A DNA stretch of 64,000 bases from Bacteroidetes bacterium GWF2_40_14 (lineage in GTDB: Bacteria > Bacteroidota > Bacteroidia > Bacteroidales > UBA932), in the NCBI GenBank assembly GCA_001769195.1, contig MEOK01000004.1:248001-312000 (forward strand). Direction: 5' to 3'. The position numbers and the translations under genes are program-made. The notes below the pieces were generated by a model, which worked only from the letters and a program-made list of their open reading frames with translations, was not told the origin of the DNA and searched no databases. Shown here piece by piece: positions 1 to 64,000 of this stretch. The first letter of the stretch is position 1. The number at the start of each line of letters is the position of its first letter.

Positions 1-2
1 TG

Positions 3-161
3 AGTTTCGAAGTAGAAATGGGCCAGAGAGGCCTGACTGCCGTTAATGTAAAAATTTACAAGAAACCCGCTGCAGTTGCAGCACCTGCAGTACCCGTCGA
101 GCCCGCAACAACGGAATCGTCAGAACCATCAGAACCTGTAGAACCAACTGAGCCGGCTTAA
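3..161 (+). CDS. Cold-shock domain protein, C-terminal part (5' end outside window)
   Basis: The last 53 codons of a gene that begins before the window. The first visible residues, SFEVEMGQRGLTAVNVK, match the final beta strand of a cold-shock domain, a single-stranded nucleic-acid binding fold. The domain is followed by a tail of about 30 residues rich in Pro, Glu, Ala and Ser, with repeated EP and SEP units. Typical CspA proteins lack such a tail, while some Bacteroidota members carry low-complexity extensions. Its TAA stop overlaps the TAA of the convergent gene on the other strand: the shared TTAA at 158-161 serves both. Confidence 0.8.
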   Translation, partial: SFEVEMGQRGLTAVNVKIYKKPAAVAAPAVPVEPATTESSEPSEPVEPTEPA

Positions 162-913
162 CGCAAAGAGGCTTTTGTAAATACGTGCTCAGGTATCTGC
201 TGGTCAAATTTTATTGATGTTATGCGAAATTCAGTTCCTTTACCCTCTTTGAGCTGATCTTTGTATATCATTGTCATAGGAAACCATCGCCCCTGAATCT
301 TAGTGATATCTTTCATCTCCATTTTTTTAAGCATTTGTCTGCTTTTTGCGTACAATTCCTGACGGAGCGGAATATATCTTTCGTTGTCTACCCACATCTT
401 TTGTCTGAAATAGGCAACATCGCTAACCTTTGCCGTCAGTTCCAGAATAAGTACATTTCTGCCCAGCAGAGTATCTTTTCCAATGATTTTCGAGTCATAG
501 ACATCAGTCATCTTTCTGTCATCCATCATATCTTCATAAGAGAGGTCGGAACCCATAACGGACTGACGGAGCAGATGCCCCGATATCTGAATGGTACGAT
601 CTGCAGAGGGAGTGTAAATCCAAAGCTGACCCTCAAGTTTCAGCATCTTTGTTCCTGCCTCTGAAGCGGGAGAGAGGTATTCTGTATATGACTTCTTGTT
701 TCCCTCACTAAAGCTCTTAGAGATGATTGTCCGGCTTGTCCGTCTTCCGTGTATTGTCATAGACGATTCAAATACCCTGTTTCTGGATGAAAGATTGGCA
801 TCAATTTTTTTAAGGATGGATTCACCATCCTGGGCCATAAGGCTGCCAGTGAAGCAGAGCAATAGGAGGGCAATCGCGCCAAGATAACTGGTAAATGTTT
901 TTTTATTAGGCAT
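158..913 (-). CDS. Outer-membrane lipoprotein-sorting (LolA-like) periplasmic protein
   Basis: A protein of 251 aa with an N-terminal signal peptide (about residues 1-28, ending SLMAQ). The rest resembles the LolA-like family annotated as outer-membrane lipoprotein-sorting proteins, with the usual text 'LKLEGQLWIYTPSADRTI', then a D-rich segment and 'MWVDNERYIPLRQELY'. Such proteins have an open barrel that binds lipid or lipoprotein in the periplasm. I start it at ATG 913 because the signal peptide begins there. An in-frame GTG at 991 overlaps the upstream stop but would add 26 residues before the signal. It is the last gene of a five-gene leftward operon with FtsX-type permeases, so it probably takes cargo from that ABC complex. 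The cargo is unknown. Confidence 0.75.
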   Translation of the reverse strand: MPNKKTFTSYLGAIALLLLCFTGSLMAQDGESILKKIDANLSSRNRVFESSMTIHGRRTSRTIISKSFSEGNKKSYTEYLSPASEAGTKMLKLEGQLWIYTPSADRTIQISGHLLRQSVMGSDLSYEDMMDDRKMTDVYDSKIIGKDTLLGRNVLILELTAKVSDVAYFRQKMWVDNERYIPLRQELYAKSRQMLKKMEMKDITKIQGRWFPMTMIYKDQLKEGKGTEFRITSIKFDQQIPEHVFTKASLR

Positions 914-987
914 TTGTATGATTTGTTGGTAATAATTATTATTTATAATGATCAGATTTATAGGTGTATGCCACTTATCGTGCCACG

Positions 988-2262
988 TCACACCTCCAGC
1001 TCGTTGAACAACCTGGCTGTTTCTCGTTTATATATCCCCAAACCAGCAATTCCATTTCCAAGAATCATTGAAAATATTCCCGGGATAAAGCCAATATAGT
1101 AAATTGTCGACGTAATTGCGGGTCGGAAAATTGACGGAAGCAATAATGTTGAGTTCTTCATCATGCCGGAAAGATTAACCCCGTGAACATTGAGATACAG
1201 GACTATAAGAACACCTATAATTGTTCCAAGAATTGAACCGATAGTTCCAATCATTAATGCCTCATAAAGCAGAGTTTTGTAAATGTGCCCCTTATCCTCT
1301 CCCAAAGCCAGCCTTACCCCAAATTCCGTATACCTGCGAAGTCCGCCCAGCAATCCACCGTTCCACAATACTATGGACATAGCAGCAACGAATATGAAAA
1401 CCATAAGACCACTTATGTAATTTGTATATTCCACCATGTCTGCCATTCCGGACTGCTCTTTCAATGTCATCATTACCGGAGCGAATCCATCGGTATCGCC
1501 TGAGTATTTTTGGTTGAATTTATCCTTAATGGACAAAGCAACATCATCGTCGTACCAGGTGTCAGGCAGATAACCCAGAATCTCCCCGGCAGCACTCTCC
1601 ATTCCAAAGGCCGACTGAGCATCGGATATATCAATAATTACAGCTCCTCTGTCCAGACCTGCGGCACCAAATCTGACTGTGCCGGAAACTGTGAAGTTGC
1701 GGAATGAGAATCCACCCTCCATGGTTGTTCCGAAAAGAGTGAAGCTGTCACCCGGCCCGATGCTGAATTTCTTTGCCAGATCTTCCGAAAGCAGGCATTG
1801 CCCCGGACTTTTAGGTAAACTGCCTTGTATTACAGAGCCCTCAAGATTGAACCTATGTGGCTCTTTGGTTCCGGTAGTAAGCATGTCGATTGCCCATCCT
1901 GCCACAGGACCTTGTCCTCGTGTCTCGCCCAGTGAATCAGGAAAATCTGCCAATGCACCAAACCTTATTCTTTTCACCCATTCAACCGATGGCTCCATCT
2001 CCTTAAGTTCTGCAATAAGAGCATCTGCATTTAAAATTGCAAGGTCGTTCGGGAGTTGCTCATAATCTTCTGCATACAGACGAGTCATTACCTTAAGATC
2101 TCCGGTATTCATGTTGGAACTCATCTCTATTGATTCTCCCATAATACCGGTTATCCAGCTATACAACAGCACTGTAACCATCGTGCCTGTTGCAACCACG
2201 ATTATTGGCAGAAGGCTCCTGCCTTTGTCGTTAAAAATGCCTTTTAAAAGAAACTTTTTCAT
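988..2262 (-). CDS. ABC transporter permease, MacB/LolC-FtsX type (second of pair)
   Basis: A 424-aa inner-membrane protein. One TM segment near the N-terminus (about residues 17-38) is followed by a periplasmic domain of roughly 230 residues of the MacB-PCD kind. Three TM segments follow at about 280-410, with the FtsX-type text 'GGLLGGLRRYTEFGVRLALG' in the loop that contacts the ATPase. This layout belongs to mechanotransmitting (type VII) ABC systems such as LolCDE and MacB, which move lipoproteins or periplasmic substrates rather than pumping across the inner membrane. Its ATG overlaps the stop of the preceding permease (ATGA at 2259-2262), so the two are translationally coupled and likely form a heterodimer. 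Confidence 0.85.
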   Translation of the reverse strand: MKKFLLKGIFNDKGRSLLPIIVVATGTMVTVLLYSWITGIMGESIEMSSNMNTGDLKVMTRLYAEDYEQLPNDLAILNADALIAELKEMEPSVEWVKRIRFGALADFPDSLGETRGQGPVAGWAIDMLTTGTKEPHRFNLEGSVIQGSLPKSPGQCLLSEDLAKKFSIGPGDSFTLFGTTMEGGFSFRNFTVSGTVRFGAAGLDRGAVIIDISDAQSAFGMESAAGEILGYLPDTWYDDDVALSIKDKFNQKYSGDTDGFAPVMMTLKEQSGMADMVEYTNYISGLMVFIFVAAMSIVLWNGGLLGGLRRYTEFGVRLALGEDKGHIYKTLLYEALMIGTIGSILGTIIGVLIVLYLNVHGVNLSGMMKNSTLLLPSIFRPAITSTIYYIGFIPGIFSMILGNGIAGLGIYKRETARLFNELEV

Positions 2263-3464
2263 ATCATCTTCCCCCTTAAAGCATCTGTTGGCCTCATTTT
2301 GGAAATTCTCCTCGTAGGAAGGTAACTAACAATAGTTGATGAAATGACAACCAACAGTATTGTAGACAAGATCATGCCGGCACTGTAAAATGGTGAGATA
2401 CTGTCACCTATAGCCAGACCAGCCTGATCTACAGAAGAAGGCATCGGTATTCCGGTTTTCTGGATTAACATCAGAAGCGGTATCCCCCATATTGACCCTA
2501 AAAGTATTGCAAGAATAGAATGTGTACTTCCTTCAATAGTGAAGATCCAAATAACTCTTAACCTGGTCATCCCCAGAGCTATATAGGTTCCAATCTCTTT
2601 TTGACGCCTGAATATCGAAAGTACCTGAGTGTCAAATATTGCCAGAAGGGCAATTGCCAGCAAAAGACCATAAACAATTTTTGATCCTCCCTTTTTTGCC
2701 GCTATAACATCGTCCAGTTCCTTAAGCAGAGCTTTTTCATCTTTATAGATCCATCCCTGTAGCTGTCTGCCATCTCCGCGCTCTTTCAAAATCTCTTTAT
2801 AGTCAGCGCCAATTACAATATAAGTTGCCTCATCCGGCATAGAGGTCATCTCCCTGAGCTTTTCCAGAGGTATCCAGATCTGGCCATTATCAATTGTCGG
2901 CACTGTGGTTTTGTATATTGCGGCAATTTTAACCTCGCGGGCATCAAATGTGCCGTTTGCATCTCTCCATCTGACCAGAAGATTGTCTCCTTGCTTTAGT
3001 TTGGCAGAGTGAGCCATACGGGTTCCTACTATAGCAGGAATGTAATCCTCTGTGTTTTCCTGATTCTGTCCAAGTGCAACTGTTGGGAGTTCCAGAATGG
3101 TTTGTGAAGGAGTTATCCCTTTAAGCAGAACATTTACCAATCTTCCTCCCGGATATGCAGTTGCCTGAGCAATTAGAACAGGTGTGATTAAATTTCTGTC
3201 AATGTCAGGTTTATACTCTGCAGGTACCTTTGCGTGAGCATCGGCAATAGTGAATTGATCATAAGGGTCATAGAGATGGTGCCATATCTGACTGCTTCCA
3301 CTCTCCCATGCCTTTGTGTCGTTGCGTGCCTGCCTGTTCCAACCGTCAAGCATTCCATTATAGAATATTATAATGACAAATGCTATTGAGAGAACAGTAA
3401 CATTCAGCCAGGTCCTCAGACCAGCGCCAAACAGGTTCCGGAAAGCAAGTTTATATTCCAGCAT
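2259..3464 (-). CDS. ABC transporter permease, MacB/LolC-FtsX type (first of pair)
   Basis: A 401-aa permease starting MLEYKLAFRNLFGAGLRTWL, the usual N-terminus of MacB/LolE-like permeases: an amphipathic segment before TM1. Then come a periplasmic domain and three C-terminal TMs (about 265-395) with 'FRRQKEIGTYIALGMTRLRV' as the FtsX signature. I start it at ATG 3464 rather than seven codons upstream because a strong AGGAGG (complement of 3471-3478) lies at good distance, which is unusual in this phylum. The start lies within the last codons of the ATPase gene (14-nt overlap). It probably pairs with the downstream permease and the upstream ATPase. Confidence 0.85.
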   Translation of the reverse strand: MLEYKLAFRNLFGAGLRTWLNVTVLSIAFVIIIFYNGMLDGWNRQARNDTKAWESGSSQIWHHLYDPYDQFTIADAHAKVPAEYKPDIDRNLITPVLIAQATAYPGGRLVNVLLKGITPSQTILELPTVALGQNQENTEDYIPAIVGTRMAHSAKLKQGDNLLVRWRDANGTFDAREVKIAAIYKTTVPTIDNGQIWIPLEKLREMTSMPDEATYIVIGADYKEILKERGDGRQLQGWIYKDEKALLKELDDVIAAKKGGSKIVYGLLLAIALLAIFDTQVLSIFRRQKEIGTYIALGMTRLRVIWIFTIEGSTHSILAILLGSIWGIPLLMLIQKTGIPMPSSVDQAGLAIGDSISPFYSAGMILSTILLVVISSTIVSYLPTRRISKMRPTDALRGKMI

Positions 3465-4164
3465 GATTGTTCCCTCCTGTTTCATCTCTCTCTACTTTCC
3501 CATCCTTCAGGTATATAACTCTCTCCAGATACTGCATAACCTTCTGATCGTGTGTAGAGAATATGAAAGTAGTATTAAGTTCTTTGTTAAGTCTTTTCAT
3601 TGTCTGGACAATATTGTGTGAATTGTTTGAGTCCAGGTTTGCCGACGGTTCATCTGCAAGCACAAGCTGTGGTCTCTTAACCATGGCCCTTGCAATTGCC
3701 ACTCTCTGACATTCTCCTCCTGAGAGAGTAGATGGCTTTGACGATGCTCTGTCGGCAAGCCCGACCCAGTCCAGAGCCTCCATTACAGCTTTCTTTCTTT
3801 GGGTACTCCCCATTGTCTGCAGTAAAAGAGCAAATTCTACATTATCATATACGGAATAGACAGGCAAAAGATTGTATGTCTGAAAAATGAACCCTATCCC
3901 GTAATTTCTTAAAGCAGCCGCTTCCTTGTGAGAGAGAGAATTGATGGTTTTTCCCAGAACAATTGCCTTGCCCTCTGTAGGAGTGTCAAGTGAGCCAATA
4001 ATATTTAAAAGAGTGGTTTTTCCTGAGCCGCTCGGGCCCACGAGTCCGGCAAACTCACCCTTGCCAAAAGTGAGATTTATATTACTGAGGGCGGTAAACT
4101 CCGTTTTCCCTGCAGGAAATCTCTTAGTTACATTCTCAAGTTTTACAATTAATTCATTATCCAT
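3451..4164 (-). CDS. ABC transporter ATP-binding protein, LolD/MacB type
   Basis: A 237-aa nucleotide-binding subunit with all motifs intact: Walker A GPSGSGKT at 43-50, Q-loop Gln95, signature LSGGE at 147-151, Walker B LVLADEP at 167-173, and the H-loop His in FSTHDQ near 205. Length and sequence fit the LolD/MacB-type ATPases that power FtsX-fold permeases. It sits 22 nt after the barrel gene and overlaps the next permease by 14 nt, so the five genes look like one transcription unit. It would act at the cytoplasmic face of the inner membrane. Confidence 0.92.
   Translation of the reverse strand: MDNELIVKLENVTKRFPAGKTEFTALSNINLTFGKGEFAGLVGPSGSGKTTLLNIIGSLDTPTEGKAIVLGKTINSLSHKEAAALRNYGIGFIFQTYNLLPVYSVYDNVEFALLLQTMGSTQRKKAVMEALDWVGLADRASSKPSTLSGGECQRVAIARAMVKRPQLVLADEPSANLDSNNSHNIVQTMKRLNKELNTTFIFSTHDQKVMQYLERVIYLKDGKVERDETGGNNHAGI
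3471..3478 (-). promoter_or_regulatory. Strong Shine-Dalgarno for the first permease
   Basis: On the minus strand AGGAGGGA lies 7 nt before ATG 3464, inside the 3' end of the ATPase gene. Few genes in this window have such a site, and it decides the start of the permease. Confidence 0.7.
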
Positions 4165-4186
4165 CGTTATGCTAGGTTGTTTATTG

Positions 4187-5419
4187 TTATTTTTTTAGCT
4201 GATGGTTGAACACCAGCATTACCTGTATCCCTTTTCCGGTAAAGCGCGACGAAGATGTCAATCCGCCTCCGGTCATAAGTTGTTGTTCGGGGTTTATATA
4301 TCCCATCACATATAATTCTGTTTTTTTGAACGTGTGCCGCCAGTTGACAAAATTGTACAACCCACCGCTTTTCCACTCATAAAACGACATATAGCTTATA
4401 TTGTCAAAAAGCCCCAGCGGATAACTTGCAGATAGTGCAGATAGGTTTCCGGTGTTTTTGAATTGAAGGGGGTTTTGGTCGTATGAGAAGAGAAGATGTT
4501 CAAAAACAACGTTAAGACCGTTGCCTATTCCAAATGTATAATCTGTTCCAACTGTTATAAGCTCCTGGTTGGTATAGATGTCAAAGTCTGCTCTCTTTCC
4601 GGTCCAGGAAGCCTCTATCCATAAACCAACCGATAGGTCTAGTTTTACATCAAAGCCAATCCTGTTTTCTCTTACATTGGGGGTAACTGTGGTTGATGGA
4701 TCATTTTGCTGCAGCAGAGAAATCATAGAAGCAGTTTCTGCTTTTCGATGGTGGAAAGAGAGTGCTGCCTCTCCTTTTGGTAATGCAAATTGTATGCGCC
4801 CACCATATTCTGGTACGCCTTCAGAAGTACTACCAAGCTCCCACGGACGTTGCTCAGTGTTGCCGTAAAGCCCCCATAACCAAATATTTGTGTTGTTGCT
4901 AAAATAATATCTTCCTAATGCTCCCCATACACCATCGGTAAGCTGAAGCGGATCCCTGGGGTCAATTCTGTCGAACCACATCAAAGGTCTCAACAACGTA
5001 GCCGATCCGAAATTAATCTTTTGCAAACCTATTCTAATCTCTGCATTGTCGGTGGAAATTCTGGCCCATCCCCTGTAGAGTTTCAGATTTCCACTCCATT
5101 CCGATTGTCTGAATGGTTCCATTGTTCCATTACCGGATAAGTTTGCTGCAACTTCAAAATCGTGCCTTACGGTACCCCCGTTTACCTCAAGATTCAATTG
5201 AGGAAGGTACCTTCCTCCAATTATTAATGGAAGTTCTGCTCCGGAAGAGTAACCTGCCCATCCACTAAGTTGCCCCTTGAAAATAAGAGTTGCTGTTTTC
5301 TTTTCTAAAGAATCTGCTGCTTGTGTGTAAGCTACAGAATAACATAAAGAAAAGAATGAAAACAACAAAGCGATCTTTGACAAATATTTTAGTATGTTAT
5401 TAATAAAACACATAATCAT
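4187..5419 (-). CDS. Predicted outer-membrane beta-barrel protein leading the ABC/LolA-like operon
   Basis: A 410-aa protein with an N-terminal signal (hydrophobic stretch about 11-33, 'VAYTQA'). The remainder alternates polar and aromatic residues in short strands (GWAGYSSGAELPL, LYRGWARISTDN, DYTFGIGNGLNVVFEHLLF) and ends with a strand finishing in VFNHQLKK, as outer-membrane barrels do. I cannot place it in a named family. It is the first gene of the operon with an ATPase, two permeases and a LolA-like protein, which suggests it is the outer-membrane partner of that export route. The start could also be Met3. An 11-bp inverted repeat overlaps the start codon. Confidence 0.65.
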   Translation of the reverse strand: MIMCFINNILKYLSKIALLFSFFSLCYSVAYTQAADSLEKKTATLIFKGQLSGWAGYSSGAELPLIIGGRYLPQLNLEVNGGTVRHDFEVAANLSGNGTMEPFRQSEWSGNLKLYRGWARISTDNAEIRIGLQKINFGSATLLRPLMWFDRIDPRDPLQLTDGVWGALGRYYFSNNTNIWLWGLYGNTEQRPWELGSTSEGVPEYGGRIQFALPKGEAALSFHHRKAETASMISLLQQNDPSTTVTPNVRENRIGFDVKLDLSVGLWIEASWTGKRADFDIYTNQELITVGTDYTFGIGNGLNVVFEHLLFSYDQNPLQFKNTGNLSALSASYPLGLFDNISYMSFYEWKSGGLYNFVNWRHTFKKTELYVMGYINPEQQLMTGGGLTSSSRFTGKGIQVMLVFNHQLKK

Positions 5420-5462
5420 ATTGTTACGTAAAGGTATTAATTCGCAATTAGCGTAACAATAT
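5418..5462. repeat. Inverted repeat over the start of the barrel gene
   Basis: The arms ATATTGTTACG (5418-5428) and CGTAACAATAT (5452-5462) are perfect reverse complements, 11 bp with a 23-nt spacer. A second dyad, TAATT-CGC-AATTA, lies inside the spacer. The left arm covers part of the ATG at 5417-5419. It could be an operator dyad or an mRNA hairpin that hides the start codon. Confidence 0.6.
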
Positions 5463-5531
5463 TTTTCGTATTAATTTTTTTAACCTACATTTATACATAT
5501 GTTTTAAATAGGGCCTAATAGGAGTCAGTCT

Positions 5532-6155
5532 ATGAAAAACAGAATCGTAATAGTCAGTTTGATTTTAGTGGTTGTAATTACACAATCAACTGTCTGCTCA
5601 ACCTCAAGAACCACAAAGCAAAACACTTCCGGAACTAACGTTACAGACATTGACGGTAATGTATATCCTATAATAATAATCGGGCAAAGAGAGTGGATGG
5701 GATCAAATTTGAAAACATCACGATATTCCGACGGTAAAATAATAGCATCAGGTACAAAAGATAGATTTTTTTCAAAGTCCGCGCAGGAACCTGCTTTTGT
5801 ATGGTACAATAATGACAGTATTAATGAAAAAGAATACGGCAGATTGTACAACTATTTTGCTGTTTTGGATGAATTATTGTGTCCAATTGGGTGGCATATA
5901 CCGGACGAAGAAGATTGGCAGTCAGTTGGAATTGATATAAACAACTTTAATATACAACTGGGAGGTTACATGAATCCAAACGATCTGGTATCCTTCCACC
6001 ATCTTGGCGAAACCGGATTCTGGTGGAGTTCAGCATCGGTAGGCAGGAATACAGGAATGCATTTTTATATAAAAAATGAAGAAAAAAAATTTGTGCGTGG
6101 TGGCTCCCATGAATCATACTTCTTATCTGTTAGATGTGTCAGGCAGATCCATTAA
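5532..6155 (+). CDS. FISUMP-domain secreted protein
   Basis: A 207-aa protein with a signal peptide (about 1-23). From residue 35 it matches the Fibrobacter succinogenes major paralogous (FISUMP, TIGR02145-like) domain: 'TDIDGNVYPIIIIGQREWMG.NLKTSRY', 'YGRLYNYFAV', 'LCPIGWHIPDEEDW', 'GFWWSSAS' and the closing 'LSVRCVR'. The fold is related to C-type-lectin/FGE-like domains. Its function is not established, and many members are secreted surface proteins. TAGGAG stands 7 nt before the ATG. It is followed after 10 nt by the Ig-like protein gene, so the two are probably co-transcribed. Both genes look more A+T-rich than the ABC operon beside them. Confidence 0.85.
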   Translation: MKNRIVIVSLILVVVITQSTVCSTSRTTKQNTSGTNVTDIDGNVYPIIIIGQREWMGSNLKTSRYSDGKIIASGTKDRFFSKSAQEPAFVWYNNDSINEKEYGRLYNYFAVLDELLCPIGWHIPDEEDWQSVGIDINNFNIQLGGYMNPNDLVSFHHLGETGFWWSSASVGRNTGMHFYIKNEEKKFVRGGSHESYFLSVRCVRQIH

Positions 6156-6165
6156 ATATATATAT

Positions 6166-8760
6166 ATGAGAAAGGAAATAAAAAAAATCACATATTGGGT
6201 AATACTCTTATTGTCCATTCATACACCATTTTCTGCTAAGGCATCTGTTGATACCGTTAAAACTAATAAATATGAAAAATGGGAGTTTGAAAGTGGGACA
6301 TCATATTCATACCATCTTGGAGCAGCCGATATAATATACGATTACGAGAAAGGTTTGCTTAAAGATAAAAGGATTATTAGCGATATTCAAAAATATTACA
6401 AACTGGAGATTGTAAAAGAGTCATACCCAGACGCAAACTCACGTGGCAATAATTTCAGATATATTTATATAAGCAACAACAACAAGGTTGTATTGTCGGA
6501 ATATAATGAGCTAAACGAAGAACAACTGAAAAAATGCAAAAATTATATTTTAACATCAACACATCCTCCAAGATATAATCTCCCCAATGGTAATCTGGGT
6601 ACTGAACTATTTTATCCGGAAGATGCTCCAAAATTTCAACCGGGTTATAAGAATTTTGATTTTGAAAATAGAGTGAACACCGGATTGTTATATATCGAAG
6701 GGGCATGTCTTTTCTTCGATCCTGCCAGTGGGTATCTTATACATTGGCGCTTTTCTCCAGGTGAAATGCAGGAGGCATTTATCCGATATGCAAAATACAA
6801 GAATTGTGACAGGATTATTTCTTCAGAAACTCAAAAAAAGGAATATGCAATTAAGGCGTCAGCATCCCCAGGGGAGGTAAAGCTGGATGGATCGTCAACT
6901 GTAGAAGTAATAGCTACTTTGTATGAGTATTCCGAAGGTTCCGATAAGGCATCAATACCGTTGGTGGGAAAAATGGTGGATTTTTTAATAAATGAGCAAA
7001 ATGGCATAACTCCCGGAAAATTATCCGCATCATCGGCAATTACAAATACAAACGGCCAGGCATCTGTTGTATTTACCGCTCCCGACTCAGAGCTTCTTGG
7101 TAAAGCAACCCTTCTTGTAAATACAGCAACAGTTACAGCAAAAAGTAAGGATTATAGTTGTGAGGATATGGCATATATCCGTTTTATAGCTAATAAAGGA
7201 AAGGTAACCGTGGAGCCCTCAACAGGAGGAATTACCTCCTCCAGAGGCATAGTTCCACCGGACAAGCGGTTCCCTGCCCTTATCAGAGCATATATAGAGG
7301 ATGAAAATCTTAACCCTAAAACCAATTCAGAGGTAATATTCACTATAACCGGAGATAAAAATTACGGATTACTAAGGGGAGAGGATGGCAAAGAGAGCAA
7401 AAAAATTGTTTGCAAGACTGATGCAAGCGGAATTGCGGAGGTACAATATATATTTACAGACAAGAACATACCTGAAAAGCCAGTGAGTGACAGAATCGAA
7501 GTAAATTCGAAAGGGCTGGCCATGGCTTTGAATGCAGAAATTTCAATCGGTCTTAACATTGTTTTTGATTCAGTAGAGAATGGCTATGAAGGCAAGGGTG
7601 TGATAAATGCAGGTGAGGAGATACCATTGCGTGTTAAGATAAAGGATGCCTGGAACCCGGAGCTAGATCTGAACGAAGTTCTGAACTACTGGGGATTCGG
7701 CAACAAAACAGGCAATGATATGACATTTGTAAGACTAGAAGTGGAAAAGCTGGGTTCCGTGCCTGACTATCTACTCGACCACCTTCAGATTACCAAATAC
7801 CCCGAACAGCCATTTGCAGAGATAATGAATGTTAAGAGCTTTAAAGACAAGGGAGAACTTAATATGCTCTGGATGCCGGAATCGACTCTCAAAACCTATC
7901 GGGGGTATCCCAGGATATGTCCAAAGGCAGCCGGTACAAGTTATTATGAAGCAAGAGTATTTTTGACAGATAATCAGGGGAAAGTTATTTTTCCGGTTAA
8001 CCACCCTGCTTCAAAATCCTTCTTAACGGTCAATACCGGAGTAGATGCAGACAAATTTAAAATTTTCATAAATCTGAACCCATTCGGACCACATTCAAAG
8101 TATACCCAAGTATTAAGGGAGGCACTTGCATACAAATACGGTACAGTTATCTCAATTGTTGATGCCCTGGATGCCATAAACAGGGGAGATGTGGAAGGTC
8201 TTTACGGGTTGTTGTTTGGAGAGATCAAAGGAGCTATCCTCGACAAAGTAAAAAGTAAATCAGCCTTTAATGAAGAGATTGTTGAGGCCTATTCCAAAAT
8301 AGCATTGGCAGAGAAGATACACTTTGATATTCTTCGAGACAGATCGGGGTATCTTGCCCAACTGGATGCCGCGGTTTTCAAACAGTTAACAAATGTTTTC
8401 AATGCCAATCCATGTCAGATTATTATTCTGACGGGGGTAGGAACACAGAAACTTTTTGAAGATCTTAAGGCAAGTCAGCCGGAAGATTCAAAGAGTGATG
8501 AAACAAAAGAAACAGCAACAATTAAAGACAAATTTAAGGTTGCAGCAGAAGTTACGGGCAAAGTAGCATCTAATACTATTAAACAGATTGGTAACGTAAT
8601 ACGTGGTTCCGGCAGGGAAATTCCTGTAAAAGAGGGGACTTTTGTCAATGACGACAAAAGAAAAACAGTCTCCTTCAAAAATGGAGCAACAACAATATAC
8701 CTAATACCTACAGGCATGAATGTCAGATACGAGAATGCTTTCGAAATTAAGAAGTACTAA
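6166..8760 (+). CDS. Large secreted protein with bacterial Ig-like domains
   Basis: An 864-aa protein from ATG 6166, chosen because a signal peptide (MRKEIKKITYWVILLLSIHT) starts there. Longer in-frame starts would run inside the FISUMP gene. Residues about 30-215 hold an unassigned N-terminal domain. About 220-315 ('ASPGEVKLDGSSTVEVIATL', 'TNTNGQASVVFTAP') and about 320-440 ('TDASGIAEVQYIFT') read as two Big_1-like Ig folds of the invasin/intimin type. The C-terminal 400 residues are unassigned and contain a charged Lys/Glu-rich stretch near 760-800. No sortase, PorSS-type CTD or lipobox was seen. It is probably extracytoplasmic. Its TAA overlaps the stop of the convergent gene by 4 bp. Confidence 0.65.
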   Translation: MRKEIKKITYWVILLLSIHTPFSAKASVDTVKTNKYEKWEFESGTSYSYHLGAADIIYDYEKGLLKDKRIISDIQKYYKLEIVKESYPDANSRGNNFRYIYISNNNKVVLSEYNELNEEQLKKCKNYILTSTHPPRYNLPNGNLGTELFYPEDAPKFQPGYKNFDFENRVNTGLLYIEGACLFFDPASGYLIHWRFSPGEMQEAFIRYAKYKNCDRIISSETQKKEYAIKASASPGEVKLDGSSTVEVIATLYEYSEGSDKASIPLVGKMVDFLINEQNGITPGKLSASSAITNTNGQASVVFTAPDSELLGKATLLVNTATVTAKSKDYSCEDMAYIRFIANKGKVTVEPSTGGITSSRGIVPPDKRFPALIRAYIEDENLNPKTNSEVIFTITGDKNYGLLRGEDGKESKKIVCKTDASGIAEVQYIFTDKNIPEKPVSDRIEVNSKGLAMALNAEISIGLNIVFDSVENGYEGKGVINAGEEIPLRVKIKDAWNPELDLNEVLNYWGFGNKTGNDMTFVRLEVEKLGSVPDYLLDHLQITKYPEQPFAEIMNVKSFKDKGELNMLWMPESTLKTYRGYPRICPKAAGTSYYEARVFLTDNQGKVIFPVNHPASKSFLTVNTGVDADKFKIFINLNPFGPHSKYTQVLREALAYKYGTVISIVDALDAINRGDVEGLYGLLFGEIKGAILDKVKSKSAFNEEIVEAYSKIALAEKIHFDILRDRSGYLAQLDAAVFKQLTNVFNANPCQIIILTGVGTQKLFEDLKASQPEDSKSDETKETATIKDKFKVAAEVTGKVASNTIKQIGNVIRGSGREIPVKEGTFVNDDKRKTVSFKNGATTIYLIPTGMNVRYENAFEIKKY

Positions 8761-9125
8761 TCATTTTTAAACGATTCACTCCACTTGATGACAGCAGCTT
8801 TCTGCTCATCAGACAAAACAACCTCCGGATGTGATTTTATGAATGATTTAGGAGGCATTGTTCCCTTTAAAACGACAGTGCCAATTGAGGAAGCTTTTTT
8901 TGCTTGCTTTTCCTGAGAGTAAGTATCCCACTTTGAAAAATTAAGTTTTGCCTTGGCCATTCCTCCACCATTATCCGAATGACAGGCCATGCAGGAATTT
9001 TTGAAAATTACTTTCAAATCATCCGGAATAGGATTGGGTTTTGATGTTTGTGCATTTAAAAGCAATGAGCCGGAGACAAATACCAAAGTAAATGCCGATA
9101 TAAGAAACAGATAATTTTTTTTCAT
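8757..9125 (-). CDS. Small secreted haem-binding (cytochrome c-like) protein
   Basis: A 122-aa protein starting MKKNYLFLISAF, with a signal peptide of about 26 residues. One c-type haem motif CMACH lies at residues 45-49, preceded by 'LKVIFKNS'. A later Met-Pro-Pro (GTMPPKSF) could supply the distal ligand, and the end reads 'LSDEQKAAVIKWSES'. This is the pattern of the Bacteroidota haem-binding domain family (Haem_bd, PF14376-like). It would act in the periplasm, in electron transfer or haem sensing. I start it at 9125, not four codons upstream, because the signal begins there. It follows the Cas12f-like gene by 48 nt in the same direction and may share its transcript. Confidence 0.8.
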   Translation of the reverse strand: MKKNYLFLISAFTLVFVSGSLLLNAQTSKPNPIPDDLKVIFKNSCMACHSDNGGGMAKAKLNFSKWDTYSQEKQAKKASSIGTVVLKGTMPPKSFIKSHPEVVLSDEQKAAVIKWSESFKND

Positions 9126-9131
9126 AACACA

Positions 9132-9156
9132 ACTCAATTTAAAAGTATAATTGAGT
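9132..9156. repeat. Short stem-loop between the Cas12f-like and cytochrome genes
   Basis: ACTCAATT (9132-9139) and AATTGAGT (9149-9156) form an 8-bp stem with a 9-nt loop. There is no T-run after it on either strand, so it is not a convincing terminator. It lies just upstream of the cytochrome start. Confidence 0.4.
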
Positions 9157-9173
9157 CTAAATATAAGAAAAAA

Positions 9174-10265
9174 TCAGGATTCAACATCTATCACACTTAT
9201 GTCTATTCCATTCAATCGGGCTTTATAGTCGAGTTTCTGCCTGATACCGCAATATGACCAGCTTTTTAGCAGCAGAGGAACTTTCTTCCTGTTTCTCTCC
9301 TTGTCTATAAAGTTTATAAGGTTTATTGTTCCACATCTGTTCTCTATTGCATAATCGACCAGTAATTTTGTATAGGTATGAATTTTGGTGTTTAGATAAT
9401 CCTTCTCTTTTTCAAGCAACTTCCCCAATGCCTGATTTTTTCGTTTGCGTCCTTTTCCTTCAGCAGAATACCTTGAATTTATTTTTGCTCTTTTTATACC
9501 AACTTGTATCTGCAACAGGCGGTGCATGAACTCCTCCTTGTTCCCTATCTCTTTCTCGAAACCGTTGAACCCGGCAATAATAGGTACTTCAGCAGATAGA
9601 ACGGCATTCACATACCTGTTTTTATCCAGTTCCTTTTTATTGACAGATATGTCTATATCAATATGAAGAAAAAGCTTCTTTTTTGTATCATCAATATTAA
9701 GACAGAGATTGGAAATACGTAGCTGACCGGTAACAATATCTTCAAAAACCTTTTTATTATTGCTTTTGTCCCTGCCGAGTACAATTTTGAATGGTATACC
9801 AAAAAGAGTGAACAGAAAGCAATTTCTGACTCCATTCCAATGCAGGTTCTTAACAGATTGAACACTAAACGGAATAGGGATATTATTCCTGTAAGTATAA
9901 AGACTTGCATTGCCTTTTAACAAAGCATTTCTGGTTTCTTTATATTTTTTTGTTACCTCATGATGAAGGCAATTTGCCACATTCAGAGGTATCTTACCCT
10001 TTAATTTTTCCAATAAAAGAACCGATGATGCAGTTGACTCCATCATCGGTTCACCTTGTACGCTAATTATGCCCAGCTCTTTTTTCTGGTCATCGTTTAA
10101 AAATTTGTTATACTGTAGTCTGTCTATACTGTATAGGAATGAAAGAAGTTCATTGGCACTGTTTCTTGCCTGAAATCTCCATTCAGAAATCTGTCGCTGA
10201 AACGATCTTTTAAGCTCATTATCCTGTTCATCAACTACTATTTCGATTTTCCTTGTAATAAGCAT
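9174..10265 (-). CDS. Nuclease-dead Cas12f/TnpB-like protein
   Basis: A 363-aa protein that lines up by eye with Cas12f (Cas14-type) effectors. The N-terminus MLITRKIEIVV and the helical segment up to about 125 fit. The 'NNIPIPF' element (127-133) and 'LFGIPFKIVLGRDKSNN' (154-170) match the Cas12f wedge region. A basic linker 'KGRKRKNQ' is at 271-278, followed by 'LVDYAIENRCGTI' and 'RQKLDYKARLNGIDISVID' (342-360). The RuvC-I Asp (expected in AVLSAEV, 221-227) and RuvC-II Glu (expected in INLINF, 314-319) are replaced by non-acidic residues. The chain stops where the zinc ribbon and RuvC-III Asp should follow. There is no room downstream for a split remainder. DNA cleavage is therefore unlikely, but RNA-guided binding could persist, as known for dead TnpB-like repressors (TldR) and dead Cas12f homologues in Bacteroidota. 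It has its own promoter and leader and lies downstream of a SusCD operon. Confidence 0.82.
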   Translation of the reverse strand: MLITRKIEIVVDEQDNELKRSFQRQISEWRFQARNSANELLSFLYSIDRLQYNKFLNDDQKKELGIISVQGEPMMESTASSVLLLEKLKGKIPLNVANCLHHEVTKKYKETRNALLKGNASLYTYRNNIPIPFSVQSVKNLHWNGVRNCFLFTLFGIPFKIVLGRDKSNNKKVFEDIVTGQLRISNLCLNIDDTKKKLFLHIDIDISVNKKELDKNRYVNAVLSAEVPIIAGFNGFEKEIGNKEEFMHRLLQIQVGIKRAKINSRYSAEGKGRKRKNQALGKLLEKEKDYLNTKIHTYTKLLVDYAIENRCGTINLINFIDKERNRKKVPLLLKSWSYCGIRQKLDYKARLNGIDISVIDVES

Positions 10266-10428
10266 AGTCCGATTAATTCTGTATTAGTATCAAACCTAAA
10301 TTACTAACCACTGTACCTGCTGTCAAACAGCAGTTTGTGAGTGTCTTGGAGCCTCACAATAAGGGTTTACAGCTGCCCCGTTGTTTTATGATGTATAAAT
10401 ACACTAGTAGACATGACAATGTTTGACA
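10266..10428 (-). ncRNA. Structured leader of the Cas12f-like gene; candidate guide or control RNA
   Basis: Non-coding stretch between a consensus promoter and the Cas12f-like ATG. It contains hairpin TTGTGAG/CTCACAA (10335-10359, 11-nt loop) and hairpin CTGCTG-TTTGA-CAGCAG (10317-10333 on the minus strand). Its first nucleotides, TGTCAAAC (10421-10428), can pair with GTTTGACA (10321-10328), which covers the loop of the second hairpin. That allows either a pseudoknot or a switch between two folds. Guide RNAs of Cas12f and TnpB are structured and often contain pseudoknots. A regulatory 5' UTR is equally possible. I could not assign a guide segment or a target. Confidence 0.4.
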
Positions 10429-10431
10429 CAG

Positions 10432-10462
10432 CAAATATATATACAAAAATCATTCCAACAAA
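10432..10462 (-). promoter_or_regulatory. Bacteroidota-type promoter for the Cas12f-like gene
   Basis: On the minus strand TTTG (10459-10462), exactly 19 nt, then TATATTTG (10432-10439). This is a full match to the phylum consensus TTTG-N19-21-TAnnTTTG. Initiation is expected near 10426-10428, giving a leader of about 160 nt. Confidence 0.7.
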
Positions 10463-10496
10463 TTTTTTTTGAGAGCTCTTAATAAGTATTTTGTAT

Positions 10497-10535
10497 TAAA
10501 AGGGCTCTCTTGCTTAAAAACTGTAAGAAAGCCCT
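10497..10535 (-). terminator. Terminator of the SusCD/DUF1735-like operon, with an alternative pairing
   Basis: On the minus strand AGGGCTTTCTT pairs with AAGAGAGCCCT (10525-10535 with 10501-10511, one G-U), followed by TTTAATA. The same GAGAGCCC arm can instead pair with the next segment at 10471-10484 (GAGAGCTCTTAATA on the plus strand). Three arms therefore form two exclusive hairpins ahead of the Cas12f-like promoter. Confidence 0.6.
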
Positions 10536-10561
10536 CATTTGTGATGTACTTGGCTGTTTTA

Positions 10562-11320
10562 TTATGGCAAATCCAATACCTCGGAGGCAACGCCGAACGA
10601 GCCCGCAGTTACCCTGAAGTCAACGATAAATGTGATTTTTTTGCCAACAATCGTACTCTCGGCCATATGTCCGATATCCCATGAGGTCATACCGTAAGTT
10701 GAGTGTCTGTAACCCATTGCCTGTTTTGCAAAAGTAACCTTACCATTTGCTATTGCGAACTCTATTGGATAACCGGCATAATAGCAATCGGGAAGTCGGT
10801 AATAATCGGCTTCAATTGCTTTCTGTACAACCTGTGGCCACGAATCTTCAAAGAATTCAGAGGTAAACAGACCTGTTCCTATTGTCTGGAAGGTAAGTTT
10901 CCGCTGAGCAGTAATCTTAATGGTTTTGTAACCACCATAGGATACCTGTTCATTATTTGTAATTGCTACAGTAATGAGATATTTTTCACCACCAAAATTG
11001 TTGATGCTCGGATAGGTGAATTTCAGATATGCCTTACTCTCACCATCTGCAAAATCGAATTGTGATTTCTGAGGGGTGAATACACCACCAGTAGAATTGG
11101 TAATTGTAACAGGAACCGAAACGGCTCCTTTAGTATTGCCCCTCCACATCTCTAACTGTATTTGATTGCCATCTGCGTTAACCATGGCAAAATTAATTAG
11201 TGTAGAAGGAAACGTCGCCTCCACTCTGGTACCGGGATCATAGATTACTCGCTCCGGTTCACAAGCAGATGTTATGCAGAGGAGACCAATAATACTTGCA
11301 AGAAATAATATCTTTTTCAT
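10562..11320 (-). CDS. SusE-position surface lipoprotein, DUF1735-like
   Basis: A 252-aa SPII lipoprotein (lipobox CITSAC, Cys20). The N-terminal part (about 30-135) resembles the BT_3987/DUF1735 Ig-like domain: 'NADGNQIQLEMWRGNTKGAVSVPVTI', 'FDFADGESKAYLKFTYP', 'YLITVAI'. A second part, residues 140-252, has a pattern seen in SusE-position proteins ('FTSEFFEDSWPQVVQKAIEADYYRLPDCYYAGYPIEF'). It is the third gene of a SusC-SusD operon (30 nt after SusD) and probably binds glycan or peptide at the cell surface beside the SusCD complex. A terminator follows. Confidence 0.75.
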   Translation of the reverse strand: MKKILFLASIIGLLCITSACEPERVIYDPGTRVEATFPSTLINFAMVNADGNQIQLEMWRGNTKGAVSVPVTITNSTGGVFTPQKSQFDFADGESKAYLKFTYPSINNFGGEKYLITVAITNNEQVSYGGYKTIKITAQRKLTFQTIGTGLFTSEFFEDSWPQVVQKAIEADYYRLPDCYYAGYPIEFAIANGKVTFAKQAMGYRHSTYGMTSWDIGHMAESTIVGKKITFIVDFRVTAGSFGVASEVLDLP

Positions 11321-11350
11321 ATATGTTTTTGATCTTTTAATGTTAATAGA

Positions 11351-12913
11351 TTATCCCTGTTGACTTGGATTCTGGTCGGTAGTAGCATCCATGTTTTCAT
11401 TACCGTCAAATTCAGACTGAGGTATCCATAGGATAAATGCAGGTGAGGCAGCATTTGTGTTTATCGTAGGAATAAGTTTAGTGTGATTCGAGCCATCGAA
11501 GTTTCTGCGGAAACCTAATCCTAATCTTTGCAGGTCGTGCAATCTTGGAATTTCACTCCAAAGTTCGATTCTTCGTTGAAACAGAATCTCATCCATTAGT
11601 GTAGTAAGGGTACCTGTAGTAGAGCTGTTAAAGGTCTTGCTGTCTGTAAAACCTGAAAGGCGAGTGGCATAATTAGAGTCTCTATTGCCTCCAACCATTG
11701 TTACATATTGTCTTGCTTCGCTGTATTTCTGCAAATGGCATGCGGCCTCTGCAGCTATGAGCATCATCTCCTCAACTCTCATAATAATGTGATCTCCTGT
11801 CTGTGCACTGACGTTCTTGTAAACAAGTTTTGTCTGGCACCAAGAACGTCTGGACCCGGTTGCAGTACCTGCACCTCCCCACTGGTCGCTGCTGAGCGGT
11901 GCTGTCCACCATCCCTTGCGTTGGTCAGTAGCTGGAATCTGGTTGTACAGCCATGAAGAGATAAGATGTCTTGCTTTGGAATAGGTACTCAGATTGTCAG
12001 CATCCATGTGATTGTATATGTCATAATTTCCCATAGCCTGATCTGTCTGGATAATTAAAGCCCACATTACATCTTTAGCAGCGGCTTCGTTAACATTCCT
12101 AATCTCAGAAAATGACGCAATAGCAGCAGAAGATTCCAAAGCCTTTTTTGCGAAGGTTAAAGCAGTGTTGTAATCTTTTTGCACAAGAGCGTGACGAGCT
12201 TTGATGCCATAAGCGACATACTTGTCTATGTGTGATTTATGCATTTGAGTTTTAGAACTGCCTTCAAGAAGGGTAATAGCTTTATCAATATCGCTATTGG
12301 CTTGGGTATAAACTTGCTGAACGGTTCCTCTAGGGTTTCCTACCGATCCGGCAACAGTTGGTTCTGTGTAAATTGGAACCCCCGGTTTGGTTGGGTTATT
12401 TTGCTGGAAGCATTGAACCAACCACATATAGCTATACGATCTTATAGCATAAGCCTGACCTACCACATAATTGGCAATAGCCTGGTCACCCGGAATTTTA
12501 CCTTCCTGAGCAATAATGTAATTTGCATTTTTTATGAGTGAATAGAAGAAATTCCAGATTTGATACTGGTGACCGGCAGAACCTGAATAATCGCCCCAGG
12601 TGTCAAATGCGTAATCGTACCAGAACCATCCGGAACCAGAAGCATCCATAGGATGATCTTCTCCCATAATATCAAAAACCAGAATATAAGCAGGTAAACC
12701 CCCGTTTTCTGCACCCCATGCTGTCCTTGGGTCTCCCCAGCCACCGGTATACATAAGTCTGTAAATGCCGTTTATTGCAGCAAGCGAATTCTGAGCATCC
12801 GAAAATATTGCAGTTCCCGATACCCGATTAGTAGGGTCGGTGTTCAACATATCGGAACAACCGTTAAAAGAGAGAATCCCTACAAGTGATAATAAATATA
12901 ATATCTTTTTCAT
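11351..12913 (-). CDS. SusD/RagB-family nutrient-binding lipoprotein (first locus)
   Basis: A 520-aa lipoprotein with Cys19 in LSFNGCSD. It follows the SusD/RagB plan: 'DMLNTDPTNRVSGTAIFSDAQNSLAAINGIYRLMY' at the N-terminus, TPR-like helices in the middle, 'RVEEMMLIAAEAACHLQKYSEARQYV' and the C-terminal 'FQRRIELWSEIPRLHDLQRLG'. SusD proteins form the lid on the SusC barrel and deliver ligand to it. The gene starts 18 nt after SusC and is followed by the DUF1735-like lipoprotein. The substrate cannot be told from sequence, and no glycoside hydrolase or protease gene is in the operon itself. Confidence 0.93.
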   Translation of the reverse strand: MKKILYLLSLVGILSFNGCSDMLNTDPTNRVSGTAIFSDAQNSLAAINGIYRLMYTGGWGDPRTAWGAENGGLPAYILVFDIMGEDHPMDASGSGWFWYDYAFDTWGDYSGSAGHQYQIWNFFYSLIKNANYIIAQEGKIPGDQAIANYVVGQAYAIRSYSYMWLVQCFQQNNPTKPGVPIYTEPTVAGSVGNPRGTVQQVYTQANSDIDKAITLLEGSSKTQMHKSHIDKYVAYGIKARHALVQKDYNTALTFAKKALESSAAIASFSEIRNVNEAAAKDVMWALIIQTDQAMGNYDIYNHMDADNLSTYSKARHLISSWLYNQIPATDQRKGWWTAPLSSDQWGGAGTATGSRRSWCQTKLVYKNVSAQTGDHIIMRVEEMMLIAAEAACHLQKYSEARQYVTMVGGNRDSNYATRLSGFTDSKTFNSSTTGTLTTLMDEILFQRRIELWSEIPRLHDLQRLGLGFRRNFDGSNHTKLIPTINTNAASPAFILWIPQSEFDGNENMDATTDQNPSQQG

Positions 12914-12931
12914 TTCTAAATCCTTTAAAAA

Positions 12932-15900
12932 TTATAAGTTAAGATTTAATCCAACAGAAATTGTCCTGGCAGGGGTATAAGAAAACCCTGTTCCGCCTGT
13001 AAAATTATATTGAGGATCCATACCTTTGAGCGCTGTAAACACATAAAGGTTATCTGCTGTCAGAGTAATTCTTGCCCCCTGGAACTTCATTAACTTCATC
13101 CATCTTGAAGGAAGGGAGTATCCCAATGTAATATTCTTGATTGCAAAGTATGATGCATCAATCAGGTCATCTGCTGTATTTGTGATTTTTGCAGAGCCAT
13201 TGCTGTCGATTCTAGGAATTGATACAATATCTCCGGGCTTTTTCCATGCACTTTCTCTGTCGACATGTGCCGCCTGACCCACATAAGTATTATATAAAAG
13301 AGTACTGTAAACTCCATCAAGCATCTTTCCTCCAATTGAAAATGTAGTAAGGAAACTCAAATCGAAGTTGCCGACTCTCAAATCATTCACCCAAGATCCA
13401 AAAACCTTAGGAATACGACTTCCTGCGATATCTCTGCATTGAAGTGCCTTTGAATAGTCACTGCTGATATATCGTTCCCCGCGTACACCTTCATCGTCTT
13501 CATCCCATACCCAGTATAATTTATTTCCGGTTGCAGGGTCTATCCCAGCCGAGTGTGCCAAATAAAAGGAATTAATTGTTTCACCCTCTCTTTTAATATA
13601 GTTCCCGGAAATTATCTCAGGCTTGTCTGCAAGGTTCTTGACTTTATTCTTTACGGTGGAGCCCATTAAGGTCATGTTCCAGTTGAGCTTTCCCTTTTTA
13701 ATGATATCAATGGAGAGTGTTACCTCAAAACCGCTGTTCTGCATGTTCCCGATGTTCTTTGAATAATCTTTGAAGCCAAGTGAGAGTGCCATAGGATAGT
13801 CCATAAGCATATCTCTTGTAAAACGGTTGTAATATTCGGCAGAGAAAGAAATTTTATCTAACAAACGGGCTTCGATACCCACGTTCAGATTTTCATTTTT
13901 CTCCCATTTAAGATTTGCATTTTCAAGAGAGGTTACAACAGCTCCTGGATTGGAACCATTTGGATATGCTAGTGAATAGAAAGCCTGCCATGCGTATAGA
14001 GAGCCTATATTATCATTACCTTGAACACCATAAGAGGCTTTAAGAGTAAGATTGTTTAGCCATGAAAGGCCTTTCATAAATGGTTCCTGTGAAATCCTCC
14101 AGCTTCCTCCAATTGACCCAAAGTCTCCCCAACGCACATCTTTGTTGAAACGAGAAGTCCCATCTCTACGGTAACTACCGGATAGATAAAATTTATCGTT
14201 AAAGTTATAATTCAACCGAGACAAATACGATTCAATAACATAATTGTTTGTATAAGAACTGGCATCTTGAATAGTTGTAGCAGCATCTAATTCATAAAGT
14301 CCGCCAAAAGGAAATCCGGATTTATCGCCTCTCAAATATTGATAGTTATATTTGTACAGCTCGTGACCGGCCATGAAATCAATATTATGTCTTCCAAAGG
14401 AACGGTTCCATGAAAGAATCTGATTGAATGTATAACTTAATGTCCTTTCATCCTTTATTGAAACGAAGCCATTAAGAGATTTTGAATTACCATAGTAAGG
14501 ATTCCAGTATGTTCTGGTTTTCCCCAGATTGTAGTCGAACCCGAAATTTACAGAAAATTTAAGACCTTGTAGGAACCCTTCTTTAAGCCCGCCTAAATCG
14601 AAATATGTCCTTGCACTGACGTTATCGTTAGTTCCGGTATACTTGTCGTCTTTGAGGTTGGCTAAAGGGTTCCACCCCGCACTGGCACCTGCCGGACGGT
14701 CCTCACCCCAGTCGTATTTTAAGTCTCCGTTAACATCCAATACGTTTTTGCCTTCTGCATCTTTTTCGTATAATGGATATATAGGAGCCATCAACATACA
14801 GGTATAAAATACATTGGAATACGAAGAACTGCTCTCCGATGTTGTCACCAATGATAATGATGTGCTGTTTGATGAGTTGGCAGCAAAGTTTACATTAAAA
14901 CCGGTTTTGAACCACTCTTTGACTTTGGAATCAATATTTGCTCGTCCCGAATAGCGATTAAAGTTTGTAGATAGTACAAGACCCTCCTCTTTCAGATAGC
15001 CTGCAGAGAACATATAATTGGTTCTGGCAGAGCCACCACTTACTGTCATCTGGTATTCCTGGCGCAGAGGCTGAGGTTCTGTGGCACTATCGAGCCAGTC
15101 TTCGTTCCACTTAAGAGTAGTGCCATCTTTAATCTTACCTGTTGTATGGTCTATAAGGTCGGTTACTGCAAGGCTGAAAGGATTGTATTTCTGATTTGCA
15201 CCAAAAATTTTTGTAGCACCGGTGGCCATCTCCTGAAGTGCGGCAGCTCCTGCCAGTGAAGGAGGAGTCCCGTCGGCAATAAGTTTGTTCTTGTACATAA
15301 AATAGACATCTTCGGTCCAGCCGTATGAATCCAAGGTATTATAACGTGGAATTCCTCTGGATGCTATACCCCAATTGCCTTTGAAGCTGATCGTAACATC
15401 ACCCTCCTTACCCTTTTTGGTTGTAATCATAATGACACCATTTGCACCGCGCGCCCCATAAAGGGCACCAGCCGATGCATCTTTGATAATTGTCATTGAT
15501 TCAATATCATTAGGATTAATGGCATTGATTGCTCCGTCATAAGGAACTCCGTCAACTACATACAATGGTTTGTTAGATGCACTGATTGAGCCGAAACCTC
15601 GGATAACCACAGAGGCTCCTTCGCCGGGTTGACCCGATCCAGATGTAGTTTGAACACCGGTGGCTAAGCCATCCAGTGCCTTGGTTACATTGGAGATTGT
15701 TCTTTTTTCAATTTTATCTGCTTTCACTACCTGAGCAGATCCGGTAAATGATTCTTTTTTTGCTGTACCATAAGCTACAACAATAACATCTTCCAAAGCT
15801 ACTGCTTCGGAGGAGAGTTGAACGTTCACAATAGTCCGGCCGTTTATTTCGGCAACAACTGTCTTCTTGCCAATAAATGTAAAGGTAAGAGACTTGCCTG

Positions 15901-16096
15901 TAGCGGGGACATTAATAGAATAAGTACCATCGGCATTGGTTTGCGTCGCAATAGTCATACCTGTCACAACCACTGTCACAAATGGCAGAGGGTCGCCGTC
16001 CTCGGTTGATATAACCGTTCCGGTAACTTTTTGCTGTGCATAAAGCACCGAAATGCCCATGATGACCGACAATGTCAACAAAAGGAGTTTTTTCAT
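12932..16096 (-). CDS. SusC/RagA-family TonB-linked outer-membrane transporter (first locus)
   Basis: A 1054-aa protein: signal peptide (1-20, LYAQ), then a carboxypeptidase-regulatory-like domain (about 22-100, 'KVTGTVISTEDGDPLPFVTVVV'). Next come a TonB-box-like 'DVIVVAYGTAKKESFTGS', the plug ('VIRGFGSISASNKPLYVVDGVPYDG', 'IESMTIIKDASAGALYGARGANGVIMI') and a 22-strand barrel ending ISVGLNLNL. There is no N-terminal STN domain, so it is not the type that signals to an anti-sigma factor. That fits the absence of ECF/FecR genes here. It leads a SusC-SusD-lipoprotein operon and takes up oligomers with TonB energy. Confidence 0.95.
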   Translation of the reverse strand: MKKLLLLTLSVIMGISVLYAQQKVTGTVISTEDGDPLPFVTVVVTGMTIATQTNADGTYSINVPATGKSLTFTFIGKKTVVAEINGRTIVNVQLSSEAVALEDVIVVAYGTAKKESFTGSAQVVKADKIEKRTISNVTKALDGLATGVQTTSGSGQPGEGASVVIRGFGSISASNKPLYVVDGVPYDGAINAINPNDIESMTIIKDASAGALYGARGANGVIMITTKKGKEGDVTISFKGNWGIASRGIPRYNTLDSYGWTEDVYFMYKNKLIADGTPPSLAGAAALQEMATGATKIFGANQKYNPFSLAVTDLIDHTTGKIKDGTTLKWNEDWLDSATEPQPLRQEYQMTVSGGSARTNYMFSAGYLKEEGLVLSTNFNRYSGRANIDSKVKEWFKTGFNVNFAANSSNSTSLSLVTTSESSSSYSNVFYTCMLMAPIYPLYEKDAEGKNVLDVNGDLKYDWGEDRPAGASAGWNPLANLKDDKYTGTNDNVSARTYFDLGGLKEGFLQGLKFSVNFGFDYNLGKTRTYWNPYYGNSKSLNGFVSIKDERTLSYTFNQILSWNRSFGRHNIDFMAGHELYKYNYQYLRGDKSGFPFGGLYELDAATTIQDASSYTNNYVIESYLSRLNYNFNDKFYLSGSYRRDGTSRFNKDVRWGDFGSIGGSWRISQEPFMKGLSWLNNLTLKASYGVQGNDNIGSLYAWQAFYSLAYPNGSNPGAVVTSLENANLKWEKNENLNVGIEARLLDKISFSAEYYNRFTRDMLMDYPMALSLGFKDYSKNIGNMQNSGFEVTLSIDIIKKGKLNWNMTLMGSTVKNKVKNLADKPEIISGNYIKREGETINSFYLAHSAGIDPATGNKLYWVWDEDDEGVRGERYISSDYSKALQCRDIAGSRIPKVFGSWVNDLRVGNFDLSFLTTFSIGGKMLDGVYSTLLYNTYVGQAAHVDRESAWKKPGDIVSIPRIDSNGSAKITNTADDLIDASYFAIKNITLGYSLPSRWMKLMKFQGARITLTADNLYVFTALKGMDPQYNFTGGTGFSYTPARTISVGLNLNL

Positions 16097-16154
16097 TTGA
16101 TTGTTTTTTAGATTAATAATTTAGATTAATTTGGGTTAAGTGAAATTCTATTAG

Positions 16155-16162
16155 CAAATGTA
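16155..16162 (-). promoter_or_regulatory. Possible -7 element for the first SusCD operon
   Basis: On the minus strand TACATTTG matches TAnnTTTG, about 60 nt before the SusC ATG. No TTTG lies at 19-21 nt upstream, so this promoter may need an activator or be weak. Confidence 0.4.
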
Positions 16163-16241
16163 GTAAAATTTTCTATTAGATTGCTATGACAAACTATAAT
16201 ACACCAATAATTGATATAACAACAATATGTGCAAAAAAAAA

Positions 16242-16676
16242 CTAATCAAGATTGGAAAAAAGTTTGTTTAAAAAAGATTGGGCCATTTTCATTTCATTGG
16301 CATCGGTTCCTTTTAATGCCTGCTTCATTACAGCATTTCCTGTTTTCTTTAGTATGGGAATCAGCATTTTACCCCTATCGGTGATGTAGACATTGTATTC
16401 CCTTCTGTCTGTTGTGTTTCTGAACCTCTCAATATGAAGGTTCTTTTCCATCAGATCCAGGATTCGGGTTAAATTTGATCTGTCCTTATGTAATTTTTGG
16501 GCTAAATCTGTTTGAGTTGGGCCATCATGTTCTGATAGATATATCAAAACCGACCATTGATCACTGCTAATGTCAAGACCCGACTGCTTTAGCTTTCTGC
16601 TAAGTTCCAGTTTGAATTTCTGGGCAGTCTTATTTATTAAGAATGTAATTGATTCGTCCGGAAGGAACATACTCAT
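16242..16676 (-). CDS. MarR-family transcriptional regulator
   Basis: A 144-aa winged-helix protein. Dimerisation helices at both ends flank the MarR DNA-binding core: 'ISSDQWSVLIYLSEHDGPTQTDLAQKLHKDRSNLTRILDLMEK' (recognition helix about 66-78), then the wing 'RNTTDRREYNVYITDRGKML'. The length is typical. It stands 145 nt upstream of SusC on the same strand with its own promoter. It may control that operon, itself, or the small gene upstream. No ligand can be inferred. Confidence 0.92.
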   Translation of the reverse strand: MSMFLPDESITFLINKTAQKFKLELSRKLKQSGLDISSDQWSVLIYLSEHDGPTQTDLAQKLHKDRSNLTRILDLMEKNLHIERFRNTTDRREYNVYITDRGKMLIPILKKTGNAVMKQALKGTDANEMKMAQSFLNKLFSNLD

Positions 16677-16701
16677 AATTTAGGTTACACTTTAACAGAC
16701 C

Positions 16702-16733
16702 CAAATATACACTTTTTTAAAAAATAAATGCAA
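16702..16733 (-). promoter_or_regulatory. Promoter of the MarR gene
   Basis: On the minus strand a TTG-containing -33 box (16731-16733), 21 nt, then TATATTTG (16702-16709). Initiation would fall near 16697, about 20 nt before the MarR ATG. Confidence 0.55.
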
Positions 16734-16754
16734 CAAGGGCAATAAAAAATTTCG

Positions 16755-16994
16755 TTAAGAACGATTTTCGTTAAGATTGTCATAGAACTTATCAAGAAGC
16801 TGGCTTATAGCCTCCATTTCATTTCCCGGCATATCTTTGCAGGTTTTTGCTACAGCAGGACTGATATTATTTGAATTATCTTCTAAATCGAAGATGTAAT
16901 GGATAATATTATCAGCCAAAGGACAACAACATAAGTCATCATTAGTTTTTTTTGCGAATTTTTTTGTATCTGCATTCATTTGAAGGAGTATCAT
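16755..16994 (-). CDS. Small cysteine-containing protein of unknown function
   Basis: A 79-aa acidic protein, or 74 aa if it starts at Met6. It has a Cys cluster 'DLCCCPLADNI' (about 21-31) and a further 'AKTCKDMPG' (about 49-57). The C-terminal half is helical ('NEMEAISQLLDKFYDNLNEN'). There is no signal peptide or TM. The Cys run could bind a metal or a redox-active thiol, but I recognise no family. It lies 78 nt upstream of MarR in the same direction; the MarR gene has its own promoter in that gap. Confidence 0.55.
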   Translation of the reverse strand: MILLQMNADTKKFAKKTNDDLCCCPLADNIIHYIFDLEDNSNNISPAVAKTCKDMPGNEMEAISQLLDKFYDNLNENRS

Positions 16995-17327
16995 TTGTTT
17001 TTTTTATTTGATATTTTAATGTTGCAAAAAATTCAAGTTTTCATTTAGTTATTTCCACTTCTGTATATAAGATCGTCCAGATTTAGGATACCCTAAAAAA
17101 AATAAAGTTTTTCTGAATACTAGACGAGGAGATGAGCAAAAAAGTTGCATCTGCGGAATATAATTATCGGAAGACATAAAAAAATTGGAAATATCAAATA
17201 TTTTGTTATAACTTTATATCCCTTTGTCCTTGAAATGATTTAGTGATTTGAAAAATTGCCGTAGGAGTTGCATTTCATCACATTTGGCGCTACAAAAGAC
17301 ATTTTTGAAATGCTAAATATGGAGTTT
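16995..17327. other. Intergenic stretch before the LruC gene
   Basis: An A+T-rich divergent region of about 330 bases. I see no tRNA, convincing hairpin with T-run, repeat family or full promoter consensus. It must carry the promoters of the small cysteine protein (leftward) and the LruC protein (rightward). Confidence 0.5.
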
Positions 17328-18653
17328 ATGAAAAAGTTTTCAGACAGATCCAACTTACTGTTGCTTCTTTTTTTAATTTTTTGGATTACACAAAGTTGTG
17401 TAAATCTAAACCCGACAGACACTTCTGATATGAATTCAGGAGTAATTCCAAAAGACTTCGACTGGAAAACCATCAAGGAGCTATCTTGTACAGTTAAAGT
17501 TACCTCCACCACAGGAATCGCAGACAATACGATTCGTGTAATCAAAATATTCAATAGTTCACAGATGGACCAGGGATCACTTGTCGCGAGTGGCGCTGCA
17601 ACACCGGCATCACCATTTGTCGTAAAAATCTCGCTTGCAACTACTGTTCCTGCGTTGTATATCCAAGAGTTATTACCGGACGGTTCTAAAGCACTTAAAG
17701 TGATAGATGTAAAGGAATCTACACTGATGGTAACATTTGCAGCTCCTATTGTCACTAATGTCCCTGCTCCTTCTAATTCATCATTCATAACTGCAAATGT
17801 TCCTGTAGATAATGATGGCGATGGAGTTGCTTCATTTTTTGATGTGGATGACAATGACGCTTCAGTAGCCTTTGTCTCTTATTTTCCATCTGAAAGCACA
17901 TGGGGAACATATGTGTTTGAAGATATGTGGCCGGTAAAGGGCGATTACGATCTGAATGACCTTGTTCTGGCTTTCAGGATATCGTACTATACAAACGCAC
18001 TAAACCTTGTTTCGCGGTTCAGGCTTGATTACAATATGGAAGCAGCCGGCAGTACTTACAGTATTGGTGCAGCATTTCAGTTGAATCTGGTAGCTGCGTC
18101 AAACGTTCAGACTATTGCCGGACAGTCTCTTACAGGCACATCTCCTTTCCAGATTGAGGCAAATGGCACAGAGAATGGTGTAATACAAGCTGTCATACCA
18201 CTGTTTAACAATCAGAAAGACGTAGTAGCCTATACAGAATTCCTTAATACTGTAAGTGGCGAAAATATTGCAACTGCCGACCAGTATGTATCCATTAATT
18301 TCATAACACCTTTTCAACAGGCAGATATAGCAATGAGTGCTTTCAATATGTTCATTGTGGCCAATGGGAGAGGGCGAGAGATACATCTGCCTGCTTATAC
18401 CGGCACCTCAAAGTTTGATGCTTCGCTGGCAGATGGTTATACTCTTTTTCCGGGTGATATGTTCAAGAACAGTGATGGGATGATGTGGGGTATTATGATT
18501 CCAAGACAATTCTCATACCCCGAGGAACGCTGTTCAATAGTGAATGCATACAACTTCTTCAGCGACTGGGCTACCTCAGGTGGTGTGAACCATGATGACT
18601 GGTACTTGCCAACTCTTTTGAACATGAATATAGAGAAGATTTATCAGTTGTAA
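17328..18653 (+). CDS. LruC-domain surface lipoprotein
   Basis: A 441-aa protein from ATG 17328, preceded by GGAG. Longer in-frame starts at 17268-17319 would put residues ahead of the signal. Lipobox FWITQSC gives a lipidated Cys24. After a short Ig-like region it has an Asp-rich calcium-type element (DGDGVASFFDVDDND, about 164-178). Then comes the LruC domain (DUF4842) with its hallmark 'YVFEDMWPVKGDYDLNDLVLAFR' and the C-terminal 'GLMWG.MIP..F.YPEE' type text (here MMWGIMIPRQFSYPEERC). LruC proteins are exported Bacteroidota lipoproteins of unknown role. It stands alone between the small cysteine gene and a bidirectional terminator. Confidence 0.88.
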   Translation: MKKFSDRSNLLLLLFLIFWITQSCVNLNPTDTSDMNSGVIPKDFDWKTIKELSCTVKVTSTTGIADNTIRVIKIFNSSQMDQGSLVASGAATPASPFVVKISLATTVPALYIQELLPDGSKALKVIDVKESTLMVTFAAPIVTNVPAPSNSSFITANVPVDNDGDGVASFFDVDDNDASVAFVSYFPSESTWGTYVFEDMWPVKGDYDLNDLVLAFRISYYTNALNLVSRFRLDYNMEAAGSTYSIGAAFQLNLVAASNVQTIAGQSLTGTSPFQIEANGTENGVIQAVIPLFNNQKDVVAYTEFLNTVSGENIATADQYVSINFITPFQQADIAMSAFNMFIVANGRGREIHLPAYTGTSKFDASLADGYTLFPGDMFKNSDGMMWGIMIPRQFSYPEERCSIVNAYNFFSDWATSGGVNHDDWYLPTLLNMNIEKIYQL

Positions 18654-18763
18654 AAATACTTCAGGCATTTATTTTAATTTATGCTTTAGTGTCAGAATTC
18701 AAAACCAACTCCACTTTTGGAAACGAAGGAATATAATAAATTACGGGAGTGTCGAAACAATTA

Positions 18764-18804
18764 AAGACTGATAAAAAGTTGTATTTCAACTAATTATCAG
18801 TCTT
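18764..18804. terminator. Bidirectional terminator between LruC gene and tRNA-Leu
   Basis: AAGACTGATAA (18764-18774) and TTATCAGTCTT (18794-18804) form a perfect 11-bp stem. On the minus strand it is followed by T-rich TTAATTG, ending the tRNA. On the plus strand it follows the LruC gene by about 110 nt. Confidence 0.75.
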
Positions 18805-18807
18805 CTT

Positions 18808-18894
18808 TGGTGCCCGGAACAGGACTCGAACCTGCACAACCTTGCGATCACTGGTCCCTGAAACCAGCGTGTCTACCAATTTCACCATCCGGGC
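18808..18894 (-). tRNA. tRNA-Leu(CAG)
   Basis: On the minus strand the acceptor stem GCCCGGA/TCCGGGC is closed with discriminator A and an encoded CCA. The D-arm reads GGTGAAATTGGTAGACAC. The anticodon stem CTGGT/ACCAG carries loop TTCAGGG, anticodon CAG. A variable arm of class-II size and a T-arm with GTTCGAGTC follow. 87 nt including CCA. Confidence 0.95.
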
Positions 18895-18929
18895 GAGATT
18901 CCGGCGAGGGTAGTTGATCGACCGGAGTG

Positions 18930-18956
18930 CAAAAGTAAATAAAATTCTTAAATTTG
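18930..18956. promoter_or_regulatory. Back-to-back -7 elements for tRNA-Leu and the tricorn-like gene
   Basis: Minus strand TACTTTTG (18930-18937) lies about 36 nt before the tRNA 5' end. Plus strand TAAATTTG (18949-18956) lies 23 nt before ATG 18979. Both match TAnnTTTG. Neither has a clear TTTG box at standard spacing. Confidence 0.4.
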
Positions 18957-18978
18957 TTCGGATTTCAAAATAAATAAG

Positions 18979-21900
18979 ATGAAAAAAATACTTTCAATTT
19001 TATCGGCAGTTCTTTTTCTGTTCTCCTTTGGTAAAGCAAGTGCAGAAGAGGCTAGATTACTCAGGTTTCCGGATATCAATGGTGATAAGGTTGTCTTCTC
19101 TTATGCGGGAGATATATATATAGTCAACTCAGCCGGAGGTGTGGCGCGCAAGCTTACGTCGCACATTGGTTATGAGATGTTCCCGAAATTTTCTCCTGAT
19201 GGCAAAACGATTGCCTTTTCGGGTCAGTATGATGGAAATACAGAGATATACATTGTGTCTGCAGAGGGGGGAGAGCCACACAGGCTTACTTTTACTGCCA
19301 CATTGGGCAGAGATGACATTGGCGACAGAATGGGGCCGAACAACATAGTGATGGATTGGACCCCTGGCGGAAAGAGTATTCTTTACAGAACACGTTCATA
19401 TACTTTCAACGACTTTACGGGGCAGCTGATGACAGTCCCTGCAACAGGCGGTCTTTCACAGGCGGTGCCATTAAAGAACGGGGGTTTTGCCACATATTCG
19501 CCCGATGGCAAAAAGTTGGCATACAACTATATATTCAGAGAGTTCCGCACCTGGAAACGTTATACAGGAGGCATGGCCGACGATATCCGCATTTTCGATT
19601 TTGATACAAAAAAGTCGGAGAAGATAACTGACAATGTGAATCAGGATATTATTCCAATGTGGTCAAAGGATGGCAAAACCATCTATTATGCATCGGACAG
19701 GGACAATTACATGAACCTCTATGCATATGATATAAATACAAAAAAGACAGAGCAGCTTACAAAATACAGGGAGTATGATGTGAAATTCCCTTCAATAGGT
19801 GAGAATACAATTGTTTACGAAAACGGAGGATACATTTGCAAGTATGACACAAAAACTGCGAAAAGCGAGAAGCTGACAATTCAGATTAACAATGACCAAG
19901 CGTACTCGCGTCCTGAGTGGAAGGATCTTTCAAAAGGAGTCCGCTCAATGTCAATCTCTCCAAACGGTGAGCGACTTCTTGCATCGGCAAGGGGAGATAT
20001 CTTCTCTATTCCTGCCAAAAACGGAATTACCTATAATCTGACAAACTCTTGCGGAGCAAACGACAAGAATGCCGACTGGGCCCCTGACGGCAGCGGTTTT
20101 GCCTATATTACTGACAAAGATGGAGAGTTCAACATCTACTTCAGGGATAATAAGACGGGGAAGGAGAAAAAGCTCACTAATATAAAAGGATATATTTTTG
20201 GATATGAGTGGTCGCCCGATTCTAAGAAGATTGCATGGAGCGAGAAGAAAAACACCTTTAACTTGCTCGATGTTGCAACAGGAGAAAATCAGCTCATTGA
20301 GGAGTCAGAAGTTGGCCCTATAAACGATTATGCATGGTCGCCGGACAGCAGATACATAACCTTTACCCGCCCGGGTAAGGAGATGAGTGTTGTAATGGTA
20401 TATGATGTAAAGGAGAAGAAAAAGATTCAGATTACAGATGAGTGGTACGATTCAGGCTCTGCGAACTTCAGCAAGGATGGCAAGTACCTTCTTTTCGTAT
20501 CGGCAAGGACATTCAATCCTACCTACAGTTCTACAGAGTGGAACCACTCATACAACAACATGAACAAAATCTACATTCTGCCAATAGTCAAAGATGCAGA
20601 TGTTCCTTTTGCACCAAAAAACGACACAGTGGCTTTGATAAAAGCAGTTGCGGAAGAAAAATCTGATAAGGAGAAACCCAAAGCAGAAAAAACCGGCGCA
20701 GCAAAAACGGTTGTAACGGACAAACTGGCAACTGCCGATAAATCGGCCACTGCAGATAAAACGACTACAGCCGACAAGTCAAAAGACGTTCAGTATAACT
20801 TTGAGAATATAGCATCCAGGATTATAGAATTGCCTGTAGAGGCAGGCGAGTACAGGGGTATTCACATGATTGGTACCTCAGTTTACTACAACTCAAGAAG
20901 AAATACGTCGATGTTTGATTTAGAGAGTAAAAAGGAGACAGACTTGCAGGCTACCATCATGTTCGGCCCGGGTTACAGAAAGGCTCTCGCAATCTCGGGA
21001 ACATCGACACAGATAATTGATATTCCAAAAGCTCCGGTAACCATAAGCAAGGCAATTTCTCTTGCAGGTGTAAAGAAGCTTGTCAATTACAGAGAGGAGT
21101 GGATGCAGATCTACATCGAAAGCTGGAGACAGATGCGTGACTTCTTCTATGCTAAAAACATGCATGGAGTGGACTGGGACAAAGTTTATAACAGATATAA
21201 GCAATTGGTTCCTTATGTGAACCATCGTTCTGACCTTTCATACATAATTGGAGAGATGATTGGTGAGCTGAATGTGGGCCACGCATACTCTCAAAACGGT
21301 GAGCACCCCGAAGCTGCCAGAATTCCTATGGGTCTTCTGGGAGCACGCTTTTCTAAAGATAAGTCGGGATTCTTTAAGGTTGACAAGATAATTGCCGGAG
21401 CTAACTGGAGCAAAGAGACCCGATCACCTTTGACAATGCCGGGTGTTGATGTTAAGGAGGGAGATTATATCCTTTCAATAAACGGCAGGTTACTAAATGA
21501 GACTGACGATATTTTTGAATACCTCATTGGGACAGCGGGCAGTATTGTGGAGATGGAGGTTAATTCAAAGGCCGATTTTGCTGGAAGCAGAAAGATACTG
21601 GTTGAGCCGTTGACCGATGAATCGAAGCTTTATTACTACAACTGGGTTGAAAACAACATCCGCAAGGTGAGTGAGGCCACTAATGGCGAGGTTGGTTATA
21701 TTCATATTCCTGATATGGGTGTACCAGGGCTCAACGAATTTGTCAAACATTACTATCCGCAGCTGGGCAAAAAGGCGCTCATTATTGATGACCGCGGTAA
21801 TGGCGGGGGTAATGTCTCTCCTATGATTATCGAGCGTCTGCAGAGGACAATCACCTACTTCTCCATGCATACTAACCAGAAGGAGGGTGATGTCAATCCT

Positions 21901-22299
21901 GTTGGCACATTCCATGGGCCTAAGGTATTGCTGATTAATGAATATTCGGCTTCTGACGGGGATCTTTTCCCTTACAGGTTCAAATACAACAACCTTGGAA
22001 CAGTAATAGGAAAAAGAACTTGGGGAGGGGTTGTTGGCTACAGTGGTACAGTTCCTGTTGTTGACGGCGGTTCAATAGTCACCCCTTCGTATGCACCATT
22101 TGCAGCAGACAGCAGTGGCTGGATTATCGAGGGCAAAGGGGTTACCCCGGATATTGACCTTGGAAACGACCCTTACAAGGAGTTCATGGGTGAGGATGAG
22201 CAGCTGAACAAGGCCATTGAAGTTATCAAGCAGCAAATGAAAGATTACAAATACAAATCAAAGGCAATTCCTCAGTTCCCGGACAAGGATAACCGTTAA
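18979..22299 (+). CDS. Tricorn-type S41 family protease
   Basis: A 1106-aa secreted protein (signal peptide about 1-22, KASA). Residues about 25-310 and 320-540 carry TolB/tricorn-like beta-propeller repeats ('FPKFSPDGKTIAFSGQYDGNTEIYIV', 'PMWSKDGKTIYYASD', 'EWSPDSKKIAWSE'). A Lys/Thr/Ala-rich low-complexity linker with repeated ADK units lies at about 560-605. The C-terminal third has a helical C1-like part, a PDZ domain ('GVDVKEGDYILSINGRLL') and the S41 catalytic domain with 'IIDDRGNGGGNVSPMIIERL' and nucleophile Ser near 992 in NEYSASDGD. Tricorn homologues degrade oligopeptides; in Bacteroidota they are exported. UPF0316 follows after 11 nt. Confidence 0.92.
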   Translation: MKKILSILSAVLFLFSFGKASAEEARLLRFPDINGDKVVFSYAGDIYIVNSAGGVARKLTSHIGYEMFPKFSPDGKTIAFSGQYDGNTEIYIVSAEGGEPHRLTFTATLGRDDIGDRMGPNNIVMDWTPGGKSILYRTRSYTFNDFTGQLMTVPATGGLSQAVPLKNGGFATYSPDGKKLAYNYIFREFRTWKRYTGGMADDIRIFDFDTKKSEKITDNVNQDIIPMWSKDGKTIYYASDRDNYMNLYAYDINTKKTEQLTKYREYDVKFPSIGENTIVYENGGYICKYDTKTAKSEKLTIQINNDQAYSRPEWKDLSKGVRSMSISPNGERLLASARGDIFSIPAKNGITYNLTNSCGANDKNADWAPDGSGFAYITDKDGEFNIYFRDNKTGKEKKLTNIKGYIFGYEWSPDSKKIAWSEKKNTFNLLDVATGENQLIEESEVGPINDYAWSPDSRYITFTRPGKEMSVVMVYDVKEKKKIQITDEWYDSGSANFSKDGKYLLFVSARTFNPTYSSTEWNHSYNNMNKIYILPIVKDADVPFAPKNDTVALIKAVAEEKSDKEKPKAEKTGAAKTVVTDKLATADKSATADKTTTADKSKDVQYNFENIASRIIELPVEAGEYRGIHMIGTSVYYNSRRNTSMFDLESKKETDLQATIMFGPGYRKALAISGTSTQIIDIPKAPVTISKAISLAGVKKLVNYREEWMQIYIESWRQMRDFFYAKNMHGVDWDKVYNRYKQLVPYVNHRSDLSYIIGEMIGELNVGHAYSQNGEHPEAARIPMGLLGARFSKDKSGFFKVDKIIAGANWSKETRSPLTMPGVDVKEGDYILSINGRLLNETDDIFEYLIGTAGSIVEMEVNSKADFAGSRKILVEPLTDESKLYYYNWVENNIRKVSEATNGEVGYIHIPDMGVPGLNEFVKHYYPQLGKKALIIDDRGNGGGNVSPMIIERLQRTITYFSMHTNQKEGDVNPVGTFHGPKVLLINEYSASDGDLFPYRFKYNNLGTVIGKRTWGGVVGYSGTVPVVDGGSIVTPSYAPFAADSSGWIIEGKGVTPDIDLGNDPYKEFMGEDEQLNKAIEVIKQQMKDYKYKSKAIPQFPDKDNR

Positions 22300-22310
22300 A
22301 AGACAAAACT

Positions 22311-22874
22311 ATGTTTGATTTTCTGGATACGTATCTATATCTGTTGCCATTTATAATTTTTTTCGGAAGGATATGTGACGTATCCTTAGGAACATTGAGA
22401 ATCATATTTGTCTCCAAGGGAGAGAAGTACAAAGCGCCAATTATTGGTTTCTTTGAAGTTCTTATTTGGATTGTTATAATATCGGAGATCTTTGCCAGGG
22501 CAAACGACATAACGGCATATATTTCATATGCAGCCGGTTATGCAACGGGAAACTATGTTGGTATAATGATTGAGCAGCATATAGCTTTTGGAATTGTGCT
22601 ATGCCGAGTCTACACTAAAAAGAGTGGAAGGGAGCTGGTTGCATTGTTGAGCCAGGCCGGTTACGGAGCTACAACCCTGCAGGGGATGGGCTCTCAGGAC
22701 AAAGTGGATATTGTTGAGGCTGTTGTGGACAGGAATGCAATGAAAAAGGTTGAGAAGATTCTGACTGAATATGATTCTGAGGTATTTTTTGTAACTAAGG
22801 ATGTAAGAGCAAGGCAGCGTGGAATATTTCCGAAATCAGAAACATTGCTGTCTCGCTGGAGACAAGGTAAATAA
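22311..22874 (+). CDS. UPF0316 (DUF5698/DUF2179) membrane protein
   Basis: A 187-aa protein with three predicted TM helices in the first 90 residues ('LPFIIFFGRICDVSLGTLRIIFVSKG', 'IGFFEVLIWIVIISEIFA', 'AAGYATGNYVGIMIE'). A cytoplasmic DUF2179-like domain follows ('GYGATTLQGMGSQDKVDIVEAVVDRNAMKKVEKIL', 'FFVTKDVRARQRGIF'). This is the conserved layout of UPF0316. Its function is not known; DUF2179 domains are ligand-binding candidates. It sits between the tricorn-like protease and the kinase gene, probably in one transcript. Confidence 0.9.
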   Translation: MFDFLDTYLYLLPFIIFFGRICDVSLGTLRIIFVSKGEKYKAPIIGFFEVLIWIVIISEIFARANDITAYISYAAGYATGNYVGIMIEQHIAFGIVLCRVYTKKSGRELVALLSQAGYGATTLQGMGSQDKVDIVEAVVDRNAMKKVEKILTEYDSEVFFVTKDVRARQRGIFPKSETLLSRWRQGK

Positions 22875-22884
22875 AGTCAGATGT

Positions 22885-24000
22885 ATGGCAGGTATTTCAG
22901 AATCACTCGGTAGAATTATTGATATATGGATTAAACCCTTTGAGGTAGTATCCATTCTGGAGCATGGTAATGGTCTTATCAACAGCACTTACAAAATTGA
23001 AACTAAAGGAGAGGAGAATCCCGATTTCATACTGCAAAAGATTAACCACAATATTTTCAAGGATGTTGACGGACTGCAGGATAACATTATTATGGTTACT
23101 GACCATATAAGAAACGGGCTTATAAGGGATGGAGTGAAGGATATTGACAGGAGGGTGCTTACGCTTCATTATCTGAACCTTGAAAATAATTATAAGGGTA
23201 AAGATGAGAGTCGTCTCTCCTGGTATAAAGATGAGGAGGGGGGATGTTGGAGGATATTCAAGTACATTCCCAATACCCGCTCTTATGATAAGATGACCAG
23301 CCCGGCAATGGCAGAGTTGGCAGGAAGAGCATTTGGCAATTTTCATAAACAACTAAGTGATTTTGACGGGGAGTCTCTCTGTGAGGTGATTCCGGGGTTT
23401 CACAACACCCCAATGAGAATTGAAAACCTGAGAAAGAGAGTTGCTGCCGACCCGGTTGGCAGGTTGAAGGATGTTAAGGCCGAGGTGGAGTTTCTTTTAA
23501 GCAGGGCAGGGGAGTACTCAAAGATTGTTGAAATGGGAGATGCGGGACTCATTCCAAAAAGAGTGGTCCATCAGGATACAAAGTTCAACAATGTACTTCT
23601 GGATATGGAAGATAACATACTGTGTGTCATAGACCTTGATACAGTAATGCCCGGCTATATCTGTTATGATGTGGGTGATGCAATCCGTACAGGCGCAAAC
23701 AAGGGTTTGGAAGACGACGAGAATCTCGACAATGTGGAATTTGATGCTGATATTTACAACGGCTTCATAAAGGGATTCACAGCAGAGACTCACGATATGC
23801 TCACCCCGGCAGAGGCAGACACACTTGCTTTCGGTCCGCGATTACTGACATACGAGCAGGCTGTCCGTTTTCTGGATGACTACATAGACGGTGATAACTA
23901 CTACAAATGTCGCAAGAACTATCCTCAGCACAATCTCGTAAGAGCCAGGGCGCAGATAAAACTTCTGCAGAGCATGGAGAAACACTATGACGCAGTTTGA
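22885..24000 (+). CDS. APH-family small-molecule kinase, N-acetylhexosamine 1-kinase (NahK)-like
   Basis: A 371-aa kinase starting at ATG 22885, 10 nt after UPF0316. The longer in-frame ATG at 22819 lies inside that gene. The N-lobe has 'GNGLINSTYKIE' and 'FILQKIN'. The catalytic loop is 'VVHQDTKFNNVLLD', with Asp then Asn for metal, and 'CVIDLDTVMPGYICYDVGDAIRTG' is the DFG-equivalent. The last motif is close to that of NahK, which phosphorylates GlcNAc/GalNAc at C1 after glycan breakdown. General aminoglycoside or choline kinase activity is less likely. The convergent neighbour is a GH109-type enzyme, which fits GalNAc use. Confidence 0.82.
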   Translation: MAGISESLGRIIDIWIKPFEVVSILEHGNGLINSTYKIETKGEENPDFILQKINHNIFKDVDGLQDNIIMVTDHIRNGLIRDGVKDIDRRVLTLHYLNLENNYKGKDESRLSWYKDEEGGCWRIFKYIPNTRSYDKMTSPAMAELAGRAFGNFHKQLSDFDGESLCEVIPGFHNTPMRIENLRKRVAADPVGRLKDVKAEVEFLLSRAGEYSKIVEMGDAGLIPKRVVHQDTKFNNVLLDMEDNILCVIDLDTVMPGYICYDVGDAIRTGANKGLEDDENLDNVEFDADIYNGFIKGFTAETHDMLTPAEADTLAFGPRLLTYEQAVRFLDDYIDGDNYYKCRKNYPQHNLVRARAQIKLLQSMEKHYDAV

Positions 24001-24028
24001 GGCAACTTGCTAATCATGAGTTACATGC

Positions 24029-24049
24029 AAAAACTCCCTTGAAGTTTTT
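24029..24049. terminator. Short terminator between convergent kinase and GH109 genes
   Basis: AAAAACT (24029-24035) and AGTTTTT (24043-24049) form a 7-bp stem with T-runs on both strands, in the 56-nt gap between converging genes. Confidence 0.5.
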
Positions 24050-24056
24050 ACACCGG

Positions 24057-25400
24057 CTAATTGTAATAAGTCACCTGCTGAAGTCTCTTCCAGGCGCCTC
24101 TTGTGAAATCGGGGACCTTGACAGGCTTGCTGCCGTTATTTACGGAGATACGGCTGAGTTCCACTATTGAGCTCCACTCTGCCGCATCATATACATCCTG
24201 ATCGAGCGGAAGACCCTTGCGCAGACAATAGATAAGGCGGTAGTCCATTATGAAATCCATTCCACCATGTCCGCCAACCTCCCGTGCTTTAGCACCCACC
24301 TCTTTAACAATAGGGTGTTCATATTCTGCGAGCAGCTTCTGCAGTTTTTCTTCTGACAGATACTGATGGGCATTTGGCTCAAGAGCTATACCAAGCTTAG
24401 GGTACTTCTGGGCAAACCCCTTAGTACCACTTACCATGTGTATTCTGCTATATGGACGAGGGCTGGTGACATCATGCTGAATCATAACTGTCTTCCCTTT
24501 TGCAGTTTTAATCATGGTTGTGTTATTGTCTCCTCTTGTATAGCTCTTTTTGCCCAACTCAGAATCTTCACCGAATTTCTCTTTTGCTGCAATACTCATC
24601 CCGAACTGGTTTGTCGACATAGAAACAAGATAGTCCATTTTGTCACCCCTGTGAATGTTCATTATGTGGCAAACGGGCCCGAGTCCGTGAGTTGGATATA
24701 GATTTCCATTCTCTTTCTCATTGTGTTTCAGCCTCCACATGTTCCAGTATCCGGTTGTGTCGTCGAAATTAAGAAATCTGAGGTCATGAATGTAAGCTCC
24801 CTCGGTATGAACAATCTCTCCGAAAAGACCCTTTTGTGCCATGTTAAGTGTAGCCATCTCAAAGAAATCATAGTTGCAATTCTCAAGCTGCATACAGTGG
24901 CGCCTTGTCTTTTCTGCAGTATTTACCAATTGCCAGCACTCTTTAATTGTAAGAGCAGCAGGAACCTCGGTGGCGACATGTTTGCCATGTTCCATTGCGT
25001 ATACTGCTATCGGTGTATGAAGGTCCCAGTGGGTGCAGACATATATTAGGTCAATATCATTCCGTTCGCAGATTTTCTTCCAGTCTTCAACATCTGTGTA
25101 TTCGTCAGCCTTTGGGAAACCTCTCTTTTTAAGAGTTTCCTGCGCATCCTTCACCTTTTCCGGAACGATGTCGCAAATAGCGACAATCCTGACCCCCTCA
25201 ATATAAGTGTATCTGTTTACAGCCTCGGAGCCCCTCATTCCCAAACCTATTATAGCCATTCTTACAGTGTCCAGAGGAGCACAACGGAGCTCAAGTACAT
25301 CACGCCGGCTCTGGGCCGTTGAAGAATTAAAGGAAGTAAGGGTAAGAGTTAGCAGCATTATGAGTGTTGCAGGTAAAAACATTTTCAGAATAGTTTTCAT
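24057..25400 (-). CDS. GH109-type Gfo/Idh/MocA-family protein (NAD-dependent glycosidase)
   Basis: A 447-aa exported protein (signal about 1-30). The Rossmann motif 'MAIIGLGMRGSEAVNRY' (about 48-64) binds NAD. 'HGKHVATEVPAALTIKECW', 'HCMQLENCNYDFFEMATLNMAQKGLFGE', 'YPTHGLGPVCHIMNIHRGD' and 'GGHGGMDFIMDYRLIYCLRKGLPLD' match the glycoside hydrolase family 109 proteins of Bacteroides closely. GH109 enzymes such as alpha-N-acetylgalactosaminidase use an NAD redox cycle and remove terminal GalNAc. Substrate choice within GH109 is not certain from sequence. The convergent NahK-like kinase would suit the released amino sugar. Confidence 0.88.
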   Translation of the reverse strand: MKTILKMFLPATLIMLLTLTLTSFNSSTAQSRRDVLELRCAPLDTVRMAIIGLGMRGSEAVNRYTYIEGVRIVAICDIVPEKVKDAQETLKKRGFPKADEYTDVEDWKKICERNDIDLIYVCTHWDLHTPIAVYAMEHGKHVATEVPAALTIKECWQLVNTAEKTRRHCMQLENCNYDFFEMATLNMAQKGLFGEIVHTEGAYIHDLRFLNFDDTTGYWNMWRLKHNEKENGNLYPTHGLGPVCHIMNIHRGDKMDYLVSMSTNQFGMSIAAKEKFGEDSELGKKSYTRGDNNTTMIKTAKGKTVMIQHDVTSPRPYSRIHMVSGTKGFAQKYPKLGIALEPNAHQYLSEEKLQKLLAEYEHPIVKEVGAKAREVGGHGGMDFIMDYRLIYCLRKGLPLDQDVYDAAEWSSIVELSRISVNNGSKPVKVPDFTRGAWKRLQQVTYYN

Positions 25401-25510
25401 AGTTGTCGTTGGTTTTGGTTTACGAATTTAATTATTTCCACTGATATACTATATATAACACCTAATAAGGGAAAAATCGTTATATTTATTTTAAATTTAT
25501 TTTCAAAATC

Positions 25511-27085
25511 ATGAAAAGAAAATATTCCAAAGCAGGAACCGTAATTATATTATTTGTATTACTGACAACCCTCTATTCATGCAAACCAGAAAAAGATAGT
25601 TCGTATCTGGAGGAGATGACAGTATATGAACTTCAAAAGGGCTACCGTGAGGGAAAGTTCACAATCAGAGATGTTGTGGAAGACTATCTTAAAAGGATAG
25701 AATCCATAGACAAAAATGGTCCAGAACTCAACTCTGTCATATGTGTCAACCCACATGCAATAAAAATTGCAGAAGAGCTTGATAAAGAGATGTCGGAGGG
25801 TAAAATAAGAGGTCCTTTACATGGAATTCCGGTAATCCTCAAAGACAACATCGATACACGTGATTCTATGCCTACAACTGCGGGGGCAACGGTACTAAGG
25901 AACTCATATGTCAAGAAAGACAGCTGGGTAGCAAAAAAACTCAGGGAGGCAGGTGCAGTAATTATTGCAAAATCAAATCTAAGCGAATGGGCCAACTTCA
26001 GGGCAAACCTCTCATCAAGCGGATGGAGCGGTGTTGGAGGACAGACAAAGAATCCTTACATAACCGACAGGAACCCTTGTGGTTCAAGCTCAGGTTCAGG
26101 GGTTGCTGTATCGGCAAGCTTATGTGCCATTGCAATAGGTACAGAAACAAACGGATCAATAGTTTGTCCATCCAACAATAACGGTATAGTAGGGCTCAAA
26201 CCTACAGTCGGGCTCATCAGCCGGTCAGGAATAATACCGATTTCATTTACTCAGGACACACCCGGGCCCATGGGCAGATGTGTTGAGGATATCGCAATAA
26301 CGCTTGGTTTGCTCACGGGTATAGACTCTGCGGATTCAAAGACATTTGCCTCTGAGGGAAAATTCATGACGGATTACACGAAACATCTTAAGAAAGAAGG
26401 ATTAAAAGGGAAGCGCATTGGCCTTATAACAAATGTGTCGGGGTTCCATTTTAAGGTGGATAGCCTGATGAAGGCAGCTGTGATGTTTATGAAAAGTGCA
26501 GGTGCAGAAGTTGTGGAGATATCGTATCCAATTCCTCGTGAAATAAATGCGGCCTCGTTCCAGGTTATGCTATATGAATTCAAGGATGGGCTAAACAAGT
26601 ATCTTGCAACGCTGGACAGCAGTGTTCATGTGAAGAGTCTGGCAGAGCTCATTGAGTATAATAAAAAAGACTCAGTGGAACTTCGCTACTTCGATCAGCA
26701 GCTGTTGGTCATGGCTCAGGAAAAGGGTGATATAAACTCTCCTGAATATATTGAACTTCTTGGAGAGATGTTAAAAGGAATACGGGAAGAGGGTATTGAT
26801 AAGGTGATGGATCAGAACAAACTTGATGCACTGATAGCTCCTACAGGTGCCCCGGCATGGAAAACCGATCTTATAAACGGAGATAATTTTCTTGGCAGCA
26901 GCTCTTCGTATGCAGCAATTTCCGGTTATCCGGCCATAACAGTTCCAATGGGTTTTATTGATAAAATGCCGGTTGGAATATCATTTTTTGGGCGGGCATG
27001 GAGCGAACCACTGCTTATAGAAATTGCCTACTCATATGAGCAGGGTACTAAACATAGAAGAAGTCCCCAATATCTTGACAAATAA
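25511..27085 (+). CDS. Amidase-signature family lipoprotein
   Basis: A 524-aa protein with a lipobox (TTLYSC, Cys24). The Ser-cisSer-Lys triad of amidase-signature enzymes is complete: Lys111 in PVILKDN, cis-Ser in 'PCGSSSGSG' (about 193), and nucleophile Ser216 in 'TETNGSIVCP'. Such enzymes hydrolyse amides, but the substrate is not predictable. GatA is unlikely because the protein is exported and has no GatB/C neighbour. The TolC-like gene begins 8 nt after its stop, so the two are probably co-transcribed. Confidence 0.92.
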   Translation: MKRKYSKAGTVIILFVLLTTLYSCKPEKDSSYLEEMTVYELQKGYREGKFTIRDVVEDYLKRIESIDKNGPELNSVICVNPHAIKIAEELDKEMSEGKIRGPLHGIPVILKDNIDTRDSMPTTAGATVLRNSYVKKDSWVAKKLREAGAVIIAKSNLSEWANFRANLSSSGWSGVGGQTKNPYITDRNPCGSSSGSGVAVSASLCAIAIGTETNGSIVCPSNNNGIVGLKPTVGLISRSGIIPISFTQDTPGPMGRCVEDIAITLGLLTGIDSADSKTFASEGKFMTDYTKHLKKEGLKGKRIGLITNVSGFHFKVDSLMKAAVMFMKSAGAEVVEISYPIPREINAASFQVMLYEFKDGLNKYLATLDSSVHVKSLAELIEYNKKDSVELRYFDQQLLVMAQEKGDINSPEYIELLGEMLKGIREEGIDKVMDQNKLDALIAPTGAPAWKTDLINGDNFLGSSSSYAAISGYPAITVPMGFIDKMPVGISFFGRAWSEPLLIEIAYSYEQGTKHRRSPQYLDK

Positions 27086-27093
27086 AAGCCGCA

Positions 27094-28287
27094 ATGATTT
27101 ACAAAATTACCACCCTTATGATTGGCCTGTCTCTTTTGGGGCAGGTTGTACTGACCGATGAAATGACACTTGATAAGGCAATCCAGATTGCTTTGTTGAA
27201 CAACAGGGAGTATAATGCCTACAAGCTTAAGCTCGACCAAAGCAAAGCACTTTTATCATCGGCCTTTTCTCTGGACAAGACAAATTTTTTCGTGGGATAT
27301 GACCGTAACAATGTTGCTGATAACGGCTATCCTTTGAATATAATCGGGGTTGAACAGAGTTTTAGTTTCCCAACAGTATATTCCGCACAATATCAAGTGA
27401 ATAAATCTAGCATTTCTATGTCCGAAAAGGAGCTTGAACGCCAGAAATTGTTTTTGACGATGAATGTATCAAAAGCCTACTATAAACTCATTTATCTGAT
27501 GAATAAAGAGATGCATTACAAGATTCTTGATTCTTTATATAGAAACTTTGCTTTGGATTCTGAGTCAAAATTCAAGAGAGGAGATATTGGAAATCTGGAA
27601 AGGATGAATGCAAATGCCAGATATCAGCAGGTTAAGCTATCGTTGAACAGTCTTAAGTATGAGAAGGAGGAGGCTTGTCAAAGGCTGAATTTGCTTTTAC
27701 ATGCAGAAACACGGATAATGGTTCCTTATGAGCCACTCAGAGAACTGGAGCTCCACGAGACAGATTTAGAGAGCGACCCCGGCCTTCAATATCGAAAACT
27801 TGAGACACAACAGCAAAAAGAGTTGGTTAAGCTGGAAAAAAACAGACTCCTGCCAGATATAAGCCTGACTTTCTATAACGGAACAAACAGGTTTGCGGAT
27901 GCACAAAATTACAGGGGATATGAGATTGGTATATCTGTACCTCTGTTTTTTGCAGGTGATAAATCAAGAATTAAAGCTACAGAGATAGGGGTGGCCATAT
28001 CTAAAAACATGGAGGAGAACTACTTGATAGATATTAATCTTAAAATTGCAAAACTAAAAAGCGAATTAAAGAAATACAGGGAGTCTCTGGATTACTACCA
28101 TACCACCGGCCGCGCATTAAGCAGCGAGATAATAACATCTTCCCAAAAGAGCTATAAGATGGGCGAAATTGACTCATATCAGCTTGTGCAAAGTATGGAA
28201 AATGCAATGATTATTGAGGTGGAGTACATAGACTGGCTTATGCAGTATAACGATATAGTATTGGAGTTGAATTATCTAACAATGTAA
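27094..28287 (+). CDS. TolC-like outer-membrane efflux protein
   Basis: A 397-aa protein with a short signal (about 1-20) and two outer-membrane efflux repeats of long helices. The first is 'MTLDKAIQIALLNNREYNAYKLKLDQSKALL' with 'VEQSFSFPTVYSAQYQV'. The second starts at about 220, with 'LLPDISLTFYNGTNRF' and 'GYEIGISVPLFFAGDKSRIKA'. The sequence resembles the CusC/CzcC-like TolC members that normally accompany CzcA pumps, yet no RND pump or adaptor is adjacent. Gene order is amidase - this gene - AlkA-like glycosylase, all rightward and tightly spaced. Confidence 0.85.
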   Translation: MIYKITTLMIGLSLLGQVVLTDEMTLDKAIQIALLNNREYNAYKLKLDQSKALLSSAFSLDKTNFFVGYDRNNVADNGYPLNIIGVEQSFSFPTVYSAQYQVNKSSISMSEKELERQKLFLTMNVSKAYYKLIYLMNKEMHYKILDSLYRNFALDSESKFKRGDIGNLERMNANARYQQVKLSLNSLKYEKEEACQRLNLLLHAETRIMVPYEPLRELELHETDLESDPGLQYRKLETQQQKELVKLEKNRLLPDISLTFYNGTNRFADAQNYRGYEIGISVPLFFAGDKSRIKATEIGVAISKNMEENYLIDINLKIAKLKSELKKYRESLDYYHTTGRALSSEIITSSQKSYKMGEIDSYQLVQSMENAMIIEVEYIDWLMQYNDIVLELNYLTM

Positions 28288-28302
28288 GTTTTGTATTGAA
28301 CA

Positions 28303-28905
28303 ATGGAGTACTTAAAATATGGAGAGAAGGAACTCAATCATCTGAGATCCAATGACAGGCAGCTTGGAGAGGTAATTGACAGGCTTGGGTTCCTTGAGAG
28401 ACCCTTTACACAAGATTTATTTGTGGCTCTAGTTGAGAGTATAATCTCCCAGCAGATATCGAGCAAGGCAGCAATGACGGTAACTAAAAGAGTATATGAG
28501 CTTCTTGGTGAGATAACCCCGGAGAATATTGCTATGACAAACCACTTCCATATACAGAAGTGTGGAATGTCGCTCAAAAAGGCAAGTTATATTAAAATTG
28601 CGGCCGATGCCATACTAAGTGGCGTAATTAATTTAAGCGAATTTGCAGGAATGAGCGACCAGCAAGTAATTGATAAATTGACTATTTTACCCGGAGTAGG
28701 AGTTTGGACAGCAGAAATGCTGATGATATTCTCGCTGCAAAGGCAAGATGTGCTTAGCTTTGACGACTTGGTTATTCGTAGGGCAATGTCAAAAATTTAT
28801 GGGATAAAAGAGATTGACAGGGAAACATTTGAGATGTGCAGAAAACGGTATTCACCCTATTGCTCTGTGGCATCTCTCTATCTTTGGGAAGTGGCCGAAA
28901 ATTAA
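28303..28905 (+). CDS. AlkA-type DNA-3-methyladenine glycosylase (HhH-GPD family)
   Basis: A 200-aa base-excision repair enzyme. It has 'LVESIISQQISSKAA' (about 43-57), the helix-hairpin-helix 'LPGVGVWTAEMLMIFSL' (129-145) and the catalytic Asp in 'LSFDDLVIRRAM' (154/155). The family removes alkylated purines. It is shorter than E. coli AlkA because the N-terminal TBP-like domain is absent, as is common in this phylum. It is the last gene of a rightward run and overlaps its own terminator. Confidence 0.9.
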   Translation: MEYLKYGEKELNHLRSNDRQLGEVIDRLGFLERPFTQDLFVALVESIISQQISSKAAMTVTKRVYELLGEITPENIAMTNHFHIQKCGMSLKKASYIKIAADAILSGVINLSEFAGMSDQQVIDKLTILPGVGVWTAEMLMIFSLQRQDVLSFDDLVIRRAMSKIYGIKEIDRETFEMCRKRYSPYCSVASLYLWEVAEN

Positions 28906-28931
28906 ACCCGCAAATTTCTCTGCGGGTTTAA
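28902..28931. terminator. Terminator between AlkA-like gene and the M16 peptidase
   Basis: TTAAACCCGCA (28902-28912) and TGCGGGTTTAA (28921-28931) form an 11-bp stem that includes the AlkA-like stop codon. T-rich sequence follows only weakly. Confidence 0.7.
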
Positions 28932-29017
28932 CATCGAAACCAAACCTAAATATCTATAATTTGAAATGCCTATATTTTATAGTTATTACTGCCTGCAAAT
29001 ATTCTGCCACACTACCA

Positions 29018-31876
29018 TTATTTCGGTTCAAACACAAAGGTCATGCGGTTTTTTCCGTCATATAGTTTCTTTGCAAAGTTCTGAAGACTTTTTGCATTTA
29101 CTGTGCTTAGTAATTTTTCCTCTTGATCCTGGAACAAGATATTATCCTGCAATGAATTGGAGATAGCAGACGTCCATGAAAACTTTTCTTTTAGTCTGTC
29201 CTGATAAACCTTGTCAAGATAGAGCTTCACTTCGTTGATTTCCTTCTCTGTAGGTCCACTCTTTACAAATGTCTCCAACTCTTTTTGCAGTACAACTAAA
29301 AGATCATCTACAAGCTTAGGATCTGTGTCAAACTCAATTGCAATCTGTGCAATATTTTCCGGGTATCTTATCAGATCATAAGTTACACCAACATGGTAGG
29401 TTGCTCCCCTTGCTTCACGAATCTCTTTCATGTACCTTTCTCCCATTATATAGGTAAATACTTTCGCGTTTACATAATTGGAAGCGTTGTAATCCATTTT
29501 GCTATGATAGTATCTGGTAATAGTAGCTTTTGAGCTTAAAAGATTTTCTCCTTTGTATCTCAATTGAATATCACCTGAGTTAAGTTTAGGCTCTCTGAAT
29601 ATTACTACCTGACAACATGCACTTTTTGTTTCCGGTCCAGTGTTTGTTACAGAAGCTATATATCTCTCTATCATAGGTTTTGCCTCTTTTGCAGAAAGTG
29701 GGCCTGAGAATACGAAAGTAAAACCATCTGGATTGCCAAAAACAGTTTTATAAAGATCCATCAATTTTGCTGCAGTAATGCTATTTATATACTCTTTTGT
29801 GAACTCCTCCTTAAATGGATAGTATGAATACCTCAGACTTTTGATTGAATCAACAAAGAAATCATGCGATTTCTTTGGTTCTGCCAGATTCTTAAGCAAT
29901 CTGACCTTAAGGTTCTTTATGTCTCTTTCATCTACGCTTATCTCTGTGAAGTATAGGTTGAGTAGTTTAAAGAAATCCAGTGAATCCTTAACCTCAAACG
30001 TGCCGGTCATCTCTGTGAATCTGTGAGCAAAATTCATTTTGACTGCTATTGTCTTGCTTTGTAACCACTTATTAAGTGCCTGTTTGTTCAAGCCGTTAAC
30101 AATATAGGATTGGGCGAAAGTTTCCAGAAGTTTTATGTCCAGGAAATTCATATCCATTGAATAGCCGCCTTTTTTAAATACTTTTAAATTGACGTTTTTT
30201 TCACCGTTACGGTCTTCCTTCCAAATTACTTTTGCTCCATTATCAAGAGTCATTTCAAGGGTGGAATCAATTTGTCTGCCAGACGCGAGTTTAATATCGT
30301 TGTTTGTAAGAACTCTTGATTCAACAACAGCAACAGGTTCCGGGTTTTTCTTGAATACCATCCCTTTTTTGCTCACTGGAATAAAACGCTCGGTCTCTGT
30401 ATTTGAAACCTCTTCTACTGCTTTTAATACCTCATCTTCTGTTGGAAGAAGATTCTTGTCGCTTTCTGGCATTACAAAAACAATAATGCGGTTTTCTCTG
30501 GTAAGGAACCTGGGCAGCGCAGCGTTAAAATCTTCAAATGTGATTCGCTTAAGACACTCTTTTGATGTTTTGTAATAATCGAGAGTTGTAATCAATGGGG
30601 TTTGTCTCGTGAAATTTTCCACTGCTGCACTTACAAAATCTACACTCTTTGGCTCTTTCGTTCTGTTGTAGTTTGTCTCAAGCTGACGGTTTATTCGTAG
30701 CATGGCACTTGCAAACTCCTCTTTCTCCACACCATGCTGTCTTACTTTTTCAATTTCTGTCAATACCCCTTTTACGGCTTTTAACATATCCTTTTTGTCG
30801 TTAGGGATAGATGTGACAACAAATGTCTTCATTGCATAGTTGATTGATCCCAGAACCGGAATAGCAACTTTGAAGCACGAGTCCTCTCTCTCTGCAGCAG
30901 CTAACATTCTCTCTTTGAAAACCTCAAGAAACAGATTGTGAGTAAGCTCTTCATAGAGAGCCTGATTGGTTTGTCTGGCATCGCTGCTGAGGTTCGGGAT
31001 TTTAGTAGTTATCCTTATAGAGAATACTTTACTCTCCGGGTCCGTAACATATCCAACAATCGGCTTTGCGTTAACAGGTATTGCATAAATCTCTCTAGGG
31101 GCAGGATTTACAGCTTTGGGAATAGAAGAAAAACGTTTGATTATTCTTTGTTCCATCTCTGCGACATCTATGTCACCAACCACTACGATTGCCTGCAGAT
31201 CTGGTCTGTACCATTTATGATAATATGAAATAAGTGTTTCAGGAGTAGCCTTGTTTATAATCTCGGGCAGTCCTATCACATCCCTCTGTGCAAATCTGGA
31301 CCCGGTTTGCTCATACTTGAAAAATGCCTTCATCATTCTGGTACGTGCATCGTCTCCTCTTCGCCACTCTTCGCGTATTACGCCTCTCTCTGCCTCAATC
31401 TCCGCAGGTTCGCAAGATATGTAGTACGACCAGTCGTGAAGTACAAGAAGGGCCGAATCGACAACTGAGGATCTTATCATAGGAACCGAAGAAAGATTGT
31501 ACACCGTCCTGTCCATAGAGGTATATGCGTTTATGTTTGCACCAAACTTGACTCCGATGCCGGCGAAATACTCAAGAAGTTTCTTCTTTGGAAAATTCTT
31601 GGTTCCGTTGAAGGCCATATGTTCCAGAAAGTGTGCAAGTCCACGTTGGTTGTCATCCTCTTGCAGAGAACCTACGTTATGGATTATGAAAAATTCTGCT
31701 CTTTTGGCAGGGGTTGTACTTTTGCGGATATAATAGGTGAGTCCGTTTTCCAACTTACCAATCTTGAACTCTTTATCTGTCGTTAAAAGGTCGCTTGCTC
31801 TGAATTCCTGAGAGTAAGTAAAGTGCACACCCATTAAAAGGATGAGTGTGCATATTGTTTTGTTTATAAGTCTCAT
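29018..31876 (-). CDS. M16-family zinc metallopeptidase (first copy)
   Basis: A 952-aa secreted protein (signal about 1-22, TYSQ). The inverted zinc motif HFLEH is at 82-86, and the downstream Glu is in 'EEIEAERGVIREEW'-type text (here CEPAEIEAERGVIREEW). Two M16 halves follow in one chain; the second ('VIWKEDRNGEKNVNLKVFKKGGY', 'GARGATYHVGVTYD') is the inactive partner, as in pitrilysin-like fused enzymes. It would degrade oligopeptides in the periplasm. Its ATG shares one base with the S46 stop (TAATG), so the two are translationally coupled. A second such pair lies at 36980-41984. Confidence 0.92.
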   Translation of the reverse strand: MRLINKTICTLILLMGVHFTYSQEFRASDLLTTDKEFKIGKLENGLTYYIRKSTTPAKRAEFFIIHNVGSLQEDDNQRGLAHFLEHMAFNGTKNFPKKKLLEYFAGIGVKFGANINAYTSMDRTVYNLSSVPMIRSSVVDSALLVLHDWSYYISCEPAEIEAERGVIREEWRRGDDARTRMMKAFFKYEQTGSRFAQRDVIGLPEIINKATPETLISYYHKWYRPDLQAIVVVGDIDVAEMEQRIIKRFSSIPKAVNPAPREIYAIPVNAKPIVGYVTDPESKVFSIRITTKIPNLSSDARQTNQALYEELTHNLFLEVFKERMLAAAEREDSCFKVAIPVLGSINYAMKTFVVTSIPNDKKDMLKAVKGVLTEIEKVRQHGVEKEEFASAMLRINRQLETNYNRTKEPKSVDFVSAAVENFTRQTPLITTLDYYKTSKECLKRITFEDFNAALPRFLTRENRIIVFVMPESDKNLLPTEDEVLKAVEEVSNTETERFIPVSKKGMVFKKNPEPVAVVESRVLTNNDIKLASGRQIDSTLEMTLDNGAKVIWKEDRNGEKNVNLKVFKKGGYSMDMNFLDIKLLETFAQSYIVNGLNKQALNKWLQSKTIAVKMNFAHRFTEMTGTFEVKDSLDFFKLLNLYFTEISVDERDIKNLKVRLLKNLAEPKKSHDFFVDSIKSLRYSYYPFKEEFTKEYINSITAAKLMDLYKTVFGNPDGFTFVFSGPLSAKEAKPMIERYIASVTNTGPETKSACCQVVIFREPKLNSGDIQLRYKGENLLSSKATITRYYHSKMDYNASNYVNAKVFTYIMGERYMKEIREARGATYHVGVTYDLIRYPENIAQIAIEFDTDPKLVDDLLVVLQKELETFVKSGPTEKEINEVKLYLDKVYQDRLKEKFSWTSAISNSLQDNILFQDQEEKLLSTVNAKSLQNFAKKLYDGKNRMTFVFEPK

Positions 31877-34041
31877 TATTTAATCAGTTTCATCTCCTGT
31901 ATGAGGTGGTTTGCCTTGGCATATTTCTCGATTACCCATAGAACATAGCGAATGTCTACGCTTACCGTCTTGTTGTATTCCGGGTGGAAATAGGCATCAG
32001 AAGCTAGTGACTCCTTGTTTCCGTCAAATGCAAGTCCTATAAGCTCTCCTTTAGCATTTAATACCGGGCTTCCTGAGTTTCCGCCGGTAATATCGTTGTT
32101 AGAGAGGAAATTCACATACATCTTACCTTTCTCGCCATAATTGCCCCACTCTTTGGATTTTAAAAGTTCCAGAAATTCAGGCTTTGCGTGAAAGTCATAT
32201 ACATCGGGATTATACTTGTCCCAGATTCCCTGGGTGGTACTTTGTGCGCTGTAATAGATTCCATCAGAAGGATTGATAGGACCAACGGTTCCGTATGTCA
32301 ACCTCATGGTTGAGTTTGCATCGGGATACTGTACTACATTTTTAGCCAGGTTCATCTGATAAAATGCTCTTATATACTGCGTTTCAAGAGAGAAAATATC
32401 TTCTTTCCCAACAACTTTGCCTTCTGCTTCGTTAAAAGGATTCATATTAGTAGACTTGGTAAGAAGCGTCATAGGATCATCTGTAAACAGAGAAGTTGGT
32501 TGGTTGCTCTTGACTGCTTCCCTGAACTTGTCGGGATGCATAAGTATGGAGTTATTAAAACAATACTCTGCAATGGCTTTTGAGTCACCATTGTATTTTA
32601 CATACATTGCATTCAGGTACTCTCCCCAGAACTGTTTAGGAACATTCTCCAGAAATTCCTTAACCTGATATATAAGAAGATCTTTCTCGACTCTCATATC
32701 ACTTTGAGCAAATCCTTCTTCTACAGATTGAATAAAGGATTTGTATATTGGTGTGCCAACTCTCAAGGTATCCAAATTGTCTCTTGTCTGAGCTGTTTTA
32801 AGTGAATTACATCTGTTACCCAGATAGATAAATCCGTTTCCGGAAACAAGTGTCTCCCTGAAATACTGCAATGCACTTGCAACTCCTACGGTACCTTTAT
32901 ATCTTACTGATAGCTTCTCAAGAAGGTTCCCCCATTTTTTAACTCTTTCAGGGTCCTGGTTTATCCACTCCTGGAGCTCCTTTTCTTGTTGTTCCTTTAT
33001 ACTTACAACACCGTAACGACGGAAATTGTAAACCTCACCTTGCCATAGTTCCCATACATTACTGATGCCGAAATACTGGTCGGCATATATTAAACGGACC
33101 TTAGGATCTGCATCCATCCATCTTTTCATGATGTTCAGCTTCTCTCTCCTCAGTTCTACAGAGATTGGGTTGGTAACTTTCTCTTTCTGATTGATTCCAA
33201 ATGAGTTGTTGTATCTGTTTGTTCTTCCGGGGAAACCAAGAATCATTGAAAAATCGCCCTCTTTTACTCCCTTTGTAGAAATTGACAGTACTTTCTTAGG
33301 TGTCATAGGAACATTCTCCTTTGAGTATTTTGCAGGCTTTCCGTCTTTCCCGGCATATACTCTGTAAAGAGCAAAGTCACTTTTATGCTGGGGCCATTCC
33401 CAGTTGTCAGTTTCACCGCCGTATGCAGCTACTGATACAGGAGGGGCTCCAACCAGTCGGATGTCGGTATATACTTCATAATAATACAGATAGTATTTTG
33501 AACCTCTCCACATAGACATAAGCATTGTCTCCATTCCGGAAATCTTGTTGTACTTCTCTTCAATTACAGATGAGACTTTTCTCATTCCGGAAGGCAGCTT
33601 TTTGGCAGCCAGTGAGTCGGAAGTTGCCTTAACCTCGTCGGTGGCATCTACCACTTTTCTTAGAAAATATACAGATTTTCCTGCAATCGGAACCTCTTCT
33701 GTCCTCTTCATTGCCCAGAATCCATCTTCAAGATAATTCTTTTCCGGAGTACTAAGAGCATGTATGTCACCATATGCACAGTGGTGGTTTGTTATCAAAA
33801 GACCCTCTTCAGATATTATACTTCCGGTACAACCAAAATCCAGGGCAACTACTGCATCACTTATTGCAGCACTATTCTCGTCGTAAATTTGTTTTGGATC
33901 TAATTTGAGACCCTCTTTCTGCATCTTTTTGGTAAGATTTTTATCAAGAAGATTAACAAGCCACATTCCTTCGTCTGCTCTCGATATTTGAAATACTGAG
34001 AGTAGGGTGATAAGTGTGACAAATTTCATTAAATTTCTCAT
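31876..34041 (-). CDS. S46-family dipeptidyl-peptidase, DPP7-type (first copy)
   Basis: A 721-aa protein with a signal peptide (about 1-22). It has the S46 hallmark start 'DEGMWLVNLLDK', catalytic His in 'TNHHCAYGD' (84-92) and nucleophile Ser in 'GGNSGSPV'. The residue at position 674, in 'LAFDGN', is Gly. In this family Gly at the equivalent of 673 marks DPP7-type cleavage after hydrophobic P1, while Arg marks DPP11 (Asp/Glu). DPP7 and DPP11 release dipeptides in the periplasm of asaccharolytic Bacteroidota. Upstream by 5 nt is the small HMA-linked paralogue gene; downstream is M16. Confidence 0.93.
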   Translation of the reverse strand: MRNLMKFVTLITLLSVFQISRADEGMWLVNLLDKNLTKKMQKEGLKLDPKQIYDENSAAISDAVVALDFGCTGSIISEEGLLITNHHCAYGDIHALSTPEKNYLEDGFWAMKRTEEVPIAGKSVYFLRKVVDATDEVKATSDSLAAKKLPSGMRKVSSVIEEKYNKISGMETMLMSMWRGSKYYLYYYEVYTDIRLVGAPPVSVAAYGGETDNWEWPQHKSDFALYRVYAGKDGKPAKYSKENVPMTPKKVLSISTKGVKEGDFSMILGFPGRTNRYNNSFGINQKEKVTNPISVELRREKLNIMKRWMDADPKVRLIYADQYFGISNVWELWQGEVYNFRRYGVVSIKEQQEKELQEWINQDPERVKKWGNLLEKLSVRYKGTVGVASALQYFRETLVSGNGFIYLGNRCNSLKTAQTRDNLDTLRVGTPIYKSFIQSVEEGFAQSDMRVEKDLLIYQVKEFLENVPKQFWGEYLNAMYVKYNGDSKAIAEYCFNNSILMHPDKFREAVKSNQPTSLFTDDPMTLLTKSTNMNPFNEAEGKVVGKEDIFSLETQYIRAFYQMNLAKNVVQYPDANSTMRLTYGTVGPINPSDGIYYSAQSTTQGIWDKYNPDVYDFHAKPEFLELLKSKEWGNYGEKGKMYVNFLSNNDITGGNSGSPVLNAKGELIGLAFDGNKESLASDAYFHPEYNKTVSVDIRYVLWVIEKYAKANHLIQEMKLIK

Positions 34042-34046
34042 AATAT

Positions 34047-34862
34047 TTATTTTGCTGATTGTTTGCTAATTGTGGCCCCTTTCTTTGAGAAGGTTATTTT
34101 AGGGTCAATCTGAATGATTTCTCCTTCACTCGATACTGAGGTCCATTTTTCCTTTGTCAGAACGTCCCATATCTTATTATCATCAAGAACATCTCTAGAA
34201 TATGTAATCCTGAAAGCGTACTCTTCCTTATCATTTATTAGTGTTTCAATTCCAAGGAATCCTTCGTTCTGTGCAAGATGACTGGAAAGTGCAGGAATAT
34301 TCCGCGAAACAAGAGGTTTATCAAGGCCGAGGTATTCCATTTCATATATGGCCTCGTTTTTTCCGCCCCATTTCTCGCTGTTCTTGCTGAATTTCTTTGA
34401 GTATGTATCAAATTGTCTTACAAGAAACTCTTTTCTTGTAATTGTTCCTATCTCTTTATCAAGGCCAAGGAATTGAAAGTTGATTTGTACAAGTTTAGTA
34501 CCGCCACCATGAACAGGCATCTGTAGCTCTTTTTGTTCTACTATGGATTTAAGAAACTTCTCGTCAACAGGCTCATTCACGTTCATATAAAGCCTTATTG
34601 TCATCGGTTGTCCCGATTCTGCCTCAAGACCGTAATAGCCTTTGTTTGTAAGTCTGAGCTGCATTCCAAGGTAGTTAGGGTCCATTCTGTCGGTCATATT
34701 CCCGGTATGGATGGTAATAACCTTGATTTTTGCAGCATCTGCAGGAGGAGTTGCGATTTTAAACTTTGAAACGGCACTTTTTGCCGCTGGAGCTTCTGCG
34801 GTTACTGTTTTGAAGAGGAAAAACAGAGAGATAAGGGTAAAGATTTTTAAAGAATGTATCAT
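34047..34862 (-). CDS. Secreted protein of unknown family, paralogue of the ferredoxin fusion's C-terminal domain
   Basis: A 271-aa protein starting at ATG 34862 with a signal peptide (MIHSLKIFTLISLFFLFK). That ATG overlaps the stop of the upstream gene (ATGA), so I reject the longer ORF. Residues about 40-271 align almost throughout with the last 230 residues of the upstream protein: 'DPNYLGMQLRLTNKGYYGLEAE', 'MPVHGGG', 'EKWGGKNEAIYEMEY', 'NDKEEYAFRITYSRD'. I recognise no named family. The tandem arrangement indicates duplication of one domain, with one copy kept in the membrane fusion and one exported alone. Confidence 0.75.
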   Translation of the reverse strand: MIHSLKIFTLISLFFLFKTVTAEAPAAKSAVSKFKIATPPADAAKIKVITIHTGNMTDRMDPNYLGMQLRLTNKGYYGLEAESGQPMTIRLYMNVNEPVDEKFLKSIVEQKELQMPVHGGGTKLVQINFQFLGLDKEIGTITRKEFLVRQFDTYSKKFSKNSEKWGGKNEAIYEMEYLGLDKPLVSRNIPALSSHLAQNEGFLGIETLINDKEEYAFRITYSRDVLDDNKIWDVLTKEKWTSVSSEGEIIQIDPKITFSKKGATISKQSAK

Positions 34863-36802
34863 TTTATTGTTGCTCCTTTTTCTGTAAATGAGAATTTGGG
34901 ATCGACCTCGCTTATTGCTCCCTCTTTGTCTTTTATTGTCCATTTTGTTCTATTAAGGATCTCCCATATTTTATCGTCGTTGAGAGCATCTTTAGAATAG
35001 GTAATCCTGAAGGCATATTCCTCCTTGTCATTAATGACTGTTTCTAAGGATAATATTCCTTCTATTTGAGAAAGATGATTTGAAAGATATGGCAAATTTC
35101 TGGTTATAAGTGGTTTGTCAAGGTCGGGATAAATTAATTCATAAATAGCCTCGTTCTTTCCACCCCATTTCTCTATATTCTTTTTATAGGGGACATTGAA
35201 TCTGGTAAGTTGTCTTTCGAGAAATTCTCTGCGAGTAACAGTATCTATCTGATCCTCCAGCTTAATATACTCAAAATCTACTTTAACTGTATTTATACCA
35301 CCGCCATGAACAGGCATATTAAGTTCTTTAAGTTCAACCATAGATTTCAGGAAATCTTCGTCAACCGGCTCGTTCATATCCATATATAACCTTATAATAA
35401 GAGGGCATGCATATTCTGATTCAAGACCGTAGTAACCCTTTTTTGCAAGACGGATCTGGATTCCAAGATAATTGGGATCCATCTTGTCGTACATTTTTTC
35501 TGTACGTATTGTTATTACTTTAATCTGTTGAGCTTCTACAGGAGGTGTTGCTATTTTGAATTTTGCTGGAGTGTATATACTTTCCTGTATTTTCTCCGGT
35601 GTTGTTTCGGAAGGGATATAATAAATATTTACCTTACTGTGTTTTACATATGTTGACACACCATATACACCGGGAATCTTCTGAAGTTGTGCTGAGAAAG
35701 CTTTTGAACTGCCGTAGCATTTTACAGAACGTAACCCTTCTACAGTTAATATCTGCAATTGTTCGTGTTTTGTCTCATCTCCCCATTTCTCGTCAATTGT
35801 TGGAAGCTCCCATACTGAACCAAGCAGAAGAGCCGCGGCAAAAAGCGTTATTGTAAGAATTGCAGGTATCCATCTAAACCCTTTTTTATTATTGAAAGAA
35901 AGAGCATTCTTGTTGCAAGAAGATATACACTCTCCACAAAGAGTACAATCCACATTCTTTACACTATCTGTTTTATCTACATTTATTCCATAAGGACATT
36001 TTTTTGCACAAAGACCACAATCATTACAAGCCTCTTTTGATCTGGTAATTCTCAGTAATGGGAAAATTTTAGGTTCTTTGTAGAATATCTCGCTCAGATA
36101 ACCTATCAGTGATGCGGCAGCCAGCAGATAGATCCACGAAACGGAGAGTCCGCTTAAATTGATAGCCGCAAAAATTCCTATAAGAACAGTAAAAGTTATT
36201 GCATATTTGAAGATATTGCTTAATCCTCCTAGTGGACAAATGTACTTGCACCAGAACATCTTTATGAAGAAGTTACCAAAAACAAAAACAGCAATAGCCA
36301 ATATTGCCATCCACATGGTAAGTTCTCCCTGGAACCCTGTGGCAGCTGCATAATAGGGATCGAAATTCTTGCAGAATAATTCGGAATCAGTAATGGTATA
36401 ATAGAATATAATAAAAAGAAGAATGTATTTGAAACTTCTCAGAGCCTTATCTAGGTATGATCCACTCTGTATAACTACCTCTTTTACCTTAACTTTTGCG
36501 CGAAGTTTTGCAAGATATTCACTTCCCCATCCTAATGGACAGAGATAGCCGCAAAAAAGTTTGCTGAAAAGGATAACGGCAATTGCAAGTACAATACCCA
36601 TCATAATCTGGGTCATGGTCATGCTGCAGGCCATAGAACCTGCTACCAGGTATGTGCCTAAGGTTTCAAGTCCTCCCAGGGGACAATAGGCTTCAGGATC
36701 TGCTGTCTGGTTTCCAAAGATTTTCGTAAGGAAAATGATAATTGCAAGAAGAGTTCCCCACTGCAATATGTGACGGAACCAATTTTTCTGTAATTTTTTC
36801 AT
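34859..36802 (-). CDS. NapH/CcoG-like membrane ferredoxin fused to an HMA-like domain and an unknown domain
   Basis: A 647-aa protein. About 1-240: TM helices with Cys motifs 'AYCPLGG', 'CGYLCPLGW' and 'CKYICPLGG', as in NapH/RdxA-type proteins. About 258-300: two [4Fe-4S] ferredoxin motifs, 'CNDCGLCAKKCPYG' and 'CTLCGECISSC'. One TM follows near 310-330. About 352-415: an HMA-like fold, 'VEGLRSVKCYGSSKAF...IPGVYGVSTYV', with one Cys instead of CxxC. About 425-647: a domain shared with the next gene. It probably moves electrons across the inner membrane to the periplasmic domains. No partner reductase is adjacent. First gene of a leftward unit with the paralogue, S46 and M16. Confidence 0.85.
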   Translation of the reverse strand: MKKLQKNWFRHILQWGTLLAIIIFLTKIFGNQTADPEAYCPLGGLETLGTYLVAGSMACSMTMTQIMMGIVLAIAVILFSKLFCGYLCPLGWGSEYLAKLRAKVKVKEVVIQSGSYLDKALRSFKYILLFIIFYYTITDSELFCKNFDPYYAAATGFQGELTMWMAILAIAVFVFGNFFIKMFWCKYICPLGGLSNIFKYAITFTVLIGIFAAINLSGLSVSWIYLLAAASLIGYLSEIFYKEPKIFPLLRITRSKEACNDCGLCAKKCPYGINVDKTDSVKNVDCTLCGECISSCNKNALSFNNKKGFRWIPAILTITLFAAALLLGSVWELPTIDEKWGDETKHEQLQILTVEGLRSVKCYGSSKAFSAQLQKIPGVYGVSTYVKHSKVNIYYIPSETTPEKIQESIYTPAKFKIATPPVEAQQIKVITIRTEKMYDKMDPNYLGIQIRLAKKGYYGLESEYACPLIIRLYMDMNEPVDEDFLKSMVELKELNMPVHGGGINTVKVDFEYIKLEDQIDTVTRREFLERQLTRFNVPYKKNIEKWGGKNEAIYELIYPDLDKPLITRNLPYLSNHLSQIEGILSLETVINDKEEYAFRITYSKDALNDDKIWEILNRTKWTIKDKEGAISEVDPKFSFTEKGATIK

Positions 36803-36966
36803 TAAATTATTAGGGTTTTATAATAAAGTGTAAGTAAATTTCATGCAATCAACCAGTGTTGGACTAACGAATGAGAGATTAGTTTAAAGTTAGAACGATT
36901 AATTATAATTTATCGATTTATTTTAACAATTTCGTATATAAATCAACGTTTAGAACCAAAATTAAT

Positions 36967-36974
36967 TACTTTTG
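36967..36974 (+). promoter_or_regulatory. -7 element immediately upstream of the second M16 gene
   Basis: TACTTTTG matches TAnnTTTG only 5 nt before ATG 36980. If used, the transcript would start at or next to the ATG, giving a leaderless mRNA. No TTTG at the usual spacing was seen. Confidence 0.35.
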
Positions 36975-36979
36975 CCATC

Positions 36980-39784
36980 ATGAAAAAATTATTTTTATCT
37001 TTTTTTGTACTGGTTTTACCGTTAATTTGCATTGCGCAGGTAACAGATTTAAACCAAAAACTACCGACAGATAAGTCTGTTAGAGTTGGTAAGCTCAGCA
37101 ATGGAATGAGCTATTTTATAAAGCAATATTCAAACCCTAAAGAGAGGGGTGAATTCTACATTGTACATAATGTTGGAGCAATGCAGGAGGAGGATAATCA
37201 GAACGGCCTTGCTCACTTTCTCGAGCATATGGCATTCAACGGAACAAAGAACTTTCCCGGAAAGAGCATGCTTAATTATCTTGGGAGCATAGGAGTAAGG
37301 TTCGGATACAATGTAAACGCCTACACGTCTAAAGAGAGAACGGTATACAATATTTCAAATGTTCCTCTGATAAGAGAATCAATAACCGACTCCGTTTTGC
37401 TCGCTCTGCATGACTGGTCGTATTATATATCATGTCTGCCGGAAGAAATTGAAGCTGAAAGAGGGGTAATTCGTGAAGAGTGGAGACTTGGCGACAATTC
37501 AAGAAGCAGAATGATGAGGAAGGCAAGTGAATTTCAGTATAAAGGGTCCAAATATCCTGAGAGGACCGTGATAGGTCTTCCTGAAGTGATCAACAATTTT
37601 GTCCCTGCCACTCTTGTGAATTTCTACCATAAGTGGTATCGGCCCGATATGCAGGCAATTGTACTGATTGGCGATTTTGATGTGGACCAGATGGAGAAAA
37701 AGGTGATTAGTACCTTCTCGTCAATTCCAAAAACAGAAAATCCTACGCCAAAAATTTTATATTCTGTACCGGACAACAAAGAACCGATCGTTGGAATAAT
37801 AAGCGATCCTGAAACAAAGGCCAGCGCTGTTAAACTAATATTTAAACTTCAGGGGCCGGATGCGGAGCAGAAACTTACGTTAGTGCCAATTTACAACTCA
37901 GTTGCCGGACAGCTCATTACTGATATGGTTCAGTCAAAACTTGATGCAGCAAAGGATGGTCCGAATCCTCCTTTTAAAACTACTGCGGCAGTTTTATCGC
38001 CAGGTAGTGCGAACCTGACCTTTCTACAAATGACATTTTCTCCGTTGAACGACGATTACATGCTGGCTCTTAATGGAGTACTGACAGAGATAGAGCGTGT
38101 GAAAAAATTTGGCTTTACTCAAAGAGAACTGGATATAGCCAAAGCAGGAGCAGCAAAAAAACTGGAAGCCGATATTAGCAAGTTGAGCAAAAGAAAGAAC
38201 GAGGATTTTGTATCTCCGGTTATTGAACATTTTACCAGGGGCGAGGCTCTCACTCCAGAAGAATACAAAAAAGACAAGGAACGCGAAATATTGCAATCTA
38301 TTACAATAGAAGAAATTAATCGGAATATTTCCAGGTTTTTGACAGATAATAACAGAATTGTTCTGGTTTCTTGTCCGGAAAAGGACCGCGATAAAATCCC
38401 GGACGAAAAGGTAATTGCTGAGGCAGTTGTGAATGCCGGTCAAATTGATGTAAGGCCATATGAAAATAATTTAGACAAAAAAAGTCTTGCCCCTGACCTT
38501 AAATTGACCGGATCACCCATTGTTACCCAAAAAGACTGGACAAAATACGGATTCAAAGAGTGGACGCTTAAGAACGGGGTTAAGATATTTTGGTACAGGA
38601 ATAGTGAGCCGGACTCAAGAATGACCATTCAGGCATACAGCAAGGGAGGTATTGTCTATGTTAAGGAGGTTGAGATAGCGTCAGCAAAACTTCTGGAATA
38701 TGCATTGAGGACTAAAGGGCTGGCTAACCTTAATGACAAGGAACTTAAACTCTACCTGTCCGAGAAAGATGCTTATCTGTCAACTTCTCTAAGTCTCAAC
38801 TCAGAGTCGGTAAGCGGATATTCGTCGCTTAAGGATACTGAAACCTTGTTTAAATTGCTATATCTGAACTTTGTCTCACCGAGATTTGATGTGGAAAATT
38901 TCACAAAGATGATTGACCGTCAGAAAGAGCTTATGGCAAAAAGTGCAGACTCAAAAATAAGTATTTTCAGAGACAGTGTCACAAACATCAAGTATCAAAA
39001 CAACCCTTACATGAGACCGCTGAAAGTATCTGATTTAGATAAAGCAAACTTAGAATCGGTTAAGAAGGTCTATTTTGAAAGGTTTGCAAACGCTAATGAC
39101 TTTACTTTTTTTATAATGGGTCCGCAAACGGATGAACAGATAAAGCCATTGATAGAAAAATTCATCGGCTCTTTGCCTGTAGGCAAGAATATGGAAAACT
39201 ATAAGGAGAGTGTCTATATTCAAAAGGGTGTCAAAGAACTGAGATATTACGACAATGAGATGCTGACACCAAAATCACAGATAACAGTGAATTACAACGG
39301 CACAATGGCTTACAACCAGAAAAACATACTGACGCTTTACTTTTTAAAGTATGTTCTGTCTGACAGATACATGAAATCTATAAGAGAGGAGAAGGGTGGA
39401 GCTTACTATGTGAGTGTCTCTGCAGATCTCATAGCTAACCCTAAAAACAGGGTTGAGCTCTCAGTAGAATTTGAGACTGACCCTAAACTAAGGGATGAAC
39501 TTATAGGGATTGTCCAGAAAGAGATAGACGACCTGGTTGCAAACGGGCCCAAGGCATCTGAAATAAAAGATGCAGTTCTGTATGTAAAGAAAAATCATAA
39601 GGACAGAGAGAAGAACAGTGACTACTGGTACGGACGATTTAAAAGCTTAATTCTTGATGGAACAGATATCTATGATGGAGAAGAAGAGGGAATAGACAAG
39701 GTTTCTACAAGTGATATACAAAAACTTGCAAAAGAACTATTTAGTCAGGGTAACAAACTGACTTTTATATACGGGACTAAATAA
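36980..39784 (+). CDS. M16-family zinc metallopeptidase (second copy)
   Basis: A 934-aa secreted protein (signal about 1-20, CIAQ) with HFLEH at 79-83 and 'PEEIEAERGVIREEWRLGDN' supplying the third zinc ligand. The inactive second half includes 'LKNGVKIFWYRNSEPDSRMTI' and 'REEKGGAYYVSVSADL'. It is clearly paralogous to the copy at 29018-31876 but diverged through most of its length, so the duplication is old. It is divergent from the ferredoxin fusion gene and followed after 19 nt by an S46 gene, repeating the M16/S46 association in opposite gene order (here M16 first). Confidence 0.92.
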   Translation: MKKLFLSFFVLVLPLICIAQVTDLNQKLPTDKSVRVGKLSNGMSYFIKQYSNPKERGEFYIVHNVGAMQEEDNQNGLAHFLEHMAFNGTKNFPGKSMLNYLGSIGVRFGYNVNAYTSKERTVYNISNVPLIRESITDSVLLALHDWSYYISCLPEEIEAERGVIREEWRLGDNSRSRMMRKASEFQYKGSKYPERTVIGLPEVINNFVPATLVNFYHKWYRPDMQAIVLIGDFDVDQMEKKVISTFSSIPKTENPTPKILYSVPDNKEPIVGIISDPETKASAVKLIFKLQGPDAEQKLTLVPIYNSVAGQLITDMVQSKLDAAKDGPNPPFKTTAAVLSPGSANLTFLQMTFSPLNDDYMLALNGVLTEIERVKKFGFTQRELDIAKAGAAKKLEADISKLSKRKNEDFVSPVIEHFTRGEALTPEEYKKDKEREILQSITIEEINRNISRFLTDNNRIVLVSCPEKDRDKIPDEKVIAEAVVNAGQIDVRPYENNLDKKSLAPDLKLTGSPIVTQKDWTKYGFKEWTLKNGVKIFWYRNSEPDSRMTIQAYSKGGIVYVKEVEIASAKLLEYALRTKGLANLNDKELKLYLSEKDAYLSTSLSLNSESVSGYSSLKDTETLFKLLYLNFVSPRFDVENFTKMIDRQKELMAKSADSKISIFRDSVTNIKYQNNPYMRPLKVSDLDKANLESVKKVYFERFANANDFTFFIMGPQTDEQIKPLIEKFIGSLPVGKNMENYKESVYIQKGVKELRYYDNEMLTPKSQITVNYNGTMAYNQKNILTLYFLKYVLSDRYMKSIREEKGGAYYVSVSADLIANPKNRVELSVEFETDPKLRDELIGIVQKEIDDLVANGPKASEIKDAVLYVKKNHKDREKNSDYWYGRFKSLILDGTDIYDGEEEGIDKVSTSDIQKLAKELFSQGNKLTFIYGTK

Positions 39785-39803
39785 TTAATATATAAACAGA
39801 TAC

Positions 39804-41984
39804 ATGAAAAAGAGAATTATTACTCTGGTTTTGACTTTTTTTATACTTACCCCATTTGCTATTGCAGACGAGGGGATGTGGCTTGTAAATCTGCTTGATA
39901 AGCAGCTGTATGGCCAGATGAAAAGCAAAGGTCTTAAATTGAAGGCCAACGAAATTTACAACGAGGAGGGTGGAGCACTTAGCGATGCTATCGTAGCTAT
40001 TGACGGCGGGAGCTGCAGTGGAAGCATAATCTCTCCGGAAGGGCTGATGATTACTAACCACCACTGTGCATACGGCGATGTACACTCTCTCAGTACTGCA
40101 ACAAAAAACTATCTTGAAGATGGTTTCTGGGCCATGAAAAGAGACCAGGAGGTTAGCATTAAGGGGAAGACAGTCACCTTTTTAAGAAGGGTGATTGATA
40201 TTACAGATGAGGTTGTCAAAGTGATTGACTCTCTTGACAAGGCTGGTCCACGAGGCCTGTTCTTTATGAATAAGGTCTCTGCAGTTTTTGAAAAACGTTA
40301 TGAGGCAATTCCTTACGAAAAGTCTCTGGAGTCTATGTGGAGAGGTAGCAAATACTATCTTTACTTCTATGAAACTTACAAAGATATCAGACTGGTAGGT
40401 GCACCTCCTGTATCTGTCGGAGCCTTTGGCGGTGAAACCGACAACTGGGGCTGGCCTCAGCACAAGGGCGATTTTGCCATGTACCGCGTTTATGCATCAA
40501 AGGATGGCAAGCCTGCTGAATATTCAAAGGATAATGTTCCGTTGCAGGCAAAAAGATTTCTTAAAGTATCGGCACAGGGTGTGAAAAAGGATGGTTTCAC
40601 TATGGTTCTTGGATACCCTGGCAGGACAAACAGATACATGTCTTCTTATGAGCTTACAGAAAAGTTCGAGATTCTGAACCCGGTTGCAAGTGGCGTCAGA
40701 AGGGCCAAGCTTGACGTGTGGAAAAAGTACATGGATGCCTCTCCGGCAATAAGGCTTAAATATTCCGACAAATATTTTGGAGTAAGCAACTATACAGATT
40801 ATGCAAAATGGGAAAATATCTGTCTTGAACGCTATAAGGTTGTTGATGAACTGACTGCTGTAGAAAAACAACTGGACGAGTGGATAAAGTCCGACAACTC
40901 AAGAAATGAAAAATACGGCAATGTACTGGCCAATTTAAAGAAGGGTTATGAGATAAGTGCAGGAATTGTGAAGATAAGAGAGTATTTCCGCGAATCAATG
41001 GTAAGAGGAGCAGAGCTAGTCGCTCTGGGACAGAGATTCAACGCTCTTGTAAACACTCTGGAGAGAGCTAAAAAAGACAGCATGAGTATCTCTGACAAAG
41101 AGATTGATGTTTTTGTGACACAGAATGCCATGCCTGCTTTCAGAAGCATAGATGTTGCTGCAGACAGGGAGCTATTCAAAGTGATGCTTAAATATTTTAC
41201 AACTGAAGTTCCGGAGAAATATTACGACAAGGGTTTTGCAGACCTGCTCCACTCATTCAACGGCGATGTTGTAAAGCTTGCAGATTATGTATATGACAAC
41301 AGTATTCTTACAGATTCAACCAGAATGGTCAACTTCTTCAACAAGAAGAGACCGGTAAAGGATATTCTGAGCGATCCTGTAACCATTATTGTAAAGACAA
41401 CCGGAATCAGACCATACAACAGTACAGAGGATGCTATCATGAAAAACGCAAACATAGACCTGGGCAAAGAGCGCTCAAGCTTTGTAAGGGCACTGTATGA
41501 AATGAAGAAGGACAAGGGAGTGGTTATGTATCCCGATGCAAACTCTACTATGCGCCTTACTTTTGGCGAGGTAGGTCCGATAGAACCAGCAGATGGTATT
41601 TACTACCACTACCAGACAACAACAAAAGGGCTGGAAGAGAAGTACAATCCCAAAAATTACGAGTTCAACATGAAACCTGATATGAGGTCCCTTTTAAAGA
41701 GTGGCGATTGGGGTAAATGGGGCCAAAACGGAAAATTATATGTTAATTTCTTGTCTGACAACGATATCACAGGAGGAAACTCAGGCAGTGCCGTTATGAA
41801 TGGTAAAGGAGAGCTTATAGGACTTGCTTTTGACGGAAACAGAGAATCAATGTCCGGCGATGTTTACTTCAAGGAGGGCTATTGCAAATCAGTTTGCGTA
41901 GACATCAGGTATGTCCTTTGGGTAATCGACAAATATGCCGGAGCGAACCACCTGATTGACGAAATGACCATTACCACCAAATAA
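39804..41984 (+). CDS. S46-family dipeptidyl-peptidase, DPP7-type (second copy)
   Basis: A 726-aa protein with a signal peptide (1-21, AIAD), 'DEGMWLVNLLDKQL', catalytic His in 'TNHHCAYGD', and Ser in 'GGNSGSAV'. Gly678 in 'LAFDGN' is the position equivalent to DPP7 Gly673, so cleavage after hydrophobic residues is predicted, as for the first copy. The two differ enough across the helical domain to have different P1/P2 preferences. The stop codon is the first base-paired part of a long palindrome shared with the convergent SusD gene. Confidence 0.93.
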   Translation: MKKRIITLVLTFFILTPFAIADEGMWLVNLLDKQLYGQMKSKGLKLKANEIYNEEGGALSDAIVAIDGGSCSGSIISPEGLMITNHHCAYGDVHSLSTATKNYLEDGFWAMKRDQEVSIKGKTVTFLRRVIDITDEVVKVIDSLDKAGPRGLFFMNKVSAVFEKRYEAIPYEKSLESMWRGSKYYLYFYETYKDIRLVGAPPVSVGAFGGETDNWGWPQHKGDFAMYRVYASKDGKPAEYSKDNVPLQAKRFLKVSAQGVKKDGFTMVLGYPGRTNRYMSSYELTEKFEILNPVASGVRRAKLDVWKKYMDASPAIRLKYSDKYFGVSNYTDYAKWENICLERYKVVDELTAVEKQLDEWIKSDNSRNEKYGNVLANLKKGYEISAGIVKIREYFRESMVRGAELVALGQRFNALVNTLERAKKDSMSISDKEIDVFVTQNAMPAFRSIDVAADRELFKVMLKYFTTEVPEKYYDKGFADLLHSFNGDVVKLADYVYDNSILTDSTRMVNFFNKKRPVKDILSDPVTIIVKTTGIRPYNSTEDAIMKNANIDLGKERSSFVRALYEMKKDKGVVMYPDANSTMRLTFGEVGPIEPADGIYYHYQTTTKGLEEKYNPKNYEFNMKPDMRSLLKSGDWGKWGQNGKLYVNFLSDNDITGGNSGSAVMNGKGELIGLAFDGNRESMSGDVYFKEGYCKSVCVDIRYVLWVIDKYAGANHLIDEMTITTK

Positions 41985-42115
41985 AACTGCGCCGCAATAT
42001 GTGGTAACTATAAGATTATCTGTGAATTAAAAAATGCGAAATTTTATAACAAAAATTTCGCATTTTTTAATTCATTTACATACAGATAAATATTACAAAT
42101 TGCGGCGGAGTTTTA
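41982..42115. terminator. 134-bp nested palindrome joining two convergent stop codons
   Basis: The outer arms TAAAACTGCGCCGCAAT (41982-41998) and ATTGCGGCGGAGTTTTA (42099-42115) differ at one position and contain both stop codons. Inner arms 42023-42045 and 42052-42074 are perfect 23-bp complements around a 6-nt loop. TTATCTGT/ACAGATAA lies between. The core has A- and T-runs on both sides and would terminate transcription in both directions. Confidence 0.8.
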
Positions 42116-43552
42116 CTTGTAGTTCTGCGGAAGCAGATTTGGATTAACATTTACCGCATTTGCCGGCAGAGGGAAAATCCATAGTTTTGAATCTGGTTTT
42201 AGTTCATAAGTTTTCCCACCAATTGTTTTTGAAAGAGTCTGTTTGTAATCATCTAACTGGTTCCATCTTTTTTTGTTGATGAAATTGTGGCAGGTGTACA
42301 GATTTTCTCCATGAGCAGTCTGTTTTAATCTGAATATTGCATCTGCCTTATTATTTACCACTCCCTTAAGCGGAGCATATAATGATGGATCAATTCTGTT
42401 AATCCGTATTGCGTCCAAAGCCTCCATTGCTGCAGAAAAATTGTTTTTATTAATTTCTACCTCTGCAACAATAAGGTACATTTGAGTAGTTTTTATCCCG
42501 CCGCCATTCCATCCAGATTTGACATCAAATGTAAGTGTATAATTAAGTCCTAACAGGATATTACCCAGTCCCATTACATAGTCGTACATCATACGGTCAG
42601 ATGTCATCTTATCACGACTTGCATGTCCCGGTTCAAATGCATTCCAGGCTTCAGTTGTTATGGCGTTCATCAATTCAGTTCCAAAAGTTGTGAAGAGGTC
42701 CTCTTCACATTTTAAAAGAGGACGAAAAACAACATCGTATGTATTTCCCAGTATGTTTCCTTTATAGACTGTAAGCATTTGATTATAATTGTTTACAACA
42801 CCGTTAATTGCAAGTGCCTGCTTTGCAGCATCCGAAGCCTCATTAAATTTTTGCATACTTATCAATGCTAGGGCTTTTACTGCAAATGCACATGGTTTGC
42901 TCATACGCATACGGTTAACTGCTGCAACAGGTAAAGCATTAAGCTGGATTGCCTTGTCAACATCTGCAATAATATTATCATAAACCTCCTTAACAGTTGC
43001 TTTTTTTAATAGAATGCTTATATCCCAGTCTTCTTTTAAATAAGGAATTGCAGGATCAGTGGCTGATGTTGCCGGGTTGTATGCTTTAGCAAATTTATTT
43101 ACCAATATATAATGGTAATAAGCACGGAGTATTAATGCTTCGCATTTTAGCTGATTTTTTACAGATTCGGGACCTGTAGCTTCGTCAATCCTTGAAAGAA
43201 TTGCGTTAGAAACTTGTCCAATATTTAGGTATCCAGTCTCATAGGTGTAATCATAAGCAGTCAGTTCGGCCATTTTTTCTATGTTTGCCTCATCCCATGA
43301 GTAGATAATAGCCGGTCGGGTCTTATTGGGATTACTTAGAAGAGTAGGTATATTTTGAAATGTTCTTATAACATCACCGGACATCCAACGCATATCATCG
43401 TCGTACATAGTAAATATTTTATTGAGAAGCATCTCAAGCTGATCGGTAGTTGTAAGTAAATTTTTCCCTTTAGGTTCAATATCAGTGAATTTAGAGCATG
43501 AGCCTGTAAGTAGAATTACTCCAATTAGGAGGCAGTATATAACTTTTTTCAT
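42113..43552 (-). CDS. SusD/RagB-family lipoprotein (second locus)
   Basis: A 479-aa lipoprotein (Cys19, LLTGSCSK). The N-terminus 'FTDIEPKGKNLLTTTDQLEMLLNKIF' fits the SusD-like SusD_3/RagB group. TPR-like helices ('CEALILRAYYHYILVNKFAKAYNP') and a C-terminal 'LWIFPLPANAVNVNPNLLPQNY' complete it. It is the last gene of the ECF sigma - FecR - SusC - SusD unit and starts 11 nt after SusC. The substrate is unknown. No hydrolase is in the operon; the surrounding peptidases make peptide uptake conceivable, but that is inference. Confidence 0.92.
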   Translation of the reverse strand: MKKVIYCLLIGVILLTGSCSKFTDIEPKGKNLLTTTDQLEMLLNKIFTMYDDDMRWMSGDVIRTFQNIPTLLSNPNKTRPAIIYSWDEANIEKMAELTAYDYTYETGYLNIGQVSNAILSRIDEATGPESVKNQLKCEALILRAYYHYILVNKFAKAYNPATSATDPAIPYLKEDWDISILLKKATVKEVYDNIIADVDKAIQLNALPVAAVNRMRMSKPCAFAVKALALISMQKFNEASDAAKQALAINGVVNNYNQMLTVYKGNILGNTYDVVFRPLLKCEEDLFTTFGTELMNAITTEAWNAFEPGHASRDKMTSDRMMYDYVMGLGNILLGLNYTLTFDVKSGWNGGGIKTTQMYLIVAEVEINKNNFSAAMEALDAIRINRIDPSLYAPLKGVVNNKADAIFRLKQTAHGENLYTCHNFINKKRWNQLDDYKQTLSKTIGGKTYELKPDSKLWIFPLPANAVNVNPNLLPQNYK

Positions 43553-43563
43553 TTTTTGTTTTT

Positions 43564-46500
43564 TTATAAGTTAATGTTCACTCCAAAGATGTATGAGCTT
43601 GGATTGCGTATCCCAAGAGTTTCCGGGTCAACACCTACATCGTTCTTTATCCAAAGATATTTAGGATTATCTATCTGAAAACGAAGGCTAAGTCGGTTTA
43701 TTCCTGTCCCCAAAAACCACTTTTCAGGTAAATCATATCCTACAACAATATTACGAATCTTCAGAAATGCTGCCTCTTTTACCGAAATATCGGAATATCT
43801 GGGCTCCCAACCACTATCTGTTGATCCATAATGTCCTATACCAGGAGTATTAGTCTGTTTTTCCGGTGTCCATGCATTGAGGAAATAGCTTGCAATTGCT
43901 GAATATTGAACTCCGGATGTTTCAAGTTCTGCAAGAGCTCGCATTTTGTGTCCACCATAATACGACATCATAACATTAAGATTGAATCCTTTCCATGTAA
44001 AACGGTTCTCAATGCCTGAAACTACTTTTGGTTCACTTTGTCCTGAATACTCCATTATACTTATGCCACTGTTTTGTGCATTTGTGGATTTAACGCCATT
44101 TTCAATATACCATAATGTCTGACCTTTCTGTCCTTCCTGATCACTGATGCCAGCAAAACGCCATGACCAAAGGGCGCTGGTAGGGTAACCTACCAGATAT
44201 GGATTATCTATTAACTCTATAGCATTTGTTGAGGCGTTTTCAACATCAGTAACTTTGTTTTGGTTGTAGGAGAAGGTCAAACCTGTTGTCCAGCTGAAAC
44301 TGCCAGGGTTAAGTTCTCCGAACCAATCGTAATTTAGAGCAACCTCTATACCTTTATTGTGCATACTTGCCATATTTGCGAACATAGAGGTAAATCCTGT
44401 TGAAGGATCAAGTGTTTTGTTAGAAAATATATCCTTACCCACTTTATTATACAAATCAATTGATCCACGTAATCGGTTACCTGAAAGGGAATAGTCAAGT
44501 CCAATATTTGTGGTTCTGCTCTGTTCCCACTTCAGATTTGGGTTTGCCGGACTTTCAACCTCACTATAAGGGAGATTTGTGTATTGGTTAAAATCTGTTG
44601 AACTTGCAGTCATATAACTAGTAGCCCCCTGATAAATGTTACCTGTTACACCATAACTGGCACGCAGCTTTAAGAAGTTTATACAATTAATATTTTTTGC
44701 AAATGATTCATTATGGATATTCCATCCGGCACCGACTGACCAAAGCGGTTTTCCACGGAATTTGGAATTCAGACCATAGACATCGGCATAATCTTTTCTG
44801 AAAGAGCCAAACAGGTTATATTTTTCATCATAAGTATAGGTGAAATTGGCATAACCCGATCCATATCGGTGAAATTGTTCTAATACAATTCCCATCCCAT
44901 CTCGGAAATATGGGTTGAATACAAACTGATTTGCAGGGTAAGTACCTAACATATAATATGGAGCAGATGTTAAAAGACTAAGTGCTCCAAAGTCCATTGT
45001 TTGTGTTGAACTGTTTTGTAACTGTTCATCGTAACCCAAAACGAGTGATTTGGTACCATTGTATTTTGTCTGTCGAAACTCCAGCCCGGCAAGGGCTGTC
45101 ACAGTATGTTTGCCAAAAGAGGTTGAATAGTCAATCTGACCTCGGGCCGTCCAGTATTTGCCATCGGTATTAGTGGTTCGTAACATACCTCCCGTACGTG
45201 GGGTAAGATAAATAATCTTGCCGTTTTCCATAGTAGTATAGGCATTTCTAATAGAACGTGCAATATGACTTTCTGAATTTGCATGCCATTGGGTGGTAGT
45301 ATGCTCGTTTTCATAGACAAACTGAAGATTTGCAGTAAGTCCTTTTAATATTTTGAAAAGCAGATTCCCGTGATATCTGGTATTCTGACGATCGGTTGAC
45401 TGGGCATTATTGTAAAATTCTTCCTGAATATTTACTCCCAAATCATAAAGACCTTCTTCTCCTTTGCTGCTCCAGTATTGATTTCCATTATACCAGTAGT
45501 AGTAAGGTTTGGTTGTTCCATCGTTATTATAGAGAGTTTCATATGAGGGGTGGGCCCATGGATTAGCATGATTTGAATTTTCGTCATAACCTGCCTCTTT
45601 ACGTTTAATATATATTCCATTTATACCAAAAGTTGCAGTTAACCAGGGTGAAACTTCATAAATCCCTTTATAGCTTATGTTTAGCTGATTTTGGCCAGAA
45701 TTTATAATGCCATTATTATCCGATTTATAGTTAAATGTAAGATTACTTTGAAATTTTTCAGAACTGTTTCGTAAAGAAAGGTTATATTGTTGTCTGACCT
45801 GACGTCTGTAAATTGCCTCTCCGTACTCCTTTGCAAAGTTATTTTTCTTTAATCCATTCAGAACAGTATTTAACTGATCACGAGTAATCTTGTTTGTGGC
45901 AAGTTGATAATATGCATAATGTATTGGTGATATGCCACGAGATCCGCCTTCAATATCAGATTCGGTAGCTTGAACAGGGTTTGAAACCTCACCGTTATTA
46001 TTGAAGAAATAGTATTCATAATAATCAGATTCAACTTTCACCTGTTGTTCTGCATCCATGTAGAAGTTATCGGCATAGTTCATGTTTCTTTTATCGAAGA
46101 TTGAGAGGTTGGATGAGAAATCTATGTCGATTTTCCCTTTTTTGCGTGCTTTTTTTGTTGTTATTACAATAATACCGTTTGATGCGCGTGCACCATAGAT
46201 GGCTGTTGAAGCTGCATCCTTCAATACGTTTACGCTTTCAATATCATAGGGGTTCAAATCCTCAATCTTACCTTCGATAGGCATACCGTCCACAACCAGC
46301 AATGGATTGGTTGCAGCGTAAAGTGAACTTGTACCACGGATAGTAGTCTTGCCACCGTATGTACTCAAACCTGCCACGCGCCCTTCAAGGTTGTTCATTA
46401 TATTGGCGGTATAACGCTCATCTATTTTCGCAGACGAAATTGAAGCAATGGCACCAGTTACCCTCTCTTTAGGCATATCCTGGTAACCTGTAACAACAAT

Positions 46501-47091
46501 ATTTTCAAGCAATATTATGCTGGAACTGAGATTGATGATGAGGTTGCTGCTCTTACCTACTGTCACCTCTTTTGTCTCCATTCCTATAGAAGAGATAATA
46601 AGAACATCTCCCTCCTTTGCCTCAATCTGGAACTTTCCGCTTAAATCGCTTGAGACAAACTTCTTGTTGTTCCTGTTCCTTATTGTCACTCCGGGAATAG
46701 TCTCACCAGTATCATCCCGAACGACACCGTTAATCAACACAGATTTTTCCGGAGCTGCCACAGGTGCCACTGCGGCAGGAGAAAGAGCAATGTTTTTGCC
46801 CTCTATCCTGTAGCTGATTTTCTTGTCGCCAAACAACTGGTTAAGGACAGATGCAAGGTTCTGGTTCTCGCATTTGATAGTTACAGGCTGACTGATCTCC
46901 TTAAGCATGTCGGAATAGACAAACTTGTAGTCTGTAGCCTTTGTAATTGCAGCCAACACCTCTTTAAGGGGCCTGTTCCGCATGTCGAGAGAGATGTTGT
47001 TTTGTGCTGCCATGCTTAGAGTAATAAAACAAAAAAACAAGACAAACAACAGTTTTTGCCTTGTTAATGCACAAATAAGTTTTTTATTCAT
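43564..47091 (-). CDS. SusC/RagA-family transporter with STN signalling domain (second locus)
   Basis: A 1175-aa protein: signal peptide (about 1-29, AAQ), then a secretin/TonB short N-terminal (STN) domain at about 32-105 ('LDMRNRPLKEVLAAITKATDYKFVYSD'). A carboxypeptidase-regulatory-like domain follows ('LINGVVRDDTGETIPGVTI'), then TonB-box-like 'ENIVVTGYQDMPKERVTGA', the plug ('TNPLLVVDGMPIEG') and a barrel ending YIFGVNINL. The STN domain is the part that talks to a FecR anti-sigma factor when ligand is bound, and the FecR gene lies 57 nt upstream. This is a trans-envelope signalling transporter. Confidence 0.95.
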   Translation of the reverse strand: MNKKLICALTRQKLLFVLFFCFITLSMAAQNNISLDMRNRPLKEVLAAITKATDYKFVYSDMLKEISQPVTIKCENQNLASVLNQLFGDKKISYRIEGKNIALSPAAVAPVAAPEKSVLINGVVRDDTGETIPGVTIRNRNNKKFVSSDLSGKFQIEAKEGDVLIISSIGMETKEVTVGKSSNLIINLSSSIILLENIVVTGYQDMPKERVTGAIASISSAKIDERYTANIMNNLEGRVAGLSTYGGKTTIRGTSSLYAATNPLLVVDGMPIEGKIEDLNPYDIESVNVLKDAASTAIYGARASNGIIVITTKKARKKGKIDIDFSSNLSIFDKRNMNYADNFYMDAEQQVKVESDYYEYYFFNNNGEVSNPVQATESDIEGGSRGISPIHYAYYQLATNKITRDQLNTVLNGLKKNNFAKEYGEAIYRRQVRQQYNLSLRNSSEKFQSNLTFNYKSDNNGIINSGQNQLNISYKGIYEVSPWLTATFGINGIYIKRKEAGYDENSNHANPWAHPSYETLYNNDGTTKPYYYWYNGNQYWSSKGEEGLYDLGVNIQEEFYNNAQSTDRQNTRYHGNLLFKILKGLTANLQFVYENEHTTTQWHANSESHIARSIRNAYTTMENGKIIYLTPRTGGMLRTTNTDGKYWTARGQIDYSTSFGKHTVTALAGLEFRQTKYNGTKSLVLGYDEQLQNSSTQTMDFGALSLLTSAPYYMLGTYPANQFVFNPYFRDGMGIVLEQFHRYGSGYANFTYTYDEKYNLFGSFRKDYADVYGLNSKFRGKPLWSVGAGWNIHNESFAKNINCINFLKLRASYGVTGNIYQGATSYMTASSTDFNQYTNLPYSEVESPANPNLKWEQSRTTNIGLDYSLSGNRLRGSIDLYNKVGKDIFSNKTLDPSTGFTSMFANMASMHNKGIEVALNYDWFGELNPGSFSWTTGLTFSYNQNKVTDVENASTNAIELIDNPYLVGYPTSALWSWRFAGISDQEGQKGQTLWYIENGVKSTNAQNSGISIMEYSGQSEPKVVSGIENRFTWKGFNLNVMMSYYGGHKMRALAELETSGVQYSAIASYFLNAWTPEKQTNTPGIGHYGSTDSGWEPRYSDISVKEAAFLKIRNIVVGYDLPEKWFLGTGINRLSLRFQIDNPKYLWIKNDVGVDPETLGIRNPSSYIFGVNINL

Positions 47092-47148
47092 AAATTTAAA
47101 ATTTGGATATACACTTATAACAAGTTTGTGGTATGGTATCCCTAAATT

Positions 47149-48243
47149 TCAAATGTTTCTTACCCTCAAATATGCTATATTATCAACAATATTGTAATCC
47201 ACCGGAGAGGTGAATTTTATCAGCTCAAGGACCTGTACCAGAGACTCTGCATTGAACGAACCGGTAAACTTGTGTCTGAGGATAGCGTTATCGGAAACTA
47301 CAATTTTTGCCCCGTGCCACCTTTCCAGCATTTTCACAACCTCACTCATTGGTGTCTCATCAAAAACGAGTTCCCCTCTTTTCCATGCAACTTTTTTTGT
47401 TGTGTCTGCATTATGGCTTATCAATTCCACTCCGTTCCTGTTGAAGATAACAGTTTCATTGGGAACCATTTCAATTGTCTGCTGTACCATTGCGCCTCCG
47501 TTTCCTTTCACCTCCTTGGCAAGCTGTATCTTCCCGGTGAAAAGCGTGGCCTGTTCTGAGTCATCGTTATTGTATGATTTTATATGAAATTTTGTTCCCA
47601 TAACTTTTACCGTCATTCCTTTGGCAGTAGTAACCACCATTGGTCTTTCGCTGTTTTTTGCTACTTCAAAAAATCCTTCTCCTTCAAATCTTATCTGTCT
47701 GGAATCACTTGAGAAGTGTTCGGGAAATATGATTTTTGAATCGGAGTTGAGCCATACAACAGTACTGTCTTCCAGCACTATTTTGCCCTTTACCCCTCTT
47801 TCGGTATAGAAGGTGTTAATCACATCAGTTTTGGGACCAATTGTCAAAGAAGATGTAGTGACCATCTCTTCTTTTGCATCAGAATTGAATTGGTATAAAT
47901 TCAGCAAAACAGACAACAACAGCAGAGTTGCGGCTGCAACCACTACTGCGAAATAATACTTGCCGGTCTTCATTTTTGGTGATTGTTGCGAAATATTGCC
48001 TCTGAACTCCTCTTTGTTTTTCCCCCTGATTTTTTCCTTTACATCGAGCAGCCTATCTCGTATCTCTTCCTTAGAAAAAATGTGCAGGCTATCTTTTGAC
48101 ATATCCTGAGAAACGACCAGATTCATAAGGTTAATGTAGTAAGATTCGTTCATCTTGCTGCTGCTTATCCACTCAGTAACCTCCTTCCGCTCCCGTTCAG
48201 TTGCCTCTCCAACTATATGTTTTATTAGTAATCTTTTGTTCAT
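47149..48243 (-). CDS. FecR-family anti-sigma factor
   Basis: A 364-aa single-pass inner-membrane protein. The cytoplasmic part (1-96, 'WISSSKMNESYYINLMNLV') binds the sigma factor, and a TM helix spans about 97-118. The FecR domain is at about 140-240 ('TERGVKGKIVLEDSTVVWLNSDSKIIFPEHF'), followed by a DUF4974 end ('LVFDETPMSEVVKMLERWHGAKIVV'). It starts 12 nt after the sigma gene. It would hold the sigma factor until the STN domain of the SusC protein signals ligand, and then release or activate it. Confidence 0.95.
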   Translation of the reverse strand: MNKRLLIKHIVGEATERERKEVTEWISSSKMNESYYINLMNLVVSQDMSKDSLHIFSKEEIRDRLLDVKEKIRGKNKEEFRGNISQQSPKMKTGKYYFAVVVAAATLLLLSVLLNLYQFNSDAKEEMVTTSSLTIGPKTDVINTFYTERGVKGKIVLEDSTVVWLNSDSKIIFPEHFSSDSRQIRFEGEGFFEVAKNSERPMVVTTAKGMTVKVMGTKFHIKSYNNDDSEQATLFTGKIQLAKEVKGNGGAMVQQTIEMVPNETVIFNRNGVELISHNADTTKKVAWKRGELVFDETPMSEVVKMLERWHGAKIVVSDNAILRHKFTGSFNAESLVQVLELIKFTSPVDYNIVDNIAYLRVRNI

Positions 48244-48255
48244 CGCCGGTTTGCT

Positions 48256-48801
48256 TTAATGTCCGTTAAAATAATCCTTCAGGTTTTTCCTAAGTACTCT
48301 CAAGGCCGACATAATCCTGTATTCCACAGTTTTTACCGATACTCCCATAATTTGTGCAATCTCTTCATTCTTTTTGCACCCGTAACGGCTCATTTGAAAG
48401 AACTCTTTTGTCTTTGGTGTCATCTCGGTCAGACTCTTTCTTACAAGAAATTCTATCTCTCTGTAAAGTACTGTGCTCATTGTGCTGCATTCCAGGGCTC
48501 TGGATGCTGTCAGCATCTCTTCTTTCTGGAGATGTGTACTATGTTTGGTCTTTACAATTTCTCTGTTCAGGTAATTTATTGTTTTGTTCTTTGCTACAAA
48601 TAAAAGATATGGAAGGGGTATTCTGCATTCGTCTACCTTTGATAAGTTTTCCCAGAATGTTATATACGTATCCTGGGCAATGTTCTCTGCCACGGACCAG
48701 TCTTTACAGTAACGGTATATGTACAGAACCACACGCTCATAATATAAATTAAAAGCTGAATCAAAAAAATCCTGACCTTGTGATTCTTTAATATTGTTCA
48801 T
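48256..48801 (-). CDS. ECF RNA polymerase sigma factor, Bacteroides expansion type
   Basis: A 181-aa sigma-70 family protein with region 2 ('FDSAFNLYYERVVLYIYRYCKDWSVAENIAQDTYITFWEN', 10-50) and region 4 ('RKSLTEMTPKTKEFFQMSRYGCKKNEEIAQIMGVSVKTVEYRIMSALRVLRKNL'). It has the features of the Bacteroidota FecI-like expansion family. Immediate FecR and STN-SusC neighbours show it drives expression of the second SusCD pair on ligand sensing. It is more than 37 kb from the Cas12f-like gene and has its own anti-sigma partner, so I do not link the two. Confidence 0.95.
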   Translation of the reverse strand: MNNIKESQGQDFFDSAFNLYYERVVLYIYRYCKDWSVAENIAQDTYITFWENLSKVDECRIPLPYLLFVAKNKTINYLNREIVKTKHSTHLQKEEMLTASRALECSTMSTVLYREIEFLVRKSLTEMTPKTKEFFQMSRYGCKKNEEIAQIMGVSVKTVEYRIMSALRVLRKNLKDYFNGH

Positions 48802-48860
48802 TAACTCTTATTATACTAACAATCTCAGCCGGTCAATCCCTAAAGTGGACTTTGTAAAAA

Positions 48861-50972
48861 CTACTGCATAGTCTTGCCGCTCATTCCAAGTTTTTCGAGA
48901 AGAGCCTCTGGTTTTGGGTCACGACCCCTGAAGTTGCGATAGAGTATATCAGGATCCATCAAATTACCCTTAGAAAGGATATTGTTTTTGAATGCATCTG
49001 CTGCCTCACGGCTGAATATACCTTTTTCCAGGAACAGTGAGAAAGCATCTGCCTCCAGAACCTCTGCCCATTTATAGCTATAGTAACCTGCAGAGTATCC
49101 ACCAGCAAATATATGGCTGAAGGAGGTTGAGAAACATGTCGAATCTACAAGTGGCAGCAGTTGTGTCGGTTTCATGGCATTGCGTTCAAAATCAACCACA
49201 CTCTTGTCTGTCATAGAGCTAAGAGAGTGCCAGGCCATATCGATAATTCCAAATGAGAGTTGTCTCACGCTGGTGTATCCGCTAAGGTAGTTCTTGGCTT
49301 TGATGATTTTCTGAACAAGCTCCTGAGGAATTGCCTCACCGGTCTTGTAGTGTCTGGCAAACGATGAAAGGAACTCGCTTTCTGTTGCCCAGTTCTCCAT
49401 TATCTGAGAAGGAAGTTCCACGAAGTCACGTGCTACATTGGTGCCTGTAAGCGATGGGTATTTTCCCTCTGCAAGCATGCCATGAAGCGCATGTCCGAAT
49501 TCATGCAGGAACGTTGTCAGTTCATCAAATGTGAGTAAAGAAGGGTCGGTTTCTGTAGGTTTTGTAAAGTTGAGAGTGAGGGTGACAAAAGGTCTTACCT
49601 CTTCTCCTTTGTATACATAAGATTCCCTGAAGCTGGTCATCCATGCCCCTCCCCGTTTGCTTTCACGTGGAAAATAGTCGACGTAAAGCAAAGAGATGAA
49701 TTTGCCGTTGCTGTCATATACCTCAAACGCCTTCACATCCTTGTGGTAAACAGGTATTGAGCTGTTCTCCTTGAATTTTAGACCATACAAAGTGTCTGCC
49801 AGATGAAAAACTGCTTTCTCAACATTTTCAAGTTTGAAATACGGTTTAAGAAGCTCGTCGTTAATGGCGAATTTCTCATTTTTGTACTTCTCAGAATAGT
49901 AACTGAAGTCCCAAGGCATCAATTCACCTTTAAAACCATTTGCATTTGCATATTTCTGAATCTCCAGAAGATCCTTCTTTGCATAAGGCATAAACTTAAC
50001 CAGAAGGTCCTGCAGAAAATTATTAACAGTTGCCTGATTCTTAGCCATATTATTAGATAGGACAAAGTCGGCGTGTGAAGGATAACCCAGAAGATTAGCC
50101 ATCTTGAGCCTTAGACCGGCAATCTTTTTAACATTATCCTGATTGTCAAACTCATCGTTGAATGATTTACTGCTACCTGCTTTCCAAATCTTCTCCTTGA
50201 GTTCGCGGTTCTCGCTGTACTGCATGAAAGGACCGTAGCTTGGAGCTTGGAGGGTGAATGCCCATCCTGTCAGAGATTTTGCTTTTGCATCTGCAGCTCC
50301 CATGTCAATCACGAACTGAGGAAGACCCTTAAGCTGAGCACTATCTGTAATGTTAAGGACGAACTTATTTGTAGCGGCAAGCACATTCTGTCCAAATTTG
50401 AGTCCCAGCATTGAGAGTTCAGTATTTATCTCCCTGTATTTAAGCTTGTCCTCTGCAGAGAGGTTTGCTCCATTACGAGTGAAACTCTTGTAAGTTTCGT
50501 CGAGAAGCCTCATCTGTTCAGCATCCAGTCCGGATGAATCCTTTGCATCATATACAGTTTTGACCCTGCCAAACAATTTCTCATTTAGCATTATGTCATT
50601 TGAATACCCAGTAAGTACAGGAGAAATCTCCAAAGCCAGAGCCTGCATTACAGAATCTGTATTTGATTCGTTTAATGAGAAGAAGATTGCACCTATATTG
50701 GAGAGTTTCCTGCTGGAAAATTCAAGAGCCTCAATAGTGTTCTCAAATGTAGGATCGTCAGCATTGTTTACAATTGAATCTACCTTGGCCCTTGCTTCTG
50801 CAATAGCAGCTTCAAAGGCAGGTTTATAGTGTTTGTTGCTTATTTTGTCAAAAGCAGGGGCGCCGTATGGATTTTGCGTTAATACCAATAGTGGGTTATC
50901 AGCCATTTTAGTTTTACAAGATTGAAAAATTATGAGGGATAACCCGACTATTACAATTCCGAATTTGTTCAT
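48861..50972 (-). CDS. M3-family oligopeptidase (Dcp/OpdA-like) lipoprotein
   Basis: A 703-aa protein starting at ATG 50972 (the ORF extends two codons upstream to a TTG). Lipobox IIFQSC, Cys19. The zinc motif is in 'FLHEFGHALHGMLAEGKYPSLTGTNVARDFVELPSQ' with HEFGH near 490; the downstream Glu (FVELPSQ) is the third ligand. M3 peptidases cut short peptides, and Dcp types release C-terminal dipeptides. An exported M3 together with S46 and M16 enzymes fits stepwise peptide degradation in the envelope. It follows the coiled-coil lipoprotein gene by 9 nt. Confidence 0.92.
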   Translation of the reverse strand: MNKFGIVIVGLSLIIFQSCKTKMADNPLLVLTQNPYGAPAFDKISNKHYKPAFEAAIAEARAKVDSIVNNADDPTFENTIEALEFSSRKLSNIGAIFFSLNESNTDSVMQALALEISPVLTGYSNDIMLNEKLFGRVKTVYDAKDSSGLDAEQMRLLDETYKSFTRNGANLSAEDKLKYREINTELSMLGLKFGQNVLAATNKFVLNITDSAQLKGLPQFVIDMGAADAKAKSLTGWAFTLQAPSYGPFMQYSENRELKEKIWKAGSSKSFNDEFDNQDNVKKIAGLRLKMANLLGYPSHADFVLSNNMAKNQATVNNFLQDLLVKFMPYAKKDLLEIQKYANANGFKGELMPWDFSYYSEKYKNEKFAINDELLKPYFKLENVEKAVFHLADTLYGLKFKENSSIPVYHKDVKAFEVYDSNGKFISLLYVDYFPRESKRGGAWMTSFRESYVYKGEEVRPFVTLTLNFTKPTETDPSLLTFDELTTFLHEFGHALHGMLAEGKYPSLTGTNVARDFVELPSQIMENWATESEFLSSFARHYKTGEAIPQELVQKIIKAKNYLSGYTSVRQLSFGIIDMAWHSLSSMTDKSVVDFERNAMKPTQLLPLVDSTCFSTSFSHIFAGGYSAGYYSYKWAEVLEADAFSLFLEKGIFSREAADAFKNNILSKGNLMDPDILYRNFRGRDPKPEALLEKLGMSGKTMQ

Positions 50973-50981
50973 AAACAACTA

Positions 50982-51878
50982 TTACAGGGTTTGAACAACT
51001 AAATATTTTGTCTGTTCCCAGAATGCTTTAGGATCTGAAATCTTTAGGATCTGCATTCCATTAGCATCTACTTCGAGAGAGTAAGTTCCTGTAGGATGAA
51101 CCGATAACACTTTTGCTTTCTTTGCATTTAGAGCAATCTCAGTAACCTCCCTTATGTCAATTTTCACAAATGCCGATTGTTCTGCCTGATAAGAAATCTT
51201 TGCAGACCTGAAAAGACCACCTTTAGACATTACATTTGCAGCAATAAGTTCTGATTTGGTTCCAACAATGTAATATGATGTGTTAATCTGTGCATCCTGA
51301 GTAGAAATTGTCTCTTTTTGTGCTGAAGATTCATCGCTTAGGCTGGATACATCACGCCTTAGAGTTGATACAGTTTCGTCAAGGCTGGCAATTTGCTGAC
51401 CCTTAACCTTTAACTGATTGTCTTTTTCTGCAAGTTGCCTCCCAAGGTCATCAATAAGCTGAGATTTTGTCTCAAGCTCCTGAGTTAATGCAGCAAGACG
51501 TTTCTTGAATTGAGAAGACTGTATTCTATTGTCGTTCTTTAGTCTGTCAATTTGTTTCTTGTAATTTGTAATTGCTTCACCAATTGCAGCAACGTCAGAT
51601 TTAAGTTGTTCCCTTGAGTTTGCCTGAACTTCGGCTCCACCTTTCTGTGATTGTAAAACAAGAATATTCTCTGCTTCACGGATAGATTTAAGACCATTTT
51701 CTACTTCATTGAGTGTAGCAAAAACCTCTTCAAATTCTGCGCTTTTAGCAGTTGAACTTACAGTCAGGGAATCCATCCTTGCCTGAAGAGCTTTGTATTT
51801 ACCTGAGCTCTCTACACAAGAATTTAGTGATATGGCGAAAATTGCCATAACGGAAAAAATAAAAACATTTTTCATCAT
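50982..51878 (-). CDS. Coiled-coil lipoprotein of unknown function
   Basis: A 298-aa lipoprotein (SLNSC, Cys21; start could be Met2). Residues about 30-200 are a long heptad-rich coiled coil ('YKKQIDRLKNDNRIQSSQFKKRLAALTQELETKSQLIDDLGRQLAEKDNQL'). The C-terminal domain (about 205-298) begins 'SYYIVGTKSELIAANVMSKGGLF' and ends with a beta-rich part. The end part resembles conserved Bacteroidota lipoproteins without assigned function. It probably stands in the periplasm attached to the membrane. First gene of a two-gene unit with the M3 peptidase. Confidence 0.75.
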   Translation of the reverse strand: MMKNVFIFSVMAIFAISLNSCVESSGKYKALQARMDSLTVSSTAKSAEFEEVFATLNEVENGLKSIREAENILVLQSQKGGAEVQANSREQLKSDVAAIGEAITNYKKQIDRLKNDNRIQSSQFKKRLAALTQELETKSQLIDDLGRQLAEKDNQLKVKGQQIASLDETVSTLRRDVSSLSDESSAQKETISTQDAQINTSYYIVGTKSELIAANVMSKGGLFRSAKISYQAEQSAFVKIDIREVTEIALNAKKAKVLSVHPTGTYSLEVDANGMQILKISDPKAFWEQTKYLVVQTL

Positions 51879-51925
51879 ATTGATTATTAGTTATTTATGC
51901 GCGTTGTTAAAAGTAAAATTTGCTT

Positions 51926-51933
51926 CAAATGTA
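51926..51933 (-). promoter_or_regulatory. -7 element for the coiled-coil lipoprotein/M3 unit
   Basis: On the minus strand TACATTTG matches TAnnTTTG, about 47 nt upstream of the lipoprotein ATG. A matching TTTG at 19-21 nt is not evident. Confidence 0.4.
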
Positions 51934-52057
51934 GGCATAATTTCGGATAGTGTATTAAAATATCTTTTTCAAAAATTAATTTATCTAAAACCAGAGACGA
52001 TTCTGAGATTCACATTGTTATTTTGTGGTGTATTAACAATAAATTACAATTTCAGTT

Positions 52058-52402
52058 ATGGAAAAGTCTTTAAATCATGTGGAGTTGAGAGGAAATGTAG
52101 GTTTTGACCCTAAAATCACACCTCTGGAAGATGGCGGTTTAGTAATGAGACTATCGCTTGCAACAAATGAATCATTTAAAAACAGAAAAGGAGAGTGGCA
52201 GGAGGAGACAGTATGGCACAGTGTTGTTGCCTGGAACTCAAAAGGGATGCCTGACTTTGCCCAGATAAAGAAGGGTCATTTTCTCTCTGTTCTTGGCAAG
52301 ATCAAGCCCGTTCAGTATCAGACAAAGACAGGTGTGGACAAGCAGACATATGAGATAGTTGCTTATAATATAAAGCAAGGAGTTCCAGATAAGGCGGAAT
52401 AA
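52058..52402 (+). CDS. Single-stranded DNA-binding protein (OB fold, no acidic tail)
   Basis: A 114-aa OB-fold protein: '[33 protein letters not shown]', '[35 protein letters not shown]', '[12 protein letters not shown]'. It is the size of the core SSB domain only; the acidic C-terminal tail that recruits partners in the replicative SSB is missing. It may be a second, specialised SSB rather than the housekeeping one. It lies 37 nt before cysS on the same strand. Confidence 0.88.
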
Positions 52403-52439
52403 AAATAATGTTGTATTTTTACGCTCAAATAGCGTAAGA

Positions 52440-53909
52440 ATGCGAGAATTTATTTTATACAACACTCTGTCAAGAAAAAAAGAGGTTTTTGTACCACTCA
52501 CTTCAGGTATGGTCGGGCTATATGTCTGCGGACCAACCGTATATGGAGATGCCCATCTGGGCCATGCAAGGCCCGGTATTACATATGATGTTCTGGTTAG
52601 GTTTTTCAGGCACCTTGGCTACAAAGTAAGGTATGTAAGAAATATTACTGATGTAGGCCATCTTGAGAACGATTCAGATTCGGGAGAGGATAAGATTGCC
52701 CGGAAAGCCAGGCTGGAACAGCTGGAGCCAATGGAGATAGTACAGCACTATACAATCAGGTATCATGAGGCAATGAAGCTGCTAAACACATTGCCACCAA
52801 GTATAGAACCAAGAGCCTCTGGCCATATAATAGAACAGATTTCGCTTGTAGGTGAGATAATGGACAAAGGTTTTGCATATGTAAGCAACGGATCTGTTTA
52901 CTTCGACGTTGAGGCATACAACAAGATTTATCCCTACGGAATATTGTCGGGCAGGCTGCTCGAGGACCTGCAGTCAAACTCAAGGGTTCTTGAAGGCCAG
53001 GAGGACAAGAAATCTTCGTTCGACTTTGCTCTGTGGAAAAAAGCAGCTCCTGAACACATCATGAAATGGCCATCGCCATGGAGCGAAGGTTTTCCGGGCT
53101 GGCACCTGGAGTGTTCTGCAATGAGTGCGAAATATCTGGGAGAGAATTTCGATATTCACGGAGGGGGAATGGATCTTCTCTTTCCTCACCATGAGTGCGA
53201 ACTTGCCCAGAATACAGCAGCAAGGGGCAAGGGAGGAGTGAAATACTGGATGCACAACAACATGATCACTATAAATGGTCAGAAGATGGGCAAGTCACTG
53301 GGTAATTTTATTACTCTGGAAGAACTGTTCACGGGTTCGCACAAGATTCTCACCCAGTCATATTCGCCAATGACCATAAGGTTTTTCATACTTCAGGCAC
53401 ACTACAGGAGCACACTGGACTTCAGCAACGAAGCTCTTCAGGCAGCAGAAAAAGGGCTTAAGAGAATGATGCAGGCAGCCAGAGATGTTAACAGCCTGAC
53501 AATTTCTCCAGATGCAGAACCAATTCTTGTATTGAAAGATGTTACAGAGGGAGTCTATACAGCCCTTTGCGATGACATGAACACACCAATAGCTATGGCT
53601 CATCTTTTTGAGGCCGTCAGAATAGTGAATCTTGTAAAGGATAAGCAGATAAAGATAAATGCCGTTGACAAAGAGACTCTTGCAAGGCTTTTTGAAGAGA
53701 TTGCAATAGGCGTTCTTGGTCTGACCGATGAACAGTCGGAATCCGGAAGCGGAGATGTGCTTAATGGCGTAATAGATATGATTCTGGAAATGAGGCGGCA
53801 GGCAAAGGCAAACAAAGATTTTTCAGCCAGCGACCAGATAAGGGATAAGTTAAACTCTCTTGGTATCCAAATCAAGGATACCAAGGAGGGAACCGATTGG
53901 AGTTTGTAG
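52440..53909 (+). CDS. cysS: Cysteinyl-tRNA synthetase
   Basis: A 489-aa class-I synthetase that charges tRNA-Cys. HIGH-type motif 'AHLGHARP' is near residue 36, after 'YVCGPTVYG' with the first zinc Cys. The other zinc ligands are in 'WHLECSAM' and '[10 protein letters not shown]', and the KMSKS-type loop is 'KMGKSLGNF'. The C-terminal DALR-like helical domain is complete ('[31 protein letters not shown]'). The protein is a little longer than E. coli CysS. The ATG at 52440 is supported by alignment of the N-terminal strand. Confidence 0.97.
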
Positions 53910-53936
53910 AGCATTTTTATTTTAAAATTATACAAT

Positions 53937-55094
53937 ATGAAAAGACGGGATTTTTTTAAACTTGTCTCTATCGGAGGTGCCGGTCTGGCAATCAATCCGG
54001 TAATCAAGGCAGCAGAATCGACAGGATTTCTAGCTCAGGAAGCGAAGCCTGCAACCAACATCAAAGATGCACTGGCTGTCCCAAGAACAAAACATTCAAT
54101 GCCGGGTCTTTATCCCGGTAAAGTAGTTAAGTGCGTCCATGACAAACCTGTAACAGATGGCGTACCCTCAGAGGAGGCAGCTTACAAGATGCTCAAGGAG
54201 GGAATGTTAATGTTGACCGGCCAGAAGAACCTAAAGAAAGCATGGAGAAAGTTTGTCTCTCCAAAAGACATCATAGGTTTAAAGGTAAATCCTGTAGCTG
54301 GCAGAATACTTACCACTTCTCACGCAGTTACTAAATCTGTCATAAAGCAACTTGAAGAAGCCGGGATCCCACGCGAAAACATAGTAATATGGGACAGAAG
54401 GGAGATGCAGCTTACAGAAACCGGATACACAGAGGAGAATTATCCCGGAATAACAATTACAGGTACCGAATGTCAGGATGAAAAAGGGGGATATTACGGC
54501 AATAATGGTAAGCTATATGCAGAGGAGAGAATAGACAAGAATCAGTTCTTTTATGCAGATGTCGATGGTGAGTATGATGCCTATACAATCCCGTTTATGG
54601 TTAACGGAGGCAAAGAATCTTACTTTACAAAAATTGTCACAGAGAAGGTAACCAAAATCATAAACATACCTATTCTCAAGAATGCAGGGCCTACAACAAC
54701 ACTCTGCCTGAAAAATCTTGCATATGGCGCAGTAACCAATACTGGCAGGCTCCATAAGAGTTTATGGCACGAAACATCGGCATATGTCTGTGCTTTTGCT
54801 CCTCTCCGGGACAAGGTTGTGCTAAATATTGCAGATGGGCTGATAGGCTGTTTCGATGGTGGCCCAGGTGCAAATCCTCAGTTTATATGCAATTACAATA
54901 TGTTGCTCTTAGGTACCGATCCTGTGGCCGTAGACAGAATAGGGCATGATGTGGTTGTAAAGAAGAGGATTGACGAAGGAATACAAACTACAGATAAACC
55001 CACAGCATCCAGATTCATAGACCTGGCCCAGGAGTTGAAACTTGGGATTGGCGACAGAAATAAGATAGCGGTAACTGAGGTTAATTGCTCCTGA
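53937..55094 (+). CDS. DUF362-domain protein with Tat-like signal
   Basis: A 385-aa protein whose N-terminus (MKRRDFFKLVSIGGAGLAIN) is a twin-arginine-type signal. The body matches DUF362: 'DIIGLKVNPVAGRILTTSHAVTKSVIKQLEEAG', 'NIPILKNAGPTTTLCLKNLAYGAVTNTGRLHK', 'LLLGTDPVAVDRIGHDVV'. No ferredoxin motif is present here, although many DUF362 proteins have one. Tat export suggests a folded, perhaps cofactor-bearing protein in the periplasm. Followed after 16 nt by a DUF6599-like gene, a pairing that suggests joint function. Confidence 0.85.
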   Translation: MKRRDFFKLVSIGGAGLAINPVIKAAESTGFLAQEAKPATNIKDALAVPRTKHSMPGLYPGKVVKCVHDKPVTDGVPSEEAAYKMLKEGMLMLTGQKNLKKAWRKFVSPKDIIGLKVNPVAGRILTTSHAVTKSVIKQLEEAGIPRENIVIWDRREMQLTETGYTEENYPGITITGTECQDEKGGYYGNNGKLYAEERIDKNQFFYADVDGEYDAYTIPFMVNGGKESYFTKIVTEKVTKIINIPILKNAGPTTTLCLKNLAYGAVTNTGRLHKSLWHETSAYVCAFAPLRDKVVLNIADGLIGCFDGGPGANPQFICNYNMLLLGTDPVAVDRIGHDVVVKKRIDEGIQTTDKPTASRFIDLAQELKLGIGDRNKIAVTEVNCS

Positions 55095-55110
55095 CAAATA
55101 AACAGATATT

Positions 55111-55860
55111 ATGAAGAGATACCTGATTCTTACATTGACAATATGCTTCATTTCCAGCTATTCAGCCATTGCACAGACAGAGACTGAAATAACAGTAACA
55201 AGGGAGAGAAATTTCAAAGGGACTGCATTATATGGCTTTATGAACGGAGGCAGCGACCTGTTTCTCGAATATGGATTCAGGGATCTCAGGGCATTGGAGA
55301 TAAAATACAAGGGACAGGAGTACAGTATTGAGATATACTCGATGCCTACGGCCGAAGATGCTTATGGAATTTATTCACAACACACATTCAGATGCATTAC
55401 TGCTGACACCCTGGGTTCTTATAATTGTCTTTCAAAATTCCAGTTTCAGGCAGTTGTAGGAGACAAGTATTACTCCATAGTTTTTGGTTCTGCTACAAAA
55501 GATATAAGAGATGGAGCAATGGAGCTCCTGAAACACTACTCTGTCACTACAAACACCACAACCGGTTCACTCAGGGAAGTTGCAATTCCTGATCAGTTTA
55601 AAAGCATGGAACGGCCTCTCTCCGGAAAATTGAAATTTATGAGAGGCCCTCTGGCTACATCAAATGTAGATTCCGAATTTGAGAATTTGCTTAAAAACAT
55701 ATCAAATTATAAGGTGTGGTATTTAAAATCCGGAAATCCGGACGAAAATCGTGTTTTATTGTTGTTTTCTGACATAAACGACAAAATGGTGGTAAAAACA
55801 AGAATGTCAGCAATTACTATACTTGCAGAGGGGAATGATTATATATTCTTTGGATTTTAA
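55111..55860 (+). CDS. DUF6599-like periplasmic protein
   Basis: A 249-aa protein with a signal peptide (about 1-21, AIAQ). The middle resembles DUF6599 proteins: 'ALYGFMNGGSDLFLEYGFRDLRALEIKYKGQEYSIEIYSM', 'AEDAYGIYSQHTFRC', 'FQAVVGDKYYSIVFGSA'. Its function is unknown. It is in the same orientation as, and close to, the DUF362 gene (16 nt) and the Cys/His-rich gene (18 nt), so the three are likely one transcript. Confidence 0.7.
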   Translation: MKRYLILTLTICFISSYSAIAQTETEITVTRERNFKGTALYGFMNGGSDLFLEYGFRDLRALEIKYKGQEYSIEIYSMPTAEDAYGIYSQHTFRCITADTLGSYNCLSKFQFQAVVGDKYYSIVFGSATKDIRDGAMELLKHYSVTTNTTTGSLREVAIPDQFKSMERPLSGKLKFMRGPLATSNVDSEFENLLKNISNYKVWYLKSGNPDENRVLLLFSDINDKMVVKTRMSAITILAEGNDYIFFGF

Positions 55861-55878
55861 TCAATTTTTTATACTTTT

Positions 55879-56343
55879 GTGATTGTCCAAAAATATGTTA
55901 TCGTGGGAACTAAAGGGACTCTATTTTCTGTATTTGTACTCTCTGTATACCTCACCACAATTATAGGTGTTGGAAGGTACTCCTGTCATTGCGACCACGC
56001 ATCGCAAATATCTGTTCTTGGAATCACGACAAAATGTTCGTGTGTAGAAGAGGTTCATCATAAAGACCCAAATCATCATTGCGTTTGCGGGGCACATCTT
56101 GTAACAAAGCAACCCAAAAAGGATGATTGTTGTTCACTTAAGTATTTCATGTTGAGCACGGACCACTATTCAGCAAATGGTAGTTTTCCAATTTTGATTG
56201 ATTATTCTCCGGTAGTTATACCACCGGATGTGCAAAGAACGTTTTTATTGTCGGTTGTTCCTCCAAAAATCAAGACATTTCAGGCACTGTTTCATCGAGG
56301 CAGGGAGTCTCTGTTTGAAAAAAATCAGCAACTTATTTTATGA
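55879..56343 (+). CDS. Cys/His-rich membrane-anchored protein, possibly HYC_CC_PP-related
   Basis: A 154-aa protein with GTG start (no in-frame ATG upstream of the TM segment). One hydrophobic segment (about 13-33) is followed by a cluster of Cys and His: 'RYSCHCDHA', 'TKCSCVEEVHH', 'HHCVCGAH', 'DDCCSLKYF' and a later 'SVVPPK'. The order His/Tyr-Cys, Cys-Cys, Pro-Pro recalls the Bacteroidota HYC_CC_PP family, small envelope proteins linked with metal handling. Assignment is tentative. It probably binds a metal outside the membrane. A terminator follows. Confidence 0.6.
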   Translation: MIVQKYVIVGTKGTLFSVFVLSVYLTTIIGVGRYSCHCDHASQISVLGITTKCSCVEEVHHKDPNHHCVCGAHLVTKQPKKDDCCSLKYFMLSTDHYSANGSFPILIDYSPVVIPPDVQRTFLLSVVPPKIKTFQALFHRGRESLFEKNQQLIL

Positions 56344-56350
56344 TTGTATA

Positions 56351-56375
56351 AGTGAGATGAAAAACTCGTCTCACT
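56351..56375 (+). terminator. Terminator after the Cys/His-rich gene
   Basis: AGTGAGATGA (56351-56360) pairs with TCGTCTCACT (56366-56375), 10 bp with one G-U, loop AAAAC. Pyrimidine-rich sequence follows. Confidence 0.6.
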
Positions 56376-56463
56376 GCTCTATCTTTCTTTCAATTTTCGT
56401 GATCAGCAGATTTCGGAATTTGTATTATTATATACGTACATTTAACACAATTCACAATTTAAA

Positions 56464-58620
56464 ATGAAAGTATTTAAAATTAGCCTGTTAATAGCACTAT
56501 CGCTCAGTTTTTCAGTTACCACATTAATTGCAGGGCCGGTAAAAAGGGGAGTCGCAATTGTTGTAGACAAAGCAACATACGAAAATTGCCGGACCTCAAT
56601 AGATGCATACACAAATTCAATTCTAAAGGAGGGATTAAACCCAGTAGTGATAGTCGACAAGTGGGGAGTGCCAGATTCAATAAAAGTGACACTCTTCAAT
56701 TTGTATAAGAACAACAACCTGGAAGGTGCCGTTTTTATCGGTGACATACCTGTTCCAATGATAAGAGACGCACATCACCTCTCCACAGCCTTTAAGATGG
56801 ACCCCAAAAGAGCTTGGACAGACTCATCCATACCATCGGACAGATATTATGACGACTTTGACCTTAAGTTCAATTATATCAAAAGGGACTCTATTATTCC
56901 TTTGTATCACTACTATTCACTTGCATACGACGGCCCTCAGACAATCCATTGCGATATTTACAGTGCAAGGATAAAAGCACCGGTAACCCCGGGGAAAACC
57001 AAGTATCAGCTTATTTCTGAATATCTTACAAAGGTTGCAAAAGAGAAAGAGAGCAGACGGACAATGAGCCAGATAAGCTACTATGCAGGACATGGATACA
57101 ACTCAGATTGCATGGTCGCAAGAATTGATGAAAAGTATGCGTTAATGGAGCAATTCCCTTTTCTCAAGAATCCTGAAAGGTCAATAAACTATATCGACTA
57201 TACTTATGACGACAATGTGAAATACAGATTGTTGGCAGAACTTGCAAGAAAGGACCTTGACCTGGCAATTTTGCACCATCACGGGTCGGAAGACGGGCAG
57301 ATGATGAATGGCTCTCCAATCTCATCCAGCACGCAAGTCTGGCTCGACCAGTCGAAGAAGTTCTTCAGGGGAAAAATTCGTGGAGCAAAGGATTCAACAG
57401 CTTCAAAACAGTATTATATAGACAATTATGGTGTTCCTGCTTCTTGGGTAAACGATGCATTCAAACCTGAGGTGATGCTGAAGGACAGTCTGGAAGATGC
57501 TGCGTTAGACATTAATATTCCAGATCTTTACGGTTATGAATCAGGGGCAAAGGTTATTCTTTTTGATGCATGTTTCAACGGCTCTTTCCACCTTGACGAC
57601 TACATAAGCGGACACTATATTTTCAATCCGGGTTCCACAATTGTGGTAAAGGCCAATTCTGTAAACACACTTCAGGACACATGGACAAACCAACTTGTGG
57701 GGCTGCTTAACCTGGGAGTATCAGTAGGTAACTGGGCAAAGGGACAGCTAACACTAGAATCTCATCTTATTGGCGACCCTACATGTCAGTTTACAAGCAC
57801 TTCAAATGCCAGGACAGACCTGAACGAGGCGATGACAATTAAAAAGGGAGATGTAAAGTTCTGGAGGAAGCAAATCAAAAACCCGAATTCCGAGATTAAA
57901 TCTCTGGCAATGAAGATGCTTTATGAGAATAATGCCATAACTACAGATGAATTGCTCTCAATTCAGAAAGATGAGAAAAGGGCAACTGTAAGACTTCAGG
58001 CATTTAACCTTATAAAGAATTCTGCAGACGACAATCTTATAAGTGCAATCAGACTTGGAATGTACGACAGCTACGAACTTATCAGAAGACTTAGCTCACT
58101 CTATGCCGGCATGAATGGTTCTCCGTTTCTTATCGATGATATATTTACCTTGAGGTTCCAACCGGGAGTGACAAAACGTGTTGAATTCCAGCTAAAAGGA
58201 GCAGGAGAAATCTATAAGTCGGAGGATGCTTATGCGGCTTTTGACAGGGCAATGAAGGGCAAACAAGGAAGATGGTACGAGGAAGAGGCCAAAGAGTTGG
58301 ACAGATTAAAGTATACTCTGGAGAATGGAGAGAAGGAGTTTAAGGACCTTCTTGACCCCAATGTTGCTGTCAAAGCAAAAAGATTTACCATATCTGCATT
58401 AAGGAACAGTTGTCAGGTATCGCATCTGGAAATTCTTTTTAAATATTATGCAGGACTGGATGCTCAGGACCAGAAACTGGCACTGATAGAAGCTTTCGGA
58501 TGGTACAAATACTCTTACAGAAAGAGTGAAATAATAAAATTCTGCGAAGACCAGCTAACAACGGAAAAGGACGAAGTGATAAGGAAAGAGTTGGTAAAAA
58601 CTAGAAACAGACTTAAATAA
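56464..58620 (+). CDS. Gingipain-like (C25/caspase-fold) cysteine peptidase with HEAT-like repeats
   Basis: A 718-aa secreted protein (signal about 1-23). Residues about 28-440 form a caspase-like fold of the C25 type: 'GVAIVVDKATYENCRTSIDAYTNSILKEGLNPVVIV', 'LEGAVFIGDIPVP', catalytic His in 'LAILHHHGSEDGQ' (near 272) and Cys near 369 in 'VILFDACFNGSFH', followed by 'GSTIVVKANSVNT'. The C-terminal third is helical, with HEAT-like units ('NSEIKSLAMKMLYENNAITTDELLSI', 'VRLQAFNLIKNSADDNLISAI'). There is no gingipain adhesin or PorSS C-terminal domain. It starts a rightward operon with a TonB receptor and may process or sense its substrate. Confidence 0.75.
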   Translation: MKVFKISLLIALSLSFSVTTLIAGPVKRGVAIVVDKATYENCRTSIDAYTNSILKEGLNPVVIVDKWGVPDSIKVTLFNLYKNNNLEGAVFIGDIPVPMIRDAHHLSTAFKMDPKRAWTDSSIPSDRYYDDFDLKFNYIKRDSIIPLYHYYSLAYDGPQTIHCDIYSARIKAPVTPGKTKYQLISEYLTKVAKEKESRRTMSQISYYAGHGYNSDCMVARIDEKYALMEQFPFLKNPERSINYIDYTYDDNVKYRLLAELARKDLDLAILHHHGSEDGQMMNGSPISSSTQVWLDQSKKFFRGKIRGAKDSTASKQYYIDNYGVPASWVNDAFKPEVMLKDSLEDAALDINIPDLYGYESGAKVILFDACFNGSFHLDDYISGHYIFNPGSTIVVKANSVNTLQDTWTNQLVGLLNLGVSVGNWAKGQLTLESHLIGDPTCQFTSTSNARTDLNEAMTIKKGDVKFWRKQIKNPNSEIKSLAMKMLYENNAITTDELLSIQKDEKRATVRLQAFNLIKNSADDNLISAIRLGMYDSYELIRRLSSLYAGMNGSPFLIDDIFTLRFQPGVTKRVEFQLKGAGEIYKSEDAYAAFDRAMKGKQGRWYEEEAKELDRLKYTLENGEKEFKDLLDPNVAVKAKRFTISALRNSCQVSHLEILFKYYAGLDAQDQKLALIEAFGWYKYSYRKSEIIKFCEDQLTTEKDEVIRKELVKTRNRLK

Positions 58621-58663
58621 ACTAACCCAAATATCTTAACTAATCCAAATTAATTTTACAACT

Positions 58664-61498
58664 ATGAAGAAACCCAAAATTCGAATTATTTTTGCGTTGT
58701 TTCTCCTGTCTTGCCTGACTGTGCAGTTAAATGCACAATCTGCCGCGAACAGCAACTTCGCATCCTTAAAGGGTGTTGTCACTGAGAAAGGATCTCAGGG
58801 GACACCTGTAGAATTTGCTACAGTACAGGTGTTGCCACAAGGCGCGGTGACTACTACTAGCTCAAAAGGGGAATTCTCCTTCCCAAGACTTGCTTCGGGA
58901 AAGGTAAGTATCAGAGTACAGTTTCTCGGAATGGAGAGCCTGGACACTACAATCGTACTCTTAGCCGGTAGGGCAACTGAAGTGAAATTCCAGATGAATT
59001 ACAGCACGTTCAGACTAAACGAAGTTTCGGTAGTGGCACAGGAGAGCAAGGCCGGTCAGGCCACAGCTTCCAATATTTCCAGACAGGCAATGGATCACCT
59101 TCAGGCAAGCTCTGTCTCTGATCTTCTTCAGCTTTTACCGGGGGGGCAGATTGCCAATCCAAGCTTAAGTACAGCTAAAACCTTCAATATAAGAAACATA
59201 GGAACTAATGCTTCAGACATGAATGCTCTTGGTACTGCAATATATGTTGATGGTTCACCATTATCAAACAATGCAAACCTTCAGACCCTCAATCCTGCAA
59301 TTTCGGGATCAGGTGGAGTAGTCGGTGGCGGAACTTCGCCAAACTCAGGGATCGACCTGAGAACACTTTCAACGGATAATATCGAATCTGTTGAGGTAAT
59401 TCGTGGTATTCCATCTGTAGAATACGGTGACCTTACTTCGGGTGCCGTTATCATTAAATCAAAGGCAGGTAAAGAGCCATTGAATATTCGTATTAAGACC
59501 GACCCTAGAATTTATCAGGTATCTGCAGGAAAAGGATTCAGTCTGGGAGAGAATGCAGGTAGTCTTAACGTAAGTGGAGACTATGCATATAGCGTATCAC
59601 AGCCAACAGAATCTTATACCTATTATCAAAGAGCCACTGCTAAACTACTGTATTCAAACAGGTTCAGTAAGTGGGCTACCAATACATCCTTCGATTTTTC
59701 TTTAGGAAAAGATACTCGTGAAAAGAATCCGGACGATGCCAGAACTCAGTCGGCATCCGGAGCAAAGGATATTGGCCTCAGACTAAATACAAATGGAACA
59801 CTCAATATTGACAAAGGTTGGCTTAACAACATAAAATATACATTGTCAGGTAACTATTCAAACAAACACTCATACAATGAAGAACTTTTAGGTAATGCTT
59901 TTTCTGCTTACTCAATGTCAAGAACCGACGGTGGAGTGTTGAGCAATAGACCAAATCAGAGGGTATATGACGCAACAGGTAAGGAACTTACAAATATCCC
60001 GCGGGGTGAAGCCAGCTACTATGCAACATACCTTCCGAATGAATATTTCAGCAGATATGACATTTATGGTAAGGAGGTAAACCTTTTTGCCAAGGTAAAT
60101 GCCACTTTCGCCAAGAAGATGGGTAATGTTAATAACAGAATAGTTCTGGGTGCAGATTTCAAGTCAGACGGAAACCTGGGAGACGGCAAGGTTTATGACC
60201 TAAAGAATCCACCATACAGAGTATTAAGCACCGAGAATTCATCATCGAGACCAAGGAAATATTCTGATATTCCTTTTGTCACTCAGCTTGGCATATATGC
60301 CGAGGAGAACTTCAACTGGACAATGGGAGAGAGAGAGGTGATACTTCAGGCGGGTGCCAGGTATGACATGGTTTCCGGCAAGAGCATACTTACTCCAAGG
60401 ATAAATGCTTCAATAGACATAGTGCCCCAAAAACTTTCATTGAGGGGAGGATACGGTATTGCAGCAAAGGCTCCCACATCTCTTTATCTTAATCCGGAGG
60501 ATGCATACTTCGATTTTGTTCACTTCAACAACCTTAACAGCTCGTCTGTGCCGGCTGCAGAACAACTGCTTTTATGTACTACAAGAATTTACAATACGGA
60601 AAATAAAGATTTAAGGATTGCCTCAAACGAGAAAAGTGAGATCGGCTTAGACTTCAAATGGAAAAAGATGCGCTTTTCTGTTACCGCCTTTAATGAAAAC
60701 TTAAAGAACGGGTATAACATGGGCAGTGAATTTAAACTATATAATTATACTGAATACCAGATTGCAACAGCAAATGCCGGGACTATTCCCACACTTACAG
60801 AGAAGACTACAAGCAAAATATTTGTACGTTATTCAACTCCATCAAACACAAAGAGATCTCAGAACAGAGGTGTTGAGTTTGATTTTGATTTAGGCAGGTT
60901 TGAATCGATACGCACTGCTTTTGTTCTGAATGGTTCGTACATAAGATCTTCAAACTGGGACGATGCATTCACATACAGCACACAGAAGAATCTGAACACT
61001 ATTGAACGCAACATAGGTGTATATGAAGCAGGAAATACCAAAGAAGAGAGGGAAAGATTCAGTACAACTCTTCGTGCAACCCATAATATTCCGTCAATCG
61101 GTTTTGTTGTCACACTGACAGCACAGGTAAACTGGGTTTACAATCAATGGAGCAATATTGGAAACGACTCAACTTTTGTAAAATACATTTCGTATGAGGA
61201 CGGATCGATGAAAAACATTCCACAAGGTATTGATATTAAGACCGACCCAAGGTTCTCATATCTTGTAGAAAGCAAATCTTCAAGAAGATTCATTGGTGAG
61301 TCCTGGTTCCCGACAGTTCTGTTTAATATTCACATTACTAAAGAAATAGGGAATATGTTAAGAGCATCTTTCTTTGCCAACAATATGTTCCAGAGTAAAC
61401 CGCTTTATGAAAGCAAGAGAACCCCGGGATCATTCACGGTTATTAATGAATCAATACCACTATTCTTTGGATTCGAAATGGCATTAACTATTAAGTAA
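58664..61498 (+). CDS. TonB-dependent receptor
   Basis: A 944-aa outer-membrane receptor: signal (1-25, LNAQ), carboxypeptidase-regulatory-like domain (about 33-115, 'LKGVVTEKGSQGTPVEFATVQVLP'), and plug ('SVSDLLQLLPGGQIANPSLSTAKTFNIR', 'IESVEVIRGIPSVEYGDLTSGAVIIKSK'). The barrel ends 'IPLFFGFEMALTIK'. It is not a SusC member: no SusD follows, and the plug is of the classical siderophore/metal-receptor kind. DUF4876 and DUF6850-type genes come next, a set known to travel together in Bacteroidota. The ligand is unknown, and iron or haem are possibilities only. Confidence 0.92.
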   Translation: MKKPKIRIIFALFLLSCLTVQLNAQSAANSNFASLKGVVTEKGSQGTPVEFATVQVLPQGAVTTTSSKGEFSFPRLASGKVSIRVQFLGMESLDTTIVLLAGRATEVKFQMNYSTFRLNEVSVVAQESKAGQATASNISRQAMDHLQASSVSDLLQLLPGGQIANPSLSTAKTFNIRNIGTNASDMNALGTAIYVDGSPLSNNANLQTLNPAISGSGGVVGGGTSPNSGIDLRTLSTDNIESVEVIRGIPSVEYGDLTSGAVIIKSKAGKEPLNIRIKTDPRIYQVSAGKGFSLGENAGSLNVSGDYAYSVSQPTESYTYYQRATAKLLYSNRFSKWATNTSFDFSLGKDTREKNPDDARTQSASGAKDIGLRLNTNGTLNIDKGWLNNIKYTLSGNYSNKHSYNEELLGNAFSAYSMSRTDGGVLSNRPNQRVYDATGKELTNIPRGEASYYATYLPNEYFSRYDIYGKEVNLFAKVNATFAKKMGNVNNRIVLGADFKSDGNLGDGKVYDLKNPPYRVLSTENSSSRPRKYSDIPFVTQLGIYAEENFNWTMGEREVILQAGARYDMVSGKSILTPRINASIDIVPQKLSLRGGYGIAAKAPTSLYLNPEDAYFDFVHFNNLNSSSVPAAEQLLLCTTRIYNTENKDLRIASNEKSEIGLDFKWKKMRFSVTAFNENLKNGYNMGSEFKLYNYTEYQIATANAGTIPTLTEKTTSKIFVRYSTPSNTKRSQNRGVEFDFDLGRFESIRTAFVLNGSYIRSSNWDDAFTYSTQKNLNTIERNIGVYEAGNTKEERERFSTTLRATHNIPSIGFVVTLTAQVNWVYNQWSNIGNDSTFVKYISYEDGSMKNIPQGIDIKTDPRFSYLVESKSSRRFIGESWFPTVLFNIHITKEIGNMLRASFFANNMFQSKPLYESKRTPGSFTVINESIPLFFGFEMALTIK

Positions 61499-61505
61499 TA
61501 AAAAG

Positions 61506-62726
61506 ATGATTACAATGAAAAATATAATAAAAATATTTGCCGGGGTGCTGGGTACCATCTTGCTGTTCACCTCTTGTGAACAGTTTCAGGAGGCTAACAG
61601 TGCCAAAGAAGTGCAATCACTTAACACGATAGTTAAAGTGAATCTTAATATAGGTACTGCACCTGCACCTGAAGCGCTTAATGTAAAGCTGATAAACTAT
61701 ACAGAGAGATATGAAGTTAATACCACTGTCAGTGCCAACGGGACAGTCAATGTCGGCAATATAATACCCGGCATATACACGATAACAGTATCTACAGAGA
61801 TGAACCATAATGGTTTTACATATAATTATAGCGGCAATGCTGTAAACATAGATCTTGTTACAAACAATAAACAGATAGAGATAGAAGTTGGAGCATCAAA
61901 GTCCGGAGCTCTGGTTATGAAAGAGTTATATTATTGTGGTTCTAGAACTCCCACAGGCGGTTCTTACTTCAGGGATCAGTTTTATGAGATATACAACAAT
62001 AGTGAAGTTGTTCAAAATGTAAAAGGTCTATGTATCGCCCAGCTTAATCCATTGACTGCTACAGCCAATATGCCTGTGTGGCCCGGTGACGATGCTTCAA
62101 AATTCGTTTATGCAATAACTATCTGGCAAGTTCCACTGAACAAGGATTATCTATTAAATCCGGGCGAGTCGATAATTATTGCACAAATGGCCGATGACCA
62201 TAAAAAGAGCAATCTTAATCCTACCTCTCCTGTCAATCTTCTAAGTGCTGAATTTGAAACTTTGGTAGCTACTACTTCTTTGATACTTGATAATCCCGCA
62301 ATTAACATGTATATGGCTTTCTGGCCAGCTCCAACGGCACAATGGTTAAGCACTGTTTTCGGGAGTGCTTTTATAATCTATTTTCCTACAGAAACAATAA
62401 ATCCAAATAACTTTGTCAGTCCTGTCGGTCTCACATCCAAAAACTACAAAATAAGTATAGATCAGATTGTTGATGCTGTAGAGCTGGTAGGTAATGCAAA
62501 TCAGGTACAACTTAAGAGGGTTCCTGCGGTACTTGATGCAGGTGCTGCTACAGTCGGTGGCACTTATCTTTCCTCTAGTGTTGCAAGAAAAATTAAAACA
62601 ACTCTTTCTGATGGAAGAATCATCTATTATGACACTAACAACAGTTCAAATGACTTTGAGGTTATGAATCCTCCTGTGATAAGAAGATATGATGCAAAGG
62701 CTCCTTCATGGAATACTTGGAAATAA
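61506..62726 (+). CDS. DUF4876-family lipoprotein
   Basis: A 406-aa lipoprotein (403 aa if started at Met4, 61515). Lipobox LLFTSC. An N-terminal Ig-like half ('VKVNLNIGTAPAPEALNVKLINYTERYEVNTTVSANGTVNVGNI') precedes the DUF4876 core: 'GALVMKELYYCGSRTPTGGSYFRDQFYEIYNNS', 'LNPGESIIIAQMADDHK', 'SVARKIKTTLSDGRIIYYDTNNSSNDF'. Members sit beside TonB receptors and probably act as their surface partner. Its stop overlaps an in-frame ATG of the next gene (TAATG at 62724-62728). Confidence 0.85.
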   Translation: MITMKNIIKIFAGVLGTILLFTSCEQFQEANSAKEVQSLNTIVKVNLNIGTAPAPEALNVKLINYTERYEVNTTVSANGTVNVGNIIPGIYTITVSTEMNHNGFTYNYSGNAVNIDLVTNNKQIEIEVGASKSGALVMKELYYCGSRTPTGGSYFRDQFYEIYNNSEVVQNVKGLCIAQLNPLTATANMPVWPGDDASKFVYAITIWQVPLNKDYLLNPGESIIIAQMADDHKKSNLNPTSPVNLLSAEFETLVATTSLILDNPAINMYMAFWPAPTAQWLSTVFGSAFIIYFPTETINPNNFVSPVGLTSKNYKISIDQIVDAVELVGNANQVQLKRVPAVLDAGAATVGGTYLSSSVARKIKTTLSDGRIIYYDTNNSSNDFEVMNPPVIRRYDAKAPSWNTWK

Positions 62727-62752
62727 TGGTTAATAACTACAACATTAAAGCA

Positions 62753-64000
62753 ATGAGAAAATTTAAAAACATATATTGGGCTGGAATAGTAGTGTTAACT
62801 ATGCTGCTTTCCCAAAAAACTGTTGCCCAGGATGCTAAAGCGAAAAATACAAACCCTGCATCTATTGAGCTGATAAAGGCAAAATCCTTGTGGTTCAACA
62901 CAAACAACAGCGCGGGTCTGACACTGGACAAGATGTACAACTTTAACAACCTTCTGTTTGATTATAAACTTAAGAGTGGTGATTTTAAAAGAAAATTCGA
63001 GGGTGGTGACGAAAGGCTCTTCGGAGTATCCACAGAGGGGGGACTCAACTTAGGCGGTGGTTACGTTTGGGGTAAATTCTCATACAACAACGAGAAGCAG
63101 ACAGGAACCCTTTACAACACAACAATGCTTGACCCTATAAGAGGTATTCCTTACTATACCGTTGACAAAAACCTGAGTGACTGGGTAAAGCAGGATTACA
63201 ACCTGTACATGAAGGCTGCAAGCAAACCAATCTGGGACATTCTTCTTCTTGGTATAGAAGCTCAGTACAATACAAAAACCGGGGCCAAACAGATAGACCC
63301 ACGTTCGGTTACAGATTTTTATACTATAAACGTAAAACCCGGAGTTGTCGCAACATTTAACAATCATGTAATTGGACTGAATCTTGAATATGAAAGATTA
63401 AATCAGGAGTCCAGAACAACTAACAGCAACGGACAGTCTAATCAGGATGTGTTTGTAATGAAAGGTCTTGGTAACTTTTATACTGCTGTCGTGGGTGGTT
63501 TGCAATCACTTGGTAAGTTCGTATATAATGGTAATAAAGTTGGTGGTGGAGTGCAATACTCTTTTGCAGGTGAGAAAATGCAACTGCTTTTGGATGGTAA
63601 GTATTCATTCAGGGTAGAGGATGTAATAAGCACTCCTACAAAACCTAAAAAAGAGGGTTCTGTAAAGGAGAACAACTACGGGGCCAACCTTCAGCTTCTA
63701 CTCACTGGTAAAGATCTTAGCAGGCTAGAGTTATCATATTCGAATAACGAAATTGGCGGCATTGAGTATGTTCAGGTACTTGACAACACATTTGAAGTGC
63801 AGCGCTGGGTAACTACCTATAAGAGTGTAAGGTCTACATTCTCTCAGAGTGACGTGGCCCTTAAGTATGATTTCTTCAGAGGCAACAACTTCGACTACAA
63901 ATGGAGAGCCGGGGTTTTGGTAAACTACAGGAATTGTGACGATATCTACATAATGCCCGCTTCGGACATGAAAATAGAAGACCTGATTCTTGGAGTAAAT
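62753..64000 (+). CDS. DUF6850-type outer-membrane beta-barrel protein (3' end outside window)
   Basis: 416 codons are visible with no stop. The signal peptide (MRKFKNIYWAGIVVLTMLLS..TVAQ) supports ATG 62753; an in-frame ATG at 62726 overlaps the upstream stop and would add nine residues. The body has 'ASIELIKAKSLWFNTNNSAGLTLDKMYNFNNLLFDYKLKSGDFKR' and 'GVSTEGGLNLGGGYVWGKFSYNNEKQTGTLYNTTMLDPIRGIPYYTVD', then beta-strand pairs typical of outer-membrane barrels. This fits the DUF6850 family, which usually follows DUF4876. Fourth gene of the operon. Confidence 0.8.
   Translation, partial: MRKFKNIYWAGIVVLTMLLSQKTVAQDAKAKNTNPASIELIKAKSLWFNTNNSAGLTLDKMYNFNNLLFDYKLKSGDFKRKFEGGDERLFGVSTEGGLNLGGGYVWGKFSYNNEKQTGTLYNTTMLDPIRGIPYYTVDKNLSDWVKQDYNLYMKAASKPIWDILLLGIEAQYNTKTGAKQIDPRSVTDFYTINVKPGVVATFNNHVIGLNLEYERLNQESRTTNSNGQSNQDVFVMKGLGNFYTAVVGGLQSLGKFVYNGNKVGGGVQYSFAGEKMQLLLDGKYSFRVEDVISTPTKPKKEGSVKENNYGANLQLLLTGKDLSRLELSYSNNEIGGIEYVQVLDNTFEVQRWVTTYKSVRSTFSQSDVALKYDFFRGNNFDYKWRAGVLVNYRNCDDIYIMPASDMKIEDLILGVN

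What the first reader, a model, noticed from the sequence alone, without database searches (positions are those of the whole stretch)
9174..10265. A Cas12f-like protein with every RuvC catalytic acid lost and no zinc ribbon
The 363-aa chain keeps Cas12f landmarks (NNIPIPF at 127-133, LFGIPFKIVLGRD at 154-166, the basic 271-278 linker, and the late helix with DYKARLNGIDISVID). Yet no Asp stands in the RuvC-I strand, no Glu in RuvC-II, and the protein ends before the zinc ribbon and RuvC-III Asp. The reading frame is otherwise intact, which argues for selection as a binding protein rather than decay. From memory, TnpB-like dead repressors (TldR) and dead Cas12f homologues acting with ECF sigma factors have been described. 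This one lacks a linked sigma gene.
Basis: partly seen in the sequence, partly recalled or inferred. Interest (0 to 1): 0.92.

Follow-up and report, generated by a model that had tools for sequence, protein, structure and literature searches.

The report
Sigma-less dead Cas12f aimed at transporters
A bacterium carries a CRISPR-type protein that can no longer cut DNA and has no sigma-factor partner, but it keeps its own guide RNA, whose guide resembles a stretch just before the start of several nutrient-import (SusC) genes, so it may be a natural RNA-guided off-switch for nutrient uptake.

Summary
The ORF is real: minus strand 10265-9174, 363 aa. It is a nuclease-dead Cas12f: near full-length match to the solved dCas12f-gRNA complex 9n9c (E 1e-49), both testable RuvC acids replaced, the C-terminal part absent. 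Being dead is not new; relatives share it. New is the context. Nine copies in 8 of 25 same-genus genomes form a clade with no linked sigma factor (0 of 9), whereas the five dCas12f found among 395 genomes of the class outside the genus all have a sigma-like gene directly upstream. In 9 of 9 genus loci a conserved Cas12f-type guide RNA lies directly upstream of the gene. All nine share GGTTAGTAATTWAG after the scaffold; this matches, antisense, leaders mostly 13-15 nt before the ATG of several SusC genes, in three genomes more often than shuffled guides do. In the window the site is 16111-16124 (12 of 14), before the linked SusC. Best reading: an RNA-guided repressor of SusC-type importers on a dCas12f chassis without sigma, working like TldR. 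RNA loading, DNA versus mRNA targeting, and repression are untested. The leader also occurs in genomes without dCas12f, so the guide probably copied a general SusC leader.

The parts
9174..10265 (-). nuclease-dead Cas12f (dCas12f), 363 aa
10310..10379 (-). guide-RNA scaffold (GGGGCAGCTGT...TACAGT), with stem TGTGAG/CTCACA and a pseudoknot-like pairing GCTGTA/TACAGT
   Evidence: conserved in 9 of 9 homologous loci; covariance model R1 of its first 47-49 nt finds the nine dCas12f loci and nothing else below E 0.01 in 25 genomes (which scored 150 of about 200-500 first-look candidates per genome)
10290..10309 (-). predicted guide, GGTTAGTAATTTAGGTTTGA (exact start within 1-2 nt and 3' end of the RNA not known)
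   Evidence: position inferred from the sigma-linked relatives, where the sequence after TACAACG is locus-specific
10432..10462 (-). promoter-like sequence TTTG-N19-TATATTTG upstream of the guide RNA (Bacteroidota consensus, recalled)
   Evidence: 4 matches of this pattern in the whole window on both strands; a relaxed form also in L047 but not in the other 7 loci
16111..16124 (+). predicted target: GATTAATAATTTAG, 12 of 14 identical to the guide, 14 nt upstream of the SusC start codon, antisense to SusC
12932..16096 (-). linked SusC-type TonB-dependent transporter (Plug, CarbopepD_reg_2)
11351..12913 (-). linked SusD-type lipoprotein
10562..11320 (-). third gene of the SusCD cluster, lipoprotein-like by eye, no Pfam family
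16242..16676 (-). MarR-family regulator upstream of SusC; a 66% identical gene follows dCas12f in L047
8757..9137 (-). haem-binding / cytochrome c-like gene downstream of dCas12f, probably unrelated

Best explanation
The locus encodes a sigma-independent, RNA-guided DNA-binding repressor. A guide RNA made just upstream of dcas12f is bound by the dead Cas12f (inferred from the conserved scaffold and the 9n9c homology). The complex anneals to the leader of SusC-type transporter genes, mostly 13-15 nt before the start codon, with the guide reading antisense to the gene, and blocks transcription there. Because several SusC genes share this leader, one guide would control a small set of importers; dCas12f itself sits beside a SusCD pair in 8 of 9 loci. 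Shown here: protein family, loss of catalytic acids, absence of a linked sigma, conserved guide RNA, positional guide-leader match. Inferred: RNA loading, DNA binding, repression, inducing signal.
For: Sigma linkage 0 of 9 in the genus clade versus 5 of 5 outside it (Pfam names sigma regions in 3 of these 5, L085, L087, L088). A profile made from three partner sigmas finds the two outside genomes not used to build it with E 3.8e-59 and 2.7e-25, but in the 8 sigma-less genomes the best hit is 4e-18, and no listed hit there covers the C-terminal part beyond about position 206 without reading through a stop (the listing was cut). Guide RNA at 9 of 9 dCas12f loci and nothing below E 0.01 in 17 genus genomes without dCas12f. 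Guide versus SusC leaders, antisense, 8-22 nt before ATG: G000 6 of 69 leaders with at most 3 mismatches in 14 (shuffled guides mean 0.36; 0 of 3000 as many), G016 5 of 49 (0.25; 1 of 3000), G014 3 of 31 (0.15; 11 of 3000); with at most 2 mismatches 2, 2 and 3 leaders (7, 3 and 0 of 3000); sense orientation none within 3. One SusC leader (beside a glutamate dehydrogenase, named by eye) matches its own genome's guide in 12-14 of 14 positions in 7 of 7 relatives. In sigma-linked L085, and weakly L087, the guide matches sense-oriented sites 209 and 170 bp upstream of the sigma gene, the opposite geometry. TldR precedent: repression with guides as short as 6 nt and with natural mismatches (PMC13418256, passages).
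Against: The leader motif also stands before SusC genes in at least 5 of 17 genus genomes without dCas12f, against 6 of 8 with it, the window's own genome not among the six, so the sites are not kept for dCas12f. Genome-wide the guide core has no excess over its reversed control (G000 34 versus 91 with at most 2 mismatches), and the leader pattern gives 26 matches against 19 control matches in 25 genomes; the signal is only positional. The window's own matches are imperfect (12 of 14 at best). The 14-nt core and the leader interval were chosen after seeing the first sites. Swapping guides between lineages matters little: the own type is better in G000 and G014, not in G016. No target was found near L084 and L088. 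The four group A loci also have an 8-nt sense-oriented match upstream of the linked SusC, which a repressor model does not need.
Confidence: 0.5

Rival explanations
1. Post-transcriptional version: the guide RNA, held by dCas12f as a dedicated RNA chaperone, pairs with the SusC mRNA leader next to the start codon and blocks translation, as FopS small RNAs do in Bacteroides thetaiotaomicron.
For: The leader sites are antisense to the gene, i.e. complementary to the mRNA, and lie close to the start codon. By my hand count, 14 of 31 guide-site mismatches are guide G over site A, which a G-U wobble would tolerate. FopS RNAs repress SusC translation near the start codon (PMC11697453, abstract and passages).
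Against: Cas12f-type effectors bind double-stranded DNA (recalled; 9n9m is a dCas12f-gRNA-DNA complex). A T-rich TTTTG, TTTTA or TTTTAG flank sits where a TAM would be in many sites, although A-rich leaders give this anyway.
Confidence: 0.15
2. RNA-guided activation with a sigma factor supplied in trans: dCas12f recruits one of the many ECF sigma factors encoded elsewhere.
For: The genome has 48 sigma region-2 matches; the family's known mode is sigma-dependent activation (recalled). Group A loci have a sense-oriented TTTTG-GTTAGTA upstream of the linked SusC.
Against: No sigma of the dedicated partner type stands out in the 8 genomes (listing cut). The leader sites point away from SusC, whereas sigma-linked L085 and L087 have sense-oriented sites.
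Confidence: 0.16
3. The conserved GGTTAGTAATTWAG is part of the RNA scaffold, the true guide lies further downstream, and the resemblance to SusC leaders is coincidence.
For: All 9 RNAs share it although the window's protein is only 47-52% identical to the others.
Against: In 4 sigma-linked relatives the corresponding stretch (placed by eye) is locus-specific, and in L085 clearly and L087 weakly it matches a site upstream of the sigma gene. Leader matches exceed shuffled guides in 3 of 3 genomes. 16-nt windows of the stretch from this core onward gave no match at a shared position across the nine loci; only the fetched loci were searched.
Confidence: 0.12
4. A decaying remnant without function.
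For: No catalytic residues and no linked sigma partner.
Against: Intact frames in 9 of 9, omega 0.06-0.08 in the measurable homologue pairs, conserved guide RNA.
Confidence: 0.03

Closest known systems
dCas12f-sigma RNA-guided transcription systems (PDB 9n9c, 9n9m by title; their sigma-dependent activation is recalled)
   Same: Homologous dead Cas12f of the same length, same kind of RuvC substitutions, Cas12f-type guide RNA
   Different: No sigma gene in 9 of 9 loci; guide RNA upstream instead of downstream of the gene; guide matches SusC leaders antisense near the start codon rather than sense sites far upstream; separate clade in the tree
TldR, TnpB-like nuclease-dead repressor (PMC13418256, passages)
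   Same: Dead RNA-guided protein with a short guide, linked to a homologue (here SusC) of the genes it appears to target
   Different: Closest to Cas12f rather than TnpB; guide RNA upstream; no relative in the viral contigs, though the flanks were not checked for phage genes; repression not tested
FopS small RNAs with RbpB in Bacteroides (PMC11697453, abstract and passages)
   Same: A small RNA complementary to the translation start region of SusC-type genes
   Different: Here the RNA has a Cas12f scaffold and presumably a Cas12f protein partner

Membership tests
dCas12f | Homology to dCas12f over nearly the full length | tested here: met
   9n9c E 1.1e-49, residues 4-356; Foldseek E 3.5e-27
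dCas12f | RuvC acids replaced and truncated C-terminus | tested here: met
dCas12f-sigma RNA-guided transcription system | ECF sigma gene directly upstream of dcas12f | tested here: not met
   0 of 9 genus loci; 5 of 5 outside the genus
dCas12f-sigma RNA-guided transcription system | Cas12f-type guide RNA adjacent to the gene | tested here: met
   present but upstream, not downstream as in 4 of 5 sigma-linked loci (by eye, 65)
dCas12f-sigma RNA-guided transcription system | Sense-oriented target upstream of the regulated gene (seen here in L085 and L087) | tested here: not met
   leader sites are antisense; a short sense match exists in 4 group A loci only, not in the window
dCas12f-sigma RNA-guided transcription system | 5'-G target-adjacent motif (recalled) | tested here: inconclusive
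   G precedes GTTAG in most sites, A in the MKRF/MKKF-type SusC; the RNA itself also has G there
TldR | Descent from TnpB rather than Cas12f | tested here: not met
   TnpB model below its cut-off (36.7 of 100 bits); best matches are dCas12f and Cas12f
TldR | Represses a gene matched by its guide | not testable with these tools
   needs expression data
TldR | Linked to a homologue of the target gene | tested here: met
   SusC linked in the window and in 7 of 8 other loci; guide matches SusC leaders; that these are targets is inferred
Cas12f nuclease of a CRISPR locus | RuvC acids and a repeat array | tested here: not met
   acids absent; no direct repeat of 18 bases or more in 7800-11600

The most novel reading that the evidence does not exclude
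A dead Cas12f that has left DNA regulation altogether and serves as the protein partner of an antisense guide RNA, silencing translation of several SusC transporters through their common leader: a CRISPR effector turned into an Hfq-like, RNA-targeting riboregulator.
Probability: 0.14. Interest if true: 0.92.

Novelty: new variant of a known kind. Interest (0 to 1): 0.7.

Why it matters
It would show that dCas12f was put to use in at least two ways, with a sigma factor as an activator and without one as a presumed repressor, and that a CRISPR-derived protein controls nutrient import in bacterial chromosomes. Because the sigma-linked and sigma-less proteins form two clades with similar guide RNAs, they allow a direct test of how RNA-guided activators and repressors arise from one chassis.

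Tried and rejected
A long (16-nt) guide-target match inside the fetched loci: nothing at a position shared across loci. Relatives in viral contigs: none. Plasmids: 5 records, distant transposase/TnpB-like matches at 23-25% identity. Rfam at gathering threshold: only a tRNA in the window. Folding the window's RNA alone: no more stable than shuffles (z -0.66), so the structure argument rests on conservation. Dependence of the leader sites on dCas12f: rejected, leaders also occur without it. Papers on sigma-dependent dCas12f systems: not found in the held library by the searches (listings only), so what I say about them beyond PDB names and titles is recalled. Whether sigma was lost or never gained is open: with one active Cas12f fragment added, the two clades are sisters, support 81/92 for the sigma-less one.

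Weak points: SusC start codons were chosen by a rule of mine. Of 72 domain hits in G000 two were not fetched and one had no ATG (69 used); of 51 in G016 two and of 32 in G014 one were dropped. G016 and G014 share orthologous leaders, so the three tests are not independent. The 8 dCas12f-positive genomes are 88-97.5% complete. Three of the five outside sigmas were in the profile used to find them.

Full report
Observation. The frame lies on the minus strand, 10265 to 9174, 363 aa, without internal stops. By sequence it matches the solved 'nuclease-deactivated Cas12f' 9n9c over residues 4-356 (E 1.1e-49) and active Cas12f proteins more weakly. An AlphaFold model from 9 sequences (pLDDT 79.4, pTM 0.50) finds 9n9c and 9n9m first. 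Pfam gives nothing and NCBIfam only sub-threshold TnpB matches.

Distribution. Own genome: one copy. Relatives: 8 of 60 genomes have it, own included, all in the own genus (8 of 25 there, nine loci). In a sample of the class, 6 of 395 genomes including the own one. Omega is 0.06-0.08 in the 6 of 36 pairs with measurable dS; no pair with the window's copy was measurable.

Sigma. All five relatives outside the genus have a sigma-like frame directly upstream. Pfam recognises sigma regions in 3 of the 5; the other two, L084 and L086, match the profile A3, of which L084 is a member and L086 is not. In the nine genus loci no frame matches this profile below E 0.4; in the window the only clear match is 38 kb away. 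Over 13 whole genomes the profile gives E 1e-121 to 1e-130 for its own three members, 3.8e-59 and 2.7e-25 for the two independent sigma-linked genomes (both with split frames), and at best 4e-18 in the 8 sigma-less genomes, where the matched part is the ordinary ECF core; no listed hit there passes about position 206 of 261 without reading through a stop, but the listing was cut. In an unrooted tree the sigma-linked and sigma-less proteins are separated by a 100/100 branch; with one active Cas12f fragment added they come out as sisters. Whether sigma was lost or never acquired is open.

Guide RNA. Upstream of dcas12f, in sense, all nine loci carry GGGGCWGCTGT..CCTTAWTGTGRGG..CACTCAYAAAC..CAGY followed by GGTTAGTAATTWAG. 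Stem TGTGRG/CTCAYA pairs in 9 of 9, and GCTGT pairs with the RNA's 3' CAGY element at its first five positions in 9 of 9, G-U included. A model of the first 47-49 nt finds the nine loci (E below 1e-14) and nothing below E 0.01 in the 17 genus genomes without dCas12f, with 150 of about 200-500 first-look candidates scored per genome. In four of five sigma-linked relatives a similar RNA lies downstream of the gene (by eye), and the sequence after TACAACG or its equivalent differs from locus to locus, which places the guide of the window at about 10309 onward. In L085 that guide matches, 16 of 18, a sense site 209 bp upstream of its sigma gene, with no other listed site in 20 kb under 6 mismatches; in L087 14 of 18 at 170 bp, with other sites at 13 of 18; none stood out in L084 and L088.

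Targets. Searching TTTTGGTTAGTA, seen upstream of the group A SusC genes, returned 15 places in 8 genomes: 4 are these group A sites, 7 are leaders of a different SusC beside a glutamate dehydrogenase (named by eye) in 7 of 7 relatives, 4 are others. Near-exact matches of the guide core also hit leaders of two further SusC kinds. Taking all leaders of CarbopepD_reg_2 genes that could be used, the antisense guide core matches with at most 3 of 14 mismatches in 6 of 69 (own genome), 5 of 49 (G016) and 3 of 31 (G014); shuffled guides reached these counts in 0, 1 and 11 of 3000. With at most 2 mismatches the counts are 2, 2 and 3, reached in 7, 3 and 0 of 3000. In the sense orientation no leader comes within 3. 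A first run on the own genome gave 5 and 6 of 5000. Of these 14 sites 12 lie 13-15 nt before the ATG, the others at 10 and 20. The window's own SusC has one at 16111-16124.

Against the reading. Leaders of this kind stand before SusC genes in at least 5 of the 17 genus genomes without dCas12f and in 6 of the 8 with it, the own genome having no exact one, and an identical 28-nt leader precedes different SusC genes in different genomes; so the guide seems to have adopted a general SusC leader. Counted genome-wide, the guide core does not exceed its reversed control, and 26 leader-pattern matches stand against 19 control matches in 25 genomes, 15 of the 26 before SusC-type starts by eye. Own-type guides fit better in G000 and G014 but not in G016. 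The test parameters were set after the first sites were seen.

Mechanism. A dead Cas12f that binds DNA without recruiting sigma, at a leader and pointing away from the gene, would act as a block. TldR shows that 6-nt guides can suffice and that natural mismatches are tolerated (PMC13418256, passages); its linkage to a homologue of the repressed gene is paralleled here by SusC. The RNA rival is serious, because Bacteroides uses small RNAs against SusC translation starts (PMC11697453, abstract and passages). The trans-sigma rival is weaker because of site orientation and the missing partner type.

Verdict. A real sigma-less branch of dCas12f, under selection in its measurable members, with its own guide RNA and plausible SusC targets; a new variant of a known kind. 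Repression, and the level at which it acts, remain to be shown.

Noticed in passing
L087 10345-11203 and L086 10507-11177: The partner sigma gene is split over two overlapping frames in two of five sigma-linked loci: sequencing error, decay or programmed frameshift.
   Followed up: no
L084 9064-10161: A sigma-linked dCas12f that keeps an Asp at the RuvC-I position.
   Followed up: no
L043 and L047 (genome G001): Two sigma-less dCas12f copies with the same guide core in one genome; L047 is followed by a MarR gene 66% identical to the window's MarR beside SusC.
   Followed up: partly
L184, L190, L191, L192, L196, L197, L200: An identical 28-nt leader (AATTACTAACCAAAATTTAACTAAATGA) stands before different SusC genes in different genomes, with or without dCas12f.
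   Followed up: partly
L040 4831-5027 and equivalents in L041, L042, L045: Conserved GAATTTTGGTTAGTA block upstream of the group A SusC, sense orientation, sharing 8 nt with the guide.
   Followed up: partly
window 48256-48801: An ECF sigma factor, the only clear one in the window, matching the dCas12f partner profile only weakly (E 2.5e-7).
   Followed up: partly
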